Source of the DNA: Wohlfahrtiimonas sp. G9077
Lineage (GTDB): Bacteria; Pseudomonadota; Gammaproteobacteria; Cardiobacteriales; Wohlfahrtiimonadaceae
NCBI RefSeq assembly: GCF_002252155.1
Contig: NZ_NEFD01000001.1
Location: 310,001-374,000 of the forward strand
DNA: 64,000 nucleotides
Direction of reading: 5' to 3'
Of the stretch, positions 1 through 64,000 are shown in pieces. The notes below the pieces were generated by a model, which did no database searches, was not told the DNA's origin, and worked only from the letters and a program-made list of their open reading frames with translations. A program made the translations under genes and the position numbers. Numbering within the stretch: the first letter of the stretch is position 1; each line of letters opens with the position of its first letter.

Positions 1-1122
1 AATGTTGATCTTCTCTTTTGCCAATGCATGGAACATACGACTGGCCACGCCACTGTTTGTGCGCATGCCAACACCAACAACAGACAATTTTGCAATGTCT
101 GTGCGGCCTAACACCTCTTTTGCACCCATTTCATTGGCAACATTTTGCGTGATGAGCAATGCGCGATCATAATCAGGCGCATTGACAGTAAATGTGAAAT
201 CTGTGGTTTCATCTTGGCTGATGTTTTGAACAATCATGTCCACATCGATGTTTTCTTTGCCCACAGCATCTAAGATATTGAAGGCAATGCCCGGACGATC
301 CGGTACCCCAAGCACAGTAATTTGTGTTTCGTCACGGTTTAATGCAATGCCAGTAATGATTTCAGATTCCACGTAATGTTCCTTTTCTTCAAACGTAATT
401 AAAGTGCCTTCCCCTGGTTCATCCATCAAAGATGATAATACACGCAGAGGAACATTGTATTTGCCCGCTAATTCTACTGAGCGAATTTGTAAAACTTTAG
501 AGCCTAAGCTTGCAAGCTCAAGCATCTCTTCAAATGTGATGGTGTCTAATTTTCGTGCTTTTTTTTCGATTCTAGGATCGGTTGTATAAACGCCATCGAC
601 ATCCGTATAAATTTGGCACTCATCGGCCTTAAATTGTGCAGCTAATGCAACGGCTGTGGTGTCTGAACCGCCACGGCCTAATGTTGTAATTTCACCGCCT
701 GCGGTCACACCTTGGAAACCGGCCACAACAACCACATAGCCGTCCTCGAGATCTTTACGCACTTTGTCTTCTTGTACACGCTCAATTTTCGCTTTTGTGT
801 GCACTTCATTGGTAATGATGCCCACTTGCGCGCCTGTATAAGATTTTGCTTTGATGCCCATTGAATTTAACATCATGCTCAATAAAGCAACGGTCACTTG
901 CTCACCGGTGGAGAGCAACACATCCATCTCGCGTTGATTAGGAAACTGATCAATGTCCTTAGCTAAATTGAGTAAGCGATCTGTCTCACCGGACATGGCC
1001 GATAAAACGATTATGAGATCATCCCCCTGCATTTTGAACTTTTTGATTTTATTAGCAACATTTCGAATTCTATCAAGGTTTGCGACGGATGACCCACCAA
1101 ATTTTTGCACTAATAAACTCAT
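1..1122 (-). CDS. lysC: Aspartate kinase, C-terminus cut by window edge
   Basis: Phosphorylates L-aspartate, the first step to lysine, threonine and methionine. Reading leftward from the ATG at 1122, the protein opens MSLLVQKFGGSSV, the KFGGSS nucleotide-binding signature of aspartokinases, followed by VVVAGFQGV, GRGGSDTTAVALA and a TDVDGVYTTDPR block, all classical catalytic-domain motifs. After about residue 250 come ACT-domain sequences (ITVLGVPDRPGIA), so this is the short alpha/beta type (about 405 residues), regulated by end-product binding. 374 codons are inside the window and roughly 30 are missing. The ribosome site (GAGTAGAGAT) is weak. The gap to the next gene upstream is only 108 bases. 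dapB, the next-but-one lysine step, lies far away at 58584. Confidence 0.95.
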   Translation of the reverse strand, partial: MSLLVQKFGGSSVANLDRIRNVANKIKKFKMQGDDLIIVLSAMSGETDRLLNLAKDIDQFPNQREMDVLLSTGEQVTVALLSMMLNSMGIKAKSYTGAQVGIITNEVHTKAKIERVQEDKVRKDLEDGYVVVVAGFQGVTAGGEITTLGRGGSDTTAVALAAQFKADECQIYTDVDGVYTTDPRIEKKARKLDTITFEEMLELASLGSKVLQIRSVELAGKYNVPLRVLSSLMDEPGEGTLITFEEKEHYVESEIITGIALNRDETQITVLGVPDRPGIAFNILDAVGKENIDVDMIVQNISQDETTDFTFTVNAPDYDRALLITQNVANEMGAKEVLGRTDIAKLSVVGVGMRTNSGVASRMFHALAKEKINI

Positions 1123-1194
1123 AAGATCTCTACTCTAATTAATTTTGAAAAATGACTGATGCACTGCGTTTGACACAAAATGCAGAGCTTTAGC

Positions 1195-1223
1195 AACATA
1201 GCAATTACATTAGACAAATTCAA
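1195..1223 (-). promoter_or_regulatory. Candidate promoter of lysC
   Basis: On the minus strand TTGAAT (1218-1223) and TATGTT (1195-1200) are separated by 17 bases and would start transcription about 65 bases before the lysC ATG. It is a fair sigma-70 match by eye only. Confidence 0.35.
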
Positions 1224-1230
1224 ATACTTT

Positions 1231-1950
1231 TTAATCTCGTACATCTGCAGTTGCCGCAGCGCCCATTTTTTCAGAGCGCAGATGGCTAATCAAAACTTTT
1301 GCAGTCTCTGTGGGCGTGCTTAATTTAGCGTCTGTTTTATAATCGATAAAGCGTTTGAGGTTTGGAAACAGTTCAGGCGTACTGCTGCGGATCACCGCTT
1401 GCATGTCTGTATCAATCACGCCTGGGGCAATCGACACAACTTTGACAGGATTGTCTTTAGTTTGCTGCTCTATAAACAGCACGCGCGTAAAATGATCCAC
1501 TGCAGCTTTTGTGGCGCAATAAGCCGCCCAACCTTCATACGCTTTATGAGCAGCGCCAGAGGAGACGTTCATCACACATTTTTCACCACTGAATGATTCC
1601 GTCAATGCCACAAAAGCATTCGTCAAAGCCATCACTGCCCCAACATTGAGCAACAAGGCATGACTGATTTGTGTGGCATCCATTTTACCCACCACACCAA
1701 TGGGCTCTACTGTGCCGGCATTATTGATGAGGGTGACGTGCGTTGCATCCACTAGCTTTGGGGATAACCATTGCGTCATCACATCAACGCCCGCTGCTAA
1801 ATCTGTTAAATCCACTGTGATTAAATTGGGTAAAGCCCTTGGATTGGTGCGCGCTAAACGCAACACTGTGTGCCCTTCTCGCTCTAATTGTGTGGCCAAA
1901 GCATCACCAATGCCTTTAGAAGCGCCGGTCACAATGTATAATTCGCTCAT
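1231..1950 (-). CDS. Short-chain dehydrogenase/reductase
   Basis: NAD(P)-dependent SDR oxidoreductase of 239 residues. The cofactor motif TGASKGIG sits at residues 8-15, NNAG at 76-79, and the catalytic Ser (130/131), Tyr144 and Lys148 (YCATK) are all present, so it should be active. The overall pattern resembles the sepiapterin/benzil reductase-like branch of classical SDRs, but the substrate cannot be read from sequence. The start at 1950 is chosen over a longer frame beginning at 2016 because GGGAG lies just before it and the Rossmann fold then begins at the usual position. It is followed on the same strand by lysC, with no terminator seen between them. Confidence 0.85.
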   Translation of the reverse strand: MSELYIVTGASKGIGDALATQLEREGHTVLRLARTNPRALPNLITVDLTDLAAGVDVMTQWLSPKLVDATHVTLINNAGTVEPIGVVGKMDATQISHALLLNVGAVMALTNAFVALTESFSGEKCVMNVSSGAAHKAYEGWAAYCATKAAVDHFTRVLFIEQQTKDNPVKVVSIAPGVIDTDMQAVIRSSTPELFPNLKRFIDYKTDAKLSTPTETAKVLISHLRSEKMGAAATADVRD

Positions 1951-2084
1951 ATTGATCTCCCTAAAAAGATTGACTATAGCCAATCGCACGGCAACTGACA
2001 AATGATTGACCATCATTGCATCTTGCAGTTCGCCATGAATGATCGCATGATGATGGCTCCTTTACTTCGACTTTCAAGACAATC

Positions 2085-2519
2085 ATGACCGATCGCAAAC
2101 CCAACTATTTTTACATCGCCGCTGCCATGGTGATTGATCACAATGACCGTTTGCTCCTTGTGCGTAAACGCAACACTGAAAAATTCATGCTGCCTGGGGG
2201 CAAAATTGATGGCACAGAATCGCCGCTTGATGCCTTACTGCGTGAATTACAAGAGGAGATTGATTTAACCATCGCACCTACGGATGCGCATTTCATACAA
2301 ACCTATGATGCCAAAGCAGCCAATGAACCTGGTTACCGCATTGAATCCAATCTTTTTCGCATCACTTTGCCAGCAGGCATCACCATTGCCCCACAAGCAG
2401 AAATTGAAGAGATTGTTTGGCTCAATGCCACCGATTATCCTGCCCTGAATTTTGCCCCGCTCGTGGCAGAGCGCATCTTACCGCTCTGGCAAGAACATAT
2501 TCGTGGGAAACAGGTGTAA
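2085..2519 (+). CDS. Nudix hydrolase
   Basis: A 144-residue hydrolase of nucleoside diphosphates linked to another moiety. The Nudix box occupies residues 39-61 (GKIDGTE, then seven residues, then RELQEE), with all metal-binding glutamates present; the usual glycine after EE is isoleucine, a tolerated change. The N-terminal strand (AAAMVIDHNDRLLLVRKR) and the preceding LPGG are typical. The arrangement resembles MutT-like or ADP-ribose-type small Nudix proteins, but substrate cannot be assigned. It is transcribed divergently from the SDR gene and stands 46 bases before erpA, which seems to have its own promoter. Confidence 0.85.
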   Translation: MTDRKPNYFYIAAAMVIDHNDRLLLVRKRNTEKFMLPGGKIDGTESPLDALLRELQEEIDLTIAPTDAHFIQTYDAKAANEPGYRIESNLFRITLPAGITIAPQAEIEEIVWLNATDYPALNFAPLVAERILPLWQEHIRGKQV

Positions 2520-2536
2520 TCAGTGGCGTTTTCTCA

Positions 2537-2542
2537 TATAAT
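2537..2542 (+). promoter_or_regulatory. Candidate -10 box of the erpA promoter
   Basis: A perfect TATAAT 24 bases before the erpA ATG. No good -35 is seen at the matching distance (GTGTAA), so an activator-assisted or weak promoter is possible. It would give a very short leader ahead of the strong ACAGGAGG ribosome site. Confidence 0.4.
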
Positions 2543-2565
2543 GGTGAAATTTACAGGAGGTCGTT

Positions 2566-2901
2566 ATGTCAGATACAGGAATTAATTTTACAGATGCCGC
2601 AGCCCTCAAAGTGAAATCTTTGATCGCCGATGAAGAAAACCCCAACTTAATGTTGCGTGTTTACATCCAAGGGGGCGGTTGCTCTGGTTTTCAGTACGGT
2701 TTTACCTTTGCTGAAGAAGTGGAAGCCGGTGACGTGGAAGTGATCAATCAAGGCGTGACTTTATTGATCGATCCATTGAGCTACCAATATTTAGTGGGCG
2801 CAGACATTGATTATGTCCAAAACCTACAAGGTGAACAATTTGTGATTCGCAATCCAAATGCCACCACCACATGCGGCTGCGGAAACTCATTCAGTGCATA
2901 A
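2566..2901 (+). CDS. erpA: A-type iron-sulfur carrier protein ErpA
   Basis: Carries Fe-S clusters from the assembly machinery to target apoproteins, notably enzymes of isoprenoid synthesis. The 111-residue protein matches ErpA almost end to end: the [14 protein letters not shown] stretch, [11 protein letters not shown] with Cys39, and the C-terminal TTCGCGNSF with Cys103 and Cys105, the three cluster ligands. The strong Shine-Dalgarno sequence AGGAGG precedes the ATG. It is the first gene of a closely spaced run continuing into qmcA (26-base gap). No isc or suf gene is seen nearby. Confidence 0.95.
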
Positions 2902-2927
2902 TGAACAATCATAACTAAGGAGCATTC

Positions 2928-3848
2928 ATGACAGGCTTATCCTCATTGATTTTACTGATCATCATCGCGGCGGTTGTTGTGTTGTATCTTGGGGTGAAGA
3001 TCATTCCTCAAGGCCAACAAGCTACTGTAGAACGTTTTGGGCGTTATTCCCACACGCTTCACCCAGGCATTAACTTAATTGTGCCTGTGTTTGATCGCAT
3101 CGGTAAACGCATCAATATGATGGAGCAAGTCATGGATGTCCCGTCACAAGAGGTCATCACGCGCGACAATGCCATGGTGCGCGTCGATGGCGTCGTTTTC
3201 TTTCAGATCAATGATGCTGCCCAAGCGGCTTATCAGGTCAATAACTTAACACTCTCCATCATTAACCTCATCATGACAAACATTCGCACAGTGATGGGCT
3301 CGATGGATTTAGATGAATTACTCTCTAAACGCGATGAAATCAACGCGCGTTTACTCGATGTGGTGGATCATGCCACAGCGCCTTGGGGCGTTAAAGTGAC
3401 ACGCATTGAAATTAAAGACATTGCCCCACCGCGTGATTTGGTGGATGCCATGGCAAGACAAATGAAGGCAGAACGTGAAAAACGTGCGGCCATTTTAGAA
3501 GCAGAAGGCATGCGCCAAGCAGAAATCCTCAAAGCAGAAGGTGAAAAACAAAGCGTCATTTTAGATGCAGAAGCCAAAAAAATGGCCGCCTTTATGGAAG
3601 CTGAAGCCCGCGAACGCTTAGCACAAGCCGAAGCACGTGCCACAGCCATTGTCTCTAAAGCGATTCAAGAAGGCGACACACAAGCCATCAACTACTTTGT
3701 GGCGCAAAAATATGTAGAAGCCTTTGGGAAAATTGCCGACAGCGACAACAGTAAAATCATCATGATGCCAATGGAATCGAGCAGCATTGTGGGTTCTTTA
3801 GGCGGCATTGCAGAGCTTGTCAAATCTGCCACACAAACCAAATCTTAG
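2928..3848 (+). CDS. qmcA: SPFH/stomatin-like membrane protein QmcA
   Basis: A 306-residue band-7 (SPFH) protein, an organiser of membrane microdomains that can act with FtsH-type proteases. An N-terminal membrane segment (residues about 4-24) is followed by the SPFH domain ([16 protein letters not shown], then the [12 protein letters not shown] block typical of stomatins) and a long Ala/Glu-rich coiled coil at about residues 180-250 (repeats of AEG, AEA), ending in [14 protein letters not shown]. Length equals the E. coli protein. It precedes nfeD by 8 bases, the conserved partner order; the partnership supports both calls. The ribosome site is AAGGAG. Confidence 0.92.
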
Positions 3849-3856
3849 GAGCAATT

Positions 3857-4300
3857 GTGGCAACGATCTTAGTCAATTGGTTCACCATGGGGCTTTTGCT
3901 CATCATTTTAGAGATGATTTTGCCCGGCATTTTCCTGATGTGGTTTGGCGTCAGCGCTTTAATTGTGGGCATCATTACCCTCATCATTCCGATGGCAATG
4001 AACACTGAACTCATTTTATTTGCCGTGATCTCTGTGCTCTCTGTCTTAGCAGTGCTGTATCTGATGCGTAAACATGTGCCAGATTCCAAAACCACCGTCA
4101 CAGCACATCTCAATCAAGTGCGCGGCGCTGAGTTAATTGGTCAAACCTTTACCCTTACCAAAGGGTGTGATGGCCAAGGCAAATTGCCAATTGGCGACAC
4201 AGTTTGGTTGATCCGTGGCCCCATTGCTGCAGAAAATGCCCGCATTCGCATCACCGGCATTGAAAATAACACTTTGACTTATCAGATTGCGGACGAATGA
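3857..4300 (+). CDS. NfeD-family membrane protein (YbbK-like)
   Basis: A short NfeD protein of 147 residues, the usual partner of stomatin-like proteins. Three to four hydrophobic segments fill residues about 8-75, and the C-terminal half forms the soluble OB-fold domain (GAELIGQTFTL through GDTVWLIRG). It has a GTG start at 3857 preceded by TTAGGAG; no ATG gives the full domain. The stop overlaps the next gene (ATGA at 4297-4300), so translation of the DUF2868 protein is probably coupled to it. Its role is inferred from family: stabilising SPFH assemblies in the inner membrane. Confidence 0.88.
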   Translation: MATILVNWFTMGLLLIILEMILPGIFLMWFGVSALIVGIITLIIPMAMNTELILFAVISVLSVLAVLYLMRKHVPDSKTTVTAHLNQVRGAELIGQTFTLTKGCDGQGKLPIGDTVWLIRGPIAAENARIRITGIENNTLTYQIADE

Positions 4301-5364
4301 TGAAAACGCACATCGAACCTCATTTACACACCGTAATGCGCCATTGGCGCATTCTCTTTGTGCTGTGGATCGTGCTGACCATTTTAAGCACATTATTTGG
4401 CTCAAGCTCATTGATCGCTTCCCCAATTCATCCCCTTTACTTTGTTTTGGTGATGCTACTGCCTTCCACGTTGTTTTTAATTTTTTCACTCATCACAGCC
4501 CATTCGCTGTTTTCAGAGCTCTTTTTACAACTGAAAAACCTTCTCTTTAAGCAAAATCATGCGCCAAATCTCAGCACGCCATTACCCGTGCGCTATATTG
4601 CTCAACTCATCTCAAATGCAACGTGGCTCACCATTTTGATCACGACGTTGCTCGTGCTCTTTTTTAAGTTCACCTTTCAGCATTTTGATTTTTACTTAGG
4701 CAATACCTTTACAGAGAGCCAAAGCACCACAAATCACCTCGTCCATTATCTCAATTGGTTGCCAAATAAGCTTGGGCTCATTGAGTTTGATGATGCCATC
4801 ATTCAGGCAAGCTTTCAAAGTGGTAAACTTGCCGATGAAGCGCGCTCGATGTGGGCAAAATGGATCATTGTGATGATTTTAATATATGGCATTGTGCCGC
4901 GCCTCATTGTCTTCATCTATTATGTGATCCGCGCATTGCGCCATCAAAAATTCGCGACGGTTGCCGTCAGTAATGCGGTGATTGAAGATGCCGCAAAAGA
5001 AAAACCTTTGGTGATCCGAGCGCCTAAAGCACCCGTTATTGGTGATGGTCATTATCGCGTGGCGCTAGACATCACAGAGCAAGTCCCGTTGCCGGACAAT
5101 GTTGTGCGCTTAAATGACATCGAAGCCTTTCAGCAATTTGAAAGTGCACGCAAAGTTGAGCCCGCTCAGTGGATTGAAATCATGATTGATGGTAATTTAA
5201 TGCCAGATCGTGGGATTTTGCGCCGCTTGATTCGCCTGATGAATCAAGCTGAAAAAGCCACCATTCATGTCTTGACGGATGATCCCCATCAAACACAAAT
5301 GTGGCAACACCATTTATCCTCCATCATTGTTGACGGCGAGGCAGCTGATTATGAAATCAAATGA
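4297..5364 (+). CDS. DUF2868-family membrane protein
   Basis: A 355-residue membrane protein of unknown function. Hydrophobic segments are visible near residues 18-38, 48-70, 105-130 and 185-210; the last about 130 residues are soluble (LDITEQVPLPDNVVRLND, and a terminal region with Rossmann-like hydrophobic strands such as WIEIMIDGN). This layout and the immediate neighbour, a DUF3482 GTPase, fit the DUF2868/DUF3482 gene pair known from other proteobacteria. The start overlaps the nfeD stop by four bases and its end overlaps the GTPase start by 14 bases, so all three are probably made together. I infer a membrane anchor or regulator for the GTPase; nothing in the sequence shows an enzymatic activity. 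Confidence 0.75.
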   Translation: MMKTHIEPHLHTVMRHWRILFVLWIVLTILSTLFGSSSLIASPIHPLYFVLVMLLPSTLFLIFSLITAHSLFSELFLQLKNLLFKQNHAPNLSTPLPVRYIAQLISNATWLTILITTLLVLFFKFTFQHFDFYLGNTFTESQSTTNHLVHYLNWLPNKLGLIEFDDAIIQASFQSGKLADEARSMWAKWIIVMILIYGIVPRLIVFIYYVIRALRHQKFATVAVSNAVIEDAAKEKPLVIRAPKAPVIGDGHYRVALDITEQVPLPDNVVRLNDIEAFQQFESARKVEPAQWIEIMIDGNLMPDRGILRRLIRLMNQAEKATIHVLTDDPHQTQMWQHHLSSIIVDGEAADYEIK

Positions 5365-6718
5365 CATTACGATTGCCATCGTAGGACACACCAATACCGG
5401 TAAAACTTCTTTAGTGCGCGCGCTCACAAAGCAGCGCCACTTTGGTGAGGTGAAAAATGCACCCGCCACCACCATTGATGTGACAAAAATCACCCTAGAA
5501 ACCCCTGATTTTGCCTTTCACTTTGTGGATACGCCGGGGCTTGAAGATGCCATGGGCATTTTGGAATTGATGCCGCAAAAATCCCTCAATGCTTCGCGCG
5601 TTGAAGAGAAAGATGCCCTGCTTAAACTCATGGATGATCCTCAATACCAAGCGGATTTTGACCAAGAGTTTAAAGTCCTCAAACAGATGCTCAAAAGCGA
5701 CATGGCCTTTTATGTGATCGATGTGCGCCAACCCTTTTTGCCGCGCTATCACTATGAGATCATGCTGCTCCTGAAAACGCACATTCCTTTGCTGCCCATT
5801 TTGAATTTTACGCAAAATGCACGCTACATTGAGGATTGGAAAAATGAACTCAAAGCCAATGGGCTGCATCATTATTTGGAATTTGATACGATTTTACTGC
5901 CGAAAAAACAGCGTTTGTACGAGCAAATTGCCATCATGTTTCCGGATCGTTATCACAACATCCAATCCTTCATTCAGGTGCAAAATGCATTGGATCAATC
6001 ACGCAAAGCCCGTGCCTTGATGCTATTGGCTGAATTCTATTTTGATCTGATGACCATTAAAATCAAAGCCAATACCCAAAAAATCGATTTAGATGAGATC
6101 AATGAGCGCATCACAACTGAAACCAAAGTCTTAGAATCGATCTTCATCGATCAGCTCCTTGAGCTCTATCAATTCAGCAGAAATGACATTCAGCACATCA
6201 TGCTGACCACGGAAGCGAGTGCCACCACGCAAGATTTACTCTCTGCGGAAGAACTTGGCCAATTTTCCATTCAATTTACTAAAGGCGCCGCAGCTGGCGC
6301 TGGCATCATGGCGAGCGTTGATTTAATCAGCGGTTTTACCACCCTTGGCATTGCTTCAGCCACCGGCGCTGTGGTGGGTGGCGTGTTTAACTCCATTTGG
6401 AATTATGGCGAACGCCTTTGGGACAAATTTCAAGACATTGAATACTTTTTCATTGATCAACCAACGGCCGTCAAATTGATGCTGAATCTTTTATACATCA
6501 TCGAGCGCCTCAATGATCGCTCCCATGCGGAGCTTGATCCAATTGTCATCGACATGCAGCAATCAACGCCTGCACGCATTCATGATTTTATGAAAGCCAC
6601 AGAATATGTGCGTGCTTACAGCGAATTGCATCAAAAACGCGATGGTAAAAAAGATAAACTCTTGAAAAAAATTGTCACAGAGATTCAAGACTGTTTTATG
6701 GAGCATAAAAAAAGCTGA
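5351..6718 (+). CDS. DUF3482-family GTPase
   Basis: A 455-residue protein with an N-terminal GTPase domain: G1 loop GHTNTGKTS at residues 12-20, a threonine pair for switch I (PATTIDV), G3 DTPG at 60-63. The G4 specificity motif is degenerate (NFTQ in place of NKxD), so nucleotide choice is uncertain. The C-terminal half is helical and contains a Gly/Ala-rich hydrophobic stretch (about residues 315-355) that could insert in or lie on the membrane. The start at 5351 is preferred over an upstream one at 5279 because GGCGAGG precedes it and the G1 loop then falls at the usual distance. The stop codon lies within a terminator stem. Confidence 0.8.
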   Translation: MKSNDITIAIVGHTNTGKTSLVRALTKQRHFGEVKNAPATTIDVTKITLETPDFAFHFVDTPGLEDAMGILELMPQKSLNASRVEEKDALLKLMDDPQYQADFDQEFKVLKQMLKSDMAFYVIDVRQPFLPRYHYEIMLLLKTHIPLLPILNFTQNARYIEDWKNELKANGLHHYLEFDTILLPKKQRLYEQIAIMFPDRYHNIQSFIQVQNALDQSRKARALMLLAEFYFDLMTIKIKANTQKIDLDEINERITTETKVLESIFIDQLLELYQFSRNDIQHIMLTTEASATTQDLLSAEELGQFSIQFTKGAAAGAGIMASVDLISGFTTLGIASATGAVVGGVFNSIWNYGERLWDKFQDIEYFFIDQPTAVKLMLNLLYIIERLNDRSHAELDPIVIDMQQSTPARIHDFMKATEYVRAYSELHQKRDGKKDKLLKKIVTEIQDCFMEHKKS

Positions 6719-6736
6719 TGATTCATCAGCTTTTTT
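6707..6736. terminator. Bidirectional terminator between the GTPase gene and pepD
   Basis: GCTGATG (6714-6720) pairs with CATCAGC (6724-6730) around a three-base loop, extended by an A-run on the left and a T-run on the right, so it works in both directions. The GTPase stop codon (6716-6718) is inside the stem. Confidence 0.85.
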
Positions 6737-6757
6737 CTTCAATGCCTAAAGATTCAC

Positions 6758-8206
6758 TTAATCTTTCAAGGCTTTTAACAATGATTTGGTCAATTCATAC
6801 ACTTCTGCCACATCCGGAATGAAGACTTGTTCATCGGGTGAATGTGCACCTGTGATGGTTGGGCCAAAGCTCACCATCTCAATTTCCGGATAAACGCGGC
6901 CAATTAAACCGGTTTCTAAGCCTGCATGAATCACTTCCACACGAATGGGTTGGCCATGTTTTTCTTCATAAATCTTTTGCACCAAATGGAGCGGTTTTGA
7001 GTCTAAATTTGGTGTCCAAGCTGGATACTCATTTTTCGCTTGCCAGAAATAGCCAGCCAATTCGCCCAAATTACGGGTTTTAATTTTAAGATGCTCTGCC
7101 CCTTCAGGCGTTAAAAAGCGTCCTAATAAACCCACATTTAAACCCGTTTTCTCTTCAATGGAGACAGTGCCAATGTTGCAACTTGTTTCCACAACAGGTA
7201 ATTGCGCTGAACGCTTTAACACGCCTTGTGGCAATAAAGTTAAAAACGACAACACATGATGAGAATCTTGTGAGGATAAAGAAGGCGCCGCTGCTGCTTT
7301 TTCGTGTAACAATGTCACGCCTTCATCAATGGCATGTAAACGCTGTGTTAAGTGGGTTTGCCACTCTGTTAAATGCTGCACTAAATGATCTGTATGGGTT
7401 TCATCATACGCAAAAATCGCCGTGGCTTCACGCGTCAAGGCATTACGCAGTGTACCGCCCACAAAGGAGACCAAGCGAATGGGCATGGCGTGGGACAATG
7501 CGCTTAAACACTCTGCTAAGAGATTATTTGCGCTTTCGCGCCCTTTATGAATGTCCGCACCAGAATGCCCACCGCGTAAACCTTTTAAGGTCACTTTCAT
7601 AAAGTGGCCATATGTGGCGTCATCATAATCTAATGGTGCACTGTAAGTGATGTCCACGCCGCCTGCGCAGCCCACCACACATTTACCGATTTTTTCACTG
7701 TCTAGATTGATGAGGTATTTGCCTTGTAACCAATTAGGCTGCAATGCACGAACGCCGCCCATGCCGGCCTCTTCATCCACCGTTAAGAAGATTTCAAGCG
7801 GACCATGCTCAGCCTCAGGATCATCTAAAATTGCCATCCCCATGGCAACGCCCACACCATTGTCTGCCCCAAGCGTTGTGCCACGTGCACGTACCCAATC
7901 ACCTTCGATGTACATGTCAATGGGATCATTGTCAAAATCATGCTCTGTGCCATCATTTTTTTGACACACCATATCTGTATGGCCTTGAATGATCACTGGC
8001 GGTGCATTTTCATAACCTGGCGTTGCGGGTTTACGGATGATTAAATTGCCAATGGCATCTTGTAGAACTTCTAAACCACGTTTTTCAGCTTCTGCTTTAA
8101 AATGCGCTTGAATGCGATCTTCTTTTTTAGATGGACGCGGGATTTGGTTCATCTCATAAAAATGTTTCCAAACCAATGCGGGCGATAATTTTAAAATGTC
8201 TGACAT
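6758..8206 (-). CDS. pepD: Aminoacyl-histidine dipeptidase (peptidase D)
   Basis: A cytosolic zinc dipeptidase of the M20 family that cleaves Xaa-His and other dipeptides. 482 residues, the usual PepD length. Metal and catalytic residues are visible: His76 and Asp78 (QGHTDMVCQ), Asp115 (LGADNGVGVA), Glu145/146 (VDEEAGMGG), the Asp of NLDSEKIG, and a late His in ITGAHSPDEQV. The opening LSPALVWKHFYEMNQIPRPS is characteristic. It is transcribed alone, convergent with the GTPase gene and divergent from the MscS-like gene. Confidence 0.93.
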   Translation of the reverse strand: MSDILKLSPALVWKHFYEMNQIPRPSKKEDRIQAHFKAEAEKRGLEVLQDAIGNLIIRKPATPGYENAPPVIIQGHTDMVCQKNDGTEHDFDNDPIDMYIEGDWVRARGTTLGADNGVGVAMGMAILDDPEAEHGPLEIFLTVDEEAGMGGVRALQPNWLQGKYLINLDSEKIGKCVVGCAGGVDITYSAPLDYDDATYGHFMKVTLKGLRGGHSGADIHKGRESANNLLAECLSALSHAMPIRLVSFVGGTLRNALTREATAIFAYDETHTDHLVQHLTEWQTHLTQRLHAIDEGVTLLHEKAAAAPSLSSQDSHHVLSFLTLLPQGVLKRSAQLPVVETSCNIGTVSIEEKTGLNVGLLGRFLTPEGAEHLKIKTRNLGELAGYFWQAKNEYPAWTPNLDSKPLHLVQKIYEEKHGQPIRVEVIHAGLETGLIGRVYPEIEMVSFGPTITGAHSPDEQVFIPDVAEVYELTKSLLKALKD

Positions 8207-8375
8207 AGAAGTCCTTTATCTCTATTGTATACATTGAGCCTCAATCATAATGAATAATGCCACCTTTCTCAAGGCAGAGCCTAAATGGATCACTCAATCA
8301 ATCAGTTGCGATTAATGATACAATGATACACTCAACATTGATTTACATTTGATTCACACTATTATGGAGAAGCTT

Positions 8376-10088
8376 ATGTCTTTAGCTATGAAACTTCGGC
8401 ATCACCTGTTATGGATTATGCTTGCGCTGAGCATGATCATGTGGCCTTCGTACGCAGTGGAGGCTGACACGACACAAAACACCCCAAATGCACAAGCCGC
8501 ACCGAGTGACAGCATCACAGATCAATTGGCCACCATTGTCAATGACATGAAGGAGCTTCAAGATAAGAAAACGGCACTCACCAAAGAGATCAAAACAGAA
8601 CGCGATGATGCACATAAACAAGAGCTTGAAGAGAGCTTAGCTCGCACCAATACGCAGCTCAAAGAGTACACGGCGCTCTTTGAAAAAATCGCTTTAGGTG
8701 GGATCGACACTTCTCGCTTTGATACGCCAGCAAAACAAGCCATCCAACAGGTGGATGATTACGATTGGCAAAAAGAGCTGGTGCAGATTGCGCAACCCGT
8801 TTTTGCGGAAATGAAAAAAATCACTGATGCGCCACGCAAACGCGATGTGCTGCGTTTAGAGCAAAAAGAGATTGATGAACGCTTAGCCATGCTTGATAAA
8901 GGCTTGGCCACATTTGGTCAGATCAATCTTGCTGAATTGCCAGAGATGGCACAAAAGAACCTCAAAGACATCGAAACCGGTTGGCAGAATCTGCACAAAG
9001 AGTTAGAACGTGAACGCAAACTTGTGGTGATTAAATTAGATGAATTGACCACCAAAGAAGGCTTTACCACACGTTTATACAAAGGCGCTTGGTCCTTTAT
9101 GACGGGCCGCGGTTTATTGCTGCTCATCACCATTGCCACATTGTCGGGCTTGATTTATCTCTTTAACCGCTTTTTGGTCTTCATTGAAAAACGTGAGAAA
9201 AACAACATCTCCATCCAATGGCGCGTGTTCATTTTGTTGTATCAAATCATCACCACATTGGTGGCAGTTTTAGTGACTTTGATGATCCTTTACTCATCTG
9301 GGGACATGGTGCTCTTTGGGATCGCGATCTTGATCATCCTCGCTTTCTTAGTCACCTCGCGTAACTCCATTCCAAAGTACTTCACCAAAACACGCATCTT
9401 CTTAAACATTGGGCAAGCCCGTGAAGGTGAGCGCGTGATTTATAATGATCTGCCTTGGAAAATCAGCCGCATCAACCTTTACACAGTCTATTTAACCAAT
9501 CCATTGTTGGAAAATGGCACCGTGCGCTTGACGATTGATCACCTTAACAACATGATCTCTCGCCCAGTCAAAATGGATGAAACCTGGTTCCCAACCGTTG
9601 TTGGCGATGTGGTCTATTTAAATGGCACGCAATACAAAGTGATGCGCCAAACGCCAGAATATGTCTACTTAACCTCAAGCGGCACAGAGATCATCTATCC
9701 TTCTAAAGATTTCATTAAGGATAAAGTGCTCAATGTGTCTTATGGTTATTATATCTCCACAGAATTGAGCTTAAATTATGCCTCCATCAAAGGTGATCTA
9801 GACACTGTAATCACTCGATTAGAAGAGTCATTGCGTGCACGCATTCAAGCAGAAAATCCTGATGCGTATAAAGCCATTAAATCCTTAACGATTGACTTTA
9901 ACCGCATTGATGATCAAAACAATGCTGTGTTCCTCATTGCCTTTGGCATGGGCTCTTTTGCCACCGATTATCGTGGTTCGATCATTCGCTTAGCACAGCG
10001 CTGCGCAGTGAAAACGGCACAAGAGAACAATTGGTCACTCAAAACCATTCGTACATTCAGCATCGATGAGCGTCAACCGTCTCAATAG
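8376..10088 (+). CDS. MscS-like membrane protein with a long exported N-terminal region
   Basis: A 570-residue envelope protein. A signal peptide (hydrophobic core LLWIMLALSMIMW, likely cut after SYA) is followed by about 210 charged residues with strong coiled-coil character (KELQDKKTALTKEI), then three membrane segments (about residues 238-340) and a soluble domain starting AREGERVIYNDLPWKI. That last part looks like the beta domain of MscS channels, where a GDxV-type strand follows the pore helix. The family call is tentative, since no canonical Gly/Ala pore helix is obvious. The start at 8376 follows GGAGAAG; in-frame ATGs lie upstream at 8349 and 8364. A role in osmotic or envelope stress is inferred only. 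Confidence 0.5.
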   Translation: MSLAMKLRHHLLWIMLALSMIMWPSYAVEADTTQNTPNAQAAPSDSITDQLATIVNDMKELQDKKTALTKEIKTERDDAHKQELEESLARTNTQLKEYTALFEKIALGGIDTSRFDTPAKQAIQQVDDYDWQKELVQIAQPVFAEMKKITDAPRKRDVLRLEQKEIDERLAMLDKGLATFGQINLAELPEMAQKNLKDIETGWQNLHKELERERKLVVIKLDELTTKEGFTTRLYKGAWSFMTGRGLLLLITIATLSGLIYLFNRFLVFIEKREKNNISIQWRVFILLYQIITTLVAVLVTLMILYSSGDMVLFGIAILIILAFLVTSRNSIPKYFTKTRIFLNIGQAREGERVIYNDLPWKISRINLYTVYLTNPLLENGTVRLTIDHLNNMISRPVKMDETWFPTVVGDVVYLNGTQYKVMRQTPEYVYLTSSGTEIIYPSKDFIKDKVLNVSYGYYISTELSLNYASIKGDLDTVITRLEESLRARIQAENPDAYKAIKSLTIDFNRIDDQNNAVFLIAFGMGSFATDYRGSIIRLAQRCAVKTAQENNWSLKTIRTFSIDERQPSQ

Positions 10089-10104
10089 ATAACATTGATG
10101 CATT

Positions 10105-10131
10105 AAAAAAGCCGAGGAAACTCGGCTTTTT
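10105..10131. terminator. Bidirectional terminator between the MscS-like gene and lptG
   Basis: A-run, GCCGAG (10111-10116), GAAA loop, CTCGGC (10121-10126), T-run. Symmetric, so it can serve both convergent genes. Confidence 0.88.
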
Positions 10132-10147
10132 CTTAGGTGCTGAAAAA

Positions 10148-11203
10148 TTATCTTGAAGCCACAAACTTAAAGAGTAAAAAGGCAATGATCAGTGCAATGA
10201 CGATTGGTAAAATCGCGCCAATGATTGGCGGATAACCAAAAATTAAAATGGAATGACTGAGAATTCTTGAGGCCAAATAGATGATTAAACCAATCATGAT
10301 CCCCAAGAAAATGCGCACCCCTAAACCGCCTTGGCGATTTTGAGAGAACACCAAAGGTGCCACCACAATCAACATCACAAAGTTCATCAGTGGGCTAAAT
10401 ACCTTCGTCCAAAAGGCCAAGCGATATTCAGAACTGTCGAGCCCATTGCCATCTAAATAACGAATGAAACGATTTAAGTTACGAATCGATAAGTTCTCAG
10501 GCTTTGCGGACAATGCTTCTAAAATGCGCTGATCAATGAGGTTTGGAAACGTCACAGCATGTTCTAAATGGCGCGTGATGCGCTCTGTGCCGATGGTGGT
10601 TGTGGTCACATCATTCATGATCCAATCTTTGCGGTTTAGCGTTGCGCTTGGCGCATGCACCACATTTTTGATGGTTTGCCCTTCGATGTCAAACATGGTG
10701 ATCTCTTTGAGTTCATCATTGTGAAGCGCCGCCACATTTAAAATCTCTTGGTTGGAAATGGCCCAAAAGCCATCGCGCACAATGTCTTTACCACTTTGAT
10801 TGTTTTGATAAATTTCTGCCGTCACAGAGCTTTGAGGAATCACCTTTTCACTCAAAAATAGAGACAATACACTCATCAACACAACCGTGATGATGGCGCC
10901 ATACAAGATGCGAAATTTACTCATGCCAGCGGCACGCATGATGGTGAGTTCATTGGTCGAGGCCAATTGCCCTAAACCAATTAACGCACCGAGCAGCAAA
11001 CCCATCGGGATCATGCGATTGACGCGCATCGGTAAATCATACAATAAATAGAGCAATACATTGGTGAGGCTAAAATCCGCCTGCCCAACGTCAGACAATT
11101 CATTTAAGAAGGTGAAAAACGTCTCAATGATGGACAAAAGCACCAGACTTCCGATCACCGTCATCAAGGTGGTCCAGAGAATATAACGATCCACTTTAAT
11201 CAT
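10148..11203 (-). CDS. lptG: LPS export permease LptG
   Basis: A 351-residue inner-membrane subunit of the LptB2FG transporter, which extracts lipopolysaccharide from the inner membrane and passes it to LptC/LptA. It has the family layout: three N-terminal membrane segments (first at about 10-30), a periplasmic beta-jellyroll domain (about 130-265) and three C-terminal segments. The conserved MPMGLLLGALIGLGQLAST-like block near residue 65 and MRAAGMS are typical. It starts on the base after the lptF stop. lptB, lptA and lptC are not in the window. Confidence 0.92.
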   Translation of the reverse strand: MIKVDRYILWTTLMTVIGSLVLLSIIETFFTFLNELSDVGQADFSLTNVLLYLLYDLPMRVNRMIPMGLLLGALIGLGQLASTNELTIMRAAGMSKFRILYGAIITVVLMSVLSLFLSEKVIPQSSVTAEIYQNNQSGKDIVRDGFWAISNQEILNVAALHNDELKEITMFDIEGQTIKNVVHAPSATLNRKDWIMNDVTTTTIGTERITRHLEHAVTFPNLIDQRILEALSAKPENLSIRNLNRFIRYLDGNGLDSSEYRLAFWTKVFSPLMNFVMLIVVAPLVFSQNRQGGLGVRIFLGIMIGLIIYLASRILSHSILIFGYPPIIGAILPIVIALIIAFLLFKFVASR

Positions 11204-12271
11204 TTATGCCAACCTTTTGCTGTATCGATACGCAATCACAAGTGCCACCATCAACATCACACCATGCACCCACCACATGCCAAGCCAACTTGGCGTCACA
11301 CCTTTACGCACCCAGTTTTGCGCCACATTGAGCAAATTAAAATAGACCACATAGATAAAAATGGCGGACAACAACTTCCCAAATCGCCCTTGACGCGGAT
11401 TAGAGTGCGCGAGCGCAGGAATCATAATGGCTAAAATCAATACACTGATGGCGGAAGCAAAGCGGCGATTGAACTCTGAGTTAAAATCAGAGCGATTGAG
11501 ATTGTCCACAATCTCGCGCGTGGAATAAGTGGCCAATTTCGGAAAAACGGGCTGCGTTGAGCTGTCTAACCGCAAGGTAATTTGTTCATAATCCAGCACA
11601 TCAATGCCGCCATTTTTCAAAAAGCTATAGCGCTTCCCGTTATCTAACACCAAAAAGCGTACGCCCGTTTCACGATCCACAATCTGATGACCAGTTTTCG
11701 CAAGCGTAATGGTGTATGCACCCTCGCCTTCTAAGGTTTTGATGAAGACATCTTTAATCTCTTGCTGATTTTCTGAGATCTCACGCACATACACAATGTT
11801 TTTACCACGCGAAAGCTCTCTAAACGTCCCAGCCTTCACCACTGTCAATTGTGCCTCTTCCCTAGCTTGCTGCTGAATGGCAAAGTGCTTTTGTGAAAAA
11901 TATGGGATCACCCAAAAATTAAGCAGCAATAAAATGATGCTAAAAGGCACCGCAAGCTGAAACAGCACGCGATAGAGATTCGTCAGCGGCATGCCGAGGG
12001 CAAACATCGCTGTCATCTCGGAATCTTTATACAAGCGCCCAAACGCCACAATCGATGCCAATAAAAAGCTCAAGGGCACAAGCTCTGCCACAAAGCGCAG
12101 AATCTGAATGCCGATCATGGAGAAGATCACATTTGCAGAGATTCCGCCATTCATCACCTCATTGAGCATCAGCGCTAAACGCTGCACCAACAAGATGGCG
12201 AGCAACACAATCAGCGTGGCACTCAACGTCAAGAGGATTTCCCTTGAAATGTAATGGCGGAGAATTTTCAT
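11204..12271 (-). CDS. lptF: LPS export permease LptF
   Basis: A 355-residue partner of LptG with the same six-segment plus periplasmic jellyroll architecture. Typical features are the N-terminal ILRHYISREILLT, PLSFLLASIVAFGRLYKDSEM (coupling-helix region) and the C-terminal ARKGVTPSWLGMWWVH-like end that marks LptF (here WVRKGVTPSWLGMWWVHG). Its ATG abuts the tgt stop codon and its stop abuts the lptG start, so the three genes are almost certainly one translationally coupled transcript. Confidence 0.92.
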   Translation of the reverse strand: MKILRHYISREILLTLSATLIVLLAILLVQRLALMLNEVMNGGISANVIFSMIGIQILRFVAELVPLSFLLASIVAFGRLYKDSEMTAMFALGMPLTNLYRVLFQLAVPFSIILLLLNFWVIPYFSQKHFAIQQQAREEAQLTVVKAGTFRELSRGKNIVYVREISENQQEIKDVFIKTLEGEGAYTITLAKTGHQIVDRETGVRFLVLDNGKRYSFLKNGGIDVLDYEQITLRLDSSTQPVFPKLATYSTREIVDNLNRSDFNSEFNRRFASAISVLILAIMIPALAHSNPRQGRFGKLLSAIFIYVVYFNLLNVAQNWVRKGVTPSWLGMWWVHGVMLMVALVIAYRYSKRLA

Positions 12272-13426
<1,155 letters not shown>

Positions 13427-13496
13427 TTAACCTTTAATCCTGATTTTTTCAGAAAAACTTCATACAATGCTTTTATTTTTGCGGACTTTAACCCTT

Positions 13497-13928
13497 ATGC
13501 CGAATGTTTCTTTCTATATTTTAAATAGCGATCAGTTTAATGATTATGTCAAAGTGATCACCAAATTGGCCGCCAAAGCCTTTGCGGCTGATCATCAAGT
13601 GCTCATTTACAGTCAAGATGCGAACCTGTTAAAAGCTGTGGATGATTATCTTTGGTCTTTTGACAGCGAAAGCTTTGTGCCTCATGTTTGGGCTGCCAGT
13701 GATGATGAGATCGATGAGATTGATCCTGTGATTTTAGCCAGCTTTGAACCCGCAGGTGTGCGTCACGATCTGCTCATTCAAGTGGCCGATCAAGTGCCAG
13801 AAAATTTTGCACAATACGAGCGCATCATTGAAGTGATGTACCAAGCGCCAGAGTGCTTAGCCAAAGGCCGCGAACGCTTTCGCGTTTATCGCAGCCATGG
13901 CATTGAGCCCACCACCATTAAGCTTTAA
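13497..13928 (+). CDS. holC: DNA polymerase III chi subunit
   Basis: The chi subunit links the clamp loader to single-strand binding protein. The 143-residue frame shows the family pattern: an opening VSFYIL strand, a run of nucleotide-fold-like helices, SFVPHVWA near residue 50, DLLIQVADQVPENF, and the ending ERFRVYRSHGIE. Similarity is moderate, as is usual for this fast-evolving subunit. There is no clear ribosome site; an in-frame start 10 codons upstream (13467) is possible but adds residues not expected. It is divergent from tgt and ends one base from the smc stop. pepA, which often precedes holC, is absent here. Confidence 0.8.
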   Translation: MPNVSFYILNSDQFNDYVKVITKLAAKAFAADHQVLIYSQDANLLKAVDDYLWSFDSESFVPHVWAASDDEIDEIDPVILASFEPAGVRHDLLIQVADQVPENFAQYERIIEVMYQAPECLAKGRERFRVYRSHGIEPTTIKL

Positions 13929-13929
13929 C

Positions 13930-16900
13930 TCATTCGGCCATCTTTTCCGCTTCAGCCAAATCCACAGACACTAAGCGCGACACACCAGGCTCACTCATGG
14001 TCACCCCAATGAGTGACTCTGCCACAGACATCGTGGTTTTATTGTGGGTGATGAAAATAAACTGAACGCGATCGCTCATCTCTTTGAGTAAAGCCCCTAA
14101 ACGGCGTACATTCGCCTCATCAAGGGGCGCATCCACTTCATCTAAAATACAAAATGGCGCAGGATTTAAATTAAAGATGGCAAAGACCAATGCGGCTGCC
14201 GTCAATGCCTTTTCACCACCAGATAACAAATGAATGGTGCCCGGTTTTTTCCCAGGTGGACGCGCAATGATGTTCACGCCACTGGATAAAGCATCCTCCC
14301 CTTTGAGCTCTAAATAAGCCTCGCCGCCGCCAAATAAACGCGGGAAGAGTTTAGAAAAGTCCTGATTGACGGCATTAAAGGTGCTCATAAAACGCTCGCG
14401 CGTCTCTTGATCAATCTTGTGAATGGCCGTTTCTAACTCGCTCAATGCCGCATTGAGATCCTGATCTTGTTCATCTAAATACTGTTTGCGCTCAGCCAAT
14501 TGCTTACACTCTTCGATCGCCACAAGATTCACGGCACCTAAGCGACTCAATTTTTGCTGCACTGATTTTAGCATTGGTGCAACATCTGCATCTTCAAGCG
14601 CTGTCACCTCATCGGTCATGGCGTTTTGCTCATCGATGCTCACCGTTTCCAATAAATCTTGCCAATCCTTCTCAATGTGTGCTTCATGGGCTTTAAATTC
14701 AGCTTCGCGCACCATTAAGGATTGAATCACCTCTTTTTGGCTTTCGATGTGTTTTTCTTGGGCAGCTTTGAGTGTTTCCTCTTGCTCAATCGCCGCTTGC
14801 AACGCGGCAACTTCAGCAGCAAGCTCAACTTTTTCACTCTCTATTGCCATTAAATTATCCGCATGAATCAATAAAGACTCTTCCAGCAACATGAGCTCAT
14901 CACTGTCAGCAAGGTGCGCCTGTTTTTCCTGCAATTTATGTTGCAACTCGCTTTGTGTTTTCACCAAACGCGCTAAATTTTTCTCAGTTTCTTGTAACTG
15001 AAAACGCGTATTGTCCAATTGACGCGTGGCATCATTGACCGCTTGTTGCATTGCTTGAGCCTCAGCTTGTTTGGCTTTTTGCTCGGCTTCATACATGGCC
15101 AATTGCGCTTCATGATCGGCTTTTTTAAGCTGCGCTGTTTCAAGCGTCATCAATAAACTTTCCAACGTGATGCGGTTTTCCTCAATCTCAAGCTGGCCTG
15201 CCTCATGGGCGGCTTTCAAAGCAGTGAGCTCAGAGATGATGCGCGTTTGATTCTCTGTCACGTGCATATGCTCTTTATTGACAAGCGCCCATGATTTTTC
15301 AAGCGCCGCTTGCGCTGCTTTTTCGCCCTCTAAAGCACTAGCGATCTCTTTAATGTGACTGTGTGCCGTGGTTGCTTGCTCAATCAGCACCTGTTTGTCG
15401 GCCTCTAATTGCAAGATCGATTGGTTGATGTTCTCTAAGCGGCGCTCAAGTTCATTCATCTCTTCAGCACGCTCTAAAACGCCATCAATCGCCCCATCCA
15501 CATGCGCAATGAACCAATCGATGCCATAGAGATCACCATTTGGCATCACAATCCATTCATGCGGCTTTAAATCTGCTTTTAACAGCGCCAAATCCAGCTC
15601 ATTGCGCGCCACATACACATGGGACAATAATGCACCTAACTGTTTATCACTTTGAATGTAATGCCCTAAATGCTGCTCTGTAAACGTGCACTCTGTGGTG
15701 GCCAATGCATAACCTTCCGGGTTTTCAAGCGTGGATAGTGTTAAATAACGGGCCAAAACCACCTCAGCAGCCTTTTGCCATTCAGGTGCAATCTTTAAGG
15801 ATTCAAAAAGTGGCGCTTGCCCCTCTTTTTGTGCCAACACCGCATTTTGTAATAAGGTCAATGCACTGAGGCGCCCTTCATATTCTGATTGCGTGCGCAC
15901 ACTTTGATGAATGCGATCTTCCACATCACGGCGTGCATCGCTGGCCATTTGTCCTTGTGCCTCGGCTTCGATCAATGCTTGTTGCAATGCCTCCACCGCT
16001 GAGCTCTTTTCATCTAATGCTGCTTGTAACTCAATCAATTGATCACTGTGTGCATCTTTTGCCTCTAAAGCAGACAATTCTAATTGCAATTTTGCAATGC
16101 GCGCTTCACCGTGAATTTGTTGGGTTTCAAAATGGGTGATGCTATTTTTGGCAACATCTGCCTCGCGCTCTAATTGACGCATCTCTTCTTGAATGGCTTT
16201 TGCGCCCTGCAAAAACTCATCAAACGTGGCATTTAAATGCTCTAACTGCTCTGTGAGTTCAAACAATGAATCGTTCATCACCATCAACGCATCACAACTT
16301 TCCCCTTCAGTTTGCGTTAAGGTTTCTAGACTCATTTGTTGTTCTGTGATTTCTTCATCCACTTGCAATAATGCAGCATTCAATGCCGTTTGATCTTCAT
16401 GCGTGCGCGCTTGCAATGTTTTGATGGCATCAATTTTATGTTCAAGCGTTAAAATCTCGCGTTGCTCAGCATGGAACGTTTCTGTGGCAAGCGATAATGC
16501 GCCACTTTTTTCTGTCAATGCCGCTTTGTTTGCATTGTGTTTTAGAATGAGTTCATTGTAAAAACTCACCGCTTGATGAAATTCTGCCTCTAAGGCTTCT
16601 AAGCGCGCGGTTAATTCTGCTTGTTCGGCGCTGATCTCTGCCTTTTGTTGTTTTAAGGCAATGTATTGCAATAAGCGCTCCTCGCGCTTTAACACTTGGT
16701 AGGTTTCCGCTTTTTTGGCCTGCTTTTCCAAATGAGCCAGCTGCGTGCTGAGCTCTTCACGCACGTCTAATAAACGCAATAAATTCTGGCGTGTGTGTTC
16801 AATGCGGGTTTCTGTCTCACGTTTTTGTTCTTTGTATTTTGAAACGCCGGCCGCTTCTTCAAACACCAAACGCAACTCATCGGGCTTTGATTCCACAATG

Positions 16901-17352
16901 CGCGAAATCATCCCTTGTTCAATGATGGCATATGAGCGCGCACCTAATCCGGTGCCTAAGAAAATGTCCGTAATGTCTTTGCGGCGGCATTTTGCACCAT
17001 TTAAATAATAGGTGCTTTGGCCGGTGCGTTCTAAAATGCGCTTAATGCTGATCTCACCAAAGGCTGCCCATTGCCCGCCAATGCGGCCATCGCTATTGTC
17101 AAACACCAATTCAATGCTCGCAAAACTCGACGCTTTACGGCTCGTTGCGCCACTGAAAATCACATCCGTCATCGCCTCACCGCGCAACTGCTTTGCCGAT
17201 GATTCCCCCATCACCCAACGAATGGCATCAATGATGTTCGATTTCCCACAACCATTCGGGCCCACAATGCCATTTAAGCGGTGTGTTAAATCAAACACCG
17301 TATGATCTACAAACGATTTAAAACCAGAGAGTTTAACTTTACTTAGATACAC
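13930..17352 (-). CDS. smc: Chromosome partition protein Smc
   Basis: A 1140-residue structural-maintenance-of-chromosomes ATPase that compacts and segregates DNA. The N-terminal ATPase half has Walker A GPNGCGKSN near residue 32 and ESSAKQLRGEAMTDVIFSG; two very long Ala/Glu/Gln/Leu-rich coiled coils flank a hinge at about residues 500-640; the C-terminal half has signature LLSGGEKALTAAALV and Walker B CILDEVDAPLDEANV. The presence of Smc rather than MukB is useful taxonomically. It is transcribed alone; no scpA or scpB is nearby and no terminator is seen between it and the convergent holC. Confidence 0.96.
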   Translation of the reverse strand: MYLSKVKLSGFKSFVDHTVFDLTHRLNGIVGPNGCGKSNIIDAIRWVMGESSAKQLRGEAMTDVIFSGATSRKASSFASIELVFDNSDGRIGGQWAAFGEISIKRILERTGQSTYYLNGAKCRRKDITDIFLGTGLGARSYAIIEQGMISRIVESKPDELRLVFEEAAGVSKYKEQKRETETRIEHTRQNLLRLLDVREELSTQLAHLEKQAKKAETYQVLKREERLLQYIALKQQKAEISAEQAELTARLEALEAEFHQAVSFYNELILKHNANKAALTEKSGALSLATETFHAEQREILTLEHKIDAIKTLQARTHEDQTALNAALLQVDEEITEQQMSLETLTQTEGESCDALMVMNDSLFELTEQLEHLNATFDEFLQGAKAIQEEMRQLEREADVAKNSITHFETQQIHGEARIAKLQLELSALEAKDAHSDQLIELQAALDEKSSAVEALQQALIEAEAQGQMASDARRDVEDRIHQSVRTQSEYEGRLSALTLLQNAVLAQKEGQAPLFESLKIAPEWQKAAEVVLARYLTLSTLENPEGYALATTECTFTEQHLGHYIQSDKQLGALLSHVYVARNELDLALLKADLKPHEWIVMPNGDLYGIDWFIAHVDGAIDGVLERAEEMNELERRLENINQSILQLEADKQVLIEQATTAHSHIKEIASALEGEKAAQAALEKSWALVNKEHMHVTENQTRIISELTALKAAHEAGQLEIEENRITLESLLMTLETAQLKKADHEAQLAMYEAEQKAKQAEAQAMQQAVNDATRQLDNTRFQLQETEKNLARLVKTQSELQHKLQEKQAHLADSDELMLLEESLLIHADNLMAIESEKVELAAEVAALQAAIEQEETLKAAQEKHIESQKEVIQSLMVREAEFKAHEAHIEKDWQDLLETVSIDEQNAMTDEVTALEDADVAPMLKSVQQKLSRLGAVNLVAIEECKQLAERKQYLDEQDQDLNAALSELETAIHKIDQETRERFMSTFNAVNQDFSKLFPRLFGGGEAYLELKGEDALSSGVNIIARPPGKKPGTIHLLSGGEKALTAAALVFAIFNLNPAPFCILDEVDAPLDEANVRRLGALLKEMSDRVQFIFITHNKTTMSVAESLIGVTMSEPGVSRLVSVDLAEAEKMAE

Positions 17353-17442
17353 AACAAAAATGCCCGATGTTTATGATTAAAGGCGGACATTATCTAGCCT
17401 TAGAAAGATGAATGCAAGATGTGATTGCATGGAAAGAGACAA

Positions 17443-17473
17443 TAAAAAAACCTGAAACCCAATGGGCTCCAGG
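17443..17473 (-). terminator. Terminator after the DUF4870-like gene
   Basis: On the minus strand CCTGGAGCCC and GGGTTTCAGG pair (10 bp including two G-T pairs) around a three-base loop and are followed by seven Ts. Confidence 0.8.
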
Positions 17474-17492
17474 CTTGCTTTAACAACTGATT

Positions 17493-17831
17493 TTAGGCCA
17501 AAAACCATTTATAAGGATCAACATTTTGATCATGATTAAATTGCACAAAACCATAAATCACACGAAATGCGAACCAAATCGACACACAAAACAGCACCAC
17601 ATAACCCACAACAATCAATGCCAAAATGAGTCCTGCAATCCACAGAACAAAGCTTGCAATGCTTGTGCGAATCAAATAGAGCATATGATTATAATAAATC
17701 GTGCCACGCATTTCATTGCGCTTCATCACGGCCAACACTACAGCAATCACAGCAACAGGCGGCATCACAATGCTGATTAAAAATAGCACATACACCACCA
17801 ACGACATTTTCTTAGCATCTGTTATGTTCAT
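17493..17831 (-). CDS. Small DUF4870-like membrane protein
   Basis: A 112-residue protein with three to four membrane segments (about residues 10-33, 55-80, 72-95) and the short polar stretch MKRNEMRGTIYYNHMLYLIRT between them, the layout of DUF4870/Tic20-like small proteins. The function is unknown. AAGGAG stands six bases before the ATG. It lies 32 bases downstream of the cysteine desulfidase gene and is followed by a good terminator, so the two are probably cotranscribed. Confidence 0.6.
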   Translation of the reverse strand: MNITDAKKMSLVVYVLFLISIVMPPVAVIAVVLAVMKRNEMRGTIYYNHMLYLIRTSIASFVLWIAGLILALIVVGYVVLFCVSIWFAFRVIYGFVQFNHDQNVDPYKWFLA

Positions 17832-17863
17832 GGTTTGCTCCTTCTTATCAATGAGTTATCAAA

Positions 17864-19165
17864 TTAACATTTTGCTTTATTGATCATGATTTTAATGATC
17901 TGTTCATCCGTCTGCTTCATACCATCACACACCAAGTGCCCAAGGTTTTGAATGCTCTCTTCCACCGTGGGTGACACAATGCCTTCTTGGCCTGTGACGC
18001 GCACATGATCAAGCGCCATCATCACTGCTTTAAAGGCTGCATTGGCCGTGGATGAGACTTTCATCGCACAGCTATTGGCTGCCCCATCACAAATGATGCC
18101 GGAAACATCACCAATCATGCTGCAAATGGCATCATTGATCACCTCTAATTTATGATCCCCAAGTAGCCATGCCATGCCAGCTGCCGCACCCATTGAGGCC
18201 GTTGACGTGGCGCATAAGGCAGACAACGACGGAAATGTATTATGAATGTAAATGGCCACTAAATGAGAGAGCGTTTGAGCACGAATGCGATCCTCTTTTG
18301 AAGCCTTGAGAAAATCCGCCACAACAACAACTGGCATCGTGGCAGAAATGCCCTGATTGCCTGAACCTGAATTGCTCATGGCAGGTAAAGTGGCGCCGCC
18401 CATGCGTGCATCAGAGCCCGCACTTGTGCGAATCATAATGTCCGTCATCAGATCTTTAGAAATGAATCCTTTATCTAATTGATTCATCATCGTCTTACCG
18501 ATGTGCAATCCATAATCGTGCGTCAATCCCTCTTCAGAAAGCGCCGTGTTCATGGTTTCGGCCTCGAACATAAAGGCAATCTCTTCAATGGGCACCTGCA
18601 TGACAAAATCATAAATGTCCGCAATCGATGCATCTGAAAAATCAAATGATTTTTTCGGGCCTTGATCGCCAGTATCGGGCGCTTCAAAGAGCACCTCACC
18701 ATCTTTTTCAAGGCGCACAATATTGGTGTGTCCATCGGCAATGCATACGCGCGCGCTGTGATTTTCTGTGCGCACAATCGCTTCGCTGTAGAGCACTTTT
18801 TTTGTCAATGCCATTTGAACGCTGACTTTATCCGCATCGAGCATTGCTTTAGCAGCGGCAACACACGTTCGATTGATGTTTTTCAGCACCTCTAAGCCAG
18901 CATCACTGTCCCCGCACACAGCACCAGCCGCTGCCGCAATCGCCAGCCCCTTCATGCCTGTACCAGGCACAGTCACGCCCATGCCATTTTTCAAAAGATT
19001 CGGTGACACTTGCGCGTCAATTTTAATGATCTCTTCTTGATCACCCAGCAGTGCACGTGCTTTCGCCGCTGCGAAGGCCAGAGAGATCGGCTCAGTGCAA
19101 CCTAAAGCAGGTTTAACTTCACTGTGTAATGCTTTGATGTATTGTTGCCAAGTTCTGTGATGCAT
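17864..19165 (-). CDS. L-cysteine desulfidase / UPF0597 family protein (CyuA-like)
   Basis: A 433-residue protein of the serine dehydratase-alpha-like family, which in E. coli (CyuA/YhaM) is an iron-sulfur L-cysteine desulfidase giving pyruvate, ammonia and sulfide. It shows the family hallmark VKPALGCTEPISLAFAAAKA with Cys23, the glycine-rich GTGMKGLAIAAAAGAVCGD, SGSGNQGISATMPVV and the Cys-containing ICDGAANSCAMKVS, candidates for cluster ligands. It starts behind a strong AGGAGGT and is divergent from a CstA-family transporter. The cysteine activity is a family-level inference; serine or another hydroxyl/thiol amino acid cannot be excluded. Confidence 0.82.
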   Translation of the reverse strand: MHHRTWQQYIKALHSEVKPALGCTEPISLAFAAAKARALLGDQEEIIKIDAQVSPNLLKNGMGVTVPGTGMKGLAIAAAAGAVCGDSDAGLEVLKNINRTCVAAAKAMLDADKVSVQMALTKKVLYSEAIVRTENHSARVCIADGHTNIVRLEKDGEVLFEAPDTGDQGPKKSFDFSDASIADIYDFVMQVPIEEIAFMFEAETMNTALSEEGLTHDYGLHIGKTMMNQLDKGFISKDLMTDIMIRTSAGSDARMGGATLPAMSNSGSGNQGISATMPVVVVADFLKASKEDRIRAQTLSHLVAIYIHNTFPSLSALCATSTASMGAAAGMAWLLGDHKLEVINDAICSMIGDVSGIICDGAANSCAMKVSSTANAAFKAVMMALDHVRVTGQEGIVSPTVEESIQNLGHLVCDGMKQTDEQIIKIMINKAKC

Positions 19166-19265
19166 CTTCTGTACCTCCTTTCACTTAAGGGGATAGTATG
19201 CCATTTTTACGCGTATTTTTCAGCCACTTTCTCACACTACACTTTCCCTACAATTTTTTCACCAA

Positions 19266-19296
19266 AGGCTATACAAAGGCTGAAATTCAGGCTATA
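19266..19296 (+). repeat. Three AGGCT direct repeats upstream of the CstA-family gene
   Basis: AGGCTATA (19266-19273), AGGCTGAA (19277-19284) and AGGCTATA (19289-19296) recur at steps of 11 and 12 bases, close to one helical turn, 47-77 bases before the transporter start. The last copy merges into a TATAAA that could be a -10 box. This looks like a regulator site, but no regulator is identified. Confidence 0.5.
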
Positions 19297-19342
19297 AATT
19301 GATCTAGTGTGCATAAAAATATACTAAATATGGAGGGAGGAT

Positions 19343-20848
19343 ATGTATACATTTATAGGCAGCATCATTCTATTGGTCATCGGCTATTTGACGTATGGCA
19401 AATATGTCGAGAAGATCTTTGGCACCAAGGATCGCCCCACGCCTGCGTACACCAGCAGCGATGGCGTCGATTACGTTCCGATGAATACCACAAAAAATTC
19501 ACTCATTCAATTGTTGAACATCGCGGGTGTTGGTCCAATCTTTGGCCCAATCTTAGGCGCATTGTATGGTCCTGTGGCATTCATTTGGATTGTACTTGGC
19601 TGCATCTTTGCAGGCGGCGTGCATGATTACTTAACAGGCATGATCTCCATTCGTAACCGCGGTGCCCATTTACCTGAGTTGGCAGAAAAATTTTTAGGCA
19701 AAGCCATGCGCCACATTGTCAATGCATTTGCCCTATTATTATTGGTGCTCGTTGGCACCGTGTTTGTCTCAGCACCCGGCCAATTATTGTATGATTTAAT
19801 GGGCGGCAAAGTGGGCTTAGCCGTGATTGTGAGCGTTATTTTTGCTTACTATGTACTCGCAACGTTATTGCCCATTGATAAAATCATCGGCCGCTTTTAT
19901 CCATTCTTTGGTGCGCTTTTGGTGATCAGCGCCATCGGCATTGGCATTGGTTTGGTGGTGACAGGCCAAGCGGCGAACATTCCTGAAATCACATTAGACA
20001 ACATGCATCCAGGCGGCTTGGCCATTTTCCCACTGCTCTTTTTAACCATCTCTTGTGGCGCATTGTCCGGCTTTCATGCCACACAATCGCCCATCATTTC
20101 GCGCACCACGCAAAATGAAAAAGATGGCCGTAAAATCTTCTACGGCATGATGATTGCTGAAGGCATCATTGCAATGATTTGGGCAGCTGCTGCAATGGCG
20201 ATGTTCTATGAGCCCAATGCGCCCTTTGGTGCAGGTTTACAAGCAGTGTTAAAAGAAGGCGGTCCTGCTTTAGTGGTGAGTAAAGTTTCCATCACCATGC
20301 TTGGCGGCATTGGCGGTACTTTAGCCATTTTGGGCGTCATCATTTTACCGGTCACATCTGGCGACACCGCCTTTAGAAGTGCGCGCATGATCATTGCCGA
20401 TTACCTTAAAATATCGCAAAAAAGCATCTCTAAGCGTTTATGGATTGCTTTGCCGATGTTTGTCATCTCAGCGATTTTATTGCAATTAGACTTTAACATC
20501 TTATGGCGCTATTTCTCATGGGCGAACCAATCAACTGCAGTGATTGCCCTCTTTGTGGGTGCGATGTACCTTTACCTAGGCAATCGCAATTTCTGGGTGC
20601 CTTTGTTACCGGGCATCTTTATGTTGATGGCCACCACAACCTATATCCTTGAGCAACCGATCGGCTTTGGCTTGCCCTCACAAATCGCCATCATGGGCGC
20701 GTGTGTGATCTCTGTGATGCTCGTTGCCCTCTTCTTCTGGCAAGCAAAACGCCAAAAACCGATGGGCTTAAATCTAGAAGAGGATTTAACCGGTTGGGAT
20801 GGCACCATGAAAGAAGGTGGTTACGTCTTTAGCTGTAAAGGCAACTAA
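19343..20848 (+). CDS. CstA-family carbon-starvation transporter, short form
   Basis: A 501-residue multi-pass inner-membrane protein of the CstA family, whose studied members import pyruvate or peptides. The family blocks are clear: FGPILGALYGPVAFIWIVLGCIFAGGVHDY, the RNRGAHLPELAEKFLG loop, GALSGFHATQSPIISRT, and LPVTSGDTAFRSARMI. At about 500 residues it is the shorter form; CstA and BtsT have about 700. GGAGGGAGG precedes the ATG. It is divergent from the CyuA-like gene, suggesting linked use of the pyruvate product or the cysteine/serine substrate; this is inference. It ends in a strong terminator. Confidence 0.88.
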   Translation: MYTFIGSIILLVIGYLTYGKYVEKIFGTKDRPTPAYTSSDGVDYVPMNTTKNSLIQLLNIAGVGPIFGPILGALYGPVAFIWIVLGCIFAGGVHDYLTGMISIRNRGAHLPELAEKFLGKAMRHIVNAFALLLLVLVGTVFVSAPGQLLYDLMGGKVGLAVIVSVIFAYYVLATLLPIDKIIGRFYPFFGALLVISAIGIGIGLVVTGQAANIPEITLDNMHPGGLAIFPLLFLTISCGALSGFHATQSPIISRTTQNEKDGRKIFYGMMIAEGIIAMIWAAAAMAMFYEPNAPFGAGLQAVLKEGGPALVVSKVSITMLGGIGGTLAILGVIILPVTSGDTAFRSARMIIADYLKISQKSISKRLWIALPMFVISAILLQLDFNILWRYFSWANQSTAVIALFVGAMYLYLGNRNFWVPLLPGIFMLMATTTYILEQPIGFGLPSQIAIMGACVISVMLVALFFWQAKRQKPMGLNLEEDLTGWDGTMKEGGYVFSCKGN

Positions 20849-20863
20849 ACTCATTCATCATTG

Positions 20864-20888
20864 AAACGGCGCTCAGGCGCCGTTTTTT
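20864..20888 (+). terminator. Terminator after the CstA-family gene
   Basis: AAACGGCGC (20864-20872), TCAG loop, GCGCCGTTT (20877-20885), followed by Ts. Confidence 0.9.
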
Positions 20889-20952
20889 CATGCCGATTGC
20901 CCCAAAAATGGTATATAGTCGTGTTTTGATGCAGATTCAGCTAGGATAAAAC

Positions 20953-21840
20953 ATGATCGAACGCATTCATTTAGCCATTTTTCGCGCCATTGATCGAGAA
21001 GGCTCGCTTACGGGCGCGGCAAAATCACTCAATTTAACGCAATCGGCGTTGAGTCACACCATCAAAAAGCTTGAGCACCTTGTGGGCACTGAGCTTTGGG
21101 TTAAAGATGGGCGCACGCTTCGCTTAACAGAAGCCGGACAATATTTACAAGATCAAGCAAACCGCTTATTGCCCCAGCTTGAACGCGTGGATCACAACCT
21201 CAAAGGTTATGCGCGCCATGAGCTTGGCACACTGCACATTGGCATGGAGTGCCATCCGTGTTATCAATGGTTGCTCAGCATTGTTGATCCTTTTTTACAT
21301 GCCTATCCGGGCGTAGACATCGATGTTAAGCAACGCTTTAAATTTGGCGGGCTTGCGGCCATTTTTAATCATGACATTGATCTACTGATCACGCCTGATC
21401 CCTTTAACATGGCAAACATTATTTTTGAGCCGGTCTTTGAATATGAATTGGTGTTGGTGGTTCATCAAGATCATCCCCTTGTCGATGCGCCCTTTGCCAA
21501 ACCCACCGATCTTTTAACCGAAACTCTGTTCACTTATCCTGTCGAAAAAGCACGTTTAGATGTATTCAATCAATTTTTACTGCCCGCGGCCTGCATTCCG
21601 AAAGTGCACAAGCCCCTTGAAGATACAGAAATCATTTTACAGATGGTGGCCACACAGCGCGGCGTCACCACCATGCCAAGATGGCTCATTGATCGCTATC
21701 AAAAAAAATTCCCCATTCGACCCGTTCGTTTAGGTGAAGGAGGAATCTTTAAAAACATTCATGTGGGCTATCGCGCATTAGATCAGCACAATGCACATGT
21801 GCGCCGTTTCATTGAATTGGCCAAAGCCGCACCGCGTTAA
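20953..21840 (+). CDS. LysR-family regulator, MetR-like
   Basis: A 295-residue LysR-type activator. The helix-turn-helix is at residues 18-37 (LTGAAKSLNLTQSALSHTIK). The effector domain carries features specific to MetR, the homocysteine-responsive regulator of methionine genes: MECHPCYQWLL near residue 97, FTYPVEKARLDVFNQFLLPA near 195, and QMVATQRGVTTMPRWLI near 235. It is therefore probably a MetR orthologue or close paralogue, yet no metE, metF or glyA is beside it. Its stop codon is followed immediately by that of the convergent prc gene. Confidence 0.8.
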   Translation: MIERIHLAIFRAIDREGSLTGAAKSLNLTQSALSHTIKKLEHLVGTELWVKDGRTLRLTEAGQYLQDQANRLLPQLERVDHNLKGYARHELGTLHIGMECHPCYQWLLSIVDPFLHAYPGVDIDVKQRFKFGGLAAIFNHDIDLLITPDPFNMANIIFEPVFEYELVLVVHQDHPLVDAPFAKPTDLLTETLFTYPVEKARLDVFNQFLLPAACIPKVHKPLEDTEIILQMVATQRGVTTMPRWLIDRYQKKFPIRPVRLGEGGIFKNIHVGYRALDQHNAHVRRFIELAKAAPR

Positions 21841-23976
21841 TTATTTTGCCGCGGCTTTTTGCTGAATCAAATCAATGTAATCACTCATGATATTGACGCT
21901 TTCATCAAGCAACACATCCGGCGTTGTCTCTTTTAACAATTCTGTGTGCGTGCCATCTTCATTTTTGTATTGCTCTAACGTTAAGGGCTCAAGATGATAG
22001 AGTGCACGAATCTCATTGGCATTGTCAAAAGACTCTTTTTCTTGCGTTTTCAGCTCTTCACGGCGCTCATCTAAATTCAAGGACAACGTTTTAACATCCC
22101 AAAGTGCTTGAATTTTATCGCGCTGTGCTTGGAATATTTTTAACTTCTCATCGTTCATTAAGCGCTCATCATGGGCTTTTTGTAATGGCGCCACAAACTC
22201 TGTCAATGTTTCGGTCACTTTGAGATCTTTGGCTGCCGGAATTTTATCCCATGGCAACACATATTTCTCTTTCGCCTCGCCAATGTCTTGTGGATTGTAG
22301 ATTTGCGGCAACACAATGTCCGGCTCAACGCCTTTTTCCTGCGTGCTTTCACCATTGGCACGATAGAACATTGCAATCGTCACCTTACTTTGCCCCGGTT
22401 TATCCGCCTTTGCCAACCAGCCATCTAATGGCAATAAGGATTGCACGGTGCCCTTGCCAAAGGTGGTATTGCCCACAATTAAACCGCGCGCTTGATCCTG
22501 AATGCTGCCTGCAAAAATCTCACTTGCCGATGCACTCAAGCGATCGGTGATCACCATCAATGGGCCATCATAAATGGGCTTTTCATTGACGCTGTGGCGC
22601 GTTTCAATGGCACCATTGTAATTTTTCACCTGCACCACGGTTTTCTTTTCGGGAATAAATAGCGCGGATAAATTGATCACTTCCTCTAAAGAGCCGCCGC
22701 CATTGCCGCGAAGATCGATCACTAAACCATCGATATGCTCTTTTTCTTTCAATTCATTGACTAAACGCTTCATGTCACGCGTGGTGCTTCTGAACTCTTT
22801 TTCGCCCTCTTTGCTGCCCTCAAAATCACTGTAGAAAGTGGGCAACGTGATGACGCCAATTTTTTGTGTTTTGCCATCTTTTTCGATGGTTTTGACATCT
22901 GATTTCGCCGCTTGCTGCTCTAATTTCACTTTATCACGCACAATGCGCACAATTTTTTCAGGGCCTTTGCCTTTATTGCCAAGCACCTGTAAGCGGATCA
23001 CCGTGCCTTTTTGGCCGCGGATTTTATCCACCACATGATCTAAACGCATGCCCACAATGTCTAAAAACTCACCATCATCGCCTTGTGCCACGCCAATGAT
23101 CTGATCGCCCACCACCAATTGATTGCTTAAATCGGCAGGACCACCTGAAACAATCTCCATGATGGAAATGCCATCATCATCTTGACGAAGCACTGTGCCA
23201 ATCCCTTGCAAAGAGAGGCTCATGTTGATGTTAAAGTTTTCCATCGTGCGATGGGATAAATAACCTGAATGTGGATCAAAGGCAAGTGAGATGGCATTCA
23301 TATAGATTTCAAAAATGTCATCGGCATCCACCTGCATCAAGCGCTCATGACGCGATGCATAGCGTTTTTTTAACTTCGCTTTTGCCTCATCAAGGGTAAT
23401 CTCATCATCAGAGACAATAAGATTTAATAATTCATTTTTAATGCGCTGTACCCAAATGGCATTGAGCTCATCGGTTGATTTTGCAAAGGGCTCATCTTTA
23501 CGATTGATGAGAATCTCTTCATCGGTGGCAAAATCAAAATCACCGTCGATCAATTGCTCAATGGCGGTTTCGCGCTCATCGATGCGCTCGATCAAACGGT
23601 TGTACATTTCAAAAGGAAAGTGCAATTGCGCTTTCCTTAAGTAGTCATCAAACAAATACTTGTGCTGATTGAATTGATCAATGTCCGACTGCAAAAAGTA
23701 GACATGTTGTGGATCAAGGGAATTGAGATACAACGAATAGATGCGTTCAGAGAGCGCATCATTAATGGGCAATTGACCATATTGAAATTGCGCCATCGCC
23801 GCTGCATGCGCTGAACTGATGCGTTCAAAGCGCTTGTTTGACTGAATGTGCGGCAACTGCTTGTGCTCGATGGCACTCGATGGCATCACAGGTAATTCAC
23901 TCGCCTGTACAGAGCTAAAGAGCAATGCGGCGGCCAATGGCAGGATCATGCCCCATTTTGTTCGTTTCATCATCAT
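21841..23976 (-). CDS. prc: Tail-specific (carboxy-terminal processing) protease Prc
   Basis: A 711-residue periplasmic serine protease that trims or degrades proteins from hydrophobic C-termini and regulates peptidoglycan hydrolases. An N-terminal signal peptide (MILPLAAALLFSSVQA) is followed by an N-terminal helical domain, a PDZ domain near residues 235-325 (GIGTVLRQDDDGISIM, GDQIIGVAQ), the S41 core with the Ser in ITDRLSASASEIFAGS and the Lys in GNTTFGKGTVQSLLPL, and a C-terminal helical extension. Length and order match E. coli Prc. It is transcribed towards metR and followed upstream by serC on the same strand. Confidence 0.93.
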   Translation of the reverse strand: MMMKRTKWGMILPLAAALLFSSVQASELPVMPSSAIEHKQLPHIQSNKRFERISSAHAAAMAQFQYGQLPINDALSERIYSLYLNSLDPQHVYFLQSDIDQFNQHKYLFDDYLRKAQLHFPFEMYNRLIERIDERETAIEQLIDGDFDFATDEEILINRKDEPFAKSTDELNAIWVQRIKNELLNLIVSDDEITLDEAKAKLKKRYASRHERLMQVDADDIFEIYMNAISLAFDPHSGYLSHRTMENFNINMSLSLQGIGTVLRQDDDGISIMEIVSGGPADLSNQLVVGDQIIGVAQGDDGEFLDIVGMRLDHVVDKIRGQKGTVIRLQVLGNKGKGPEKIVRIVRDKVKLEQQAAKSDVKTIEKDGKTQKIGVITLPTFYSDFEGSKEGEKEFRSTTRDMKRLVNELKEKEHIDGLVIDLRGNGGGSLEEVINLSALFIPEKKTVVQVKNYNGAIETRHSVNEKPIYDGPLMVITDRLSASASEIFAGSIQDQARGLIVGNTTFGKGTVQSLLPLDGWLAKADKPGQSKVTIAMFYRANGESTQEKGVEPDIVLPQIYNPQDIGEAKEKYVLPWDKIPAAKDLKVTETLTEFVAPLQKAHDERLMNDEKLKIFQAQRDKIQALWDVKTLSLNLDERREELKTQEKESFDNANEIRALYHLEPLTLEQYKNEDGTHTELLKETTPDVLLDESVNIMSDYIDLIQQKAAAK

Positions 23977-24010
23977 ATCTTTTTGTCAACCCAAGTATTT
24001 GTTGTGTGAT

Positions 24011-25093
24011 TTAACCATACTGTTTTTCAAAGTCGGACATGAACTCACACAATGCACGCACACCTTCTAAAGGCAATGCATTGTAGATGCTCGCACGCAT
24101 CCCGCCGACTGAGCGATGGCCTTCTAAATTGATCAAGCCCTGTTCTTTTGCTTTCGCTAAGAAGATGGGATCTAATTCTGGATTTGCAATGGTAAATGGA
24201 ATATTCATGCGAGAACGTGCATCAATGGCCACAGGATTGTGATAAAAATCACTTTGATCAATCAAACCATACAACATCGCTGCTTTTTCAGCATTAATTT
24301 TCTCAATTGCCTCAACGCCGCCTTGTGCTTGCAACCATGTCAAAACAAGATCAATCATGTACAAAGAGAATGTGGGCGGTGTATTGATCATGGACATGTT
24401 TTTCGCTTGCACTTCATAGTTAAACACATCTGAAATTTTAGGATCCGCTTGACCCAATAAATCGTCACGCACAATCACCATCGTGACGCCAGATGGGCCA
24501 ATGTTCTTTTGTGCGCCAGCATAAATCAAACCAAACTGAGATACGTCAAAAGCGCGCGATAAAATGTTAGAACTCATGTCGGCAACGACAGGCGTATCGA
24601 CATTTGTCAAAGGCGCCTTAAATTCAACACCATTGATGGTTTCGTTGTCGCAATAATGAATAAATGCGCTGTCTTTAGAAAAGTTCAGCGCATTTAAATC
24701 GGGCAACGTGGTGAATTTTGTCTCTTTCGTACTCGCCACAAGGTTGATGTTGGCATGTTTTGCCATCGCCTTCATGGCTTTACCTGACCAAACACCCGTT
24801 TCAATGGCATCGATTTGGGTTTTATTCCCTAATATGTTCATGGGAATCATGGTGAACTGCGCAAAGCCACCACCTTGCAAAAACAATACTTTATAATTTT
24901 CAGGAATGTTCAGGAGCGCACGCATTTTGTTTTCGCAGTTTCTCATCACTGCCTCAAACTCCTTGCTGCGGTGGGAGACTTCCATCACCGATGCACCTAA
25001 TCCATGCCAATTTAACAATTCTGCCTGGGCTTGTTTTAATACTGACTCAGGTAAAGTAGAGGGTCCTGCACAAAAGTTGTAATTACGTTCCAT
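24011..25093 (-). CDS. serC: Phosphoserine aminotransferase
   Basis: A PLP enzyme of serine and pyridoxine synthesis converting 3-phosphohydroxypyruvate to phosphoserine. 360 residues with close agreement to E. coli SerC: NFCAGPSTLP, VMEVSHRSKEF, LFLQGGGFAQF, and the cofactor lysine Lys196 in YAGAQKNIGPSG, ending GHRSVGGMRASIYNALPLEG. The start is set at the ATG at 25093, two codons inside an alternative TTG. It is divergent from clpP across about 180 bases and lies upstream of prc on the same strand. Confidence 0.96.
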   Translation of the reverse strand: MERNYNFCAGPSTLPESVLKQAQAELLNWHGLGASVMEVSHRSKEFEAVMRNCENKMRALLNIPENYKVLFLQGGGFAQFTMIPMNILGNKTQIDAIETGVWSGKAMKAMAKHANINLVASTKETKFTTLPDLNALNFSKDSAFIHYCDNETINGVEFKAPLTNVDTPVVADMSSNILSRAFDVSQFGLIYAGAQKNIGPSGVTMVIVRDDLLGQADPKISDVFNYEVQAKNMSMINTPPTFSLYMIDLVLTWLQAQGGVEAIEKINAEKAAMLYGLIDQSDFYHNPVAIDARSRMNIPFTIANPELDPIFLAKAKEQGLINLEGHRSVGGMRASIYNALPLEGVRALCEFMSDFEKQYG

Positions 25094-25220
25094 TTTCAAT
25101 CCATAATTTAAAATGTATGAGCAAGGCTACACTATACCAAATTTTTTCTAAAATGGAGTCTTTCCTCGTGGCTAAAATCTATGCCTAGAATTGCCTTTTC
25201 AATATTTGACATAGGATTTT

Positions 25221-25240
25221 AGAAAGCTTTCTGCTAGAAT
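25221..25240 (+). promoter_or_regulatory. Candidate clpP promoter with overlapping palindrome
   Basis: TGCTAGAAT gives an extended -10 box (TAGAAT at 25235-25240). Immediately upstream is the perfect 12-base palindrome AGAAAGCTTTCT (25221-25232). A TTGACA at 25206-25211 is too far (23 bases) for a standard spacer. No clear heat-shock promoter is visible. Confidence 0.4.
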
Positions 25241-25277
25241 TAGTGGCTTATTTTTAAATTCGGTCATGAGGATTCTA

Positions 25278-25886
25278 ATGTCTTTTAATAATGATATTCA
25301 CAACCTAAACTTAGTGCCAATGGTTGTAGAACAATCGGCTCGTGGCGAGCGCGCATTTGATATTTACTCTCGCCTTTTGAAAGATCGCGTGATCTTTTTA
25401 GTGGGACCTGTAGATGACTATAGCGCCAACCTAGTTGTGGCTCAAATGCTATTTTTAGAAGCAGAAAACCCTGATCGTGACATCCATTTATACATCAACT
25501 CACCCGGTGGCTCTGTGACGGCAGGCATGTCCATTTATGACACCATGCAGTTCATTAAACCGGATGTTTCCACCATGTGTATTGGCCAAGCATGCAGCAT
25601 GGGCGCCTTTTTATTAACCGCAGGCGCAGAAGGCAAACGTCTATCTTTGCCAAATTCACGCATCATGATTCATCAGCCACTTGGCGGTTATCAAGGTCAA
25701 GCCAGCGACATCGAAATTCACACCAAAGAGATGTTGTTCATTAAAGATCGCTTAAACCGCATCATGGCGCAACACACCAAACAACCTTTGAAAAAAATTG
25801 TGAAAGACACAGACCGCGATAACTTTATGAGCGCCGAAGAAGCAAAAAAATATGGCATCATCGACTCTGTCATCTCTCACCGTTAA
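25278..25886 (+). CDS. clpP: ATP-dependent Clp protease proteolytic subunit
   Basis: The peptidase that forms the degradation chamber with ClpX or ClpA. 202 residues; the catalytic triad is Ser107 ([11 protein letters not shown]), His132 (MIHQPLGG) and Asp181 (KDTDRDNF). The start at 25278 is chosen over the ATG at 25266 because GAGG lies just before it and the normal short propeptide (before about residue 12) results. It is followed by clpX after 19 bases. The trigger factor gene tig, the usual upstream neighbour, is not here; serC is. Confidence 0.97.
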
Positions 25887-25905
25887 TTAATAAAGACTCA
25901 ATTTT

Positions 25906-27204
25906 ATGACTGATACTCCAAAGAAAAAAGGCAAAATATTGCGCTGTTCGTTTTGTGATAAGTCACAAGATGAAGTGCAAAAACTCATTGCTGGCCCGAA
26001 CGTTTACATCTGTAATGAATGCATCGCGCTCTGTGGCGATCTCATCACGGATGACATGGTGGCAGAACACACCAAAAAACCTTTACCCAAACCCAAAGCA
26101 CTCTTTGAAGCTTTAAACGAATATGTGATTGGCCAAGATTTGGCGAAAAAAACATTGAGCGTTGCGGTGTATAACCACTACAAACGTTTAGAGTCTAAAA
26201 CAGTGCGCTCGGATGTTGAACTCACCAAAAGTAATATTTTGCTGATTGGCCCCACTGGTTCTGGTAAAACTTTATTGGCAGAAACGTTGGCAAAAATGTT
26301 AGATGTGCCCTTTGCCATTGCCGATGCCACAACGCTAACAGAAGCAGGTTACGTGGGCGAAGATGTGGAAAACATCGTCCAACGCTTATTGCAAAATGCG
26401 AACTTTGATGTAGAACGCGCACAAACGGGCATCATTTATATCGATGAGATCGATAAAATCACCCGCCGCAGCGACAATCCATCCATTACCCGTGATGTTT
26501 CCGGTGAAGGCGTCCAACAAGCCTTATTAAAAATCATCGAAGGCACCGTTGCTGCGGTATCACCACAAGGTGGCCGCAAGCATCCGAATGCTGAGCTCAT
26601 CAATGTCGATACGCGCAACATCCTCTTCATTTGTGGCGGTGCATTTGCCGGCTTAGATAAAATCATCAACATGCGCCAAAACAAAGGCGGCATCGGTTTT
26701 AGCGCTGAGCTTAAAAAATCGGATGAAGAGCGCACACTCTCTGAACTCTTTGCCCAAGTGGAATCAGAAGATTTGATCAAATTTGGTTTGATCCCTGAAT
26801 TCATTGGCCGTTTACCAGTTGTGGCAACGTTAGAAGAGTTGGATGAAGCTGCCTTAATCAATATCTTAACGAAACCTAAAAATGCCATTGTTAAGCAATT
26901 TGAATATCTCTTTGCGTCTGACAATGTGACATTAGAGTTTACTGAGGAAGGTTTAAAAGCGATCGCTGAATTGGCCATTGCCCGCAAATTAGGCGCGCGC
27001 GGCTTACGCAGCATCATTGAATCGACCCTTTTAGACACCATGTTTGAAATCCCATCGGAAGAGAATGTGGCAAAAGTCATCATCGACCGCCCACAGATCA
27101 TTGATCGTGTGCCACCGATGATTGAATACACACTACCGGCTACGGAAGCCAAAAAACCTGCAAAGCGCACCTCGAAGCGCTCAAAGGCTGAACAAACGTC
27201 ATGA
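25906..27204 (+). CDS. clpX: Clp protease ATP-binding subunit ClpX
   Basis: The AAA+ unfoldase that feeds substrates to ClpP. 432 residues: zinc-binding domain with Cys14, Cys17, Cys36, Cys39; Walker A GPTGSGKT at 115-122; [16 protein letters not shown] pore-loop region; Walker [11 protein letters not shown]; the IGF loop that docks ClpP (GGIGFSAE); sensor 2 [10 protein letters not shown]. The C-terminus has a short basic extension. The stop codon overlaps the rnt start (ATGA), so RNase T is probably coupled to it. Confidence 0.97.
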
Positions 27205-27845
27205 GTGATCAATTAAGTCATCCGCCCTTAATGTCATTGCGCTTTAGGGGCTTTTTACCTGTTGTTGTCGATGTTGAAACAGGCGGTTTAAACCCGAAAA
27301 AAGATGCGTTGCTTGAAATTGCAGCCGTATTTTTAGACATCGATGACAATGGCATGATGAAAACCACTCATCATGTCTCCACCCACATTGAACCGGCACC
27401 GAATCTAGGCATCAATCCTGAATCCATGAAGATCAACGGCATTAAGTTAGACAATCCGTTTCGCATGGCGATTCCTGAAAAAGAGGCGCTCACCCGCGTT
27501 TTTACAGCAGTGCGCGAAGAGGTTCGTCGCCAAGGTTGTACACGTGCCATTTTAATTGGCCACAATGCGCATTTTGACTTAGCCTTTTTAAATGCGGCCA
27601 TTGAACGCTGTGACATCAAACGCTCACCGTTTCACCCATTTTCTGTGTTAGATACTGCAAGTTTAAGTGCACTGGCCTTTGGGCAAACGGTGCTTGCAAA
27701 ATCAGCCATTGCCGCCGGCATGACATGGGATGCAGCCGATGCTCACTCTGCCCTCTACGATACTCAGCAAACGGCAGAATTATTCTGTAAAATTGTCAAC
27801 ATGTGGCAAACACACATTGGCTTTGATTTACATTCCGTTCTATAA
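27201..27845 (+). CDS. rnt: Ribonuclease T
   Basis: A DEDDh 3'-5' exoribonuclease that removes the CCA-end nucleotide and finishes small stable RNAs. 214 residues: [15 protein letters not shown] with Asp24 and Glu26, [14 protein letters not shown], the [14 protein letters not shown] block, and [13 protein letters not shown] with the catalytic His and Asp. The match to the E. coli enzyme is close along the length. It is the third gene of the clpP-clpX-rnt-gshA-alx run; 11 bases separate it from gshA. Confidence 0.95.
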
Positions 27846-27856
27846 AAGGATCGATT

Positions 27857-29419
27857 ATGTTTAAAATGCTCTCCAAATCTTTAAACGACCATCTCAAAAC
27901 ATTAGGTGCTAAGGCCGAAGGCATCAAACATGTGACGATGGGCTTAGAACGAGAAGGTTTGCGTGTCAATGAGCAAGGCCTGTTGAGCCAAGCGCCGCAT
28001 CCGCGTGCCCTTGGTTCAGCATTGACAAACCCCAACATCACCACAGATTTTGCGGAAAATTTGTTGGAGTTTGTCACCAATGTGTATCACTCCCCTGAAG
28101 ATCTCTATCAAGCGCTCGATGAAATCCAAGCCTACACCGCCGAATGCTTAGACCATGAAGTGGTGTGGCCAGATTCCATGCCACCAACCATCAACAATGT
28201 TGATGACATTCCGATTGCTCAATATGGCACATCAAATGCTGCAAAAATGAAAACGCTGTACCGCACCGGTCTTGCCCATCGTTATGGCAAGATGATGCAA
28301 ACGATTGCAGGCATTCATTTTAACTTCTCATTGAGTGATGAGTTTTTTGCCAATTGGCAAGCGGCGCTGGGCAATACGCAATCTCTTCAAGATTTTAAAT
28401 CAGAACGCTATTTGCATTTAATGCGCTCAGTGTCACGTTTTGGGTTTTTAGTGCCCTATTTCTTTGGCGCATCTCCTGTGATGCCCAAAACCTTCTTACA
28501 AGAAGGCAGTCATCACCCATTTGAAGCCTTTGATGAAGAGACTGTGTATCTTAAAAATGCCACCTCGCTTCGTTTATCAGACATTGGCTATAGCAACAAC
28601 AAATGTAAATTCACGGTTTCGTTTAACTCATTGACCGATTACATTCGTGACATTGAGCGCGCAGTTTTAACGCCATGCGATAAAGTTTCCCACATTCCCA
28701 CGAAAAAAGATGGTCAATATTTTCAGATCAATAATCACATTCTACAGATCGAAAATGAATACTATGCCAGCATTCGCCCAAAACAGGTGCTGAAAAATGG
28801 CGAAACATTACTGAGCGCCTTAAAAACACGTGGCATTGAGTATGTGGAACTGCGCACAGTGGACATCATGCCAAGCGTCGCGACCGGCATTTCTGTGGAA
28901 ACCATCCGTTTTTTACAAGCCTTTTTAACCACGTGCTTACTGTCTGATGCTTTACCGCTCAGTTATGATGAGTACGAAGAAAACCGTAAGAATTTAGCCA
29001 AAGTGGCTGCCAATGGCCGCCAAGATGATTTGATGCTCAATTTATCTGGCCACGATTATCCACTCAAAGATTTACTGCGCTTTACTTTAGATTGGATTCG
29101 TCCTGTGGCTGAAATTTTAGGTGCGCCATATGTGGCCACTTTGTCCCCTTTGAAAAAAATGATTCAATCCAGCCAATTAACGCCCTCCGCAAAGCTCATC
29201 GAATCATTGCAAGCAACCGATTTAAACTACAATGCATATTGCATTGATAAAGCGATGGATTACAAACGTCATTACTTAACCGATCACAAGCTAACGGAGG
29301 CACAACGCGAACGATTTAAAACCCTCGCTCAAGACAGCATCGCTCGTCAAGAAGTGTTAGAGGCTGAACCTCAAATCGATTTTGATGAGTATTTAGCAAA
29401 TTATTTTAAATCCATTTAA
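27857..29419 (+). CDS. gshA: Glutamate-cysteine ligase
   Basis: Makes gamma-glutamylcysteine, the first and rate-limiting step of glutathione synthesis. 520 residues of the gammaproteobacterial type: MGLEREGLRVNEQG, TDFAENLLEFVT, the AGIHFNFSLSD region, RYLHLMRSVSRFG, and YVELRTVDIMP. AAAAGGATCG precedes the ATG. gshB is not in the window. It lies in a run of closely spaced genes behind clpPX-rnt. Confidence 0.96.
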   Translation: MFKMLSKSLNDHLKTLGAKAEGIKHVTMGLEREGLRVNEQGLLSQAPHPRALGSALTNPNITTDFAENLLEFVTNVYHSPEDLYQALDEIQAYTAECLDHEVVWPDSMPPTINNVDDIPIAQYGTSNAAKMKTLYRTGLAHRYGKMMQTIAGIHFNFSLSDEFFANWQAALGNTQSLQDFKSERYLHLMRSVSRFGFLVPYFFGASPVMPKTFLQEGSHHPFEAFDEETVYLKNATSLRLSDIGYSNNKCKFTVSFNSLTDYIRDIERAVLTPCDKVSHIPTKKDGQYFQINNHILQIENEYYASIRPKQVLKNGETLLSALKTRGIEYVELRTVDIMPSVATGISVETIRFLQAFLTTCLLSDALPLSYDEYEENRKNLAKVAANGRQDDLMLNLSGHDYPLKDLLRFTLDWIRPVAEILGAPYVATLSPLKKMIQSSQLTPSAKLIESLQATDLNYNAYCIDKAMDYKRHYLTDHKLTEAQRERFKTLAQDSIARQEVLEAEPQIDFDEYLANYFKSI

Positions 29420-29434
29420 GGACGTTTTCCCACC

Positions 29435-30415
29435 ATGAATCTAGACATTGGTTCTCCGTTTTTATACACCGTTTTTGCCATTGCCGTTTTAATCATGATC
29501 GCCGTTGATATGTTGGCATTGAAACAAACGGGCGATCACAAAGTGAGCACAAAAGAGGCGCTCATCTGGACGCTCATTTGGATCACCGTTGCCCTACTCT
29601 TTAATGGCTGGCTCTATTGGTATTTGGCCCATGGCGATTTCCCGGGGCTCACAGCCGCTGAGCAACAAACCCAAGCCACAGAAGCTGCGGTGGATTTTCT
29701 CACCGGTTACGTGCTTGAAAAATCACTCTCCATTGACAATATTTTCGTCTTTTTATTGATTTTCAGCTTCTTTAAAATTCCGGCAAAATTCCAGCGCCGC
29801 GTTTTGGTGTACGGCATCTTTGCCGCCATTGCCCTACGCGTTTTGATGGTGCTTGTGGGTTCTGCCCTCATTTCTCAATTTGAGTGGATTTTGTATGTCT
29901 TTGGTGCATTTTTGGTGTACACAGGCTTTACAATGTTCAAAAAGCACGATGAAGAAGAAAACCTCAATGACAAATGGCTCATTCGCACTGTGAAAAATAA
30001 GTTCCGCTTCACGGATCGATTAGATGCAGAACATTTTTTCACTATAGAAAATGGTTTACGTTATGGCACGCCGCTATTATTAGCGCTCATTGTCATCACC
30101 ATTTCTGACATTATTTTTGCAGTGGATTCTGTCCCTGCCATCTTTGCCATCACCAAAGATCCCTTCATTGTGATGACTTCTAACGTATTTGCGATTTTAG
30201 GATTGCGCGCCATGTACTTTTTATTGGCAGACATGGCCGATCGTTTCCATTTCCTCCAATATGGTTTAGCCACCATTCTCATCTTCATTGGTGGAAAAAT
30301 GTTACTGCTTGCTTTAGACATTCACATCCCCACGTGGATTTCTCTCTCGGTGGTTCTACTGATTTTAGTGGGCTCTGTCGTCATCTCACTGAAGCGCAAA
30401 CCTAAAGCATCTTAA
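29435..30415 (+). CDS. alx: TerC/Alx-family membrane protein
   Basis: A 326-residue inner-membrane protein with about nine segments. It matches E. coli Alx, linked to manganese export and pH response, in LTGYVLEKSLSIDNIFVFL, RRVLVYGIFAAIALR, SQFEWILYVFGAFL, DRLDAEHFFT, SDIIFAVDSVPAIFA and TSNVFAILGLRAMYFLL; the acidic residues of these blocks are all present. In E. coli alx is preceded by a manganese/pH-sensing riboswitch; here only 15 bases separate it from gshA, leaving no room for one. It ends in a terminator. Confidence 0.9.
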   Translation: MNLDIGSPFLYTVFAIAVLIMIAVDMLALKQTGDHKVSTKEALIWTLIWITVALLFNGWLYWYLAHGDFPGLTAAEQQTQATEAAVDFLTGYVLEKSLSIDNIFVFLLIFSFFKIPAKFQRRVLVYGIFAAIALRVLMVLVGSALISQFEWILYVFGAFLVYTGFTMFKKHDEEENLNDKWLIRTVKNKFRFTDRLDAEHFFTIENGLRYGTPLLLALIVITISDIIFAVDSVPAIFAITKDPFIVMTSNVFAILGLRAMYFLLADMADRFHFLQYGLATILIFIGGKMLLLALDIHIPTWISLSVVLLILVGSVVISLKRKPKAS

Positions 30416-30421
30416 TCAACG

Positions 30422-30452
30422 AGCCTCACTATGATTCATAGCGGGGCTTTTT
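30422..30452 (+). terminator. Terminator after alx
   Basis: AGCCTCACTATG (30422-30433) pairs with CATAGCGGGGCT (30437-30448) with one mismatch and one G-T pair around ATT, followed by Ts. Confidence 0.75.
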
Positions 30453-30488
30453 AAATTCGCATTTGTCACAATTTTAGGAGACTTTTTC

Positions 30489-31802
30489 ATGTTAGAGCGA
30501 ATCTTTAAACTTCGTGAGCATAAAACCAATGTTCAAACCGAAGTCTTAGGAGGGATGACGACATTCTTAGCAATGTCCTACATCATTTTTGTCAATCCGA
30601 TCATCTTATCTAAAACCGGTATGGACATGGGCTCTGTATTTGTGGCCACTTGTGTTGCCGCGGCCATCGGTACTTTCATCATGGCATTTTTAGCCAACTA
30701 TCCAATTGCTGTGGCGCCCGGCATGGGCCTAAACGCCTTCTTTGCGTTTACAATTGTTGCAAACATGGGCTTTACCTGGCAACAAGCATTGGGTGGCGTA
30801 TTTGTCTCCGGTGTCATCTTCTTAATCCTCACAGCCACAGGGCTGCGCTCCTGGATCATTGAAGGGATTCCGGCCTCTTTGCGTGCATCTGTTGCCGCGG
30901 GCATTGGCCTTTTCTTAGCCTTCATCGGTTTACAATCTGCCCAAGTGGTGGTGGATGATCCTGCCACATTGGTTAAATTAGGTTCGCTTTCTAATCCCAC
31001 CGTTTTATTCTGTGTGCTGGGATTTTTAGTGATCGCAGTGTTAGATGCGTTAAAAGTGAAAGGTGCCATTTTGATCGGGATTTTAGTGATCTCCGCTTTA
31101 AGCATTTTCACAGGCAATACGCACTTTGCCGGCATTGTCTCCATGCCGCCTTCCATCGCCCCAACCTTCTTTCAAATCGATTTTTCTAAAGTGTTAGAAG
31201 CAGGCTTCCTACAAGTGATTTTAACCCTTGTCTTGGTTGAACTTTTTGATGCCACCGGCGTATTAATTGGCGTGGCCAAACGTGCAAAAATTTTAGATGA
31301 CACATCACCTGAAAACAAAAAACGTTTTTCACGCGCACTCTTTGCAGACAGCACCTCCATTTTAGCCGGCAGTATGCTCGGCACAAGCTCTGTGACCGCG
31401 TATGTAGAAAGCGCATCTGGCGTACAAGCCGGCGGACGCACAGGTTTAACAAGTGCAACCGTTGCTGTGCTTTTCTTAGTGGCGCTCTTTTTCTCGCCAT
31501 TATTAACAGCGGTGCCAGCCTATGCCACAGCGCCTGCCTTGATCTATTTAGCCTGTTTAATGCTTCGTGAATTGACAGAAGTGAACTGGGATGATTTAAC
31601 CGATGCCATTCCCGCGGCATTGATGGCATTTACCATGGCATTTACTTATTCAATTGCCAACGGTTTTGCCTTTGCATTCATCAGCTACGTGGTGCTTAAA
31701 GTGTGTACCGGTAAATTCCGTCAAGTACACCCTGCCACTTACATCATTGCAGCACTCTTCTTAGTAAAATTCATTTTATACAGCATGGAAACTGCTGCAT
31801 AA
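30489..31802 (+). CDS. NCS2-family purine permease (AzgA/AdeP-like)
   Basis: A 437-residue uptake carrier for purine bases of the AzgA-like branch (adenine, hypoxanthine, guanine). Visible motifs are MTTFLAMSYIIFVNP, VAPGMGLNAFFAF, LVLVELFDATGVLIG and TSSVTAYVESASGVQAGGRT, the conserved substrate-site segments of this branch. About 12 membrane segments. TTAGGAG precedes the ATG; terminators on both sides show a monocistronic unit. Which purine is preferred cannot be told from sequence. Confidence 0.88.
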   Translation: MLERIFKLREHKTNVQTEVLGGMTTFLAMSYIIFVNPIILSKTGMDMGSVFVATCVAAAIGTFIMAFLANYPIAVAPGMGLNAFFAFTIVANMGFTWQQALGGVFVSGVIFLILTATGLRSWIIEGIPASLRASVAAGIGLFLAFIGLQSAQVVVDDPATLVKLGSLSNPTVLFCVLGFLVIAVLDALKVKGAILIGILVISALSIFTGNTHFAGIVSMPPSIAPTFFQIDFSKVLEAGFLQVILTLVLVELFDATGVLIGVAKRAKILDDTSPENKKRFSRALFADSTSILAGSMLGTSSVTAYVESASGVQAGGRTGLTSATVAVLFLVALFFSPLLTAVPAYATAPALIYLACLMLRELTEVNWDDLTDAIPAALMAFTMAFTYSIANGFAFAFISYVVLKVCTGKFRQVHPATYIIAALFLVKFILYSMETAA

Positions 31803-31828
31803 ATCGTGATCTCATTTTATGAAAAATA

Positions 31829-31861
31829 ATCCCATTTAGACCAATCTAGATGGGATTTTTT
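31829..31861 (+). terminator. Terminator after the purine permease gene
   Basis: ATCCCATTTAGA (31829-31840) pairs with TCTAGATGGGAT (31845-31856) around CCAA, with one G-T pair, followed by six Ts. Confidence 0.9.
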
Positions 31862-31953
31862 CATCTTTACATATTTTTGACAATTTTCAGCAATCTTTTG
31901 CAACACTTGACGTACACTAAGGGATTCACTTCATTTCAATTTTAAGGTCATTC

Positions 31954-32964
31954 ATGATTCGTTTTCTTGCCGCGCTATCCCTGACTGTTTTGACATTGCC
32001 GATGGCTTTAAGTGAACCTCGGCCCATTTTAGTGGAAGTGGCACAAACACAAATCATCCCAAAGGTTGAATACATCAATGCCATTGGCACGCTGTTGCCC
32101 TATGAGCGCGTCATCATTCGCCCAGAAATGTCCGGCAAAATTACGGATGTGGCGGTCAAGGAAGGTGCACATGTCACTGATCAAGCGGTGCTCTTTCGCT
32201 TTGATGATCGCCAAGCCGCCGCACAATATAAAAATGCCACCGCAAATTTCATGAATGCCAAACAGAATGTGAAACGTTTAGAAGCCTCAAAAGGCAGCGC
32301 CAGCGCCCAACAATTAGATGCCGCTAAAACAGCCGCCTTACAAGCAGAAGCTGATTTAGAGATGGCCGAAGTGGCACTTGATCGCACGGTAATTAAAGCG
32401 CCCTTTCCTGGCAAAATTGGCTTAATCAACCACTTTGCAGGTAGCTATGTCCAAGCCGGCAGCGATTTGACCACCATCGTGAACACCGAAAAACTCAAAC
32501 TTGAGTTTAACTTACCGGAACGTTTAGCCCATACTGTGCGCCTCAATCAACCTTTGCAATTTTCAGTGGACAATTTTCCGAAAAAGACCTTCACCGCAGA
32601 AATCTACGCCTTAAGCCCTGAAATTGAGCAAGCCGGACGTTCCCTAACGGTGCGCGCGATCTATGACAATCAAGATGATGCATTATTGCCCGGCATGTTC
32701 TCGCGCATCTTCCTTGAAATTCCTTTAGGTTACCAAGTCATCATGGTGCCAGAAGAAGCTGTATTTTCCGCAGAAGGCAAACAATATGTGTATACCGTCG
32801 TGCCACAAGGTGAGCAGAAGATTGCCAAACTCACAGAAGTCATCTTAGGCGATCGTTCAAGCTATGCCATTGAAGTCTTGCATGGGTTACAAAAAGATGA
32901 TGTGGTGGTCAAAGTTGGTCAAGCAAAATTGCGTGATGGGGCGGTGATTCATGAAGCTTTCTGA
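31954..32964 (+). CDS. RND efflux periplasmic adaptor subunit
   Basis: A 336-residue membrane-fusion protein linking an inner-membrane RND pump to an outer-membrane channel. It starts with a signal peptide (FLAALSLTVLTLPMALS), has the lipoyl-like halves (EYINAIGTLLPYERVIIRPEMSG, and RTVIKAPFPGKIGLINHF), a short alpha-hairpin between them (about residues 95-135), the beta-barrel and a membrane-proximal end. No lipobox cysteine is present, so it is not a lipoprotein. It overlaps the pump gene by 14 bases. Substrates are unknown. Confidence 0.88.
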   Translation: MIRFLAALSLTVLTLPMALSEPRPILVEVAQTQIIPKVEYINAIGTLLPYERVIIRPEMSGKITDVAVKEGAHVTDQAVLFRFDDRQAAAQYKNATANFMNAKQNVKRLEASKGSASAQQLDAAKTAALQAEADLEMAEVALDRTVIKAPFPGKIGLINHFAGSYVQAGSDLTTIVNTEKLKLEFNLPERLAHTVRLNQPLQFSVDNFPKKTFTAEIYALSPEIEQAGRSLTVRAIYDNQDDALLPGMFSRIFLEIPLGYQVIMVPEEAVFSAEGKQYVYTVVPQGEQKIAKLTEVILGDRSSYAIEVLHGLQKDDVVVKVGQAKLRDGAVIHEAF

Positions 32965-35900
32965 TCTTTCGATTCGCCGCCCTGTTTTTGCGATCGTTCT
33001 CAATATCCTGATCATTTTACTTGGGATCGTCGGTTTAAGCCGCATGAGCATTCGCGAGTACCCGAACATTGATCAACCGGTCATTAGCGTGCGCACCATG
33101 TACAGCGGCGCAAATCCTGAGATCATCGAAACCCAAGTCACCAAACCCATTGAAGATGCTTTAACCAGCATCGATGGCATTGATTACTTAAGCTCCATGT
33201 CGCGCCGCGGGATGTCCTTTGTGAACATCACGTTTAATCCAAATAAAAACATCGAGGAAGCGGCCAATGATGTGCGGGATCGCATCTCTCGCGCCAAACG
33301 CCAATTGCCCGATGATGTGGATGAACCCCTCATCAATAAAAGTGATTCCGATGCTGATCCCGTGATGATTTTAACCCTCACCAGTGACCGACTCTCTTCA
33401 ATTGAACTCACGCAGCTCATTGAAAATAACATTCAGCCGCAAGTTGAGCTCCTAGAAGGCATCTCCATGCTTGAGTTGTGGGGCGCGCGTGATCCTGTCA
33501 TGCGCATTTGGTTGGACACCGAAAAAATGGCGGCTTTTGACATTGAAATTGCCGACATTGAATCAGCGCTTCGCAAACAAAATGTGGAAATTCCCGCAGG
33601 CACCATCAAAAGCAATGCCCGTGAGTTGGCCATTGTGGCACAGACAGATTTAAACACCGTCGATGAGTTTGGCAACATCATCATCAAAACCACAGAGCAC
33701 AATCACAATCAGCACATTGTGCGCCTGAAAGATTTGGCGAATGTGGAGCTTGGCGGCGTTGAGGAGACTTCTCGCCCGCGCATGAATGGCAAGCGCGGCG
33801 TTGGCATCGCCATCATCAAGCAATCGACGGCCAATCCGCTGACCATTTCAGAGAGCATCCGCAATATTTTGCCCGCGCTGCGTGCATCCTTGCCCGATGA
33901 CACCACACTTGAGATCAGCTCGGATAACTCCATTTTCATCCAAAAATCCCTACAATCGGTCTATGCCACCATTGTTGAAGCACTGATTTTTGTGGGCATC
34001 ATTATTTTCTTCTTTCTACAAAGTGCCCGTGCCACATTGATTCCAATGGTCACAGTGCCGATTGCCTTAATTGGTACGCTTTTTGCCATGTATTTGCTGG
34101 GTTACTCCATCAACACCTTAACGATGCTCGCTTTTGTCTTGGCCATCGGCCTTGTGGTGGACGATGCCATTGTGATGCTTGAAAACATCCATCGCCACAT
34201 TGAAGCGGGCTTATCACCATTAGCAGCCGCTTTTAAAGGCTCAAAAGAGATTGGGTTGGCCATCATCGCTATGACCATCACGCTCGCGGCTGTCTTTTTA
34301 CCATTGACCTTCACAGCAGGCCGCATCGGGCAATTATTTGTAGAGTTTGCCGTCACACTGTCCATTGCCGTCATCATTTCAGGCTTTACGGCACTCACAT
34401 TGTCCCCCATGATGTGCGCACGATTATTGCCGGAAAAATCCGCAGAGAAAAAAGGGCGCATCTTTCGCCTCATTGAATCGGGATTAGATGGCATCACGCG
34501 CGGTTATACTGCCCTATTGACTCGACTGTTACCCAAGCGATTGTTGATCGGAATCATTATGTTGATCACCTTAATTGGCAGCTATGGCCTTCATCAAATT
34601 TTACCAAAAATGCTCGCACCGATCGAAGATCGTGGTTTTATTCGCATCACAGCCATTGCACCTGAAGGCGCGACGGTGGATTTTATTGATCGCTACTTAA
34701 CAGACATTGAGGATCATCTATTAACAACGCTGCCTGAATCGGTGATCTTTGTTGTATCCGGCGTTGCGGCCGGTGGCATTGGCAATGTGATGCTGCAAGA
34801 TTGGGATGCGCGCTCAGAGTCACAAATGAGCATTGTCCAGCGCCTCAATCAATCCTTTCGCAATATTGCCTTAGGTTTACGGGTCTTTGCAAGCAATCCG
34901 CAATCTTTGGGGCAAGATGGCCGCTCAAAAGCGGTGGAAGTTGTCGTGCGTTCAACAGAGAGCTTTGCAACCCTTGATCAACACATGACCAAAATCATGG
35001 CCAAACTCAATCAAGACAATCGTTTGGTGACGCCTGATCACAATCTTCGCCTCAATACGCCGCAATTAGAAGTGGATGTGGACCGCGAGAAATTAGCGCT
35101 CCTTGGGATCGATGTCAATGCCGTTGGGCGCGCCTTAGAAACGGCACTGGGCGGGCGCAAAGTGACGCGTTTTAAAGAAGGATCCGAGCAATATGATGTC
35201 TTGGTGCAAGTTGAGCCCACACAGCGCAATGCACCAAATCAATTAAAAAACATCTATGTGCGCTCAAACAAAAATCAAATGATTCCCTTATCAAACTTCG
35301 TCACCATTCGTGAAACTGTGGCACCACAAAATTTAAATCACTTCAATAAATTAAGGGCGGTGACGATCTCTGCGGATTTGGCAGAAAATGTCTCCCAAGG
35401 CGAAGGCATTGCTGCAGTTGAAGCGGCCATTCATGATGTCATGCCAGATGCATTATTGGATTACACCGGTAGCGCCAGAGAGTTTAAACACTCAGGCAAC
35501 ACCATGACAACTGTGTTTCTCTTGGCGATTGTCTTCATTTATTTGGTGTTAGCGGCGCAATTTGAATCATGGGTGGATCCTTTCATTATTTTATTATCTG
35601 TGCCTTTAGCCGCACTAGGCGCCCTGCTTGCGCTATATTTTACGGGCAATGGCATCAACATTTACAGCCAAATTGGGTTGGTGACGCTCGTTGGTCTCAT
35701 CACCAAACATGGGATCTTACTGGTGGCCTTTGCCAATCAATTACAAGATCAAGGAATTGAGCGCCGCTTGGCCATGATTGAATCAGCAAAACTGCGCCTT
35801 CGACCCATTTTAATGACCACCGGTGCAATGGTACTCGGTTCATTGCCTTTAGCCCTCGCACATGGCGCAGGCGCTGAATCACGCGCCACCATCGGCTGGG

Positions 35901-36007
35901 TGATTGTGGGTGGCTTGGCCCTTGGAACTCTGCTGACGCTCTTTGTGGTGCCAAGCTTATATTTAATGTTCAGTCGTCATCATCGACGCTTAGGACGGCA
36001 CACATAA
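32951..36007 (+). CDS. RND multidrug efflux permease
   Basis: A 1018-residue HAE1-type proton-driven pump with the two-fold repeat of six membrane segments plus large periplasmic loops. Typical are the N-terminus LSIRRPVFAIVLNILIILLG, GLVVDDAIVMLENIHRH with the paired Asp of the proton relay in TM4, the TITLAAVFLPLTF block, and GLITKHGILLVAFANQLQ in the second half. No outer-membrane factor gene is adjacent, so a TolC-type channel from elsewhere is needed. Its last 28 bases overlap the end of the convergent methyltransferase gene. Confidence 0.92.
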   Translation: MKLSDLSIRRPVFAIVLNILIILLGIVGLSRMSIREYPNIDQPVISVRTMYSGANPEIIETQVTKPIEDALTSIDGIDYLSSMSRRGMSFVNITFNPNKNIEEAANDVRDRISRAKRQLPDDVDEPLINKSDSDADPVMILTLTSDRLSSIELTQLIENNIQPQVELLEGISMLELWGARDPVMRIWLDTEKMAAFDIEIADIESALRKQNVEIPAGTIKSNARELAIVAQTDLNTVDEFGNIIIKTTEHNHNQHIVRLKDLANVELGGVEETSRPRMNGKRGVGIAIIKQSTANPLTISESIRNILPALRASLPDDTTLEISSDNSIFIQKSLQSVYATIVEALIFVGIIIFFFLQSARATLIPMVTVPIALIGTLFAMYLLGYSINTLTMLAFVLAIGLVVDDAIVMLENIHRHIEAGLSPLAAAFKGSKEIGLAIIAMTITLAAVFLPLTFTAGRIGQLFVEFAVTLSIAVIISGFTALTLSPMMCARLLPEKSAEKKGRIFRLIESGLDGITRGYTALLTRLLPKRLLIGIIMLITLIGSYGLHQILPKMLAPIEDRGFIRITAIAPEGATVDFIDRYLTDIEDHLLTTLPESVIFVVSGVAAGGIGNVMLQDWDARSESQMSIVQRLNQSFRNIALGLRVFASNPQSLGQDGRSKAVEVVVRSTESFATLDQHMTKIMAKLNQDNRLVTPDHNLRLNTPQLEVDVDREKLALLGIDVNAVGRALETALGGRKVTRFKEGSEQYDVLVQVEPTQRNAPNQLKNIYVRSNKNQMIPLSNFVTIRETVAPQNLNHFNKLRAVTISADLAENVSQGEGIAAVEAAIHDVMPDALLDYTGSAREFKHSGNTMTTVFLLAIVFIYLVLAAQFESWVDPFIILLSVPLAALGALLALYFTGNGINIYSQIGLVTLVGLITKHGILLVAFANQLQDQGIERRLAMIESAKLRLRPILMTTGAMVLGSLPLALAHGAGAESRATIGWVIVGGLALGTLLTLFVVPSLYLMFSRHHRRLGRHT

Positions 36008-36534
36008 ACAAATGCTGGTGGGAAATTTTTTACCACAAATTGCTTCTCCCAATCAAAATAACGGGAGAGCAGTTTTTCCATGCGATTGGTATATTGAAAC
36101 AGAATAAAGGTGCCTTGTGTCTCTTCTAAAATTTGTGCTGTCACCTTTAAAATACGCAGTGAAATGCGCAGCGGCAAAGATAAAAATGGTAAGCATGAAA
36201 AGATAATGTCAAAAGGTTGATCTAGGGTTTCAGCAGAAACTTTACAGATTTTTAGGCGCGGATCATGAATTTCATCCAACGATTCAAAGAAAATCGAATT
36301 GATCTCATAAGCATACAGAGCTGCATCTTGCCCCATTGCACGCAAAATGTGGTGCGTCAAAACGCCATCGCCAGCCCCAAGCTCTGCCACCAATAGTGAA
36401 GGCATGTGCCAATTGACTTGATGCACCATCGCTTCACACAATGCCGGTGAAGAAGGCATCAACGTGCCCACACTTCTTGGGGAATGAATGAAACTATTAA
36501 TATAATTGAGATGCTTTTTAAAGCGCGCAGACAT
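35980..36534 (-). CDS. SAM-dependent methyltransferase (phospholipid N-methyltransferase-like)
   Basis: A 184-residue class I methyltransferase. The SAM-binding motif I is VAELGAGDGVLT near residue 48, with an acidic residue ending strand 2 (YAYEINSIF). The N-terminus FIHSPRSVGTLMPSSPALCEAM is characteristic of the PmtA/KsgA-like group that includes phosphatidylethanolamine N-methyltransferases, so a lipid substrate is likely but not proven. Motif IV is FSCLPFLSLPL. It overlaps the convergent RND pump gene by 28 bases and lies downstream of the SlyB-like gene's terminator. Confidence 0.75.
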   Translation of the reverse strand: MSARFKKHLNYINSFIHSPRSVGTLMPSSPALCEAMVHQVNWHMPSLLVAELGAGDGVLTHHILRAMGQDAALYAYEINSIFFESLDEIHDPRLKICKVSAETLDQPFDIIFSCLPFLSLPLRISLRILKVTAQILEETQGTFILFQYTNRMEKLLSRYFDWEKQFVVKNFPPAFVYVCRPKRR

Positions 36535-36564
36535 TTGACCGTCCTTTATTTTATGATCTACAAC

Positions 36565-36587
36565 AAAAAAGCACGCAAGGCGTGCTT
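36565..36587 (-). terminator. Terminator after the SlyB-like lipoprotein gene
   Basis: AAGCACGC and GCGTGCTT (36569-36576, 36580-36587) pair around three bases; on the minus strand the stem runs into six Ts. Confidence 0.82.
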
Positions 36588-36603
36588 ATCACATGAGTGC
36601 CCA

Positions 36604-37071
36604 TTAAATGGGGTTAACGCGGCTTGTACCTTCACGCGTTGTGGTGATGGATACGCGTTGACCCGCATAAAATTGCGTGCCATCCGCCGCTTGCACATAG
36701 GCACGCGTGGTGTGTGTGCCATCTAAGGTCACTAAAATTTCAACGCCTTGGGATTTGGTCATACCTTCTTCAGCAGCCGCACCGGCTAACACACCCACTG
36801 CAGCACCTGCAATTGTTGCCAATGCCTTCCCGCGACCGCCTCCAATAGAATTTGCTGCCACGCCGCCCAATGCACCACCTGTCACGGCACCCAATCCTGT
36901 TTTTGTGCCTTCAATTTTCACAGGACGCGTGCTCACCACTGTACCAATTTGTACCGCTTGCGCTTGACGTGCTTCAGAACGGGAATAGCTATCCCCTGAT
37001 AATGATGAGGCACAACCTGTCACAAAGACGGAAGCCACCATTAACACCAATGCTTTTTGACGTAAGTTCAT
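36604..37071 (-). CDS. SlyB/Pcp-like glycine-zipper outer-membrane lipoprotein
   Basis: A 155-residue lipoprotein. The signal peptide ends in the lipobox VTGC with Cys20 as the lipid-bearing residue. The middle (about residues 60-105) is a glycine-zipper membrane hairpin (GLGAVTGGALGGVAAN, AGAAVGVLAGAAAEEG), and the C-terminus is a small beta domain (VEILVTLDG, FYAGQRVSITTT). This is the SlyB/Pcp layout, linked to outer-membrane stability. The start at 37071 is preferred to 37092 because AAGGATACATT precedes it and the signal peptide is then complete. Confidence 0.85.
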   Translation of the reverse strand: MNLRQKALVLMVASVFVTGCASSLSGDSYSRSEARQAQAVQIGTVVSTRPVKIEGTKTGLGAVTGGALGGVAANSIGGGRGKALATIAGAAVGVLAGAAAEEGMTKSQGVEILVTLDGTHTTRAYVQAADGTQFYAGQRVSITTTREGTSRVNPI

Positions 37072-37168
37072 AATGTATCCTTTGACTATCATTCAAATCC
37101 AATCATGGCTATAGTTTAATGCATAAACCGTGAGAATGCGCGTTTGATTCCATTAAAAATGTTTAAGA

Positions 37169-38458
37169 TTACGGCGTACAGGCAATTTCTTGAGAAGATT
37201 CAAAGACCTCTCGATCAAATTCACCTTGTGAATGGGCAATGATGATGCTCGCATAAATGTTGCCCATCACATTAACGATGACGCGCGTGATGGCATAAAA
37301 ACAATCTAAACTGAAGAAAATGAGCGCCGCTTCCTTCGGCAAGCCCACCAAATCAAAGAGCATCAGTAAAGAGACCAAAGCACCGCCAAGCACGCCAGGA
37401 TTGCCAAGAGAAGCAATCGTTGCATAGATGCCAAGCATCACATAAAAGCTCAACGTCATCTCCAAATTCGCGCAATGGGCCACCGCAATCACAATGATGA
37501 TATTGGTGATGGGCCCGCCATTGGTATTGAGGGAATTGCCAAGGGGTAAGACAAAATTGGTCACTTGTTTACTGACGCCCAAATGGCGGCTGCTGTCCAT
37601 TGCCAATGGCAAAGACAATGCTGTTGACGTGATGCTGCCCGCAAAGATCATCACGCGGGCAGATTTTTTAAATAAAATGGCTGGGCTTAAACGATAACGC
37701 ACACAAATAAAGAGCGTATAGAGCAGAAAAAAGAGCACATTTAATGTGGTGATGTACACAAGCACCATTCCAAGGGTTTTTAAGGTGCCAAGCCCATGAA
37801 TCACAATGGTGGAAGAGACAATGCCAAACACAGCAATCGGTGCCACCTTCATGATCAATGCGATCATTTTTAACACCACGCTTCTAAATGCTAAGGTGAC
37901 ATTTAAAAGATCCGCCACATTTGGCGTCACATCACGCAATAGATTGATGCATGCACCGAACAAACACGAAAAAACAATGATCTGTAAAATCGACGGCTGC
38001 GTAAAAGCAGTAAACACATTATTGGGGAAAAATCCCAACACAATCTCTTGAATGGTTAATGAGGCTATGTGCGATGCTTTCACAGCTTTGACCACTTCAA
38101 CATCAAACTGAAATGGCAACACGGTGCTGATCACGATCGCAAATGTGGCCGACAGCGCTGTTGCCATTAAAAACAACCACAATGTTTTCATCCCTAAGCG
38201 CTTAAACTCCTCTAAATGCACAGAGGAAACCGACATCACCACAGAGCCAAAAATCAAAAACGGCACACACATGTACATCAAATTCATGAAGATCTGCCCT
38301 AACATGTGCAAATATCCGGCGGACTGCAATACGCACTCTGTCCATCGTGGCGAGGTGTTCTTGAGGCTCACAAGCCCCACGCCAATGATGATGCCGAGCA
38401 CTAAACCCAACAATATTTTGCCAGATGCCGTGGTTAAAAACCGTCTAAATTTACACAT
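37169..38458 (-). CDS. DAACS-family dicarboxylate/amino acid symporter, atypical
   Basis: A 429-residue cation-coupled carrier of the GltP/DctA fold: about eight segments, a serine-rich hairpin (AGSITSTALSLP, residues 273-284), the TM7 signature at 311-315 and TM8 at about 383-400. The TM7 motif reads NTNGG where family members have NMDGT, so the ion-binding Asp is Asn313. In TM8 the substrate-amine Asp is Ala389 and the last sodium-site Asp is Asn400, while Arg392 and Asn396 are kept. This argues against a normal sodium-glutamate carrier and for a dicarboxylate or other substrate. It follows ppnN on the same strand after 81 bases. Confidence 0.82.
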   Translation of the reverse strand: MCKFRRFLTTASGKILLGLVLGIIIGVGLVSLKNTSPRWTECVLQSAGYLHMLGQIFMNLMYMCVPFLIFGSVVMSVSSVHLEEFKRLGMKTLWLFLMATALSATFAIVISTVLPFQFDVEVVKAVKASHIASLTIQEIVLGFFPNNVFTAFTQPSILQIIVFSCLFGACINLLRDVTPNVADLLNVTLAFRSVVLKMIALIMKVAPIAVFGIVSSTIVIHGLGTLKTLGMVLVYITTLNVLFFLLYTLFICVRYRLSPAILFKKSARVMIFAGSITSTALSLPLAMDSSRHLGVSKQVTNFVLPLGNSLNTNGGPITNIIIVIAVAHCANLEMTLSFYVMLGIYATIASLGNPGVLGGALVSLLMLFDLVGLPKEAALIFFSLDCFYAITRVIVNVMGNIYASIIIAHSQGEFDREVFESSQEIACTP

Positions 38459-38539
38459 GATTACAGCCTTTGTTCTTTTTTATCAACATTGTGTGTTCAA
38501 AGGTGGCGGCGCTTTTGGCGCTCTGTCACTTTTTTTCAG

Positions 38540-39922
38540 TTATTTTATGACTCGATAACACGGTTCATACTGCTCGCCCGGCAATTTCATGCGCCCTTGG
38601 TCCACAAAGTCATTGAGCAATTGATCAATTAAATCCATGAGTTCCGGAGCACCATGCAGCTCATAAGGACCGTGTTCTGAAATCGCTTTAATGCCCACTT
38701 CCTTAATATTTCCGGCCACAATGCCAGAAAATGCCTGACGAAGCGCCGCTGCCAATTTCTCTTTCGGTTGATCTTTATGAAGATTTAAATTGGCCATGTT
38801 TTCATGAGTGGGATCAAAGGGTTTTTGTAATTCAGGGGCAATGGCCAATGACCAATTGAAACAGTAAGCATCATCACGGGCTTTACGATTTTCACGCACA
38901 AGCGGCATCATCTCTTTCATCTTTTGCGCCACCAACGTGGCATCGCCAATGATGATCTGATAATACTTTTGTGCTTCGCTGCCTAAACTTTCATGAATGA
39001 AATGGTCTAAAGTGTCAAAGTAAGCGCGGCTCTCAATGGGCCCTGTCAAAATGATGGGCAACACTTGATCTTGATTCTCTTTCATCATCAAAATGCTGAG
39101 CACATATAAAAACTCTTCTGCCGTGCCAACGCCGCCGGGGAAAATGATCAAACCGTGCCCTAAACGAATGAAGGCCTCGATGCGCTTTTCAATGTCCGGC
39201 ATGATGATCAATTCATTGACCAAAGGATTCGGTGGCTCAGCTGCAATGATCGATGGCTCTGTAATGCCAATGTAACGATTCGCTTCATGGCCTTGCTGTG
39301 TGTGTCCAACTGCAGCGCCGCGCATTGGGGCTTCCATCGCGCCAGGTCCACAACCTGTACAGATGTCAAAATGGCGCAAGCCCAATTCATGCCCCACTTC
39401 TCTAGCATATTGATATTCCACATCATTGATGGAATGCCCGCCCCAACACACCATGACATTAGAATCATTGGAGGCTTTGAGGGCTTTGGCATTGCGAAGG
39501 GTCATAAAAATGATGTCTGTGGTGATCTTTTGATTGCCATATTTGAAGAATTTTTTCTGATCATAACTGTTGACCACTTCACGCATGTACAAAATGTCTC
39601 TGAGCACTGAAAAAAGATTGGTGCGAATCAGATGCGTCAATTCCCCATCCACAAACACCGATTGCGGTGGATTGTACAATTCAAGCTTAATGCCGCGCTC
39701 GGTGCGTTCAACTTTGGCATCAAAGTTTTCATATTGTTGGAAAATTTGGTTGGCATTGTCCGTTTGGCTGCCGGTGTTTAAAACCGCCAGCAAACAGTTT
39801 CTAAAAAGCTGATAGAGCTCACCATCAGAGCGCTTACGCAACAAATCACTTTCAACTTGGGAGAGTAAATCAAGAGAGCCTTTAGGCGGATAGATGTGAT
39901 AAACATTATTGTGTTCTGTCAT
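38540..39922 (-). CDS. ppnN: Nucleotide 5'-monophosphate nucleosidase PpnN
   Basis: Splits purine and pyrimidine nucleoside monophosphates into base and ribose 5-phosphate, and in E. coli is controlled by (p)ppGpp. 460 residues with the three-part PpnN layout: an N-terminal domain (about 1-140), the LOG-family core with [19 protein letters not shown] and the catalytic [11 protein letters not shown], and the C-terminal helical domain ([19 protein letters not shown]). The start follows AAGGATT and lies four bases after the yaaA stop, so the two are probably cotranscribed. Confidence 0.92.
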
Positions 39923-39925
39923 GAT

Positions 39926-40699
39926 TTAATCCTTATAAAATAACCATTCTGAAGGATGGTTTTGCGAAGGGCCTTTAAAGGCATAACCGAATTGATCAAA
40001 TGCTTGCAGTGCTTCTGGTGACGTCACATTGTGCTCAGCCGCATAACGCACCATGGCGCCGCGCGCTTTTTTTGCATTAAAGCTGATGGTTTTATATTGC
40101 CCATTTTTATAATCTTTAAAAACCGGCGTAATCACAGGTGCGGCTAGGGCTTTTGGATCAACGGCAGAAAAATATTCATTCGATGCCAAATTGATCACTG
40201 CAGTGATGCCTTTTTCTGCAATGATTTGATTTAAATAATCAGTGATGCGCGATCCCCAAAATTCATAGAGATTTTTACCTCGAGGATTGGCTAAAGCCGT
40301 GCCCATCTCTAATCGATACGGCGCAATCCAATCTAAGGGTTTAAGGATGCCATACAAGCCCGAGAGAATCATCAAATGATTTTGCACATATTCCAATTGT
40401 TTTGTAGACAGCCCATAAGCATTGAGCGATTCATAAGCATCGCCATTGAAAAGAAAAATGGCGGGCTTGGCATTGTTTTCCGTCAACGGCGTTGTAAATT
40501 CACTGTAACGCGCCGCATTCAACAACGCCAATTTCTCAGAGATTTTCATCAAAGATTCAAGCGCCGGCGGCGATAAGGGGCGCAACACATCCATCAATGC
40601 TTCACTCTCGTGAATGAAATGTGGCTCACTGCTGCCTTTCATTGGCGAAGGGCGCACTTCATCCAACTTTTTAGCGGGCGACAATAAAAATAACAACAT
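39926..40699 (-). CDS. yaaA: Peroxide stress protein YaaA
   Basis: A 257-residue UPF0246 protein. In E. coli YaaA lowers free iron during peroxide stress. The opening LLSPAKKLD, the GLYGILKPLDWIAPYRLEM block, FWGSRITDYLN, NLASNEYFSAVD and KARGAMVRY are all family signatures. The start follows CAGGAGAACGG. It is followed by ppnN four bases on. Its role in iron control fits the iron loci elsewhere in the window, but no direct link is seen. Confidence 0.92.
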   Translation of the reverse strand: MLLFLLSPAKKLDEVRPSPMKGSSEPHFIHESEALMDVLRPLSPPALESLMKISEKLALLNAARYSEFTTPLTENNAKPAIFLFNGDAYESLNAYGLSTKQLEYVQNHLMILSGLYGILKPLDWIAPYRLEMGTALANPRGKNLYEFWGSRITDYLNQIIAEKGITAVINLASNEYFSAVDPKALAAPVITPVFKDYKNGQYKTISFNAKKARGAMVRYAAEHNVTSPEALQAFDQFGYAFKGPSQNHPSEWLFYKD

Positions 40700-40712
40700 A
40701 CCGTTCTCCTGG

Positions 40713-41492
40713 TTAGGCGCGTCGCATTAAGCGCTTAGGCAAATGAGACAACGCTTGATAATAGGGTTGTAATTTAGAAATGTGGGATATTTTTGCATAA
40801 AGCAAACAAACGATGGGCACATAAAGAATGCTGACCAAAACATCGATCGGAAAATGCATGCCAAGCACTAAGCGGCTGATGATCATCAATGCACTCCAAA
40901 TGGCAATGATGCCAACGGCAATGTAATCACAAAGGCGCGTCATCGGTAAAATGAGGATAAAGAGCATCAGCCAGCACACAGCAAACGCCGCGTGCCCAGA
41001 TGGAAAAGAGTAACCGGTCTCTTTTGCCCAGTGCTTTTTAAGATAGTTGGGCATCTCATCATGCCCAAGGAGCACATCCTCCACAATCATCTTACGATCC
41101 GCTCTTGAGGATTCATAAAAACTCTCTAAATCCACATGGTTGTCCACCAAAAACGCCGTATAAGGACGCGGCTCTTTATAAAAAGACTTTAAGCCAGTTT
41201 TCACAGCTTGCGTACCCACCAGTAAAATAAAGGCTGTGAAAAACACCAACATCCAAGACATTTTCGCACGTGCAAGAACAGATAAAACGGTGGCAAATAC
41301 AACGCATGTGATGAAGGCATACGTCACTGCAGTGCCAGATTGCGTCACTAAAAATAAAAGGTGATCCCAATCGGTATAATGATCCTTCATCTGCCAATGC
41401 CAACCGCTGATCATCACCCCCACCGCAATGGTGAGCAATCCCAGGGTAAAAAGGGTCATGATCGTCAATTTTTTGCGGCTTAACTCCAGCAT
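40713..41492 (-). CDS. PAP2-family membrane phosphatase
   Basis: A 259-residue integral membrane phosphatase, possibly acting on undecaprenyl pyrophosphate or phosphatidylglycerophosphate. The three-part active site is complete: KSFYKEPRP (KX6RP), FPSGHAAF (PSGH) and SRLVLGMHFPIDV (SRX5HX3D). Six hydrophobic segments are visible. The substrate cannot be decided between PgpB- and BacA-like roles. It ends 13 bases before the yaaA start on the same strand. Confidence 0.85.
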   Translation of the reverse strand: MLELSRKKLTIMTLFTLGLLTIAVGVMISGWHWQMKDHYTDWDHLLFLVTQSGTAVTYAFITCVVFATVLSVLARAKMSWMLVFFTAFILLVGTQAVKTGLKSFYKEPRPYTAFLVDNHVDLESFYESSRADRKMIVEDVLLGHDEMPNYLKKHWAKETGYSFPSGHAAFAVCWLMLFILILPMTRLCDYIAVGIIAIWSALMIISRLVLGMHFPIDVLVSILYVPIVCLLYAKISHISKLQPYYQALSHLPKRLMRRA

Positions 41493-41636
41493 GTGCGTCT
41501 TTCCTAAATGATGAGAATGAATCTGTCATTATAGCACCAATGGCAATGATTTTTATACGCTGAGCAAGGATTTGAGTGATATACTGTGCGGCGATTTTTC
41601 TTTCCCCCACCCTATTGATTTATTAAGGAGCGTACT

Positions 41637-42899
41637 GTGCAGTCGATTAAAGACTTCATTGCAGGTGTGCAGATCTTGTTTGTCGCCTTCGGTGCCATGG
41701 TTTTAGTACCATTACTCACCGGTTTAAACCCTTCAATGGCGCTATTAGGCGCAGGGCTTGGCACCCTACTCTTTCAAATCGTCACCAAACGCAAGGTGCC
41801 GATTTTTTTAGGTTCATCCTTTGCCTTCATCGCACCGATCATCTTCTCCCTACAAACTTGGGGCATGGGTGCCACCATGTTTGGCCTCTTTGCAGCGGGT
41901 TTTATGTACTTTGTCTTTGCGTTGATCATTCGTTGGCGCGGCATTGGCTTGGTCAATACATTAATTCCACCTGTAGTGATTGGTCCTGTGATCATGGTCA
42001 TTGGTTTATCGGTTGCCGTCACTGCCACACAAATGGCCATGGGCATCAGCGGTGGCACACCCATCATGAAAGACACGTTAGCCATCATTTTATCAATCGC
42101 GACCTTTACAGTGACGGTATTGATCACTATTTTTGGTAAAGGCTTATTTCGCTTGATCCCCATTTTAGGCGGGATTTTTGCAGGTTACCTCATCACATTT
42201 GTGTTTGATATCACAGGTTTTTCTGCCAGCATCAATGATGGGCAAAACATTTTACACCTTGAGAACTTAATGAATGCCAGCTGGTTTGCCGTGCCAGAAT
42301 TTCACGCCCCTGAAGTGAACTGGCTTGCTGCCCTCTTTATGTTGCCTGTTGCCATTGCGCCTGCCATTGAACACATTGGCGGCATCATGGCCATTGGCAA
42401 AGTGACCGGCAAAGATTACACCAAAGATCCTGGTTTAGATAAAACCTTAGCCGGTGATGGTTTAGGCGTATGTGTGGCAGGTTTAATTGGTGGCCCACCT
42501 GTGACCACGTATGGTGAAGTGACAGGCGCTGTGATGATCACAAAAAATGATAATCCAAAGATCATGACTTATGCGGCCATTTTTGCCATTGCCATGGCAT
42601 TTATGGGTAAATTCAATGCCTTTTTAAACTCCATTCCATTACCTGTGATGGGCGGCATCATGATTTTGCTCTTTGGTACCATTGCCAGCATCGGTTTAAA
42701 AACTCTGATTGATGCACGCGTTGACATTATGATTCCACGCAATTTAGTGATCATCAGCGCAACATTAATCACAGGCGTTGGTGGTTACACCATCAACATT
42801 GGCAGCTTCCCATTTGCAGGCGTTGGCTTAGCCGCGGTATTGGCCATTGTGCTGAACTTAATTTTGCCGCACCCAAAAGCCGGTGATGCTCAAGATTAA
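41637..42899 (+). CDS. uraA: Uracil permease, NCS2 family (UraA-like)
   Basis: A 420-residue proton-coupled uracil importer. It opens with the UraA block FGAMVLVPLLTGLNPSMALL and continues GTLLFQIVTKRKVPIFLGSS FAFIAPI; PAIEHIGGIMAIGKV and VTTYGEVTGAVMITK carry the two substrate-site glutamates. GTG start at 41637, behind TTAAGGAG. upp is not adjacent. The TTYGE motif continues VTG rather than the common NIG, so the specificity for uracil is likely but not certain. Confidence 0.85.
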   Translation: MQSIKDFIAGVQILFVAFGAMVLVPLLTGLNPSMALLGAGLGTLLFQIVTKRKVPIFLGSSFAFIAPIIFSLQTWGMGATMFGLFAAGFMYFVFALIIRWRGIGLVNTLIPPVVIGPVIMVIGLSVAVTATQMAMGISGGTPIMKDTLAIILSIATFTVTVLITIFGKGLFRLIPILGGIFAGYLITFVFDITGFSASINDGQNILHLENLMNASWFAVPEFHAPEVNWLAALFMLPVAIAPAIEHIGGIMAIGKVTGKDYTKDPGLDKTLAGDGLGVCVAGLIGGPPVTTYGEVTGAVMITKNDNPKIMTYAAIFAIAMAFMGKFNAFLNSIPLPVMGGIMILLFGTIASIGLKTLIDARVDIMIPRNLVIISATLITGVGGYTINIGSFPFAGVGLAAVLAIVLNLILPHPKAGDAQD

Positions 42900-42928
42900 A
42901 TGCCCAAAAAAAACAATAAGATGAGAAC

Positions 42929-42952
42929 AGCTCCCATATGGGAGCTTTTTTT
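42929..42952 (+). terminator. Terminator after the uracil permease gene
   Basis: AGCTCCC (42929-42935), ATAT, GGGAGCT (42940-42946), then Ts. It lies just upstream of the iron operon promoter and isolates it. Confidence 0.92.
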
Positions 42953-42968
42953 ATTGAAAAAGTAGGCG

Positions 42969-42974
42969 TATAAT
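42969..42974 (+). promoter_or_regulatory. -10 box of the iron-uptake operon promoter
   Basis: A perfect TATAAT; the matching -35 position falls in the T-run of the preceding terminator and is weak. The Fur sites begin 15 bases downstream, so bound Fur would cover the transcription start. Confidence 0.6.
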
Positions 42975-42988
42975 CGCGAGCATCATTT

Positions 42989-43013
42989 GCAAATGATAAT
43001 CATTGCTATTATC
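42989..43013. promoter_or_regulatory. Double overlapping Fur box
   Basis: Two 19-base windows offset by six bases each match the Fur consensus at 14 of 19 positions: 42989-43007, with the core ATGATAATCATT, and 42995-43013, a perfect inverted repeat GATAAT-N7-ATTATC. Staggered hexamers of this kind are typical of strongly iron-repressed promoters. Confidence 0.88.
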
Positions 43014-43038
43014 AGCCCATCCTCAAGGAAATACGACT

Positions 43039-43599
43039 ATGAAAACATTCTATAAGATGAGTTTAGTCAGCACATTGTTACTCTCAAGTGCTGCATTGGC
43101 CCAAGAGTATCCTGTTGGCCAACCGGTGATTGAAAATGGTATGGAAATCCAAGGCGTGTATCTTCAACCCATCACCATGGACACAGAAGAAGGTCATCAC
43201 CACATGCACCATTTGCCAGCCACTGAATCCGACGTGCATTTAGAAGCGGACATTCACGCGGTTGAAGACAATCCAAATGGTTTTGCCGAAGGTGATTGGA
43301 TTCCTTACTTAGTGGTGGATTACACCATTGAGCGCGTTGATAAAGAAGACAGCAAAGCGCAAAGCGGTACATTTATGCCAATGGTGGCATCCGATGGCCC
43401 ACATTATGGCGATAACTTAAAATTAGATGGCTTTGGTAAATACAAAGTGAACTTTAAAATCTCTCCGCCTTCTTACAATAAAGATGTGATGTTTGGTCGC
43501 CACATTGACAAAGAAACCGGCGTTGCACCGTGGTTTGAACCCTTTGATGTTGAATGGGAATTTGACTATGCAGGCACCGGCCGTAAAGGCAGTTACTGA
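43039..43599 (+). CDS. Periplasmic P19/FtrA-type iron-binding protein
   Basis: A 186-residue high-affinity iron-transport protein of the P19/TP34/FetP group. A signal peptide is cut after ALA (residue 21). The mature domain shows the family pattern QPVIENGMEIQGVYLQPI, a His/Met-rich insert at residues 53-58 (HHHMHH), DVHLEADIHAVE with metal-ligand histidines, and GPHYGDN. Members bind copper and iron and work with an FTR1 permease. The start at 43039 follows CAAGGAA. It is the first gene of the Fur-controlled operon. Confidence 0.9.
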   Translation: MKTFYKMSLVSTLLLSSAALAQEYPVGQPVIENGMEIQGVYLQPITMDTEEGHHHMHHLPATESDVHLEADIHAVEDNPNGFAEGDWIPYLVVDYTIERVDKEDSKAQSGTFMPMVASDGPHYGDNLKLDGFGKYKVNFKISPPSYNKDVMFGRHIDKETGVAPWFEPFDVEWEFDYAGTGRKGSY

Positions 43600-43605
43600 T
43601 CCACA

Positions 43606-43627
43606 AAGAGCGCTCTGGCGCTCTTTT
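43606..43627 (+). terminator. Hairpin between the first and second genes of the iron operon
   Basis: AAGAGCGC (43606-43613), TCTG, GCGCTCTT (43618-43625) then TT: a stable stem with only a four-base T-run. It may end part of the transcripts after the P19 gene or protect its 3' end, rather than being a full terminator. Confidence 0.6.
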
Positions 43628-43647
43628 AACGCTTAAGGAATCTCACC

Positions 43648-43989
43648 ATGACAATCAAACAATGGATCACAATGCTCGTGTGCAGCTTGATGTTGATGCT
43701 GCCCGCCTTTGCCAAAGCAGACAAATACACCGTTGAACTGGAAATGAAAGATGGTGATTTGATTCCTTTGGTGTTGGAAGTGCCGAAAAAAACCAAAATT
43801 CGCATTGAGGTGAAAAACACCGGCACGCAGCCTGCGGAATTTGAAAGCACACAGCTGCGTAAAGAGAAGGTTTTGGCGCCCGGCGCAAAATCTGTCGTTG
43901 TCATAGCCCCTCTCAAACCGGGTGAGTATGAGTTTTTTGATGACTTTCATTTAGATCATCCACGCGGCAAAATTGTTGTTAAAGAGTAA
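43648..43989 (+). CDS. Periplasmic cupredoxin-like protein (FtrB / EfeO N-domain-like)
   Basis: A 113-residue exported protein: signal peptide (MLVCSLMLMLPAFAKA) and a single cupredoxin-fold domain with TVELEMKDGDLIPLVLEVP, FESTQLRKEKVLAPGAKS and the ending EYEFFDDFHLDHPRGKIVVK. This is the domain found as the N-terminal part of E. coli EfeO and as the separate FtrB protein of Bordetella. It likely binds or oxidises ferrous iron, possibly with copper, ahead of the permease. The operon position between the P19-like gene and FTR1 supports this. Confidence 0.85.
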   Translation: MTIKQWITMLVCSLMLMLPAFAKADKYTVELEMKDGDLIPLVLEVPKKTKIRIEVKNTGTQPAEFESTQLRKEKVLAPGAKSVVVIAPLKPGEYEFFDDFHLDHPRGKIVVKE

Positions 43990-44001
43990 AAAGGTTCACC
44001 G

Positions 44002-44844
44002 ATGGGAAACGTATTATTTGTTGTTTGGCGCGAAAGCTTTGAAGCTTTATTGGTCATTGGCATCATCTACAGCTGGATCAAACGCCATCCAGACACCAAA
44101 AATGGCATGAAATTTTTATGGGGCGGCGTTGCTCTTGGCGTCTTGCTCTCTGTGTTGTTGGCCTTGGCCATTTATGGCGTGTTTAGCCACCTTGAGGAGA
44201 TCTATCAAACGCTCTTTATGATTGTTATGGAGGTGCTTGCCTGCATTTTGATTGTGCAGATGGTTTATTGGATGAATAAACATGGCAAAGAGATGAGCCG
44301 CGCCCTCATTCACAACATTGATCAGCAAGCCAAGCAGCATTCATGGTGGGGCGCACTTTTGATCATCGCCATTGCCATTGCCCGTGAAGGCAGTGAAATC
44401 GTTGTGTTTTTATCCGCCATCATCATGAACTTAACGCCAGAAACCACCGGTGCTTTTGCCGCAGAAGTTGGCATTGGTTTAGGTGTGGCTGGCATCACCC
44501 TTGCCCTATTCATTTGGACATCTAAAATCGTGTCATGGCGTTGGTTTTTCACCATCACCGGCATCATGCTGCTCTTTTTAGCGGTGACTTTATTGTTGCG
44601 CGCCTCAGATGAAGTGGCCAACTTACTGCTTGAATATGACATTGATTTGCCAAGCTTCTTTGAAGCCACATTTTGGGACACAAGTCATTTTCTGGATGAT
44701 GGCAAAGGCATTGGCAATTTCTTATCCTCATTTTTTGCCTATCGCGCAGCGCCCACAGGTTTATCCCTTACCGTATTTGCCTTGTATTGGATGATTGTGC
44801 TGGCACTTTTCTGGAGAGGCCGCCGTGCGCACGCTGCTCATTAG
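44002..44844 (+). CDS. FTR1-family iron permease (EfeU/FtrC)
   Basis: A 280-residue inner-membrane iron channel with seven segments. Both iron-binding REXXE motifs are present: RESFE at residues 10-14 and REGSE at 128-132. The layout matches EfeU and FtrC. AAAAGGTTCACCG precedes the ATG, 12 bases after the cupredoxin gene. The next gene overlaps its end by 20 bases. Confidence 0.93.
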   Translation: MGNVLFVVWRESFEALLVIGIIYSWIKRHPDTKNGMKFLWGGVALGVLLSVLLALAIYGVFSHLEEIYQTLFMIVMEVLACILIVQMVYWMNKHGKEMSRALIHNIDQQAKQHSWWGALLIIAIAIAREGSEIVVFLSAIIMNLTPETTGAFAAEVGIGLGVAGITLALFIWTSKIVSWRWFFTITGIMLLFLAVTLLLRASDEVANLLLEYDIDLPSFFEATFWDTSHFLDDGKGIGNFLSSFFAYRAAPTGLSLTVFALYWMIVLALFWRGRRAHAAH

Positions 44845-45721
44845 TCTGGCTTTATTGGCAACATTGACGGTGAGCCATGCCAAAGTGGGTCGTCAAGCCA
44901 TTTTACAATCGGGCGATGGGCCCATCATCATTGCTTTAGGTGACATTCCAACGCCCGTCATCTATCAAGCGGCGATTGATGATTATATGGTGTTTGTCAG
45001 AGCGCGCCTTGAAACAGTGGTCACGGACTTAAAAGCGCTCTCCCTTGCCCTTGAACACAATGATCTGAAAAGTGCCCAAAAAGCATATCTCAGCGCTCAT
45101 TATGCTTATGAAACCATCCGCCCAATTGTTTTGGTGTTTGGTAATATGGATCGCATGATCAACTCGCCGGCAAGCGCCTATTTATTACAGGAAAACGATC
45201 CAAATTTCAAAGGGTTTCATGCGGTTGAATATGCGCTCTTTCATAAGCATGATGTGCATGATGCCCTTCGAGAAAATCAGCGTTTACTGAAATATCTGCG
45301 TGATTTGGTCAAACGTGCGGAGATTGAAACGCTATTTTTACCGAAGCTTGTGCAATCAGCGCCAGATTTTGCAGAGCACATTTTAGAGAACAAATTGTCA
45401 GGGCGGGATCATTATTATAGCGGCGCAGATTTAAGCGAAATCAACGCCAATTTAGATGGCATTGAAGCCATTTTGACTGTTCTTAAACCTCATTTAGATG
45501 ATGCATTTGTTGCCTCTGTTGAAGAAAATATTCATGCCATTCGACAGCAACTCTCGCCCTATGATCAATCGGGCTCATATTTACCCCTTGATCAACTCAC
45601 GCAAACGGATCGCCAACATTTGTATGGCTTGACCTCACAATTGGCCGAAACATTGGCACAATTGCGTGGTTTATTGGCCATCGAGGTGTATCACTCATTT
45701 GATTCAAAGGAGATGCCTTAA
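44825..45721 (+). CDS. EfeO/EfeM-type M75 imelysin-domain lipoprotein-free periplasmic protein
   Basis: A 298-residue periplasmic protein of the M75 (imelysin/EfeO) family without the N-terminal cupredoxin domain, which is encoded separately upstream. A signal peptide (LLISLALLATLTVSHA) is followed by a helical domain with the metal motif HAVE at His132-Glu135 (KGFHAVEYALF) and GRDHYYSGADLSEI. It is thought to bind iron for delivery to the permease. GTG start at 44825 behind GGAGAGG; a TTG at 44795 would read into FTR1 and lacks a signal-peptide start. The stop overlaps the next ATG by one base (TAATG). Confidence 0.87.
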   Translation: MRTLLISLALLATLTVSHAKVGRQAILQSGDGPIIIALGDIPTPVIYQAAIDDYMVFVRARLETVVTDLKALSLALEHNDLKSAQKAYLSAHYAYETIRPIVLVFGNMDRMINSPASAYLLQENDPNFKGFHAVEYALFHKHDVHDALRENQRLLKYLRDLVKRAEIETLFLPKLVQSAPDFAEHILENKLSGRDHYYSGADLSEINANLDGIEAILTVLKPHLDDAFVASVEENIHAIRQQLSPYDQSGSYLPLDQLTQTDRQHLYGLTSQLAETLAQLRGLLAIEVYHSFDSKEMP

Positions 45722-46980
45722 TGTCTCACTCACCTTTTCGCCGTCGTTTATTAAAAGGCTTAGGATTAAGTAGTGCTGCGCTATTGATGAGCTCATCGAT
45801 TGCACACACTGCCCGTCAAACAAAAGACAATCGCCCCTTTCCGGATCACTTTTATGACACAGTGCCCGCTTTTGGCATCCATCAAGCGGGCATCATCACG
45901 CCAGAACCGAAAGAGTCCATTTTTATGGCCTTCAATCTTTTAGTGAAAACCCGTGATGAGTTGGACGCATTATTTCAAAAACTCTCCAAACGCATTGCCT
46001 ATTTAACGGCGCCCCAAACGCTAGATCATGACGATGATCGTCAATTTCCACCCAAAGAATCTGGATTATTAGGCGGACAATTATTGCCCGATCAACTCAC
46101 CATCACCCTTTCTGTGGGCTCATCTCTCTTTGATGATCGCTTTGGTTTAGCGCCCTTAAAGCCCAAGCATTTAATCCCGATGAGCAATTTCCCGAATGAT
46201 CGCTTAGATCCAAAATGGTGCGGCGGGGATTTAGTGGTGCAATTGTGTGCCAATAGCAAAGAGATCCTCATTTATGCCTTAAGGGACATCATGAAGCATC
46301 ATTATCATGACATGGCGCCCCTTTGGAAAATGGACGGCTTTTTACCGGCACGCGACATTGAAACGGGCTCAACGCCCATCAACCTCTTTGGCTTTAGAGA
46401 TGGCACAGGCAATGCACCAAGCAGTGATGAAGCTTTGATGAATGAAATTGTGTGGGTGACAGAGAAAAACAAAGAGCCCGCATGGTGCTTAAATGGTTCC
46501 TATCAAGCCATTCGCCTCATCCGTTTTAACCTTGAATTTTGGGACAGAACGCCCCTTGAAGATCAAGAAAATGATTTTGGACGCATCAAACATTCAGGCG
46601 CACCGATTGGCATGATGCATGAACATGATGACCCACAATTTGCCCTAGATCCACATGGTGATCGCGTATTGTTTGATTCCCACATGCGCCGAGCTGAGCC
46701 GCGTGTGCCACATCGTTACAGCGCACCCCTTCGCCGCAGAAGCTACAGTTATTCGCTTGGCTTAACACAAAGTGGCTTGTTGGACATGGGGCTCATTTTT
46801 GTCTCGTATCAAAATGATCTCAATAAAGGCTTCATTAAAACGCAAAAACGCCTCAATGGTGAACCCTTAGAGCGCTACATTGAGCCCTTTGGCGGCGGTT
46901 ACTTTTTTGCGTTGCCAGGCATGAACAATCCGAATGATTATTTAGGTCAACGTTTATTTGCGGCAGCAAATCAACTCTAA
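45721..46980 (+). CDS. efeB: Tat-exported DyP-type heme peroxidase EfeB
   Basis: A 419-residue dye-decolorising peroxidase exported folded by Tat: twin-arginine motif RRRLLKG at residues 7-13. The heme-site motif GFRDG lies at 224-228 (GXXDG with the distal Asp), and the C-terminal part has HRYSAPLRRRSYSYSLG and LMFISYQ-like DMGLIFVSYQND, typical of the family. In EfeUOB it is proposed to oxidise ferrous iron or handle heme in the periplasm. It is the last gene of the iron operon and is followed by a strong terminator. Confidence 0.93.
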   Translation: MSHSPFRRRLLKGLGLSSAALLMSSSIAHTARQTKDNRPFPDHFYDTVPAFGIHQAGIITPEPKESIFMAFNLLVKTRDELDALFQKLSKRIAYLTAPQTLDHDDDRQFPPKESGLLGGQLLPDQLTITLSVGSSLFDDRFGLAPLKPKHLIPMSNFPNDRLDPKWCGGDLVVQLCANSKEILIYALRDIMKHHYHDMAPLWKMDGFLPARDIETGSTPINLFGFRDGTGNAPSSDEALMNEIVWVTEKNKEPAWCLNGSYQAIRLIRFNLEFWDRTPLEDQENDFGRIKHSGAPIGMMHEHDDPQFALDPHGDRVLFDSHMRRAEPRVPHRYSAPLRRRSYSYSLGLTQSGLLDMGLIFVSYQNDLNKGFIKTQKRLNGEPLERYIEPFGGGYFFALPGMNNPNDYLGQRLFAAANQL

Positions 46981-46986
46981 TGCATG

Positions 46987-47015
46987 AAAAAAAAGAGGCT
47001 TTAAGCCTCTTTTTT
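46987..47015. terminator. Bidirectional terminator between efeB and the thioesterase gene
   Basis: A-run, GAGGCT (46995-47000), TTA, AGCCTC (47004-47009), T-run. Confidence 0.9.
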
Positions 47016-47025
47016 ATCCTGATGA

Positions 47026-47457
47026 TTACTCTGCAAAAATTGCAGGATTGCGATTTTTCACAATGGCATTGGTCACGCGAATGGTGGAAATGAGTCGGTT
47101 GTCTTCAACGGCATAAACATTCACATCCCACACATGCGTACTTTTACCACGGTGGACAATCTGCCCTTTTGCCACAACGGTTTCACCGGTGCGCGCCGAT
47201 GAAATGTGGCTTGCGCTGATCTGCATGCCCACACAACTCTTATCTGGCAATGCAATGCTAAATGTGCCAACGCCTGCAACGGTTTCGGCCAATGCGATCG
47301 TCGCGCCACCGTGCAAATAACCGTATGATTGAATGGTGCGCTCATCGACAGGCATCGTGGCTTCCACATAACCATCTTCACTGACGGTAAAATCAATGCC
47401 TAAGTGCCCCACCAATGTGTTACGCGTGTGTGCGTTCATTTGTTCTGTGCTTAACAT
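47026..47457 (-). CDS. Hotdog-fold acyl-CoA thioesterase (MenI/EntH-like)
   Basis: A 143-residue thioesterase close in pattern to YdiI/MenI: ATMPVDERTIQSYGYLHGGA, then LAETVAGVG with the catalytic Glu of this clade, and THVWDVNVYAVEDNRLISTIRVT. MenI frees 1,4-dihydroxynaphthoate from CoA and EntH proofreads enterobactin synthesis; which applies here cannot be told. AGGAG lies eight bases before the ATG. It is convergent with efeB. Confidence 0.82.
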   Translation of the reverse strand: MLSTEQMNAHTRNTLVGHLGIDFTVSEDGYVEATMPVDERTIQSYGYLHGGATIALAETVAGVGTFSIALPDKSCVGMQISASHISSARTGETVVAKGQIVHRGKSTHVWDVNVYAVEDNRLISTIRVTNAIVKNRNPAIFAE

Positions 47458-47562
47458 ACCATATTCTCCTATATTAACTTCTGACGAGTTATTTTCTCAT
47501 TTTAAATCAAATAATGGTAAAATTGGCGATAATTATTCATTCATATTTATAGGAGTTATCTT

Positions 47563-47925
47563 TTGATCTTCTTTCTCTCATTCCAATTCATTGGGTTAGC
47601 GGTTGTTTTGGCGGGCTTTATCCTATATGCCAAGCGCAAAGAGATTCCTGTTTTCTTTTTCATTTGGCACAAAAAGCGCATCTTCTTTGCATTAGAAGCC
47701 CTTGTGTTTGCGTTGATCATTTTGGTGTGCATCAAGCCGTTAACCAATAACATTCGTTGTGCTTACAATGGCCATTCAATGAATAAAGTCACCAAATATG
47801 ATTGGATCAATGGACAATGTTTAGTGGAATATGGGACTGGCAAAAACAATAAGCCAACTTATGTTCCGTATGAAAGAATTCGCGGCACTTCTGGCGAAGG
47901 TAGCGAAGATGGAGCAACTGAGTAA
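47563..47925 (+). CDS. Small membrane protein of unknown function upstream of mnmA
   Basis: A 120-residue protein with two membrane segments (about residues 2-22 and 41-60) joined by a basic loop ([17 protein letters not shown]), then a soluble tail with two cysteines (CAYNG and NGQC) and an acidic C-terminus. I do not recognise a family. It uses a TTG start at 47563, seven bases after AGGAG. It ends five bases before mnmA, and the ribosome site of mnmA (GGAG) lies inside its last codons, so the two are likely cotranscribed. Confidence 0.55.
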
Positions 47926-47930
47926 TTATC

Positions 47931-49028
47931 ATGATTCAAGAAGATATTAAAGGTAAACGTGTCATTGTGGGCATGTCAGGCGGCGTCGACTCTTCTGTGG
48001 CAGCGCTGTTATTAAAAGAGCAAGGCGCGGACGTGCATGGCGTTTTCATGAAAAACTGGGAAGATAACTTTGAAACCGGTTATTGCTCTGCAGAAGACGA
48101 TGTCAAAGATGCCCAAGCGGTGTGCGATACCCTTGGCATTCCACTGCATAAAGTGAACTTTGTGAAAAACTACAAAGAGCGCGTATTTGCCTATTTTTTA
48201 GAGACATTAAAATTGGGTTTAACGCCGAATCCTGATGTTTTGTGCAATAAAGAGATTAAGTTTAAAGCCTTTTTAGATTATGCCAATGAGATGGGCGCAG
48301 ATTATATCGCCACCGGCCATTATGCAAGAACGCACAGAGCCGATGGACAAACCTATCTCTTAAAAGGGTTAGACAACAATAAAGATCAAAGCTACTTTTT
48401 GCATTTGTTGAGCCAAGCGCAGATCAAAAATGCCCTCTTCCCTGTCGGTGAGCTTGAAAAACCTGTGGTGCGTGAATTGGCGTTGAAACATAAACTCATC
48501 ACATATGATAAAAAAGATTCCACTGGCATCTGCTTTATTGGTGAGCGCGATTTTAACGAATTTATTGGTCAATACATTGCCTCAAAACCTGGCAAAATGA
48601 TCACCGTGGATGGCGAAGTAATTGGCGAGCATCAAGGTTTATCCTTTTACACCATCGGCCAACGTAAAGGTTTACACATTGGCGGCGTGAAAAACTCAAC
48701 TGGCGAACCTTGGTTTGTGGTGGAAAAGAATCTTGAAGACAATACTTTGATTGTGGCGCAAGGTGAGCATCCGGCGTTGTATAAAGAGAGCTTAACTGCG
48801 CGTGATGTTCATTGGATCAACACGAATTTAGATTTAAATGCCATCAATGAGAATCTCACCGCGAAAATCCGTTATCGTCAAAAGGATGAAGCCTGCCGCA
48901 TTGAATTTTTAGACGATGGACGATTATTTGTGGCATTTGATGACCCCCAGCGCGCAGTGACGCCGGGACAATCGATCGTCTTTTATCATGGCGATGTCTG
49001 CCTAGGTGGCGCGATCATCGAACGTTAA
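47931..49028 (+). CDS. mnmA: tRNA-specific 2-thiouridylase MnmA
   Basis: Thiolates U34 of tRNA-Lys, Glu and Gln. 365 residues: PP-loop GMSGGVDSS at residues 14-22, the catalytic cysteines Cys105 ([12 protein letters not shown]) and Cys201 ([12 protein letters not shown]), [11 protein letters not shown], and the C-terminal domain with QRKGLHIGG and PGQSIVFY. The ATG at 47931 has only a weak and distant GGAG. A terminator follows at once. Confidence 0.97.
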
Positions 49029-49032
49029 TCTC

Positions 49033-49062
49033 AAACCTCAAGTTACGACTTGAGGTTTTTTT
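49033..49062. terminator. Bidirectional terminator after mnmA
   Basis: AAACCTCAAGT (49033-49043), TACG, ACTTGAGGTTT (49048-49058), then Ts. On the minus strand the stop codon of the convergent gene starts at 49045, inside the stem. Confidence 0.88.
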
Positions 49063-49483
49063 GTCGTGCTTCAATCGCCGCAAACATCGCTTTGACATCT
49101 TCCGGGTGATACAAGCCATTCATCACCAATACGCTGCGATCAGAACCCGTTGGCGTATAAGTAATGCTGTCCGCTTCTTTTTTAAAGTAAGAGATGTGCG
49201 CTTTTAATCCTGTCACTTTTTGCATCTCAAAGGCGCCTGAACTTAAGGGATACACGCGCCCTTTACCCAAAGGTGATTTGACCACCAAGGCATCCCCCAC
49301 AAGGGAAACCCGCGCCATAGATGTCACATAAGCAAAGACGCCAAGCACCACAAAAATGAGCCAAGAAATATTCACTTCCGATGCGCGCGCAATGAAAATC
49401 ACAAATACAGTAATGATGGTGATGTACACAGCCATCACCAATTGTCCTTGTGCGGGCGTTTTAAATGTTAGGCTTTGATTCAT
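49043..49483 (-). CDS. Small membrane protein with PH-like domain
   Basis: A 146-residue protein: two membrane segments (about residues 16-33 and 40-58) followed by a soluble beta-rich part (VSLVGDALVVKSPLGKGRVYPL, then ITYTPTGSDRSVLVMNG) with a final helix, the arrangement of bacterial PH-domain (DUF304-like) membrane proteins. The assignment is by layout only and the function is unknown. It has its own promoter with an inverted repeat at 49518-49532, and its stop codon is inside the shared terminator. Confidence 0.55.
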   Translation of the reverse strand: MNQSLTFKTPAQGQLVMAVYITIITVFVIFIARASEVNISWLIFVVLGVFAYVTSMARVSLVGDALVVKSPLGKGRVYPLSSGAFEMQKVTGLKAHISYFKKEADSITYTPTGSDRSVLVMNGLYHPEDVKAMFAAIEARQKNLKS

Positions 49484-49517
49484 AGATCGTCCTTTCTATT
49501 CTTATTGATGGATGATC

Positions 49518-49549
49518 AAAGTATAGTACTTTCTGAGTATTTAAGCCAA
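49518..49549 (-). promoter_or_regulatory. Candidate promoter with inverted-repeat operator
   Basis: Minus strand: TTGGCT (49544-49549), 18-base spacer, TATACT (49520-49525). The 15-base inverted repeat AAAGTA-N3-TACTTT (49518-49532) covers the -10 box, so a dimeric repressor could bind there. Confidence 0.4.
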
Positions 49550-49586
49550 ATAAGGTCAAACTTATTCCATTTAACCTTAATATGAA

Positions 49587-50333
49587 TCAATAATCGATGT
49601 GATCTAAAAAGAGCCCTGAAGCCGGCGCTGTGATGCCACCTTGTTTACGATCTAAACTCTCAAGCACAGATTTTGCATATGTCACAGGCGCTTTGCCACT
49701 GCCCACTTTTAACAGAACGCCCACAATGTTGCGCACCATATGATGCAAAAAGGCATTGCCATGGACATCAATGTAAATATACGAACCTTGTTGACGCAAA
49801 CGAATGTCAAAAATCTCCCGAATGGAAGTGGGCGCTTGGCATTCACTGGAGCGATATGCATTAAAATCATGCTCTCCAATCAGATCATTGGCCGCTTGCT
49901 GCATTGCATCAACATCTAATGGATAGTTGATGTGGGTTGTGTAAAAGCGATCCATCACCGAACGATATGGCAAATTGGCAATCACATATTGATAATAGCG
50001 CCCTTTTGCACTGTAACGGGCATGAAAATCCATCGGCATGCGGCGCACTTCAGTAATGGCGCAATCATCAGGAAGATTTGTATTGATGCCACGAATCCAT
50101 GAATAATCACTGCGCTTTGCCGTTGTAATGAAATTCACCACTTGATTGCGCGCATGCACGCCAGCATCTGTGCGCCCTGCACACATCAACTCAATGGAAT
50201 GATTGGCAACCTTTTCAATCGCTGGCACAAGCACCGATTCAACTGTGCGAACCGGTGGCTTTTTTTGCGCCTGCCAACCCCTAAATTGCGTGCCATCATA
50301 AGAGATGACCAGCGCGATGTTCTCTTTATCCAT
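49587..50333 (-). CDS. truA: tRNA pseudouridine synthase A
   Basis: Converts U38-U40 of the tRNA anticodon stem to pseudouridine. 248 residues: ISYDGTQFRGWQ, the catalytic Asp in CAGRTDAGVHA, FHARYSAKGRYYQYVI, and FLHHMVRNIVGVLLKVG. The start at 50333 is chosen because upstream codons in the frame lie inside hexR and add a non-family extension; there is no strong ribosome site, consistent with coupling to the hexR stop, which it overlaps by eight bases (ATGGATAA). Confidence 0.94.
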   Translation of the reverse strand: MDKENIALVISYDGTQFRGWQAQKKPPVRTVESVLVPAIEKVANHSIELMCAGRTDAGVHARNQVVNFITTAKRSDYSWIRGINTNLPDDCAITEVRRMPMDFHARYSAKGRYYQYVIANLPYRSVMDRFYTTHINYPLDVDAMQQAANDLIGEHDFNAYRSSECQAPTSIREIFDIRLRQQGSYIYIDVHGNAFLHHMVRNIVGVLLKVGSGKAPVTYAKSVLESLDRKQGGITAPASGLFLDHIDY

Positions 50334-51192
50334 TGTTTTGTTGCTGACTATTGCGAACGCGTTTAGATTCAATGATCGCTTTTGAGCGGCTCATTTCATC
50401 AATGAAAGAGTTGCCACGTTTAAGCGCCAATGTCACCAATAAGACATCGACAATGGCCAAATCCGCTAAGCGCGAGATCATCGGAATGTATTCTGTGGTG
50501 TCTTCGGTGGCACCGGATTCGAGCACCACGTCAGAGGCTTCTGCCAACGGTGAATCTTTGGTGGTAAACGAGATCACTGAAGCACCATTGGCTTTGGCAA
50601 ATGAGACAGAATCCAAAATATCTTGGCTGCGTCCTGTGTGGGAAACTGCAATCAACACTTCTTTTTTACCCATCAAAGATGCGGCAAGTGAATGAACGTG
50701 ATGATCACTGAACACTGACACATTAATGCCCACGCGCAACAATTTTTGTTGAATGTCGAGCGCCACAACGTTTGATGCGCCATGCCCAATGCACAATACA
50801 TTCGATGAGCGCAGTAAAATTTTCACCGCTTGCTCAACTGCCTTCACAGATAAAGACTCTTTGGTGCGAAGCAATGCCGCGGAGGCTTGCGTAATCACTT
50901 TATTGACGATGTCTTTGGTGTTGTCAGACTCAGAAACATTGCTGTGTATGAATGGTACGCCAGCATTTAAAGATTCTGCCAACTCTTGTTTAAACACATG
51001 ATAACCGTCAAAACCAATGGCGCGACAAAAGCGGATCACTGTGGGTTCTGAAACGCCCACCGTTTTTGCCAACATACCAATTGAGAAAGAGGCCGCGTCG
51101 TTCGGGTGATTCATGATCCAATCGGCGACGAGTTTTTCTGATTTTCTTAGTTTGTCACGATGGCTTCTGATGTGTGAGATCACTCTATTCAT
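50326..51192 (-). CDS. hexR: RpiR/HexR-family sugar-phosphate regulator
   Basis: A 288-residue repressor with an N-terminal RpiR helix-turn-helix domain (SIGMLAKTVGVSEPTVIRFCRA, about residues 35-56) and a SIS sugar-phosphate-binding domain (VLCIGHGASNVVALDIQQ, IAVSHTGRSQDILD). It is closest in pattern to HexR, which controls central glucose metabolism and senses KDPG. The start is either the ATG at 51192 or the GTG at 51183; GGAGG abuts the ATG but stands nine bases before the GTG, so the GTG is quite possible. It overlaps the glk stop and sits downstream of glk, a probable HexR target. Confidence 0.8.
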   Translation of the reverse strand: MNRVISHIRSHRDKLRKSEKLVADWIMNHPNDAASFSIGMLAKTVGVSEPTVIRFCRAIGFDGYHVFKQELAESLNAGVPFIHSNVSESDNTKDIVNKVITQASAALLRTKESLSVKAVEQAVKILLRSSNVLCIGHGASNVVALDIQQKLLRVGINVSVFSDHHVHSLAASLMGKKEVLIAVSHTGRSQDILDSVSFAKANGASVISFTTKDSPLAEASDVVLESGATEDTTEYIPMISRLADLAIVDVLLVTLALKRGNSFIDEMSRSKAIIESKRVRNSQQQNNG

Positions 51193-52162
51193 CCTCCATA
51201 AAGGCAATGGTTTGAACCAGTCCAGTTAATGCAGGGTAAGGATCGGTCACCACAAAGGTTGGAATTTTTTGCAACAACGGAAAAACCGACGCACTGTGCT
51301 CAAAGGCACTGCGAAAGTCGGACTGTACAAAAAATTCTAAAAACCGTGGGATGATGCCACCAGCAAGATAAACGGACTTAGCTCCCGTAATTAAAGTGTA
51401 GTTTTTCGCTACACCGCCAATCATAGCACAATATCGACTAAAAAGTTGCACAGCAAATGCATCTTTTTTATCAATTAATCCAGAAACCAGCGCCATCGGT
51501 GATGAATCTTTGTGCTTTACATTTAAAAGTTTTGTCATGTAGTCAATGAGCTGTGGGATGCCTCTTCGACCGGCAATGAAATCTTCCACAATGATCTCAT
51601 CTTTTCCACTACATCTTAACATTTGCCAAAAATTTACAATCTCTTGATCTTCCATCATCATGGCAGAGTGCCCACCTTCTGATGGAATAGCCAACCAATT
51701 GTGATGATGAACCACTAAACTTGTGCCAATGCCAGAGCCTAAACTCATGGCAAGCTTTGGCGCATACGGCGATAATTCACCGCCGCCCACTTTTACCAAT
51801 GCAGATTCAGGCAAATGGGGTAAGGCTGCCCCAAGCATCTCTACATCATTGTAAAAATGAACCGTTGAAGGCGCTAAATGGGCTTTGACATCACTTAACT
51901 TAAATTGCCAATGATTATTGACAAATTTCACCTCATCTAACTCAACAGGTGCAGCAATGGCCAACAGAATCAATGCCGGTCGCTCAAAGCCATGGGCTTG
52001 GCAATAAGCATTGATCACTTCATCAGGGGCATTAAAATCTGCGGAGCGATGGATCACCACATCATGATACATCAGGGCTTGATCCACCCAAGCAACACGC
52101 GCATGCGTGGCGCCAATGTCTGCAATTAACGCGCGAATCTTAGTCACGGGGTAACCACTCAT
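51185..52162 (-). CDS. glk: Glucokinase
   Basis: Phosphorylates glucose to glucose 6-phosphate. 325 residues of the proteobacterial Glk type: the phosphate loop ADIGATHARVAWV, AIAAPVE, HFYNDVEMLGAALPHL, AMSLGSGIGTSLVV and SEGGHSAM are present. The first ATG at 52162 lies 23 bases inside engB; a GTG at 52147 with GAGTGG in front would overlap by only eight bases and is a serious alternative start. Coupled to engB upstream and hexR downstream. Confidence 0.9.
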   Translation of the reverse strand: MSGYPVTKIRALIADIGATHARVAWVDQALMYHDVVIHRSADFNAPDEVINAYCQAHGFERPALILLAIAAPVELDEVKFVNNHWQFKLSDVKAHLAPSTVHFYNDVEMLGAALPHLPESALVKVGGGELSPYAPKLAMSLGSGIGTSLVVHHHNWLAIPSEGGHSAMMMEDQEIVNFWQMLRCSGKDEIIVEDFIAGRRGIPQLIDYMTKLLNVKHKDSSPMALVSGLIDKKDAFAVQLFSRYCAMIGGVAKNYTLITGAKSVYLAGGIIPRFLEFFVQSDFRSAFEHSASVFPLLQKIPTFVVTDPYPALTGLVQTIAFMEDE

Positions 52163-52751
52163 TGAGAACTTTTAACGCATCTTGTAAGCCAATGGTGTGA
52201 TCAGTTGCAGAAAAGAGTTGCACCGTCACAGGCATTTTGAATTCTTTTAAGGCTGCTTGCACTTGAAAAAGCGCCGTTTTTGCAGGGCCACGTTTTAATT
52301 TATCGGCTTTGGTCAATAAAATATGGGTGGGTAAATTCTGCGCCTCGCACCATTGCAGCATCTGTACATCAAGCGGCGTTAAAGGATGACGCACATCCAT
52401 CAACATCACCAAACCCACCAAATTTTTACGGGTTTCAAAATAGCCCTGTAAGACAGATCGCCAATGCAAACGAATGCGCTCAGGCACTTTTGCATAGCCA
52501 TAGCCCGGCAAATCCACCAAGTAGCTTTTGTCATCCACTTCAAAATAGTTAATCAGCTGTGTGCGCCCGGGCGTTTTACTGGTGCGCGCCAATGTATTTT
52601 GGGAAGTCAATGCGTTTAAAGCGCTCGATTTACCGGCGTTAGAGCGCCCTGCAAAGGCCACTTCTCTACCATCGTTTTCTGGCAATTGATTGAGCTGATT
52701 GGCGCTTGTTAAAAATGTTGTCGCATGAAAGCGTTGAATTAAATTACTCAT
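52140..52751 (-). CDS. engB: Ribosome biogenesis GTPase EngB (YihA/YsxC)
   Basis: An essential GTPase for large-subunit assembly in many bacteria. 203 residues: G1 GRSNAGKSS near residue 34, TSKTPGRTQLINYFEV (G2), DLPGYGYAKVP (G3), LTKADKL (G4) and SATD (G5). The start at 52751 follows AGAGGA and gives the family N-terminus; the longer frame to 52802 is the tail of the upstream gene. ATGAGTAA gives an eight-base overlap with that gene's stop. Confidence 0.96.
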   Translation of the reverse strand: MSNLIQRFHATTFLTSANQLNQLPENDGREVAFAGRSNAGKSSALNALTSQNTLARTSKTPGRTQLINYFEVDDKSYLVDLPGYGYAKVPERIRLHWRSVLQGYFETRKNLVGLVMLMDVRHPLTPLDVQMLQWCEAQNLPTHILLTKADKLKRGPAKTALFQVQAALKEFKMPVTVQLFSATDHTIGLQDALKVLNEWLPRD

Positions 52752-53163
52752 GGTCCTCTTCTTGATTCTGTGAATCTGTTTCGCTACATTCCGCGCTGAC
52801 AAGTGTCAAAGCGGGCATGTATTTCGTGTTGATCGTCTGCATAAAATTGATGTCATCCATCGACAATGTTTCCATGCCGTGCTCATAAGCTTTTTTCGCA
52901 ATATGGATAAAGCGTTCTGCATTGGCATCACCAAACATCACCACCATATTGCTGGTAATGCAGCGGGATTGAAACGCTGTGAGTTCACCCGCATCGATTT
53001 GCGCTTGCTGCATTGACATCAATTGTGCAATCAAATTTTGTGCTTTAAAACTAAAGGGTCCTTGCATTTTTTCAAGGGCATTGATAGTCAATTGCCCTTG
53101 CCCATGAGCGATGCTAAAAACCAGCATCAGCAGAGTTGTTATTTTTCGCATGAATTTAGACAT
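52744..53163 (-). CDS. Small exported protein of unknown function
   Basis: About 139 residues with an N-terminal hydrophobic signal (ITTLLMLVFSIAHG) and a helical, mostly polar body (LEKMQGPFSFKAQNLIAQLM, RFIHIAKKAYEHGMETL) ending in an acidic tail (SQNQEEDHE). Two cysteines (SRCITSN and SAECSE) could form a disulfide in the periplasm. No family recognised. The start is uncertain between 53163 and 53151, neither with a well-spaced ribosome site. It overlaps the engB start by eight bases and heads the engB-glk-hexR-truA run. Confidence 0.5.
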   Translation of the reverse strand: MSKFMRKITTLLMLVFSIAHGQGQLTINALEKMQGPFSFKAQNLIAQLMSMQQAQIDAGELTAFQSRCITSNMVVMFGDANAERFIHIAKKAYEHGMETLSMDDINFMQTINTKYMPALTLVSAECSETDSQNQEEDHE

Positions 53164-53220
53164 AATCCAGTAAAATCCGTTGATATCGTTAAAATAAGCC
53201 ACCGTTTCAAAAATCAGCTT

Positions 53221-53250
53221 TTGTGGCATAAAAGGTGTTTATGTTATACT
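53221..53250 (+). promoter_or_regulatory. Candidate promoter of the BCCT transporter gene
   Basis: TTGTGG (53221-53226) and TATACT (53245-53250) with an 18-base spacer. It would leave a leader of about 150 bases before the ATG; this leader contains a hairpin, ATGATAAA (53294-53301) with TTTATCAT (53325-53332). Confidence 0.45.
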
Positions 53251-53410
53251 CACGTTTTTGCAAGGAGACCCATAACCCTAAAATCAGGCAAGCATGATAA
53301 ATGATTTCAACGTTTTTTGCTCGTTTTATCATTGTTTATCAATCTAATAATCTCCCCATACGTCCCTTGTCACGTATCTCTTTTTCAACCTAAACAAACA
53401 AGGATCATTT

Positions 53411-55507
53411 ATGCCAGAACCTTCATGGACTCAACATAAGTTTTTCAAAAGCTTAAACATCCCCGTTTTTGTAGGCGCGAATCTTCTCATTTTACTCTTG
53501 CTCGCAGTCACAATTTTAGTGCCCAACACTGAGCAGCTCTTTAACTCCATTCAAACATGGATTGTCGATAACCTCAAATGGTATTACATTTTGTCAGTGG
53601 CCATCATTTTAGGCGCTGCCATTTTCATCATTTTAAGTCGCTATGGCGACATCCGCTTAGGGCCGGATCATGCACGCCCGAATTACACCAACTTTAGTTG
53701 GTTTGCCATGCTCTTTTCCACCGGCATGGGCATCGGTTTAATGTTCTTTGGCGTCGCAGAACCTGTCATGCATTACATTGCGCCGCCCGTTGGCGATCCT
53801 GAAACCGTCGCTGCAGCCACCGAAGCCTTACGCTTAACCTTCTTCCATTGGGGCTTACACGCTTGGGCCATTTATGCCATTGTGGGCTTGATTTTGGCGT
53901 ATTTCTGCTTTCGTCATAAACTCCCCCTTGCCCTTCGCTCGGCCCTTTATCCACTGATTGGCGAGCGCATTTATGGCCGCATTGGCGATGCCATCGACAT
54001 CTTTGCCGTCCTTGGGACAGCCTTTGGTGTGGCAACATCCTTAGGTTTTGGTGTGGAACAAATTTATGCAGGATTGGATTATTTACTCAATTACAAGCTC
54101 TCTGAATATGGCAACAATCCTGAAAGCTTATTGTCCATTGGTGGCATTAAAATCTTAATCATCGTAGTGGCCACAGCCGGCGCGACGTTATCGGTGAGCT
54201 TAGGTTTGGACAAAGGGATCAAAATCCTCTCTGAAACCAACCTTTATATGGCCCTTGCCTTAATGCTATTGGTGCTCTTTTTAGGTGGCCGCACCGTGGA
54301 TCTTTTCCAGGCATACATCCAAAACACCGGCAGCTATTTATCTGATTTGGTCAATAAAACCTTTAATCTGTATGCCTATGAACCGAAAGATCCGAAAGAT
54401 TGGATCGGCGGCTGGACAATCCTCTATTGGGGTTGGTGGTTATCTTGGTCACCATTTGTGGGTATGTTCATCGCGCGCATTTCACGCGGGCGCACCATTC
54501 GCTCATTTTTACTCGGGGTTTTATTGGTGCCAGCGGGCTTTACCCTCCTTTGGATGACGGTGTTTGGTAACTCAGCCATCGACATGATCCGCAACGATGG
54601 CATGATCGAAATTGTCGATGCCATCAATACCGATAAATCATTGGCTCTTTTTGTCTTCTTAGAATCCTTCCCATGGGCATCATTATTATCTGGCCTTAGT
54701 ATCGTGATGGTGTTCATCTTCTTCATCACCAGTGCGGACTCAGGTGCCATCGTGATGGACATGCTCTCCTCAAACAAAACACAAACGCCCCTTTGGCAGC
54801 GTGTGTATTGGGGATCGATCACGGGTATCATCGCCATCATTTTAATGAGTGCCAATGGTTTAGAAGCATTACAAACGGCAACAATTGCCTCCGCTTTCCC
54901 CTTCAGTTTGATTTTGCTCTTCTCGCTTTATGGGCTCTTTAAGGCGCTGCGCATCGATTATGGTAAACGCGAAATTCGCACCAACTCCATCAACAACTTC
55001 CAATCAAGCTTTGTTTCTGGTGGTTGGCAAAAACGTTTGCGTGGGCTTGTGCTCTATCCACGCCGCGATCATGTGATTCGCTTTATCAATGAAACTGTGG
55101 AGCCGGCCTTTGAAGAGATTGCCGCTGAGCTCTCTAAACAAGGCATCAAAACCACCATCACTCGTAAAGGCGATGATGACATTCTCTTTGAAGTGGAACA
55201 CGGTAAAAATGACAACTTTATGTATCGCATTAAAGCGCGTCACTATTTAAAACCAAACTTTTCCTCCATTGAGGCCTCTGATGTGGATCCGGATTATCAA
55301 AAATATTTCCGTGCAGAAGTCCATTTAGACAATGGTGCCCAAGGCTATGACATCATGGGTTACAGTAAAGAGAGTTTAAGCAATGACATTGTCGATCAGT
55401 ACACCAATCATCTTCAATTCATTCACAACTTTCAGTTAGAACACAATTATGTGCCTGACAATAAAGAAGCGAAACCTGACAAAGAGGAATCGCCGCCACA
55501 AGCTTAA
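53411..55507 (+). CDS. BCCT-family choline/betaine transporter (BetT-like)
   Basis: A 698-residue carrier for quaternary amines such as choline. Twelve segments; conserved STGMGIGLMFFGVAEPVMHY in TM3 and the tryptophan-rich substrate box DWIGGWTILYWGWWLSWSPF in TM8, followed by GMFIARISRGRTIR. The long soluble C-terminus (about 170 residues from 530) matches BetT, where it has an osmosensing role; it ends in a charged tail. ACAAGGATC precedes the ATG. No betaine-synthesis gene (betA, betB) is nearby, so uptake for osmoprotection is inferred. Confidence 0.88.
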   Translation: MPEPSWTQHKFFKSLNIPVFVGANLLILLLLAVTILVPNTEQLFNSIQTWIVDNLKWYYILSVAIILGAAIFIILSRYGDIRLGPDHARPNYTNFSWFAMLFSTGMGIGLMFFGVAEPVMHYIAPPVGDPETVAAATEALRLTFFHWGLHAWAIYAIVGLILAYFCFRHKLPLALRSALYPLIGERIYGRIGDAIDIFAVLGTAFGVATSLGFGVEQIYAGLDYLLNYKLSEYGNNPESLLSIGGIKILIIVVATAGATLSVSLGLDKGIKILSETNLYMALALMLLVLFLGGRTVDLFQAYIQNTGSYLSDLVNKTFNLYAYEPKDPKDWIGGWTILYWGWWLSWSPFVGMFIARISRGRTIRSFLLGVLLVPAGFTLLWMTVFGNSAIDMIRNDGMIEIVDAINTDKSLALFVFLESFPWASLLSGLSIVMVFIFFITSADSGAIVMDMLSSNKTQTPLWQRVYWGSITGIIAIILMSANGLEALQTATIASAFPFSLILLFSLYGLFKALRIDYGKREIRTNSINNFQSSFVSGGWQKRLRGLVLYPRRDHVIRFINETVEPAFEEIAAELSKQGIKTTITRKGDDDILFEVEHGKNDNFMYRIKARHYLKPNFSSIEASDVDPDYQKYFRAEVHLDNGAQGYDIMGYSKESLSNDIVDQYTNHLQFIHNFQLEHNYVPDNKEAKPDKEESPPQA

Positions 55508-55517
55508 TGTGAGCATT

Positions 55518-55548
55518 AAAAAAACCTCGGCATGCCGAGGTTTTTTTT
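55518..55548. terminator. Bidirectional terminator between the BCCT gene and purU
   Basis: A-run, CCTCGG (55525-55530), CATG, CCGAGG (55535-55540), eight Ts. Confidence 0.92.
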
Positions 55549-55562
55549 GATTCAAGCAATGG

Positions 55563-56411
55563 TTAAAAAACCACCGTATGATTGCCATGAACAAGCACAC
55601 GATCTTCAATGTGATAACGCAAACCGCGCGCTAACACAATTTTCTCGATGTCGCGCCCAAGGCGAATCATGTCTTGCACATTGTCTGCATGCGTGATGCG
55701 CGTCACATCTTGATCAATGATGGGACCTGCATCTAAGTCCTGCGTCACATAATGGCACGTTGCCCCAATTAACTTCACGCCACGTTGCGCTGCCTGATGA
55801 TACGGGCGCGCGCCCACAAACGAGGGCAAAAAGCTGTGATGAATGTTGATGATTTTATGCTGATAACGCTCACATAAATCTGGCGGAATGATCTGCATAT
55901 AGCGCGCGAGCACAATCGTGTCGGCTCTGAGCTCATCCATCAAATTCTCCACTTTCGTAAAACTTTCACTTTTATTCAATGGGTTCACAGGCACATGATG
56001 ATAAGGCACATTGTACCACTCCACTAAACTGCGTAAATCATCGTGATTAGAGATCACCGCCACGATGTCACAATCAAGCTCACCGGTTTGCCAGCGCGAT
56101 AAAAGATCCACTAAGCAATGTGAATCTTTACTCGCCATCAATACCACACGTTTTTTAACCGCCGTCTCGGAGATCTTCCATTTCATGGAAAATTTCTCGG
56201 CCATTGGTGCAAAACGCTCTTTAAATTCATCTAAACTGCATGACAATGAATCGGCTTGAATCACATGACGCATAAAAAAGTAGCCGCTGCCAAAATCTGA
56301 GTGATGATTTGCCTCGGCAATCCACCCACCGTGTTCTGCAATAAATCCACTGATTCCAGCAACAATCCCGACTCCATCTGGGCATGACATAGTTAAACGA
56401 TATGCGTTCAT
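55563..56411 (-). CDS. purU: Formyltetrahydrofolate deformylase
   Basis: Hydrolyses 10-formyl-tetrahydrofolate to formate and tetrahydrofolate, supplying formate for PurT and balancing one-carbon pools. 282 residues: an N-terminal ACT domain (LTMSCPDGVGIVAGISGFI), then the formyltransferase-like catalytic domain with KIINIHHSFLPSF, GATCHYVTQDLDAGPIIDQD carrying the Asn-His-Asp active site. The start at 56411 follows AAGGAAAAGAG; the longer frame to 56444 is not supported by a ribosome site. Confidence 0.95.
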   Translation of the reverse strand: MNAYRLTMSCPDGVGIVAGISGFIAEHGGWIAEANHHSDFGSGYFFMRHVIQADSLSCSLDEFKERFAPMAEKFSMKWKISETAVKKRVVLMASKDSHCLVDLLSRWQTGELDCDIVAVISNHDDLRSLVEWYNVPYHHVPVNPLNKSESFTKVENLMDELRADTIVLARYMQIIPPDLCERYQHKIINIHHSFLPSFVGARPYHQAAQRGVKLIGATCHYVTQDLDAGPIIDQDVTRITHADNVQDMIRLGRDIEKIVLARGLRYHIEDRVLVHGNHTVVF

Positions 56412-56498
56412 TGACTCTTTTCCTTTATAATTAAAATTCCACATCTCTTTGGCTTTTCGCCGCCTAAAACAATATCAGATTTACCGCAATTGAACAGC

Positions 56499-56527
56499 AA
56501 AAAAAAAGAAGATTCCGAGGAATCTTC
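56499..56527 (-). terminator. Terminator after exbD
   Basis: GAAGATTC (56508-56515), four-base loop, GAATCTTC (56520-56527); on the minus strand the stem is followed by nine Ts. Confidence 0.88.
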
Positions 56528-56562
56528 AAAGTGCAGGGAGCTCGTGATTGAAATTAAACGCA

Positions 56563-56988
56563 TCAAGGCGCATCAATGGTTGTCATAAAACCAATTTTTG
56601 AGAGATTCGCTCGTTTAATTTCAATTAATGTTTTTGCCACTGTGTCATACGGCACACTTTCATCAATGTTTAAGGCAATGATGGGTTCAATGTCGGCATC
56701 TTTTGCTTTAATCGCTTCAAGCGCCGCATGTAAAGTCTCTAAAGTCACCGGTTTTTGATTGAGTAAAATCTCGCCCGTTTTGGTGATTTCAATGGTTTGT
56801 GGTTTTTGTGGTGGCACAGGTGCTTCAATGTTCGATGCCTTTGGCAAAGAGATATCCACCGATTGCGTCACCATCGGTGCTGTGATGATGAAAATCACCA
56901 ATAACACCAACATCACATCAATGAGCGGCACCATATTGATTTCAGCATTTTCTGTGCTTTCGTGTCTGATTCGACCAATGGCCATCAT
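56563..56988 (-). CDS. exbD: Biopolymer transport protein ExbD
   Basis: A subunit of the ExbBD proton-driven motor that energises TonB. 141 residues with one N-terminal membrane segment holding the essential proton Asp (PLIDVMLVLLVIFIITAPM, Asp24) and a periplasmic domain. The first two codons are both ATG; GGAGG stands just before them. It overlaps the exbB stop by four bases (ATGA). Confidence 0.92.
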   Translation of the reverse strand: MMAIGRIRHESTENAEINMVPLIDVMLVLLVIFIITAPMVTQSVDISLPKASNIEAPVPPQKPQTIEITKTGEILLNQKPVTLETLHAALEAIKAKDADIEPIIALNIDESVPYDTVAKTLIEIKRANLSKIGFMTTIDAP

Positions 56989-57668
56989 GCCTCCTTCGCG
57001 TGTCCGCTTAATAATTTGATGAGTTTAAACGCAAAAGTATCCAATCGACCCAATGCCACACGATTGCGACGGGTGAGCCAGTTGTATGCCATCACAGCAG
57101 GAATGGCGACCGCCAAACCGATGCCAGTCATGATCAGCGCTTCCCCCACAGGTCCCGCCACTTTGTCAATCGTACCGGCACCGGTTGCGCCGATGGTGAT
57201 GAGGGCATGATAAATCCCCCAAACCGTTCCAAAAAGCCCCACAAAGGGCGCCGTTGCTGCAATCGTGGCCAATGCGGATAAACCATTTTCCTTTTGCATT
57301 TGAATCTCATCTAACTCAGCGCGCAGCGTAATGGTGATGAAATCTGTCAATGTTGTGGATTTAGCAAGTACCATCGCTTGATCGTCATGATAAAATCCTA
57401 CCGCTTCAATGCCCTTTTCGGTCAATTGTGCATAATCTAAACCAGACAAATGCTTTGCCGTACGGGATAAATCCTTCATGCTCGTTGCTGTATTGAACTG
57501 TTTAAAAAATGCCGCAACTTTATGGCGACGAATCATGCCATTGAAGGCTTTGATGACAATGATGCTCCAAGAGACCAATGACATTACAATTAAAATGCCC
57601 AACAAGGTTTGACTCACGACATCTGCCTGCCCAATGAAATGGGCGAATCCTAATGCTCCGACTTCCAT
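56985..57668 (-). CDS. exbB: Biopolymer transport protein ExbB
   Basis: The pentameric scaffold of the TonB energising complex. 227 residues with three membrane segments and the large cytoplasmic loop; the conserved block IAATAPFVGLFGTVWGIYHAL near residue 135 and GPVGEALIMTGIGLAVAIPAV are diagnostic. AAAGGAATTGT precedes the ATG. It lies 22 bases after tonB, with exbD overlapping its end. Confidence 0.93.
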   Translation of the reverse strand: MEVGALGFAHFIGQADVVSQTLLGILIVMSLVSWSIIVIKAFNGMIRRHKVAAFFKQFNTATSMKDLSRTAKHLSGLDYAQLTEKGIEAVGFYHDDQAMVLAKSTTLTDFITITLRAELDEIQMQKENGLSALATIAATAPFVGLFGTVWGIYHALITIGATGAGTIDKVAGPVGEALIMTGIGLAVAIPAVMAYNWLTRRNRVALGRLDTFAFKLIKLLSGHAKEA

Positions 57669-57690
57669 ACAATTCCTTTATCCATTTGAC

Positions 57691-58380
57691 TTAAAAAGCA
57701 TAGTCTATACGATGTCGGATGGCGATCGCTTGACCATTTTCTCGATACGGGCGAATTTTTACGCCATTTGCCGCAGTCAATGCCGCATCATCAAGCATTT
57801 TGTGCCCGGAGGATCGCTCAAGTACCACTTTTGTGGGCACGCCTTGTGCATTGAGCTCAATGATGACAACGCTATTGCCACGCAAGCCCTGACGATGGGC
57901 AGCACGTGGGCGCTTTGGCTCAGGATTTTTCAAAAATTCAATGCGACTCGCTGCAACGAGCGGGCGACCGCCTTGTGTGCGCGTCACTTGTGCCTGAGTC
58001 GGTTTGCTCGCTGTTTTGACAACGCGCTCAACCGCTTTTGGCTTTGGTGTGGGTTTAGGCTTTGCCTTCACCACTGGTGCCTCAATGGGCACTACAACAT
58101 CCGCGGCTTTTACTGCTGTGTTTACCGCCATCATCTGAACCATCTCTTCATCATGCGGATGTTGTAATGTTTCTTCGATCACCTCTTCAACTTCAGCAAT
58201 GCTCTCCATATGGTCGCCAAATGTCACCATCTCAAGATCAATCGTGCCCGCAACACTTGCTTGCACCGCAAGACTTTTGGGCGATAACATCGTGGCAAGT
58301 GCGGCTGTGTGCAGTGCACCCACCCCGGCAATCAAAAGTAGATTCATCATTGCTGTTGTGTGAAAAGTTTGCTTATTCAT
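57691..58380 (-). CDS. tonB: Energy transducer TonB
   Basis: Transfers inner-membrane energy to outer-membrane siderophore and heme receptors. 229 residues: one N-terminal membrane anchor (about residues 11-32), a Lys/Pro-rich spacer (KAKPKPTPKPKAVE) and the C-terminal TonB domain with GNSVVIIELNAQGVPTKV, DDAALTAANGVKIRPY. The start at 58380 (MNKQTF) is preferred over 58392. A Fur box and a good promoter lie just upstream. The anchor is unusually rich in Ala/Met and lacks the textbook SHLS sequence. Confidence 0.9.
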   Translation of the reverse strand: MNKQTFHTTAMMNLLLIAGVGALHTAALATMLSPKSLAVQASVAGTIDLEMVTFGDHMESIAEVEEVIEETLQHPHDEEMVQMMAVNTAVKAADVVVPIEAPVVKAKPKPTPKPKAVERVVKTASKPTQAQVTRTQGGRPLVAASRIEFLKNPEPKRPRAAHRQGLRGNSVVIIELNAQGVPTKVVLERSSGHKMLDDAALTAANGVKIRPYRENGQAIAIRHRIDYAF

Positions 58381-58411
58381 AACCATTATCAAAAAATGTT
58401 GATTAACGTAT

Positions 58412-58430
58412 GAGAATTATTATCATTTAA
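58412..58430. promoter_or_regulatory. Fur box upstream of tonB
   Basis: Read on the minus strand the 19 bases match the Fur consensus at 14 of 19 positions, with the uninterrupted core AATGATAAT. It overlaps the -10 region of the promoter below, so iron-bound Fur should block tonB-exbB-exbD. Confidence 0.85.
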
Positions 58431-58444
58431 GAATCATTTGTCAA
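58416..58444 (-). promoter_or_regulatory. tonB promoter
   Basis: Minus strand: perfect TTGACA (58439-58444), 17-base spacer, AATAAT (58416-58421). Confidence 0.65.
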
Positions 58445-58549
58445 ACACTTTCATCACTATTTTTAATCGGCCCGATGATTTTTATGAATGATGGCGCAAT
58501 TTATCTTCGCAATTCGCTGCTCTCCCATTACTTTTATTGCCTTTATGGC

Positions 58550-58555
58550 TATAAT
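58550..58555 (+). promoter_or_regulatory. Candidate -10 box of dapB
   Basis: A perfect TATAAT 28 bases before the dapB ATG; the -35 is weak (ATTACT at 17 bases). Confidence 0.45.
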
Positions 58556-58583
58556 GAAAACGTTTCGTTAATAGGATAAAAAT

Positions 58584-59384
58584 ATGATTAGAATTGGCAT
58601 TATTGGCGTTGAAGGACGCATGGGGTTGAACATCTTACAATTGGTGACAGAGGCGCACGACTTAACCTTAGGCGCGGCGATTACCCATCATGGCAGCCCA
58701 AACATTGGACAAGATGCAGGATCATTGCTGCACAGTGAACCCTTAAATGTGCGCATCACGGATGATGTGGCAAGCACTACAAAAGATGTGGATGTCTACA
58801 TAGATTTCACGCTACCTGAAGCCACCATGATCAACATTCAACCGATTGCCAACGCCCACATTCCAGTGGTGATCGGCACCACTGGTTTAAGCAACGATGA
58901 TTTGGCACAATTGGCAATCTATGCCAAAGAGACCGCCATTTTACAAGCGCCAAACATGAGCCTTGGCGTCAATTTGGTGTATGCGCTTCTTGAGCAAGCG
59001 GCAAAAGTCTTGGGCAAACAAGCAGACATCGAAGTGTTAGAGATGCATCACCGCTTTAAAAAAGATGCCCCAAGTGGCACCGCGCTACAAATGGGTAAAG
59101 TGGTGGCCAACGCCATGAATGAAGATTTTGATAAAGTTGCAGTGTATGATCGCCATGATATGAACCGTGAACGCGGTGCAGGTGAAATTGGTTTTGCCAC
59201 ACTTCGCGGCGGCTCTGTGGTTGGGGATCACACCGTGATTTTTGCCACACTCAAAGAACAAATTGAAATCACTCATAAAGCCAAAGATCGCTCCCTTTTT
59301 GCCGATGGCGCCGTGTATGCCGCTCGCTGGTTACACCAAAAGCCCCATGGCCTTTACTCAATGCAGGATACCTTAGCCCTTTAA
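58584..59384 (+). CDS. dapB: 4-hydroxy-tetrahydrodipicolinate reductase
   Basis: Reduces hydroxy-tetrahydrodipicolinate in lysine and diaminopimelate synthesis. 266 residues: dinucleotide loop GVEGRMG near residue 8, GTTGLSNDDL, APNMSLGVNLV, the catalytic HHRFKKDAPSGTA near residue 154, and RGGSVVGDHTVIFA. AGGATAA precedes the ATG. The radical SAM gene begins one base after its stop. Confidence 0.96.
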   Translation: MIRIGIIGVEGRMGLNILQLVTEAHDLTLGAAITHHGSPNIGQDAGSLLHSEPLNVRITDDVASTTKDVDVYIDFTLPEATMINIQPIANAHIPVVIGTTGLSNDDLAQLAIYAKETAILQAPNMSLGVNLVYALLEQAAKVLGKQADIEVLEMHHRFKKDAPSGTALQMGKVVANAMNEDFDKVAVYDRHDMNRERGAGEIGFATLRGGSVVGDHTVIFATLKEQIEITHKAKDRSLFADGAVYAARWLHQKPHGLYSMQDTLAL

Positions 59385-59385
59385 T

Positions 59386-60918
59386 ATGGACATTTTAATC
59401 AGTACACTCAATGCGCGATTCTCCCATGCTTCGTTGGCCACTCGTTATTTATTGGCCAATTTAGACGATGATTTACGAGCGCGCGCTGAGATTTGTGAAT
59501 TCACCATTCAGCAAGACACCGAAGAGATTTTAGCCACTGTATATGATAAAGCACCGAAAATCATTCTTTTGGGCGTCTATATCTGGAACATCAATGAAAC
59601 CACCAAATTGGTGCGCGAACTCAAAGCATTGATGCCGGAGCTCATCATTGTCATTGGCGGGCCTGAAGTCTCCCATGAATATGAAGAGACGGCGATTTTT
59701 AAAGCTGCAGATTATCTGATCACCGGTTGGGGCGACATCAGCGCGTATGAGTTGTGCCGCGACATTCTCAGCGGTCAAGCACCAAGTGATAAAGTCATCA
59801 AAGGCAAACAGCCGAAGCTCGAAGAAATTAAGCTCCCTTACGATTACTATACGGACTTTGACATTGCCCATCGCACCATTTATGTGGAAGCTTCTCGCGG
59901 TTGCCCGTTTAAGTGTGAGTTTTGTTTATCCAGCCTTGATAAAACAGCGTGGACATTCCCACTTGAGAATTTTCTCGCGGCAATGGATCGCTTGTATCAA
60001 CGTGGATTACGCCAATTTAAATTCATCGATCGCACCTTTAACCTGAAACGTGAATTCACAGTGCGAATTTTAAATTTCTTTTTGGATAAATTGGCAAAAC
60101 ATCCAGAAGATGCGCTCTTTTTACACTTTGAATTGGTGCCAGACTTTTTACCCGATGAGATCAAAGCGCTCATTTTAAAATTCCCTGAAGGGAGTTTACA
60201 GTTTGAAATTGGCATTCAAACCTTAAACACAGAAACGCAGCAACTCATCTCGCGGCGCACCAATTTAGTCAAAGCCAAAGAGAACATCTCTTGGCTCTCT
60301 AAACACACATCGGTGCATTTACATGTGGATTTGATTGCAGGTTTGCCTGCTGAGGATTTAGAGCAATTTGCCAAAGGCTTTAATGAGCTTTGGTCATGGG
60401 AGCCACAAGAGATTCAACTTGGCATCTTAAAGCGCTTAAAAGGCACGCCCATTACGCGCCACACAGATTCATTTGATTATCGTTACAGCCCTGAAGCGCC
60501 TTACAGCGTATTTGCCAATAAGGACATGGACTTTAACACCATGAATCAGATGAAAAATGCCGCGAAATTTTGGGATCTCGTGGCCAACTCCGGGCGATTT
60601 AACCACACGTTGCCTCTATTGTTTGATGATGCGGCATTTGAAACCTTATGGCAAATGTCTGATTACTTGGTCAAATGCTTTAAACGCACGCACAGCATTC
60701 CTTTAGATAAGCTCTTTGGTGAAGTCTTCAATTATTTGGTACAGGTTAAAAAAGTGCCCATCATTACTGTACAAGCCGCAATGAGTGAAGATTTTATGCG
60801 CATTGGCTTACAAGGTTGGCCAAAATATTTAGGGGATAAACCTGCTGACTTTGCAGAGCGACTCAGCAAACATCAACACAAAACGGCCGCGCCTAAACGC
60901 CAGCAGCAACATCTTTAA
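59386..60918 (+). CDS. B12-binding-domain radical SAM protein (DUF4080-type)
   Basis: A 510-residue protein with an N-terminal cobalamin-binding-like domain (about residues 1-130; IIVIGGPEVSHEYE), the radical SAM core with the 4Fe-4S cysteines Cys173, Cys177 and Cys180 (RGCPFKCEFC), and a C-terminal part typical of the DUF4080 group. The substrate is unknown. It begins one base after dapB with no clear ribosome site of its own, suggesting coupling to dapB. In the N-domain I do not see the DxHxxG base-off cobalamin motif, so binding of B12 is not certain. Confidence 0.82.
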   Translation: MDILISTLNARFSHASLATRYLLANLDDDLRARAEICEFTIQQDTEEILATVYDKAPKIILLGVYIWNINETTKLVRELKALMPELIIVIGGPEVSHEYEETAIFKAADYLITGWGDISAYELCRDILSGQAPSDKVIKGKQPKLEEIKLPYDYYTDFDIAHRTIYVEASRGCPFKCEFCLSSLDKTAWTFPLENFLAAMDRLYQRGLRQFKFIDRTFNLKREFTVRILNFFLDKLAKHPEDALFLHFELVPDFLPDEIKALILKFPEGSLQFEIGIQTLNTETQQLISRRTNLVKAKENISWLSKHTSVHLHVDLIAGLPAEDLEQFAKGFNELWSWEPQEIQLGILKRLKGTPITRHTDSFDYRYSPEAPYSVFANKDMDFNTMNQMKNAAKFWDLVANSGRFNHTLPLLFDDAAFETLWQMSDYLVKCFKRTHSIPLDKLFGEVFNYLVQVKKVPIITVQAAMSEDFMRIGLQGWPKYLGDKPADFAERLSKHQHKTAAPKRQQQHL

Positions 60919-60927
60919 ATGTGCCAT

Positions 60928-60957
60928 AAAAAAAGCTCAGAGTAATCTGAGCTTTTT
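60928..60957. terminator. Bidirectional terminator between the radical SAM gene and brnQ
   Basis: A-run, AGCTCAGA (60934-60941), GTAA, TCTGAGCT (60946-60953), T-run. Confidence 0.9.
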
Positions 60958-60972
60958 TGATAATCCAATCAA

Positions 60973-62415
60973 TTATTCAACAATTTCTGCAATTTTATGC
61001 TCTCTATTTTGATTGCGCACGGCACGCTTTAACAAAATATTGTTATTGATGTGCACCGCAATTAAGAATGCAATCACGCCAGGCACAACCCATCCCATCG
61101 AGATGTCATGCAATGGCAACATTTGCACAAAGCCTGCTGTTGGGAAGAATACAGAAGAAACGCTGATGAACAACACCACATACGTTGTGATGCGTAGTTC
61201 AACTTTATCTAATGGCACCAATAATTTATCAATAAAGATCAACACAATCAATGTGATGGTCAAAGGATAAACGATCAATAGAACAGGAATTGCCCCTTTG
61301 ATGATGCTGCTGAGCCCTTGATTCGCCAATCCAAAGCTGATCAACGTGAAGATGATCGCATATTGCTTATAAGACAATCTTGGCATTAAGCTATGGAAAT
61401 AGCTGCTGATGGAAACGATTAAACCAATGGCTGTGGTCAAACATGCCAAACCGACGATGATGCCCAATAAGAATTGACCTGGTAAACCTAAAGTCATGCG
61501 CGATACTTGCGTTAAGATGTATGTCCCACGATCTTGTTGTTGTAACGCAAATTGCGCTTCATCAATCGGGAAATGGTTACCCACCCAGCCTAATGCAATA
61601 TAGATTAAGCCCAATGCCAGACCAGCAATCACCGCGGCATATGATGAGTATTTAAACAAATCTTTTTGATTGGTGATGCCATATGCACGCACTGCTTTTA
61701 ACACAATGATGGAAAATGCCACCGCTGCGATGGTATCCATCGTTTGGTACCCTTCCACAAAGCCTTTGGCAAACGGTGCGGCTTGATATGAAGGATCTAC
61801 AGCTTCAATCGGTGTATTAAGTTGGAAAATTGCCAATACAATCAACACAAGCATAGTGATCAATAACGCTGGCGTTAAGATTTGACCCACGCGATCTACG
61901 ATCTTTGTTGGGTTAAAGCTCAACCAAAACACCACAATGAAGAAGAAAACAGAGTAGAAAAACAGGCCCACTTTGCCCACTAAATCTGCTGCCACAACCG
62001 ATGCATCGGCTGCATAGAACATGGATTTTAAACCTTCAGCAATGCTTAAGAATAAGCCGTGCAACATACCGCCTTCGTTACGGATAAAAGGCACAAGCGC
62101 CATTTCATAAGAAACCGTTGCCGTTCTTGGGATGGCAAAAAATGGACCGATGGTCAGATAAATGGCCACCATGAAAACCACAGAGAAAATCACGCCAATG
62201 CGTTTTGTTTCTGTGATGAAACCTTCTTCAGAAAAGGAACCAGCGATGATGCCAAGCAGCGGTAAACCCACGCCTGTAATGACAAAACCGATAATTGCAG
62301 GAAAAAAGTTGCCACCACTGAGCCAACCTGCATTTGGTGGGAAGATCAAGTTACCAGCGCCAAAGAAAATGGCGAACAACATAAACCCAATGGCTGTGAT
62401 TTTTCGAACCGTCAT
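60973..62415 (-). CDS. brnQ: Branched-chain amino acid transporter BrnQ
   Basis: A 480-residue LIVCS-family carrier for leucine, isoleucine and valine, coupled to sodium or protons. The opening GFMLFAIFFGAGNLIFPP, the SEEGFITETKRIGVIF region, IPRTATVSYEMALVPF and FVEGYQTMDTIAAVAFSIIVL are diagnostic. Length is somewhat longer than E. coli BrnQ (439). The start at 62415 follows AGAGAG and gives the usual N-terminus; the open frame continues 35 codons upstream (62520) but that extension does not resemble the family. Two hairpins lie in its leader (62480-62520). Confidence 0.88.
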   Translation of the reverse strand: MTVRKITAIGFMLFAIFFGAGNLIFPPNAGWLSGGNFFPAIIGFVITGVGLPLLGIIAGSFSEEGFITETKRIGVIFSVVFMVAIYLTIGPFFAIPRTATVSYEMALVPFIRNEGGMLHGLFLSIAEGLKSMFYAADASVVAADLVGKVGLFFYSVFFFIVVFWLSFNPTKIVDRVGQILTPALLITMLVLIVLAIFQLNTPIEAVDPSYQAAPFAKGFVEGYQTMDTIAAVAFSIIVLKAVRAYGITNQKDLFKYSSYAAVIAGLALGLIYIALGWVGNHFPIDEAQFALQQQDRGTYILTQVSRMTLGLPGQFLLGIIVGLACLTTAIGLIVSISSYFHSLMPRLSYKQYAIIFTLISFGLANQGLSSIIKGAIPVLLIVYPLTITLIVLIFIDKLLVPLDKVELRITTYVVLFISVSSVFFPTAGFVQMLPLHDISMGWVVPGVIAFLIAVHINNNILLKRAVRNQNREHKIAEIVE

Positions 62416-62479
62416 AATACTCTCTAAATTTTCATCAATATATTTTGTAAGATCGTCTTGGATAAAGACACTGTTTACG

Positions 62480-62520
62480 CACAGTAAACGCAATGGGGGA
62501 AACCTTTTGGGTTCCTTCAA
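62480..62520 (-). promoter_or_regulatory. Structured leader of brnQ
   Basis: Two possible stem-loops, GTTTAC/GTAAAC (about 62473-62489) and GGAAACC/GGGTTCC (about 62497-62514), precede brnQ. Neither is followed by a T-run and no leucine/valine-rich leader peptide is evident. Regulatory use is speculative. Confidence 0.25.
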
Positions 62521-62572
62521 TAGATAGCATGAAAATTTAGAGTACTCAAGTGGCGGGCGTCATAAAGTCAAA

Positions 62573-63589
62573 TTATGACTGATAATCACTCAATTTTTGT
62601 TGAATATCCGCCACCAAGCCCGTACCACCATAAATAAAGCCTGAGTAAATTTGCACCAATTTTGCGCCCGATTTGATTTTATCAAGGGCATCTTCGCCCG
62701 TCATGATGCCACCTGCAGCAATCACCGGAATCGATTCAGACAGATGCGTTGTGAGAATTTTCACAACTTCTGTGGCTTTCTCCGTCAATGGCCCACCGCT
62801 TAAACCACCCGCTTCATTGGCATTGATGCAACCTTCAACCGCTTCACGGCTTAACGTTGTGTTGGTGGCAATCACGCCATCTAATGCCACTTCTTTAATC
62901 ACTTCAATGGATTCAAGCAATTCTTCTTCACTCATATCGGGCGCTAATTTGACCACAAGCGGCGTATATTTTTTCGTTTCACTGAACAATCTGCCCTGCT
63001 CTGCTTTAAGGGTTGAGAGCAGTTGCATCAGATGATCTTTACCTTGAAGAGAACGTAAATTTTTAGTGTTCGGGGATGAAATATTGATGGTGATGTAATC
63101 GGCAAGCGCATAAGCTTTTTGTAAACAAATCAGATAATCATCGGTGGCGCGCTCAATGGGCGTGACTGCATTTTTACCAATGTTCACGCCGATCAATGGA
63201 CCATTTGCCCCATGATTTAAGCGATATTCTGCTAAGTTTTTCAATAAATGATCGATCCCTTTATTATTAAAACCCATGCGATTGATGATGGCTTGTTTTT
63301 CTGGAATGCGAAACATGCGCGGCTTTGGATTACCCGGTTGTGGGCGCGGTGTGACGGTACCAATTTCCACAAAACCAAAGCCCATTTTTGCCCATGCAGA
63401 CAATGCCGCCCCATTTTTATCTAAACCTGCCGCTAAGCCTAAACGATTGGGAAACGTTAAGCCCATGATGGTGACCGGGTCGCGCGTCATTTCTGTGGCG
63501 ATGGGTAAAAGTGGCAATGTGGCAATGGCGATGTCATGCGCCATTTCAGCCGGTAATGTTAATAAAAAGCGGCGCGCAAAATCCATCAT
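62573..63589 (-). CDS. pyrD: Class 2 dihydroorotate dehydrogenase
   Basis: A membrane-associated FMN enzyme that oxidises dihydroorotate to orotate with quinone in pyrimidine synthesis. 338 residues: N-terminal membrane-contact helices, NRLGLAAGLDKNG, IGTVTPRPQPGNP, RMGFNNKGIDHL, NISSPNTKNLRSLQ with the catalytic-base Ser typical of class 2, VIATNTTLSR and VQIYSGFIYGG. The start at 63589 (or 63586; two ATGs in a row) follows AAGGAG, six bases off. It overlaps the recO stop by four bases. The ribosome site is half of the palindrome AAGGAGCTCCTT. Confidence 0.96.
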   Translation of the reverse strand: MMDFARRFLLTLPAEMAHDIAIATLPLLPIATEMTRDPVTIMGLTFPNRLGLAAGLDKNGAALSAWAKMGFGFVEIGTVTPRPQPGNPKPRMFRIPEKQAIINRMGFNNKGIDHLLKNLAEYRLNHGANGPLIGVNIGKNAVTPIERATDDYLICLQKAYALADYITINISSPNTKNLRSLQGKDHLMQLLSTLKAEQGRLFSETKKYTPLVVKLAPDMSEEELLESIEVIKEVALDGVIATNTTLSREAVEGCINANEAGGLSGGPLTEKATEVVKILTTHLSESIPVIAAGGIMTGEDALDKIKSGAKLVQIYSGFIYGGTGLVADIQQKLSDYQS

Positions 63590-64000
63590 AAGGAGCTCCT
63601 TGTGTCTGATAATGGGGTTGATTGTTGTTTGGCATGTAAGGATTGTAGCCACAGTCGAGATTGCAAAGGTGTGTTGCCAAGCAGTGGCTGCAATAAAAAG
63701 CGCATCATGCGCTTATAATATTGTAAAAATGGGCGATCAAGCCGCTCATATTGATGGGTTTGCTCGATCATCTGTAAAGTGAGAATGTGCGCCCCTGGCA
63801 TCACCGGCGTTGACATTTTAAAAGGATGTTTGCTGAGCCCTGCTTCAATGCCCACATAATAGTTGAGATTGGCCTCGATCTCATCGCCATCGCTGTCTGT
63901 CGTTAAATCAGGCATTGCACCCAATGTTTCTAACAAGGCTTTCTCAAAGGCGCGCAGCATCCACTCTTGCAGCTCAGCATCGGCATGTTCTAAGGCAGCC
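63586..64000 (-). CDS. recO: DNA repair protein RecO, C-terminal part
   Basis: The window holds about 137 codons of the 3' end. The reading frame stays open to the right edge (sequence before the internal Met reads ALEHADAELQEW), so the true start is outside. The stretch MLRAFEKALLETLGAMPDL matches the RecO C-terminal domain pattern (RxFExxLLxxLG), followed by a helical end. RecO loads RecA with RecF and RecR. Its stop overlaps the start of pyrD. The call rests on the short conserved segment only. Confidence 0.65.
   Translation of the reverse strand, partial: AALEHADAELQEWMLRAFEKALLETLGAMPDLTTDSDGDEIEANLNYYVGIEAGLSKHPFKMSTPVMPGAHILTLQMIEQTHQYERLDRPFLQYYKRMMRFLLQPLLGNTPLQSRLWLQSLHAKQQSTPLSDTRSSL

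Follow-up and report, generated by a model that had tools for sequence, protein, structure and literature searches.

In the window analysed here, a 64-kb stretch of Wohlfahrtiimonas DNA, five genes encoding P19, a cupredoxin, an FTR1 permease, an M75 protein and EfeB follow one another in that order (43039–46980, plus strand). We consider it likely that this operon encodes a Fur-repressed, siderophore-independent Fe2+ importer of the FtrABC type in which an EfeM/EfeB module takes the place of FtrD. The computational results obtained here concern its gene content and order, the descent of its parts, the lack of a detectable FtrD, the Fur boxes and residue changes in the encoded proteins.

Layout and control region of the operon

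The gene order given in the initial annotation was recovered in full, and each of the five products matches its expected family (Table 1). The description of the genes as tightly coupled holds for part of the operon: the FTR1, M75 and EfeB reading frames overlap or nearly touch, the best start of the M75 gene (chosen from sequence) being a GTG inside the end of the FTR1 gene, but P19 and the cupredoxin are separated by a 48-bp gap containing a hairpin. In the source genome, Fur, FeoB, FTR1, P19 and M75 each gave a single match; this and the other genome-wide statements are based on searches of genome collections. The FTR1 permease is 93% identical to that of Wohlfahrtiimonas chitiniclastica, the closest relative of the source genome.

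Table 1. Positions of the operon genes and of the signals around them in the window
Feature	Position	Strand	Remarks
Upstream permease gene	41637–42899		Closed by hairpin and T run at 42929–42951
Terminator-like hairpin and T run	42929–42951	+	3′ of upstream permease gene
TATAAT, possible −10 element	42969–42974	+	Read from sequence; clear −35 absent; promoter scan lists none here
Two overlapping Fur-box-like 19-mers	42989–43013	.	42989–43007, 14/19; 42995–43013, 15/19
P19/FtrA periplasmic protein	43039–43599	+	PF10634, 2.7e-62
Hairpin, 9-bp stem and short T run, in P19/cupredoxin gap	43605–43627	+	Possible partial terminator
Cupredoxin, FtrB (Cup-II) type	43648–43989	+	Cupredoxin_1 PF13473, 7.8e-33
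FTR1 permease, FtrC type	44002–44844	+	PF03239, 5.1e-31
M75-only (EfeM-like) periplasmic protein	44825–45721	+	M75/imelysin PF09375, 7.2e-15
EfeB, Tat-exported DyP-type haem peroxidase	45721–46980	+	TIGR01412, 446.7 bits against a cut-off of 428
Terminator-like hairpin at 3′ end of operon	46990–47014	+	

The double Fur box proposed earlier is present as two overlapping 19-mers before P19, and it recurs: nearly all relatives carry a Fur box at a similar position upstream of P19, with 13–18 of 19 matches. A Fur consensus scan allowing at most three mismatches gave no match, because the best site reaches only 15/19. Only six Fur-like 19-mers in the window match at 14 or more positions; two of them are the P19 pair and two lie before a tonB-exb-like operon. 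The latter pair (58372–58430) is located just before a minus-strand tonB-like gene (57691–58392), which is followed by an exbB-like gene (56985–57668), both named from reading the sequence only. Control of the five-gene operon by Fur is likely, to judge from the boxes before P19 and the single fur match in the genome.

A hairpin 3′ of the P19 gene is found in most operon loci and is rare in FtrABCD loci. Across operon members, the 65 bases past the P19 stop codon fold well below shuffled sequences (median z −3.45, with 81% of values below −2), whereas neither the other operon junctions (medians −0.8 to +0.84) nor, in FtrABCD loci, the junction behind P19 (median z −0.28) folds better than shuffles. 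This comparison with shuffles was adopted because a strict terminator pattern, which recognized the hairpin after P19 in 18 of 42 loci against 1.2 expected by shuffling, overlooked stems that have bulges or long loops. In many operon members a T run stands behind the stem, resembling an intrinsic terminator. The hairpin may act as a partial terminator, with an excess of P19 over the other operon proteins as a likely effect.

Descent and metal sites of the components

FTR1 has the two REXXE motifs that had been read from it, RESFE at residue 10 and REGSE at residue 128. In the FTR1 tree, the 23 operon members sampled all fall into a single clade (100/99) that is nested among FtrC proteins, is sister to Denitrificimonas FtrABCD (100/100) and stands well apart from EfeU; FTR1 therefore groups with Ftr and not with Efe. 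The cupredoxin likewise falls with FtrB, a 100/100 branch dividing it from the EfeO N-domain. Among solved structures it is closest to Brucella FtrB (8VUK, E 4.5e-24), it carries the Cup-II (FtrB) signature ExE, RKEKV and DDxH, and its residues E64, E66, E73, D98, D99 and H101 correspond to E84, E86, E93, D118, D119 and H121 of Brucella FtrB, so that all six FtrB metal-site residues described (PMC11966278) are present. The initial annotation had regarded the cupredoxin and the M75 protein as the two EfeO domains split into separate proteins. We reject this reading on the FTR1 and cupredoxin trees and on the residue evidence: both proteins lie among those of FtrABCD systems, with EfeU and the EfeO cupredoxin domain distant, and the M75 protein has EfeM architecture. 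The operon appears instead, on the evidence of its sequences, to be an FtrABC core from which ftrD is missing and to which efeB and a gene for an M75-only protein have been added.

P19 residues H67, M115, H122 and H155 align with the copper ligands of Campylobacter jejuni P19. Residues E69, D71 and D119 align with its Mn site (residues as given in PMC9174327), and in sequence alignment both the copper and the iron/Mn site residues are present, as they are in FtrABCD P19. An additional His/Met-rich loop, EEGHHHMHH (residues 50–58; window 43186–43212), occurs in varying form in other operon members and in similar form in Denitrificimonas P19, and is mostly missing from FtrABCD- and FetM-linked P19s.

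The M75 protein is a stand-alone protein with the expected HAVE (HxxE) motif, at residues 132–135. Operon M75 proteins form a clade of their own (100/100), outside both EfeO and EfeM of the Pseudomonas syringae type. In P. syringae EfeM, Site III consists of Tyr82, His126, Glu129, Glu189 and Asp190, and Site IV of Glu90, Glu93, Glu97, Asp103 and Asp107, the latter fully conserved in the published alignment (PMC9174327). Site III is largely kept in the operon proteins: Y82, H126 and E129 are found in 42 of 42, position 189 is E or D, and D190 is replaced by N in 39 of 42. By contrast, Site IV is broken in all 42 through E93R, D107N and replacement of E97 (R99, N113 and L103 in the window protein), with E90 and D103 (or E) retained. 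These substitutions suggest that operon M75 no longer holds iron at Site IV, a loss that weakens any claim of an Fe3+-carrying role like the one put forward for EfeO/EfeM. An AlphaFold model of M75 built from the single sequence was poor (mean pLDDT 57.8) and was left out of the analysis.

EfeB falls within the EfeB family, on one side of an 86/93 branch. The earlier reading of this protein as a Tat-exported DyP peroxidase agrees with its TIGR01412 score above the cut-off and with an N terminus that begins with the Tat-type motif FRRRLLKG, from which export is predicted.

FtrD, which the initial annotation had reported as lacking, is absent from the locus, and a search found it neither in the source genome nor in any of three Wohlfahrtiimonas genomes; positive controls in three genomes were all recovered with E < 1e-130. 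Among loci containing P19, the cupredoxin and FTR1, M75 and EfeB are present in 46 (about 43 distinct) and FtrD in 26 (20 distinct), and in no locus do FtrD and the M75–EfeB pair occur together; the first two counts are not a frequency, since most operon loci were retrieved through the resemblance of their FTR1 to that of the window, and the exclusion may represent very few events, because the operon loci form one clade.

Distribution and probable horizontal movement

A search for the five-gene order, among loci gathered by FTR1 similarity and from plasmid records, recovered it in about 40 other genomes and plasmids. Carriers are found in the Ignatzschineriaceae, Morganellaceae, Vibrionaceae and Neisseriaceae and include Wohlfahrtiimonas, Proteus, Providencia, Moellerella, Xenorhabdus, Arsenophonus apicola, Snodgrassella, Photobacterium and Vibrio campbellii. 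The operon of the bee-associated A. apicola lies on a mobilizable plasmid (L004:4010–8013), where RefSeq annotates each gene, and Snodgrassella, another bee symbiont, is a second bee-associated carrier. The proposal that the arrangement be described as its own type stands in that the order is consistent, but it is not unique to one genome, being inherited in several genera and probably moved horizontally.

The five-gene order is uncommon. Of the genomes sampled, 20 of 299 in the Pseudomonadota and 22 of 369 in the Gammaproteobacteria have P19; among the neighbourhoods read from sampled P19 genomes, part of which had short flanks, only the window's own has the five-gene order, the others being mainly FtrD-linked or FetM–P19. 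P19 was not found in any of 12 sampled genomes from other genera of the same family as Wohlfahrtiimonas, and of six Wohlfahrtiimonas genomes two lack it. The concatenated tree places Wohlfahrtiimonas, a member of the Ignatzschineriaceae, beside two genera of the Morganellaceae, Proteus and Xenorhabdus (91/98); monophyly of the Morganellaceae is rejected (AU p 0.00085). The conflict between operon tree and taxonomy indicates that the operon has probably moved between lineages, and together with the patchy occurrence of P19 it fits horizontal transfer.

Proposed mechanism, alternatives and relation to known systems

By analogy with Ftr and Fet3–Ftr1 systems (PMC11966278, PMC9174327), P19 (FtrA) would capture Fe2+, which would be oxidized at copper together with the cupredoxin FtrB, and the resulting Fe3+ would cross the membrane through the REXXE permease FtrC. 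The M75-only protein, with HxxE kept and the acidic Site IV lost, and EfeB would occupy FtrD's place, the haem peroxidase contributing either oxidizing power from H2O2 or iron release from haem. The substrate, the copper chemistry and the performance of FtrD's job by EfeB and M75 are what we infer. Within this reading of the operon, we regard the predicted replacement of FtrD by EfeB as roughly evenly balanced between right and wrong: the mutual exclusion of FtrD and the M75–EfeB pair is compatible with EfeB as redox partner in FtrD's role, and EfeB may have another job, in haem iron release or H2O2 defence.

That EfeB and M75 form a separate haem-iron or peroxide-defence module, which shares only Fur control with an FtrABC importer that works without FtrD, so that EfeB is no substitute for FtrD, seems to us rather unlikely. 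Some bacteria encode ftrABC without ftrD (PMC11966278), EfeB-type proteins have been described either as peroxidases or as proteins that bind haem or porphyrin (PMC9174327), and the Site IV-less M75 shows the lowest conservation among the five proteins (36–44% identity to other genera against 51–76% for the other four); however, the five genes have been kept together in order across several families and probably moved jointly, and FtrD and the M75–EfeB pair never share a sampled locus. A more far-reaching proposal is that the operon represents an FTR1 importer class of its own: an H2O2-using haem peroxidase, docked by the Site IV-less M75, would re-oxidize the copper proteins in place of the FtrD electron path, with the partial terminator putting P19 in excess; we hold this to be doubtful, slightly more so than a separate module. 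An EfeUOB system with EfeO split into cupredoxin and M75, to which P19 was added, would account for the presence of EfeB and the M75 protein, but it is very improbable: FTR1 and the cupredoxin descend from FtrC and FtrB, the trees contradict it, and FTR1 scores 124 bits on the EfeU model against a cut-off of 255; the permease is not of EfeU type. Chance neighbourhood in one genome can practically be dismissed, the same order being found in so many other genomes and plasmids of four families.

An FtrABC-type importer with an EfeM/EfeB module in place of FtrD would be a natural exchange on an Ftr core and offers a direct route to testing the role of each part; the M75 clade, lacking one of two proposed metal sites, adds to the same test, and Proteus, Photobacterium and the bee symbiont Snodgrassella are culturable carriers. 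We found no published description of the five-gene order in open-access full texts. Rajasekaran et al. 2010 reportedly deals with EfeO-cupredoxins and may picture such gene contexts.

The hybrid of Ftr and Efe parts originally proposed is borne out, with an FtrABC core by descent and M75 and EfeB of Efe type. Like FtrABCD of Bordetella, Brucella and Burkholderia, the operon has P19 followed by a Cup-II cupredoxin and then FTR1, its FTR1 and cupredoxin nest among Ftr proteins and its P19 retains the metal residues; unlike FtrABCD, it has the M75-only protein and EfeB instead of FtrD, a ferredoxin-like membrane protein, and its P19-gene hairpin is missing from nearly all sampled FtrABCD loci. 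With EfeUOB and EfeUOB/M (Escherichia coli, P. syringae) it shares the peroxidase EfeB and an HxxE-bearing M75 protein, but its permease is not EfeU, its cupredoxin is not EfeO, a fused cupredoxin–M75 protein is absent and, in contrast to EfeUOB/M, its M75 lacks an intact Site IV. The EfeUOB/M arrangement also occurs outside Pseudomonas, on a Paracoccus plasmid where an M75-only gene follows EfeUOB (L048:4986–9166). P19–cFtr1 and FetMP systems (C. jejuni, E. coli F11) likewise combine P19 with an FTR1 permease, preceded by a Fur box (PMC6083913); their FTR1 is long, however (about 640 aa in sampled loci), they have no cupredoxin gene, and in C. jejuni the downstream genes encode ABC-type and thioredoxin-like proteins (PMC6083913). 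Another pairing of Efe-like with P19 parts is seen in a genome of the same taxonomic order, where an FTR1–DyP–M75 cluster stands back to back with a FetM-like FTR1 and P19 (L193:30–6506). Each family thus has one or more defining features that the operon lacks: FtrD in the case of FtrABCD, EfeU and EfeO in that of EfeUOB. All its parts belong to known families and are annotated individually in RefSeq, and the five-gene combination is a variation on iron importers already known rather than a new type of system.
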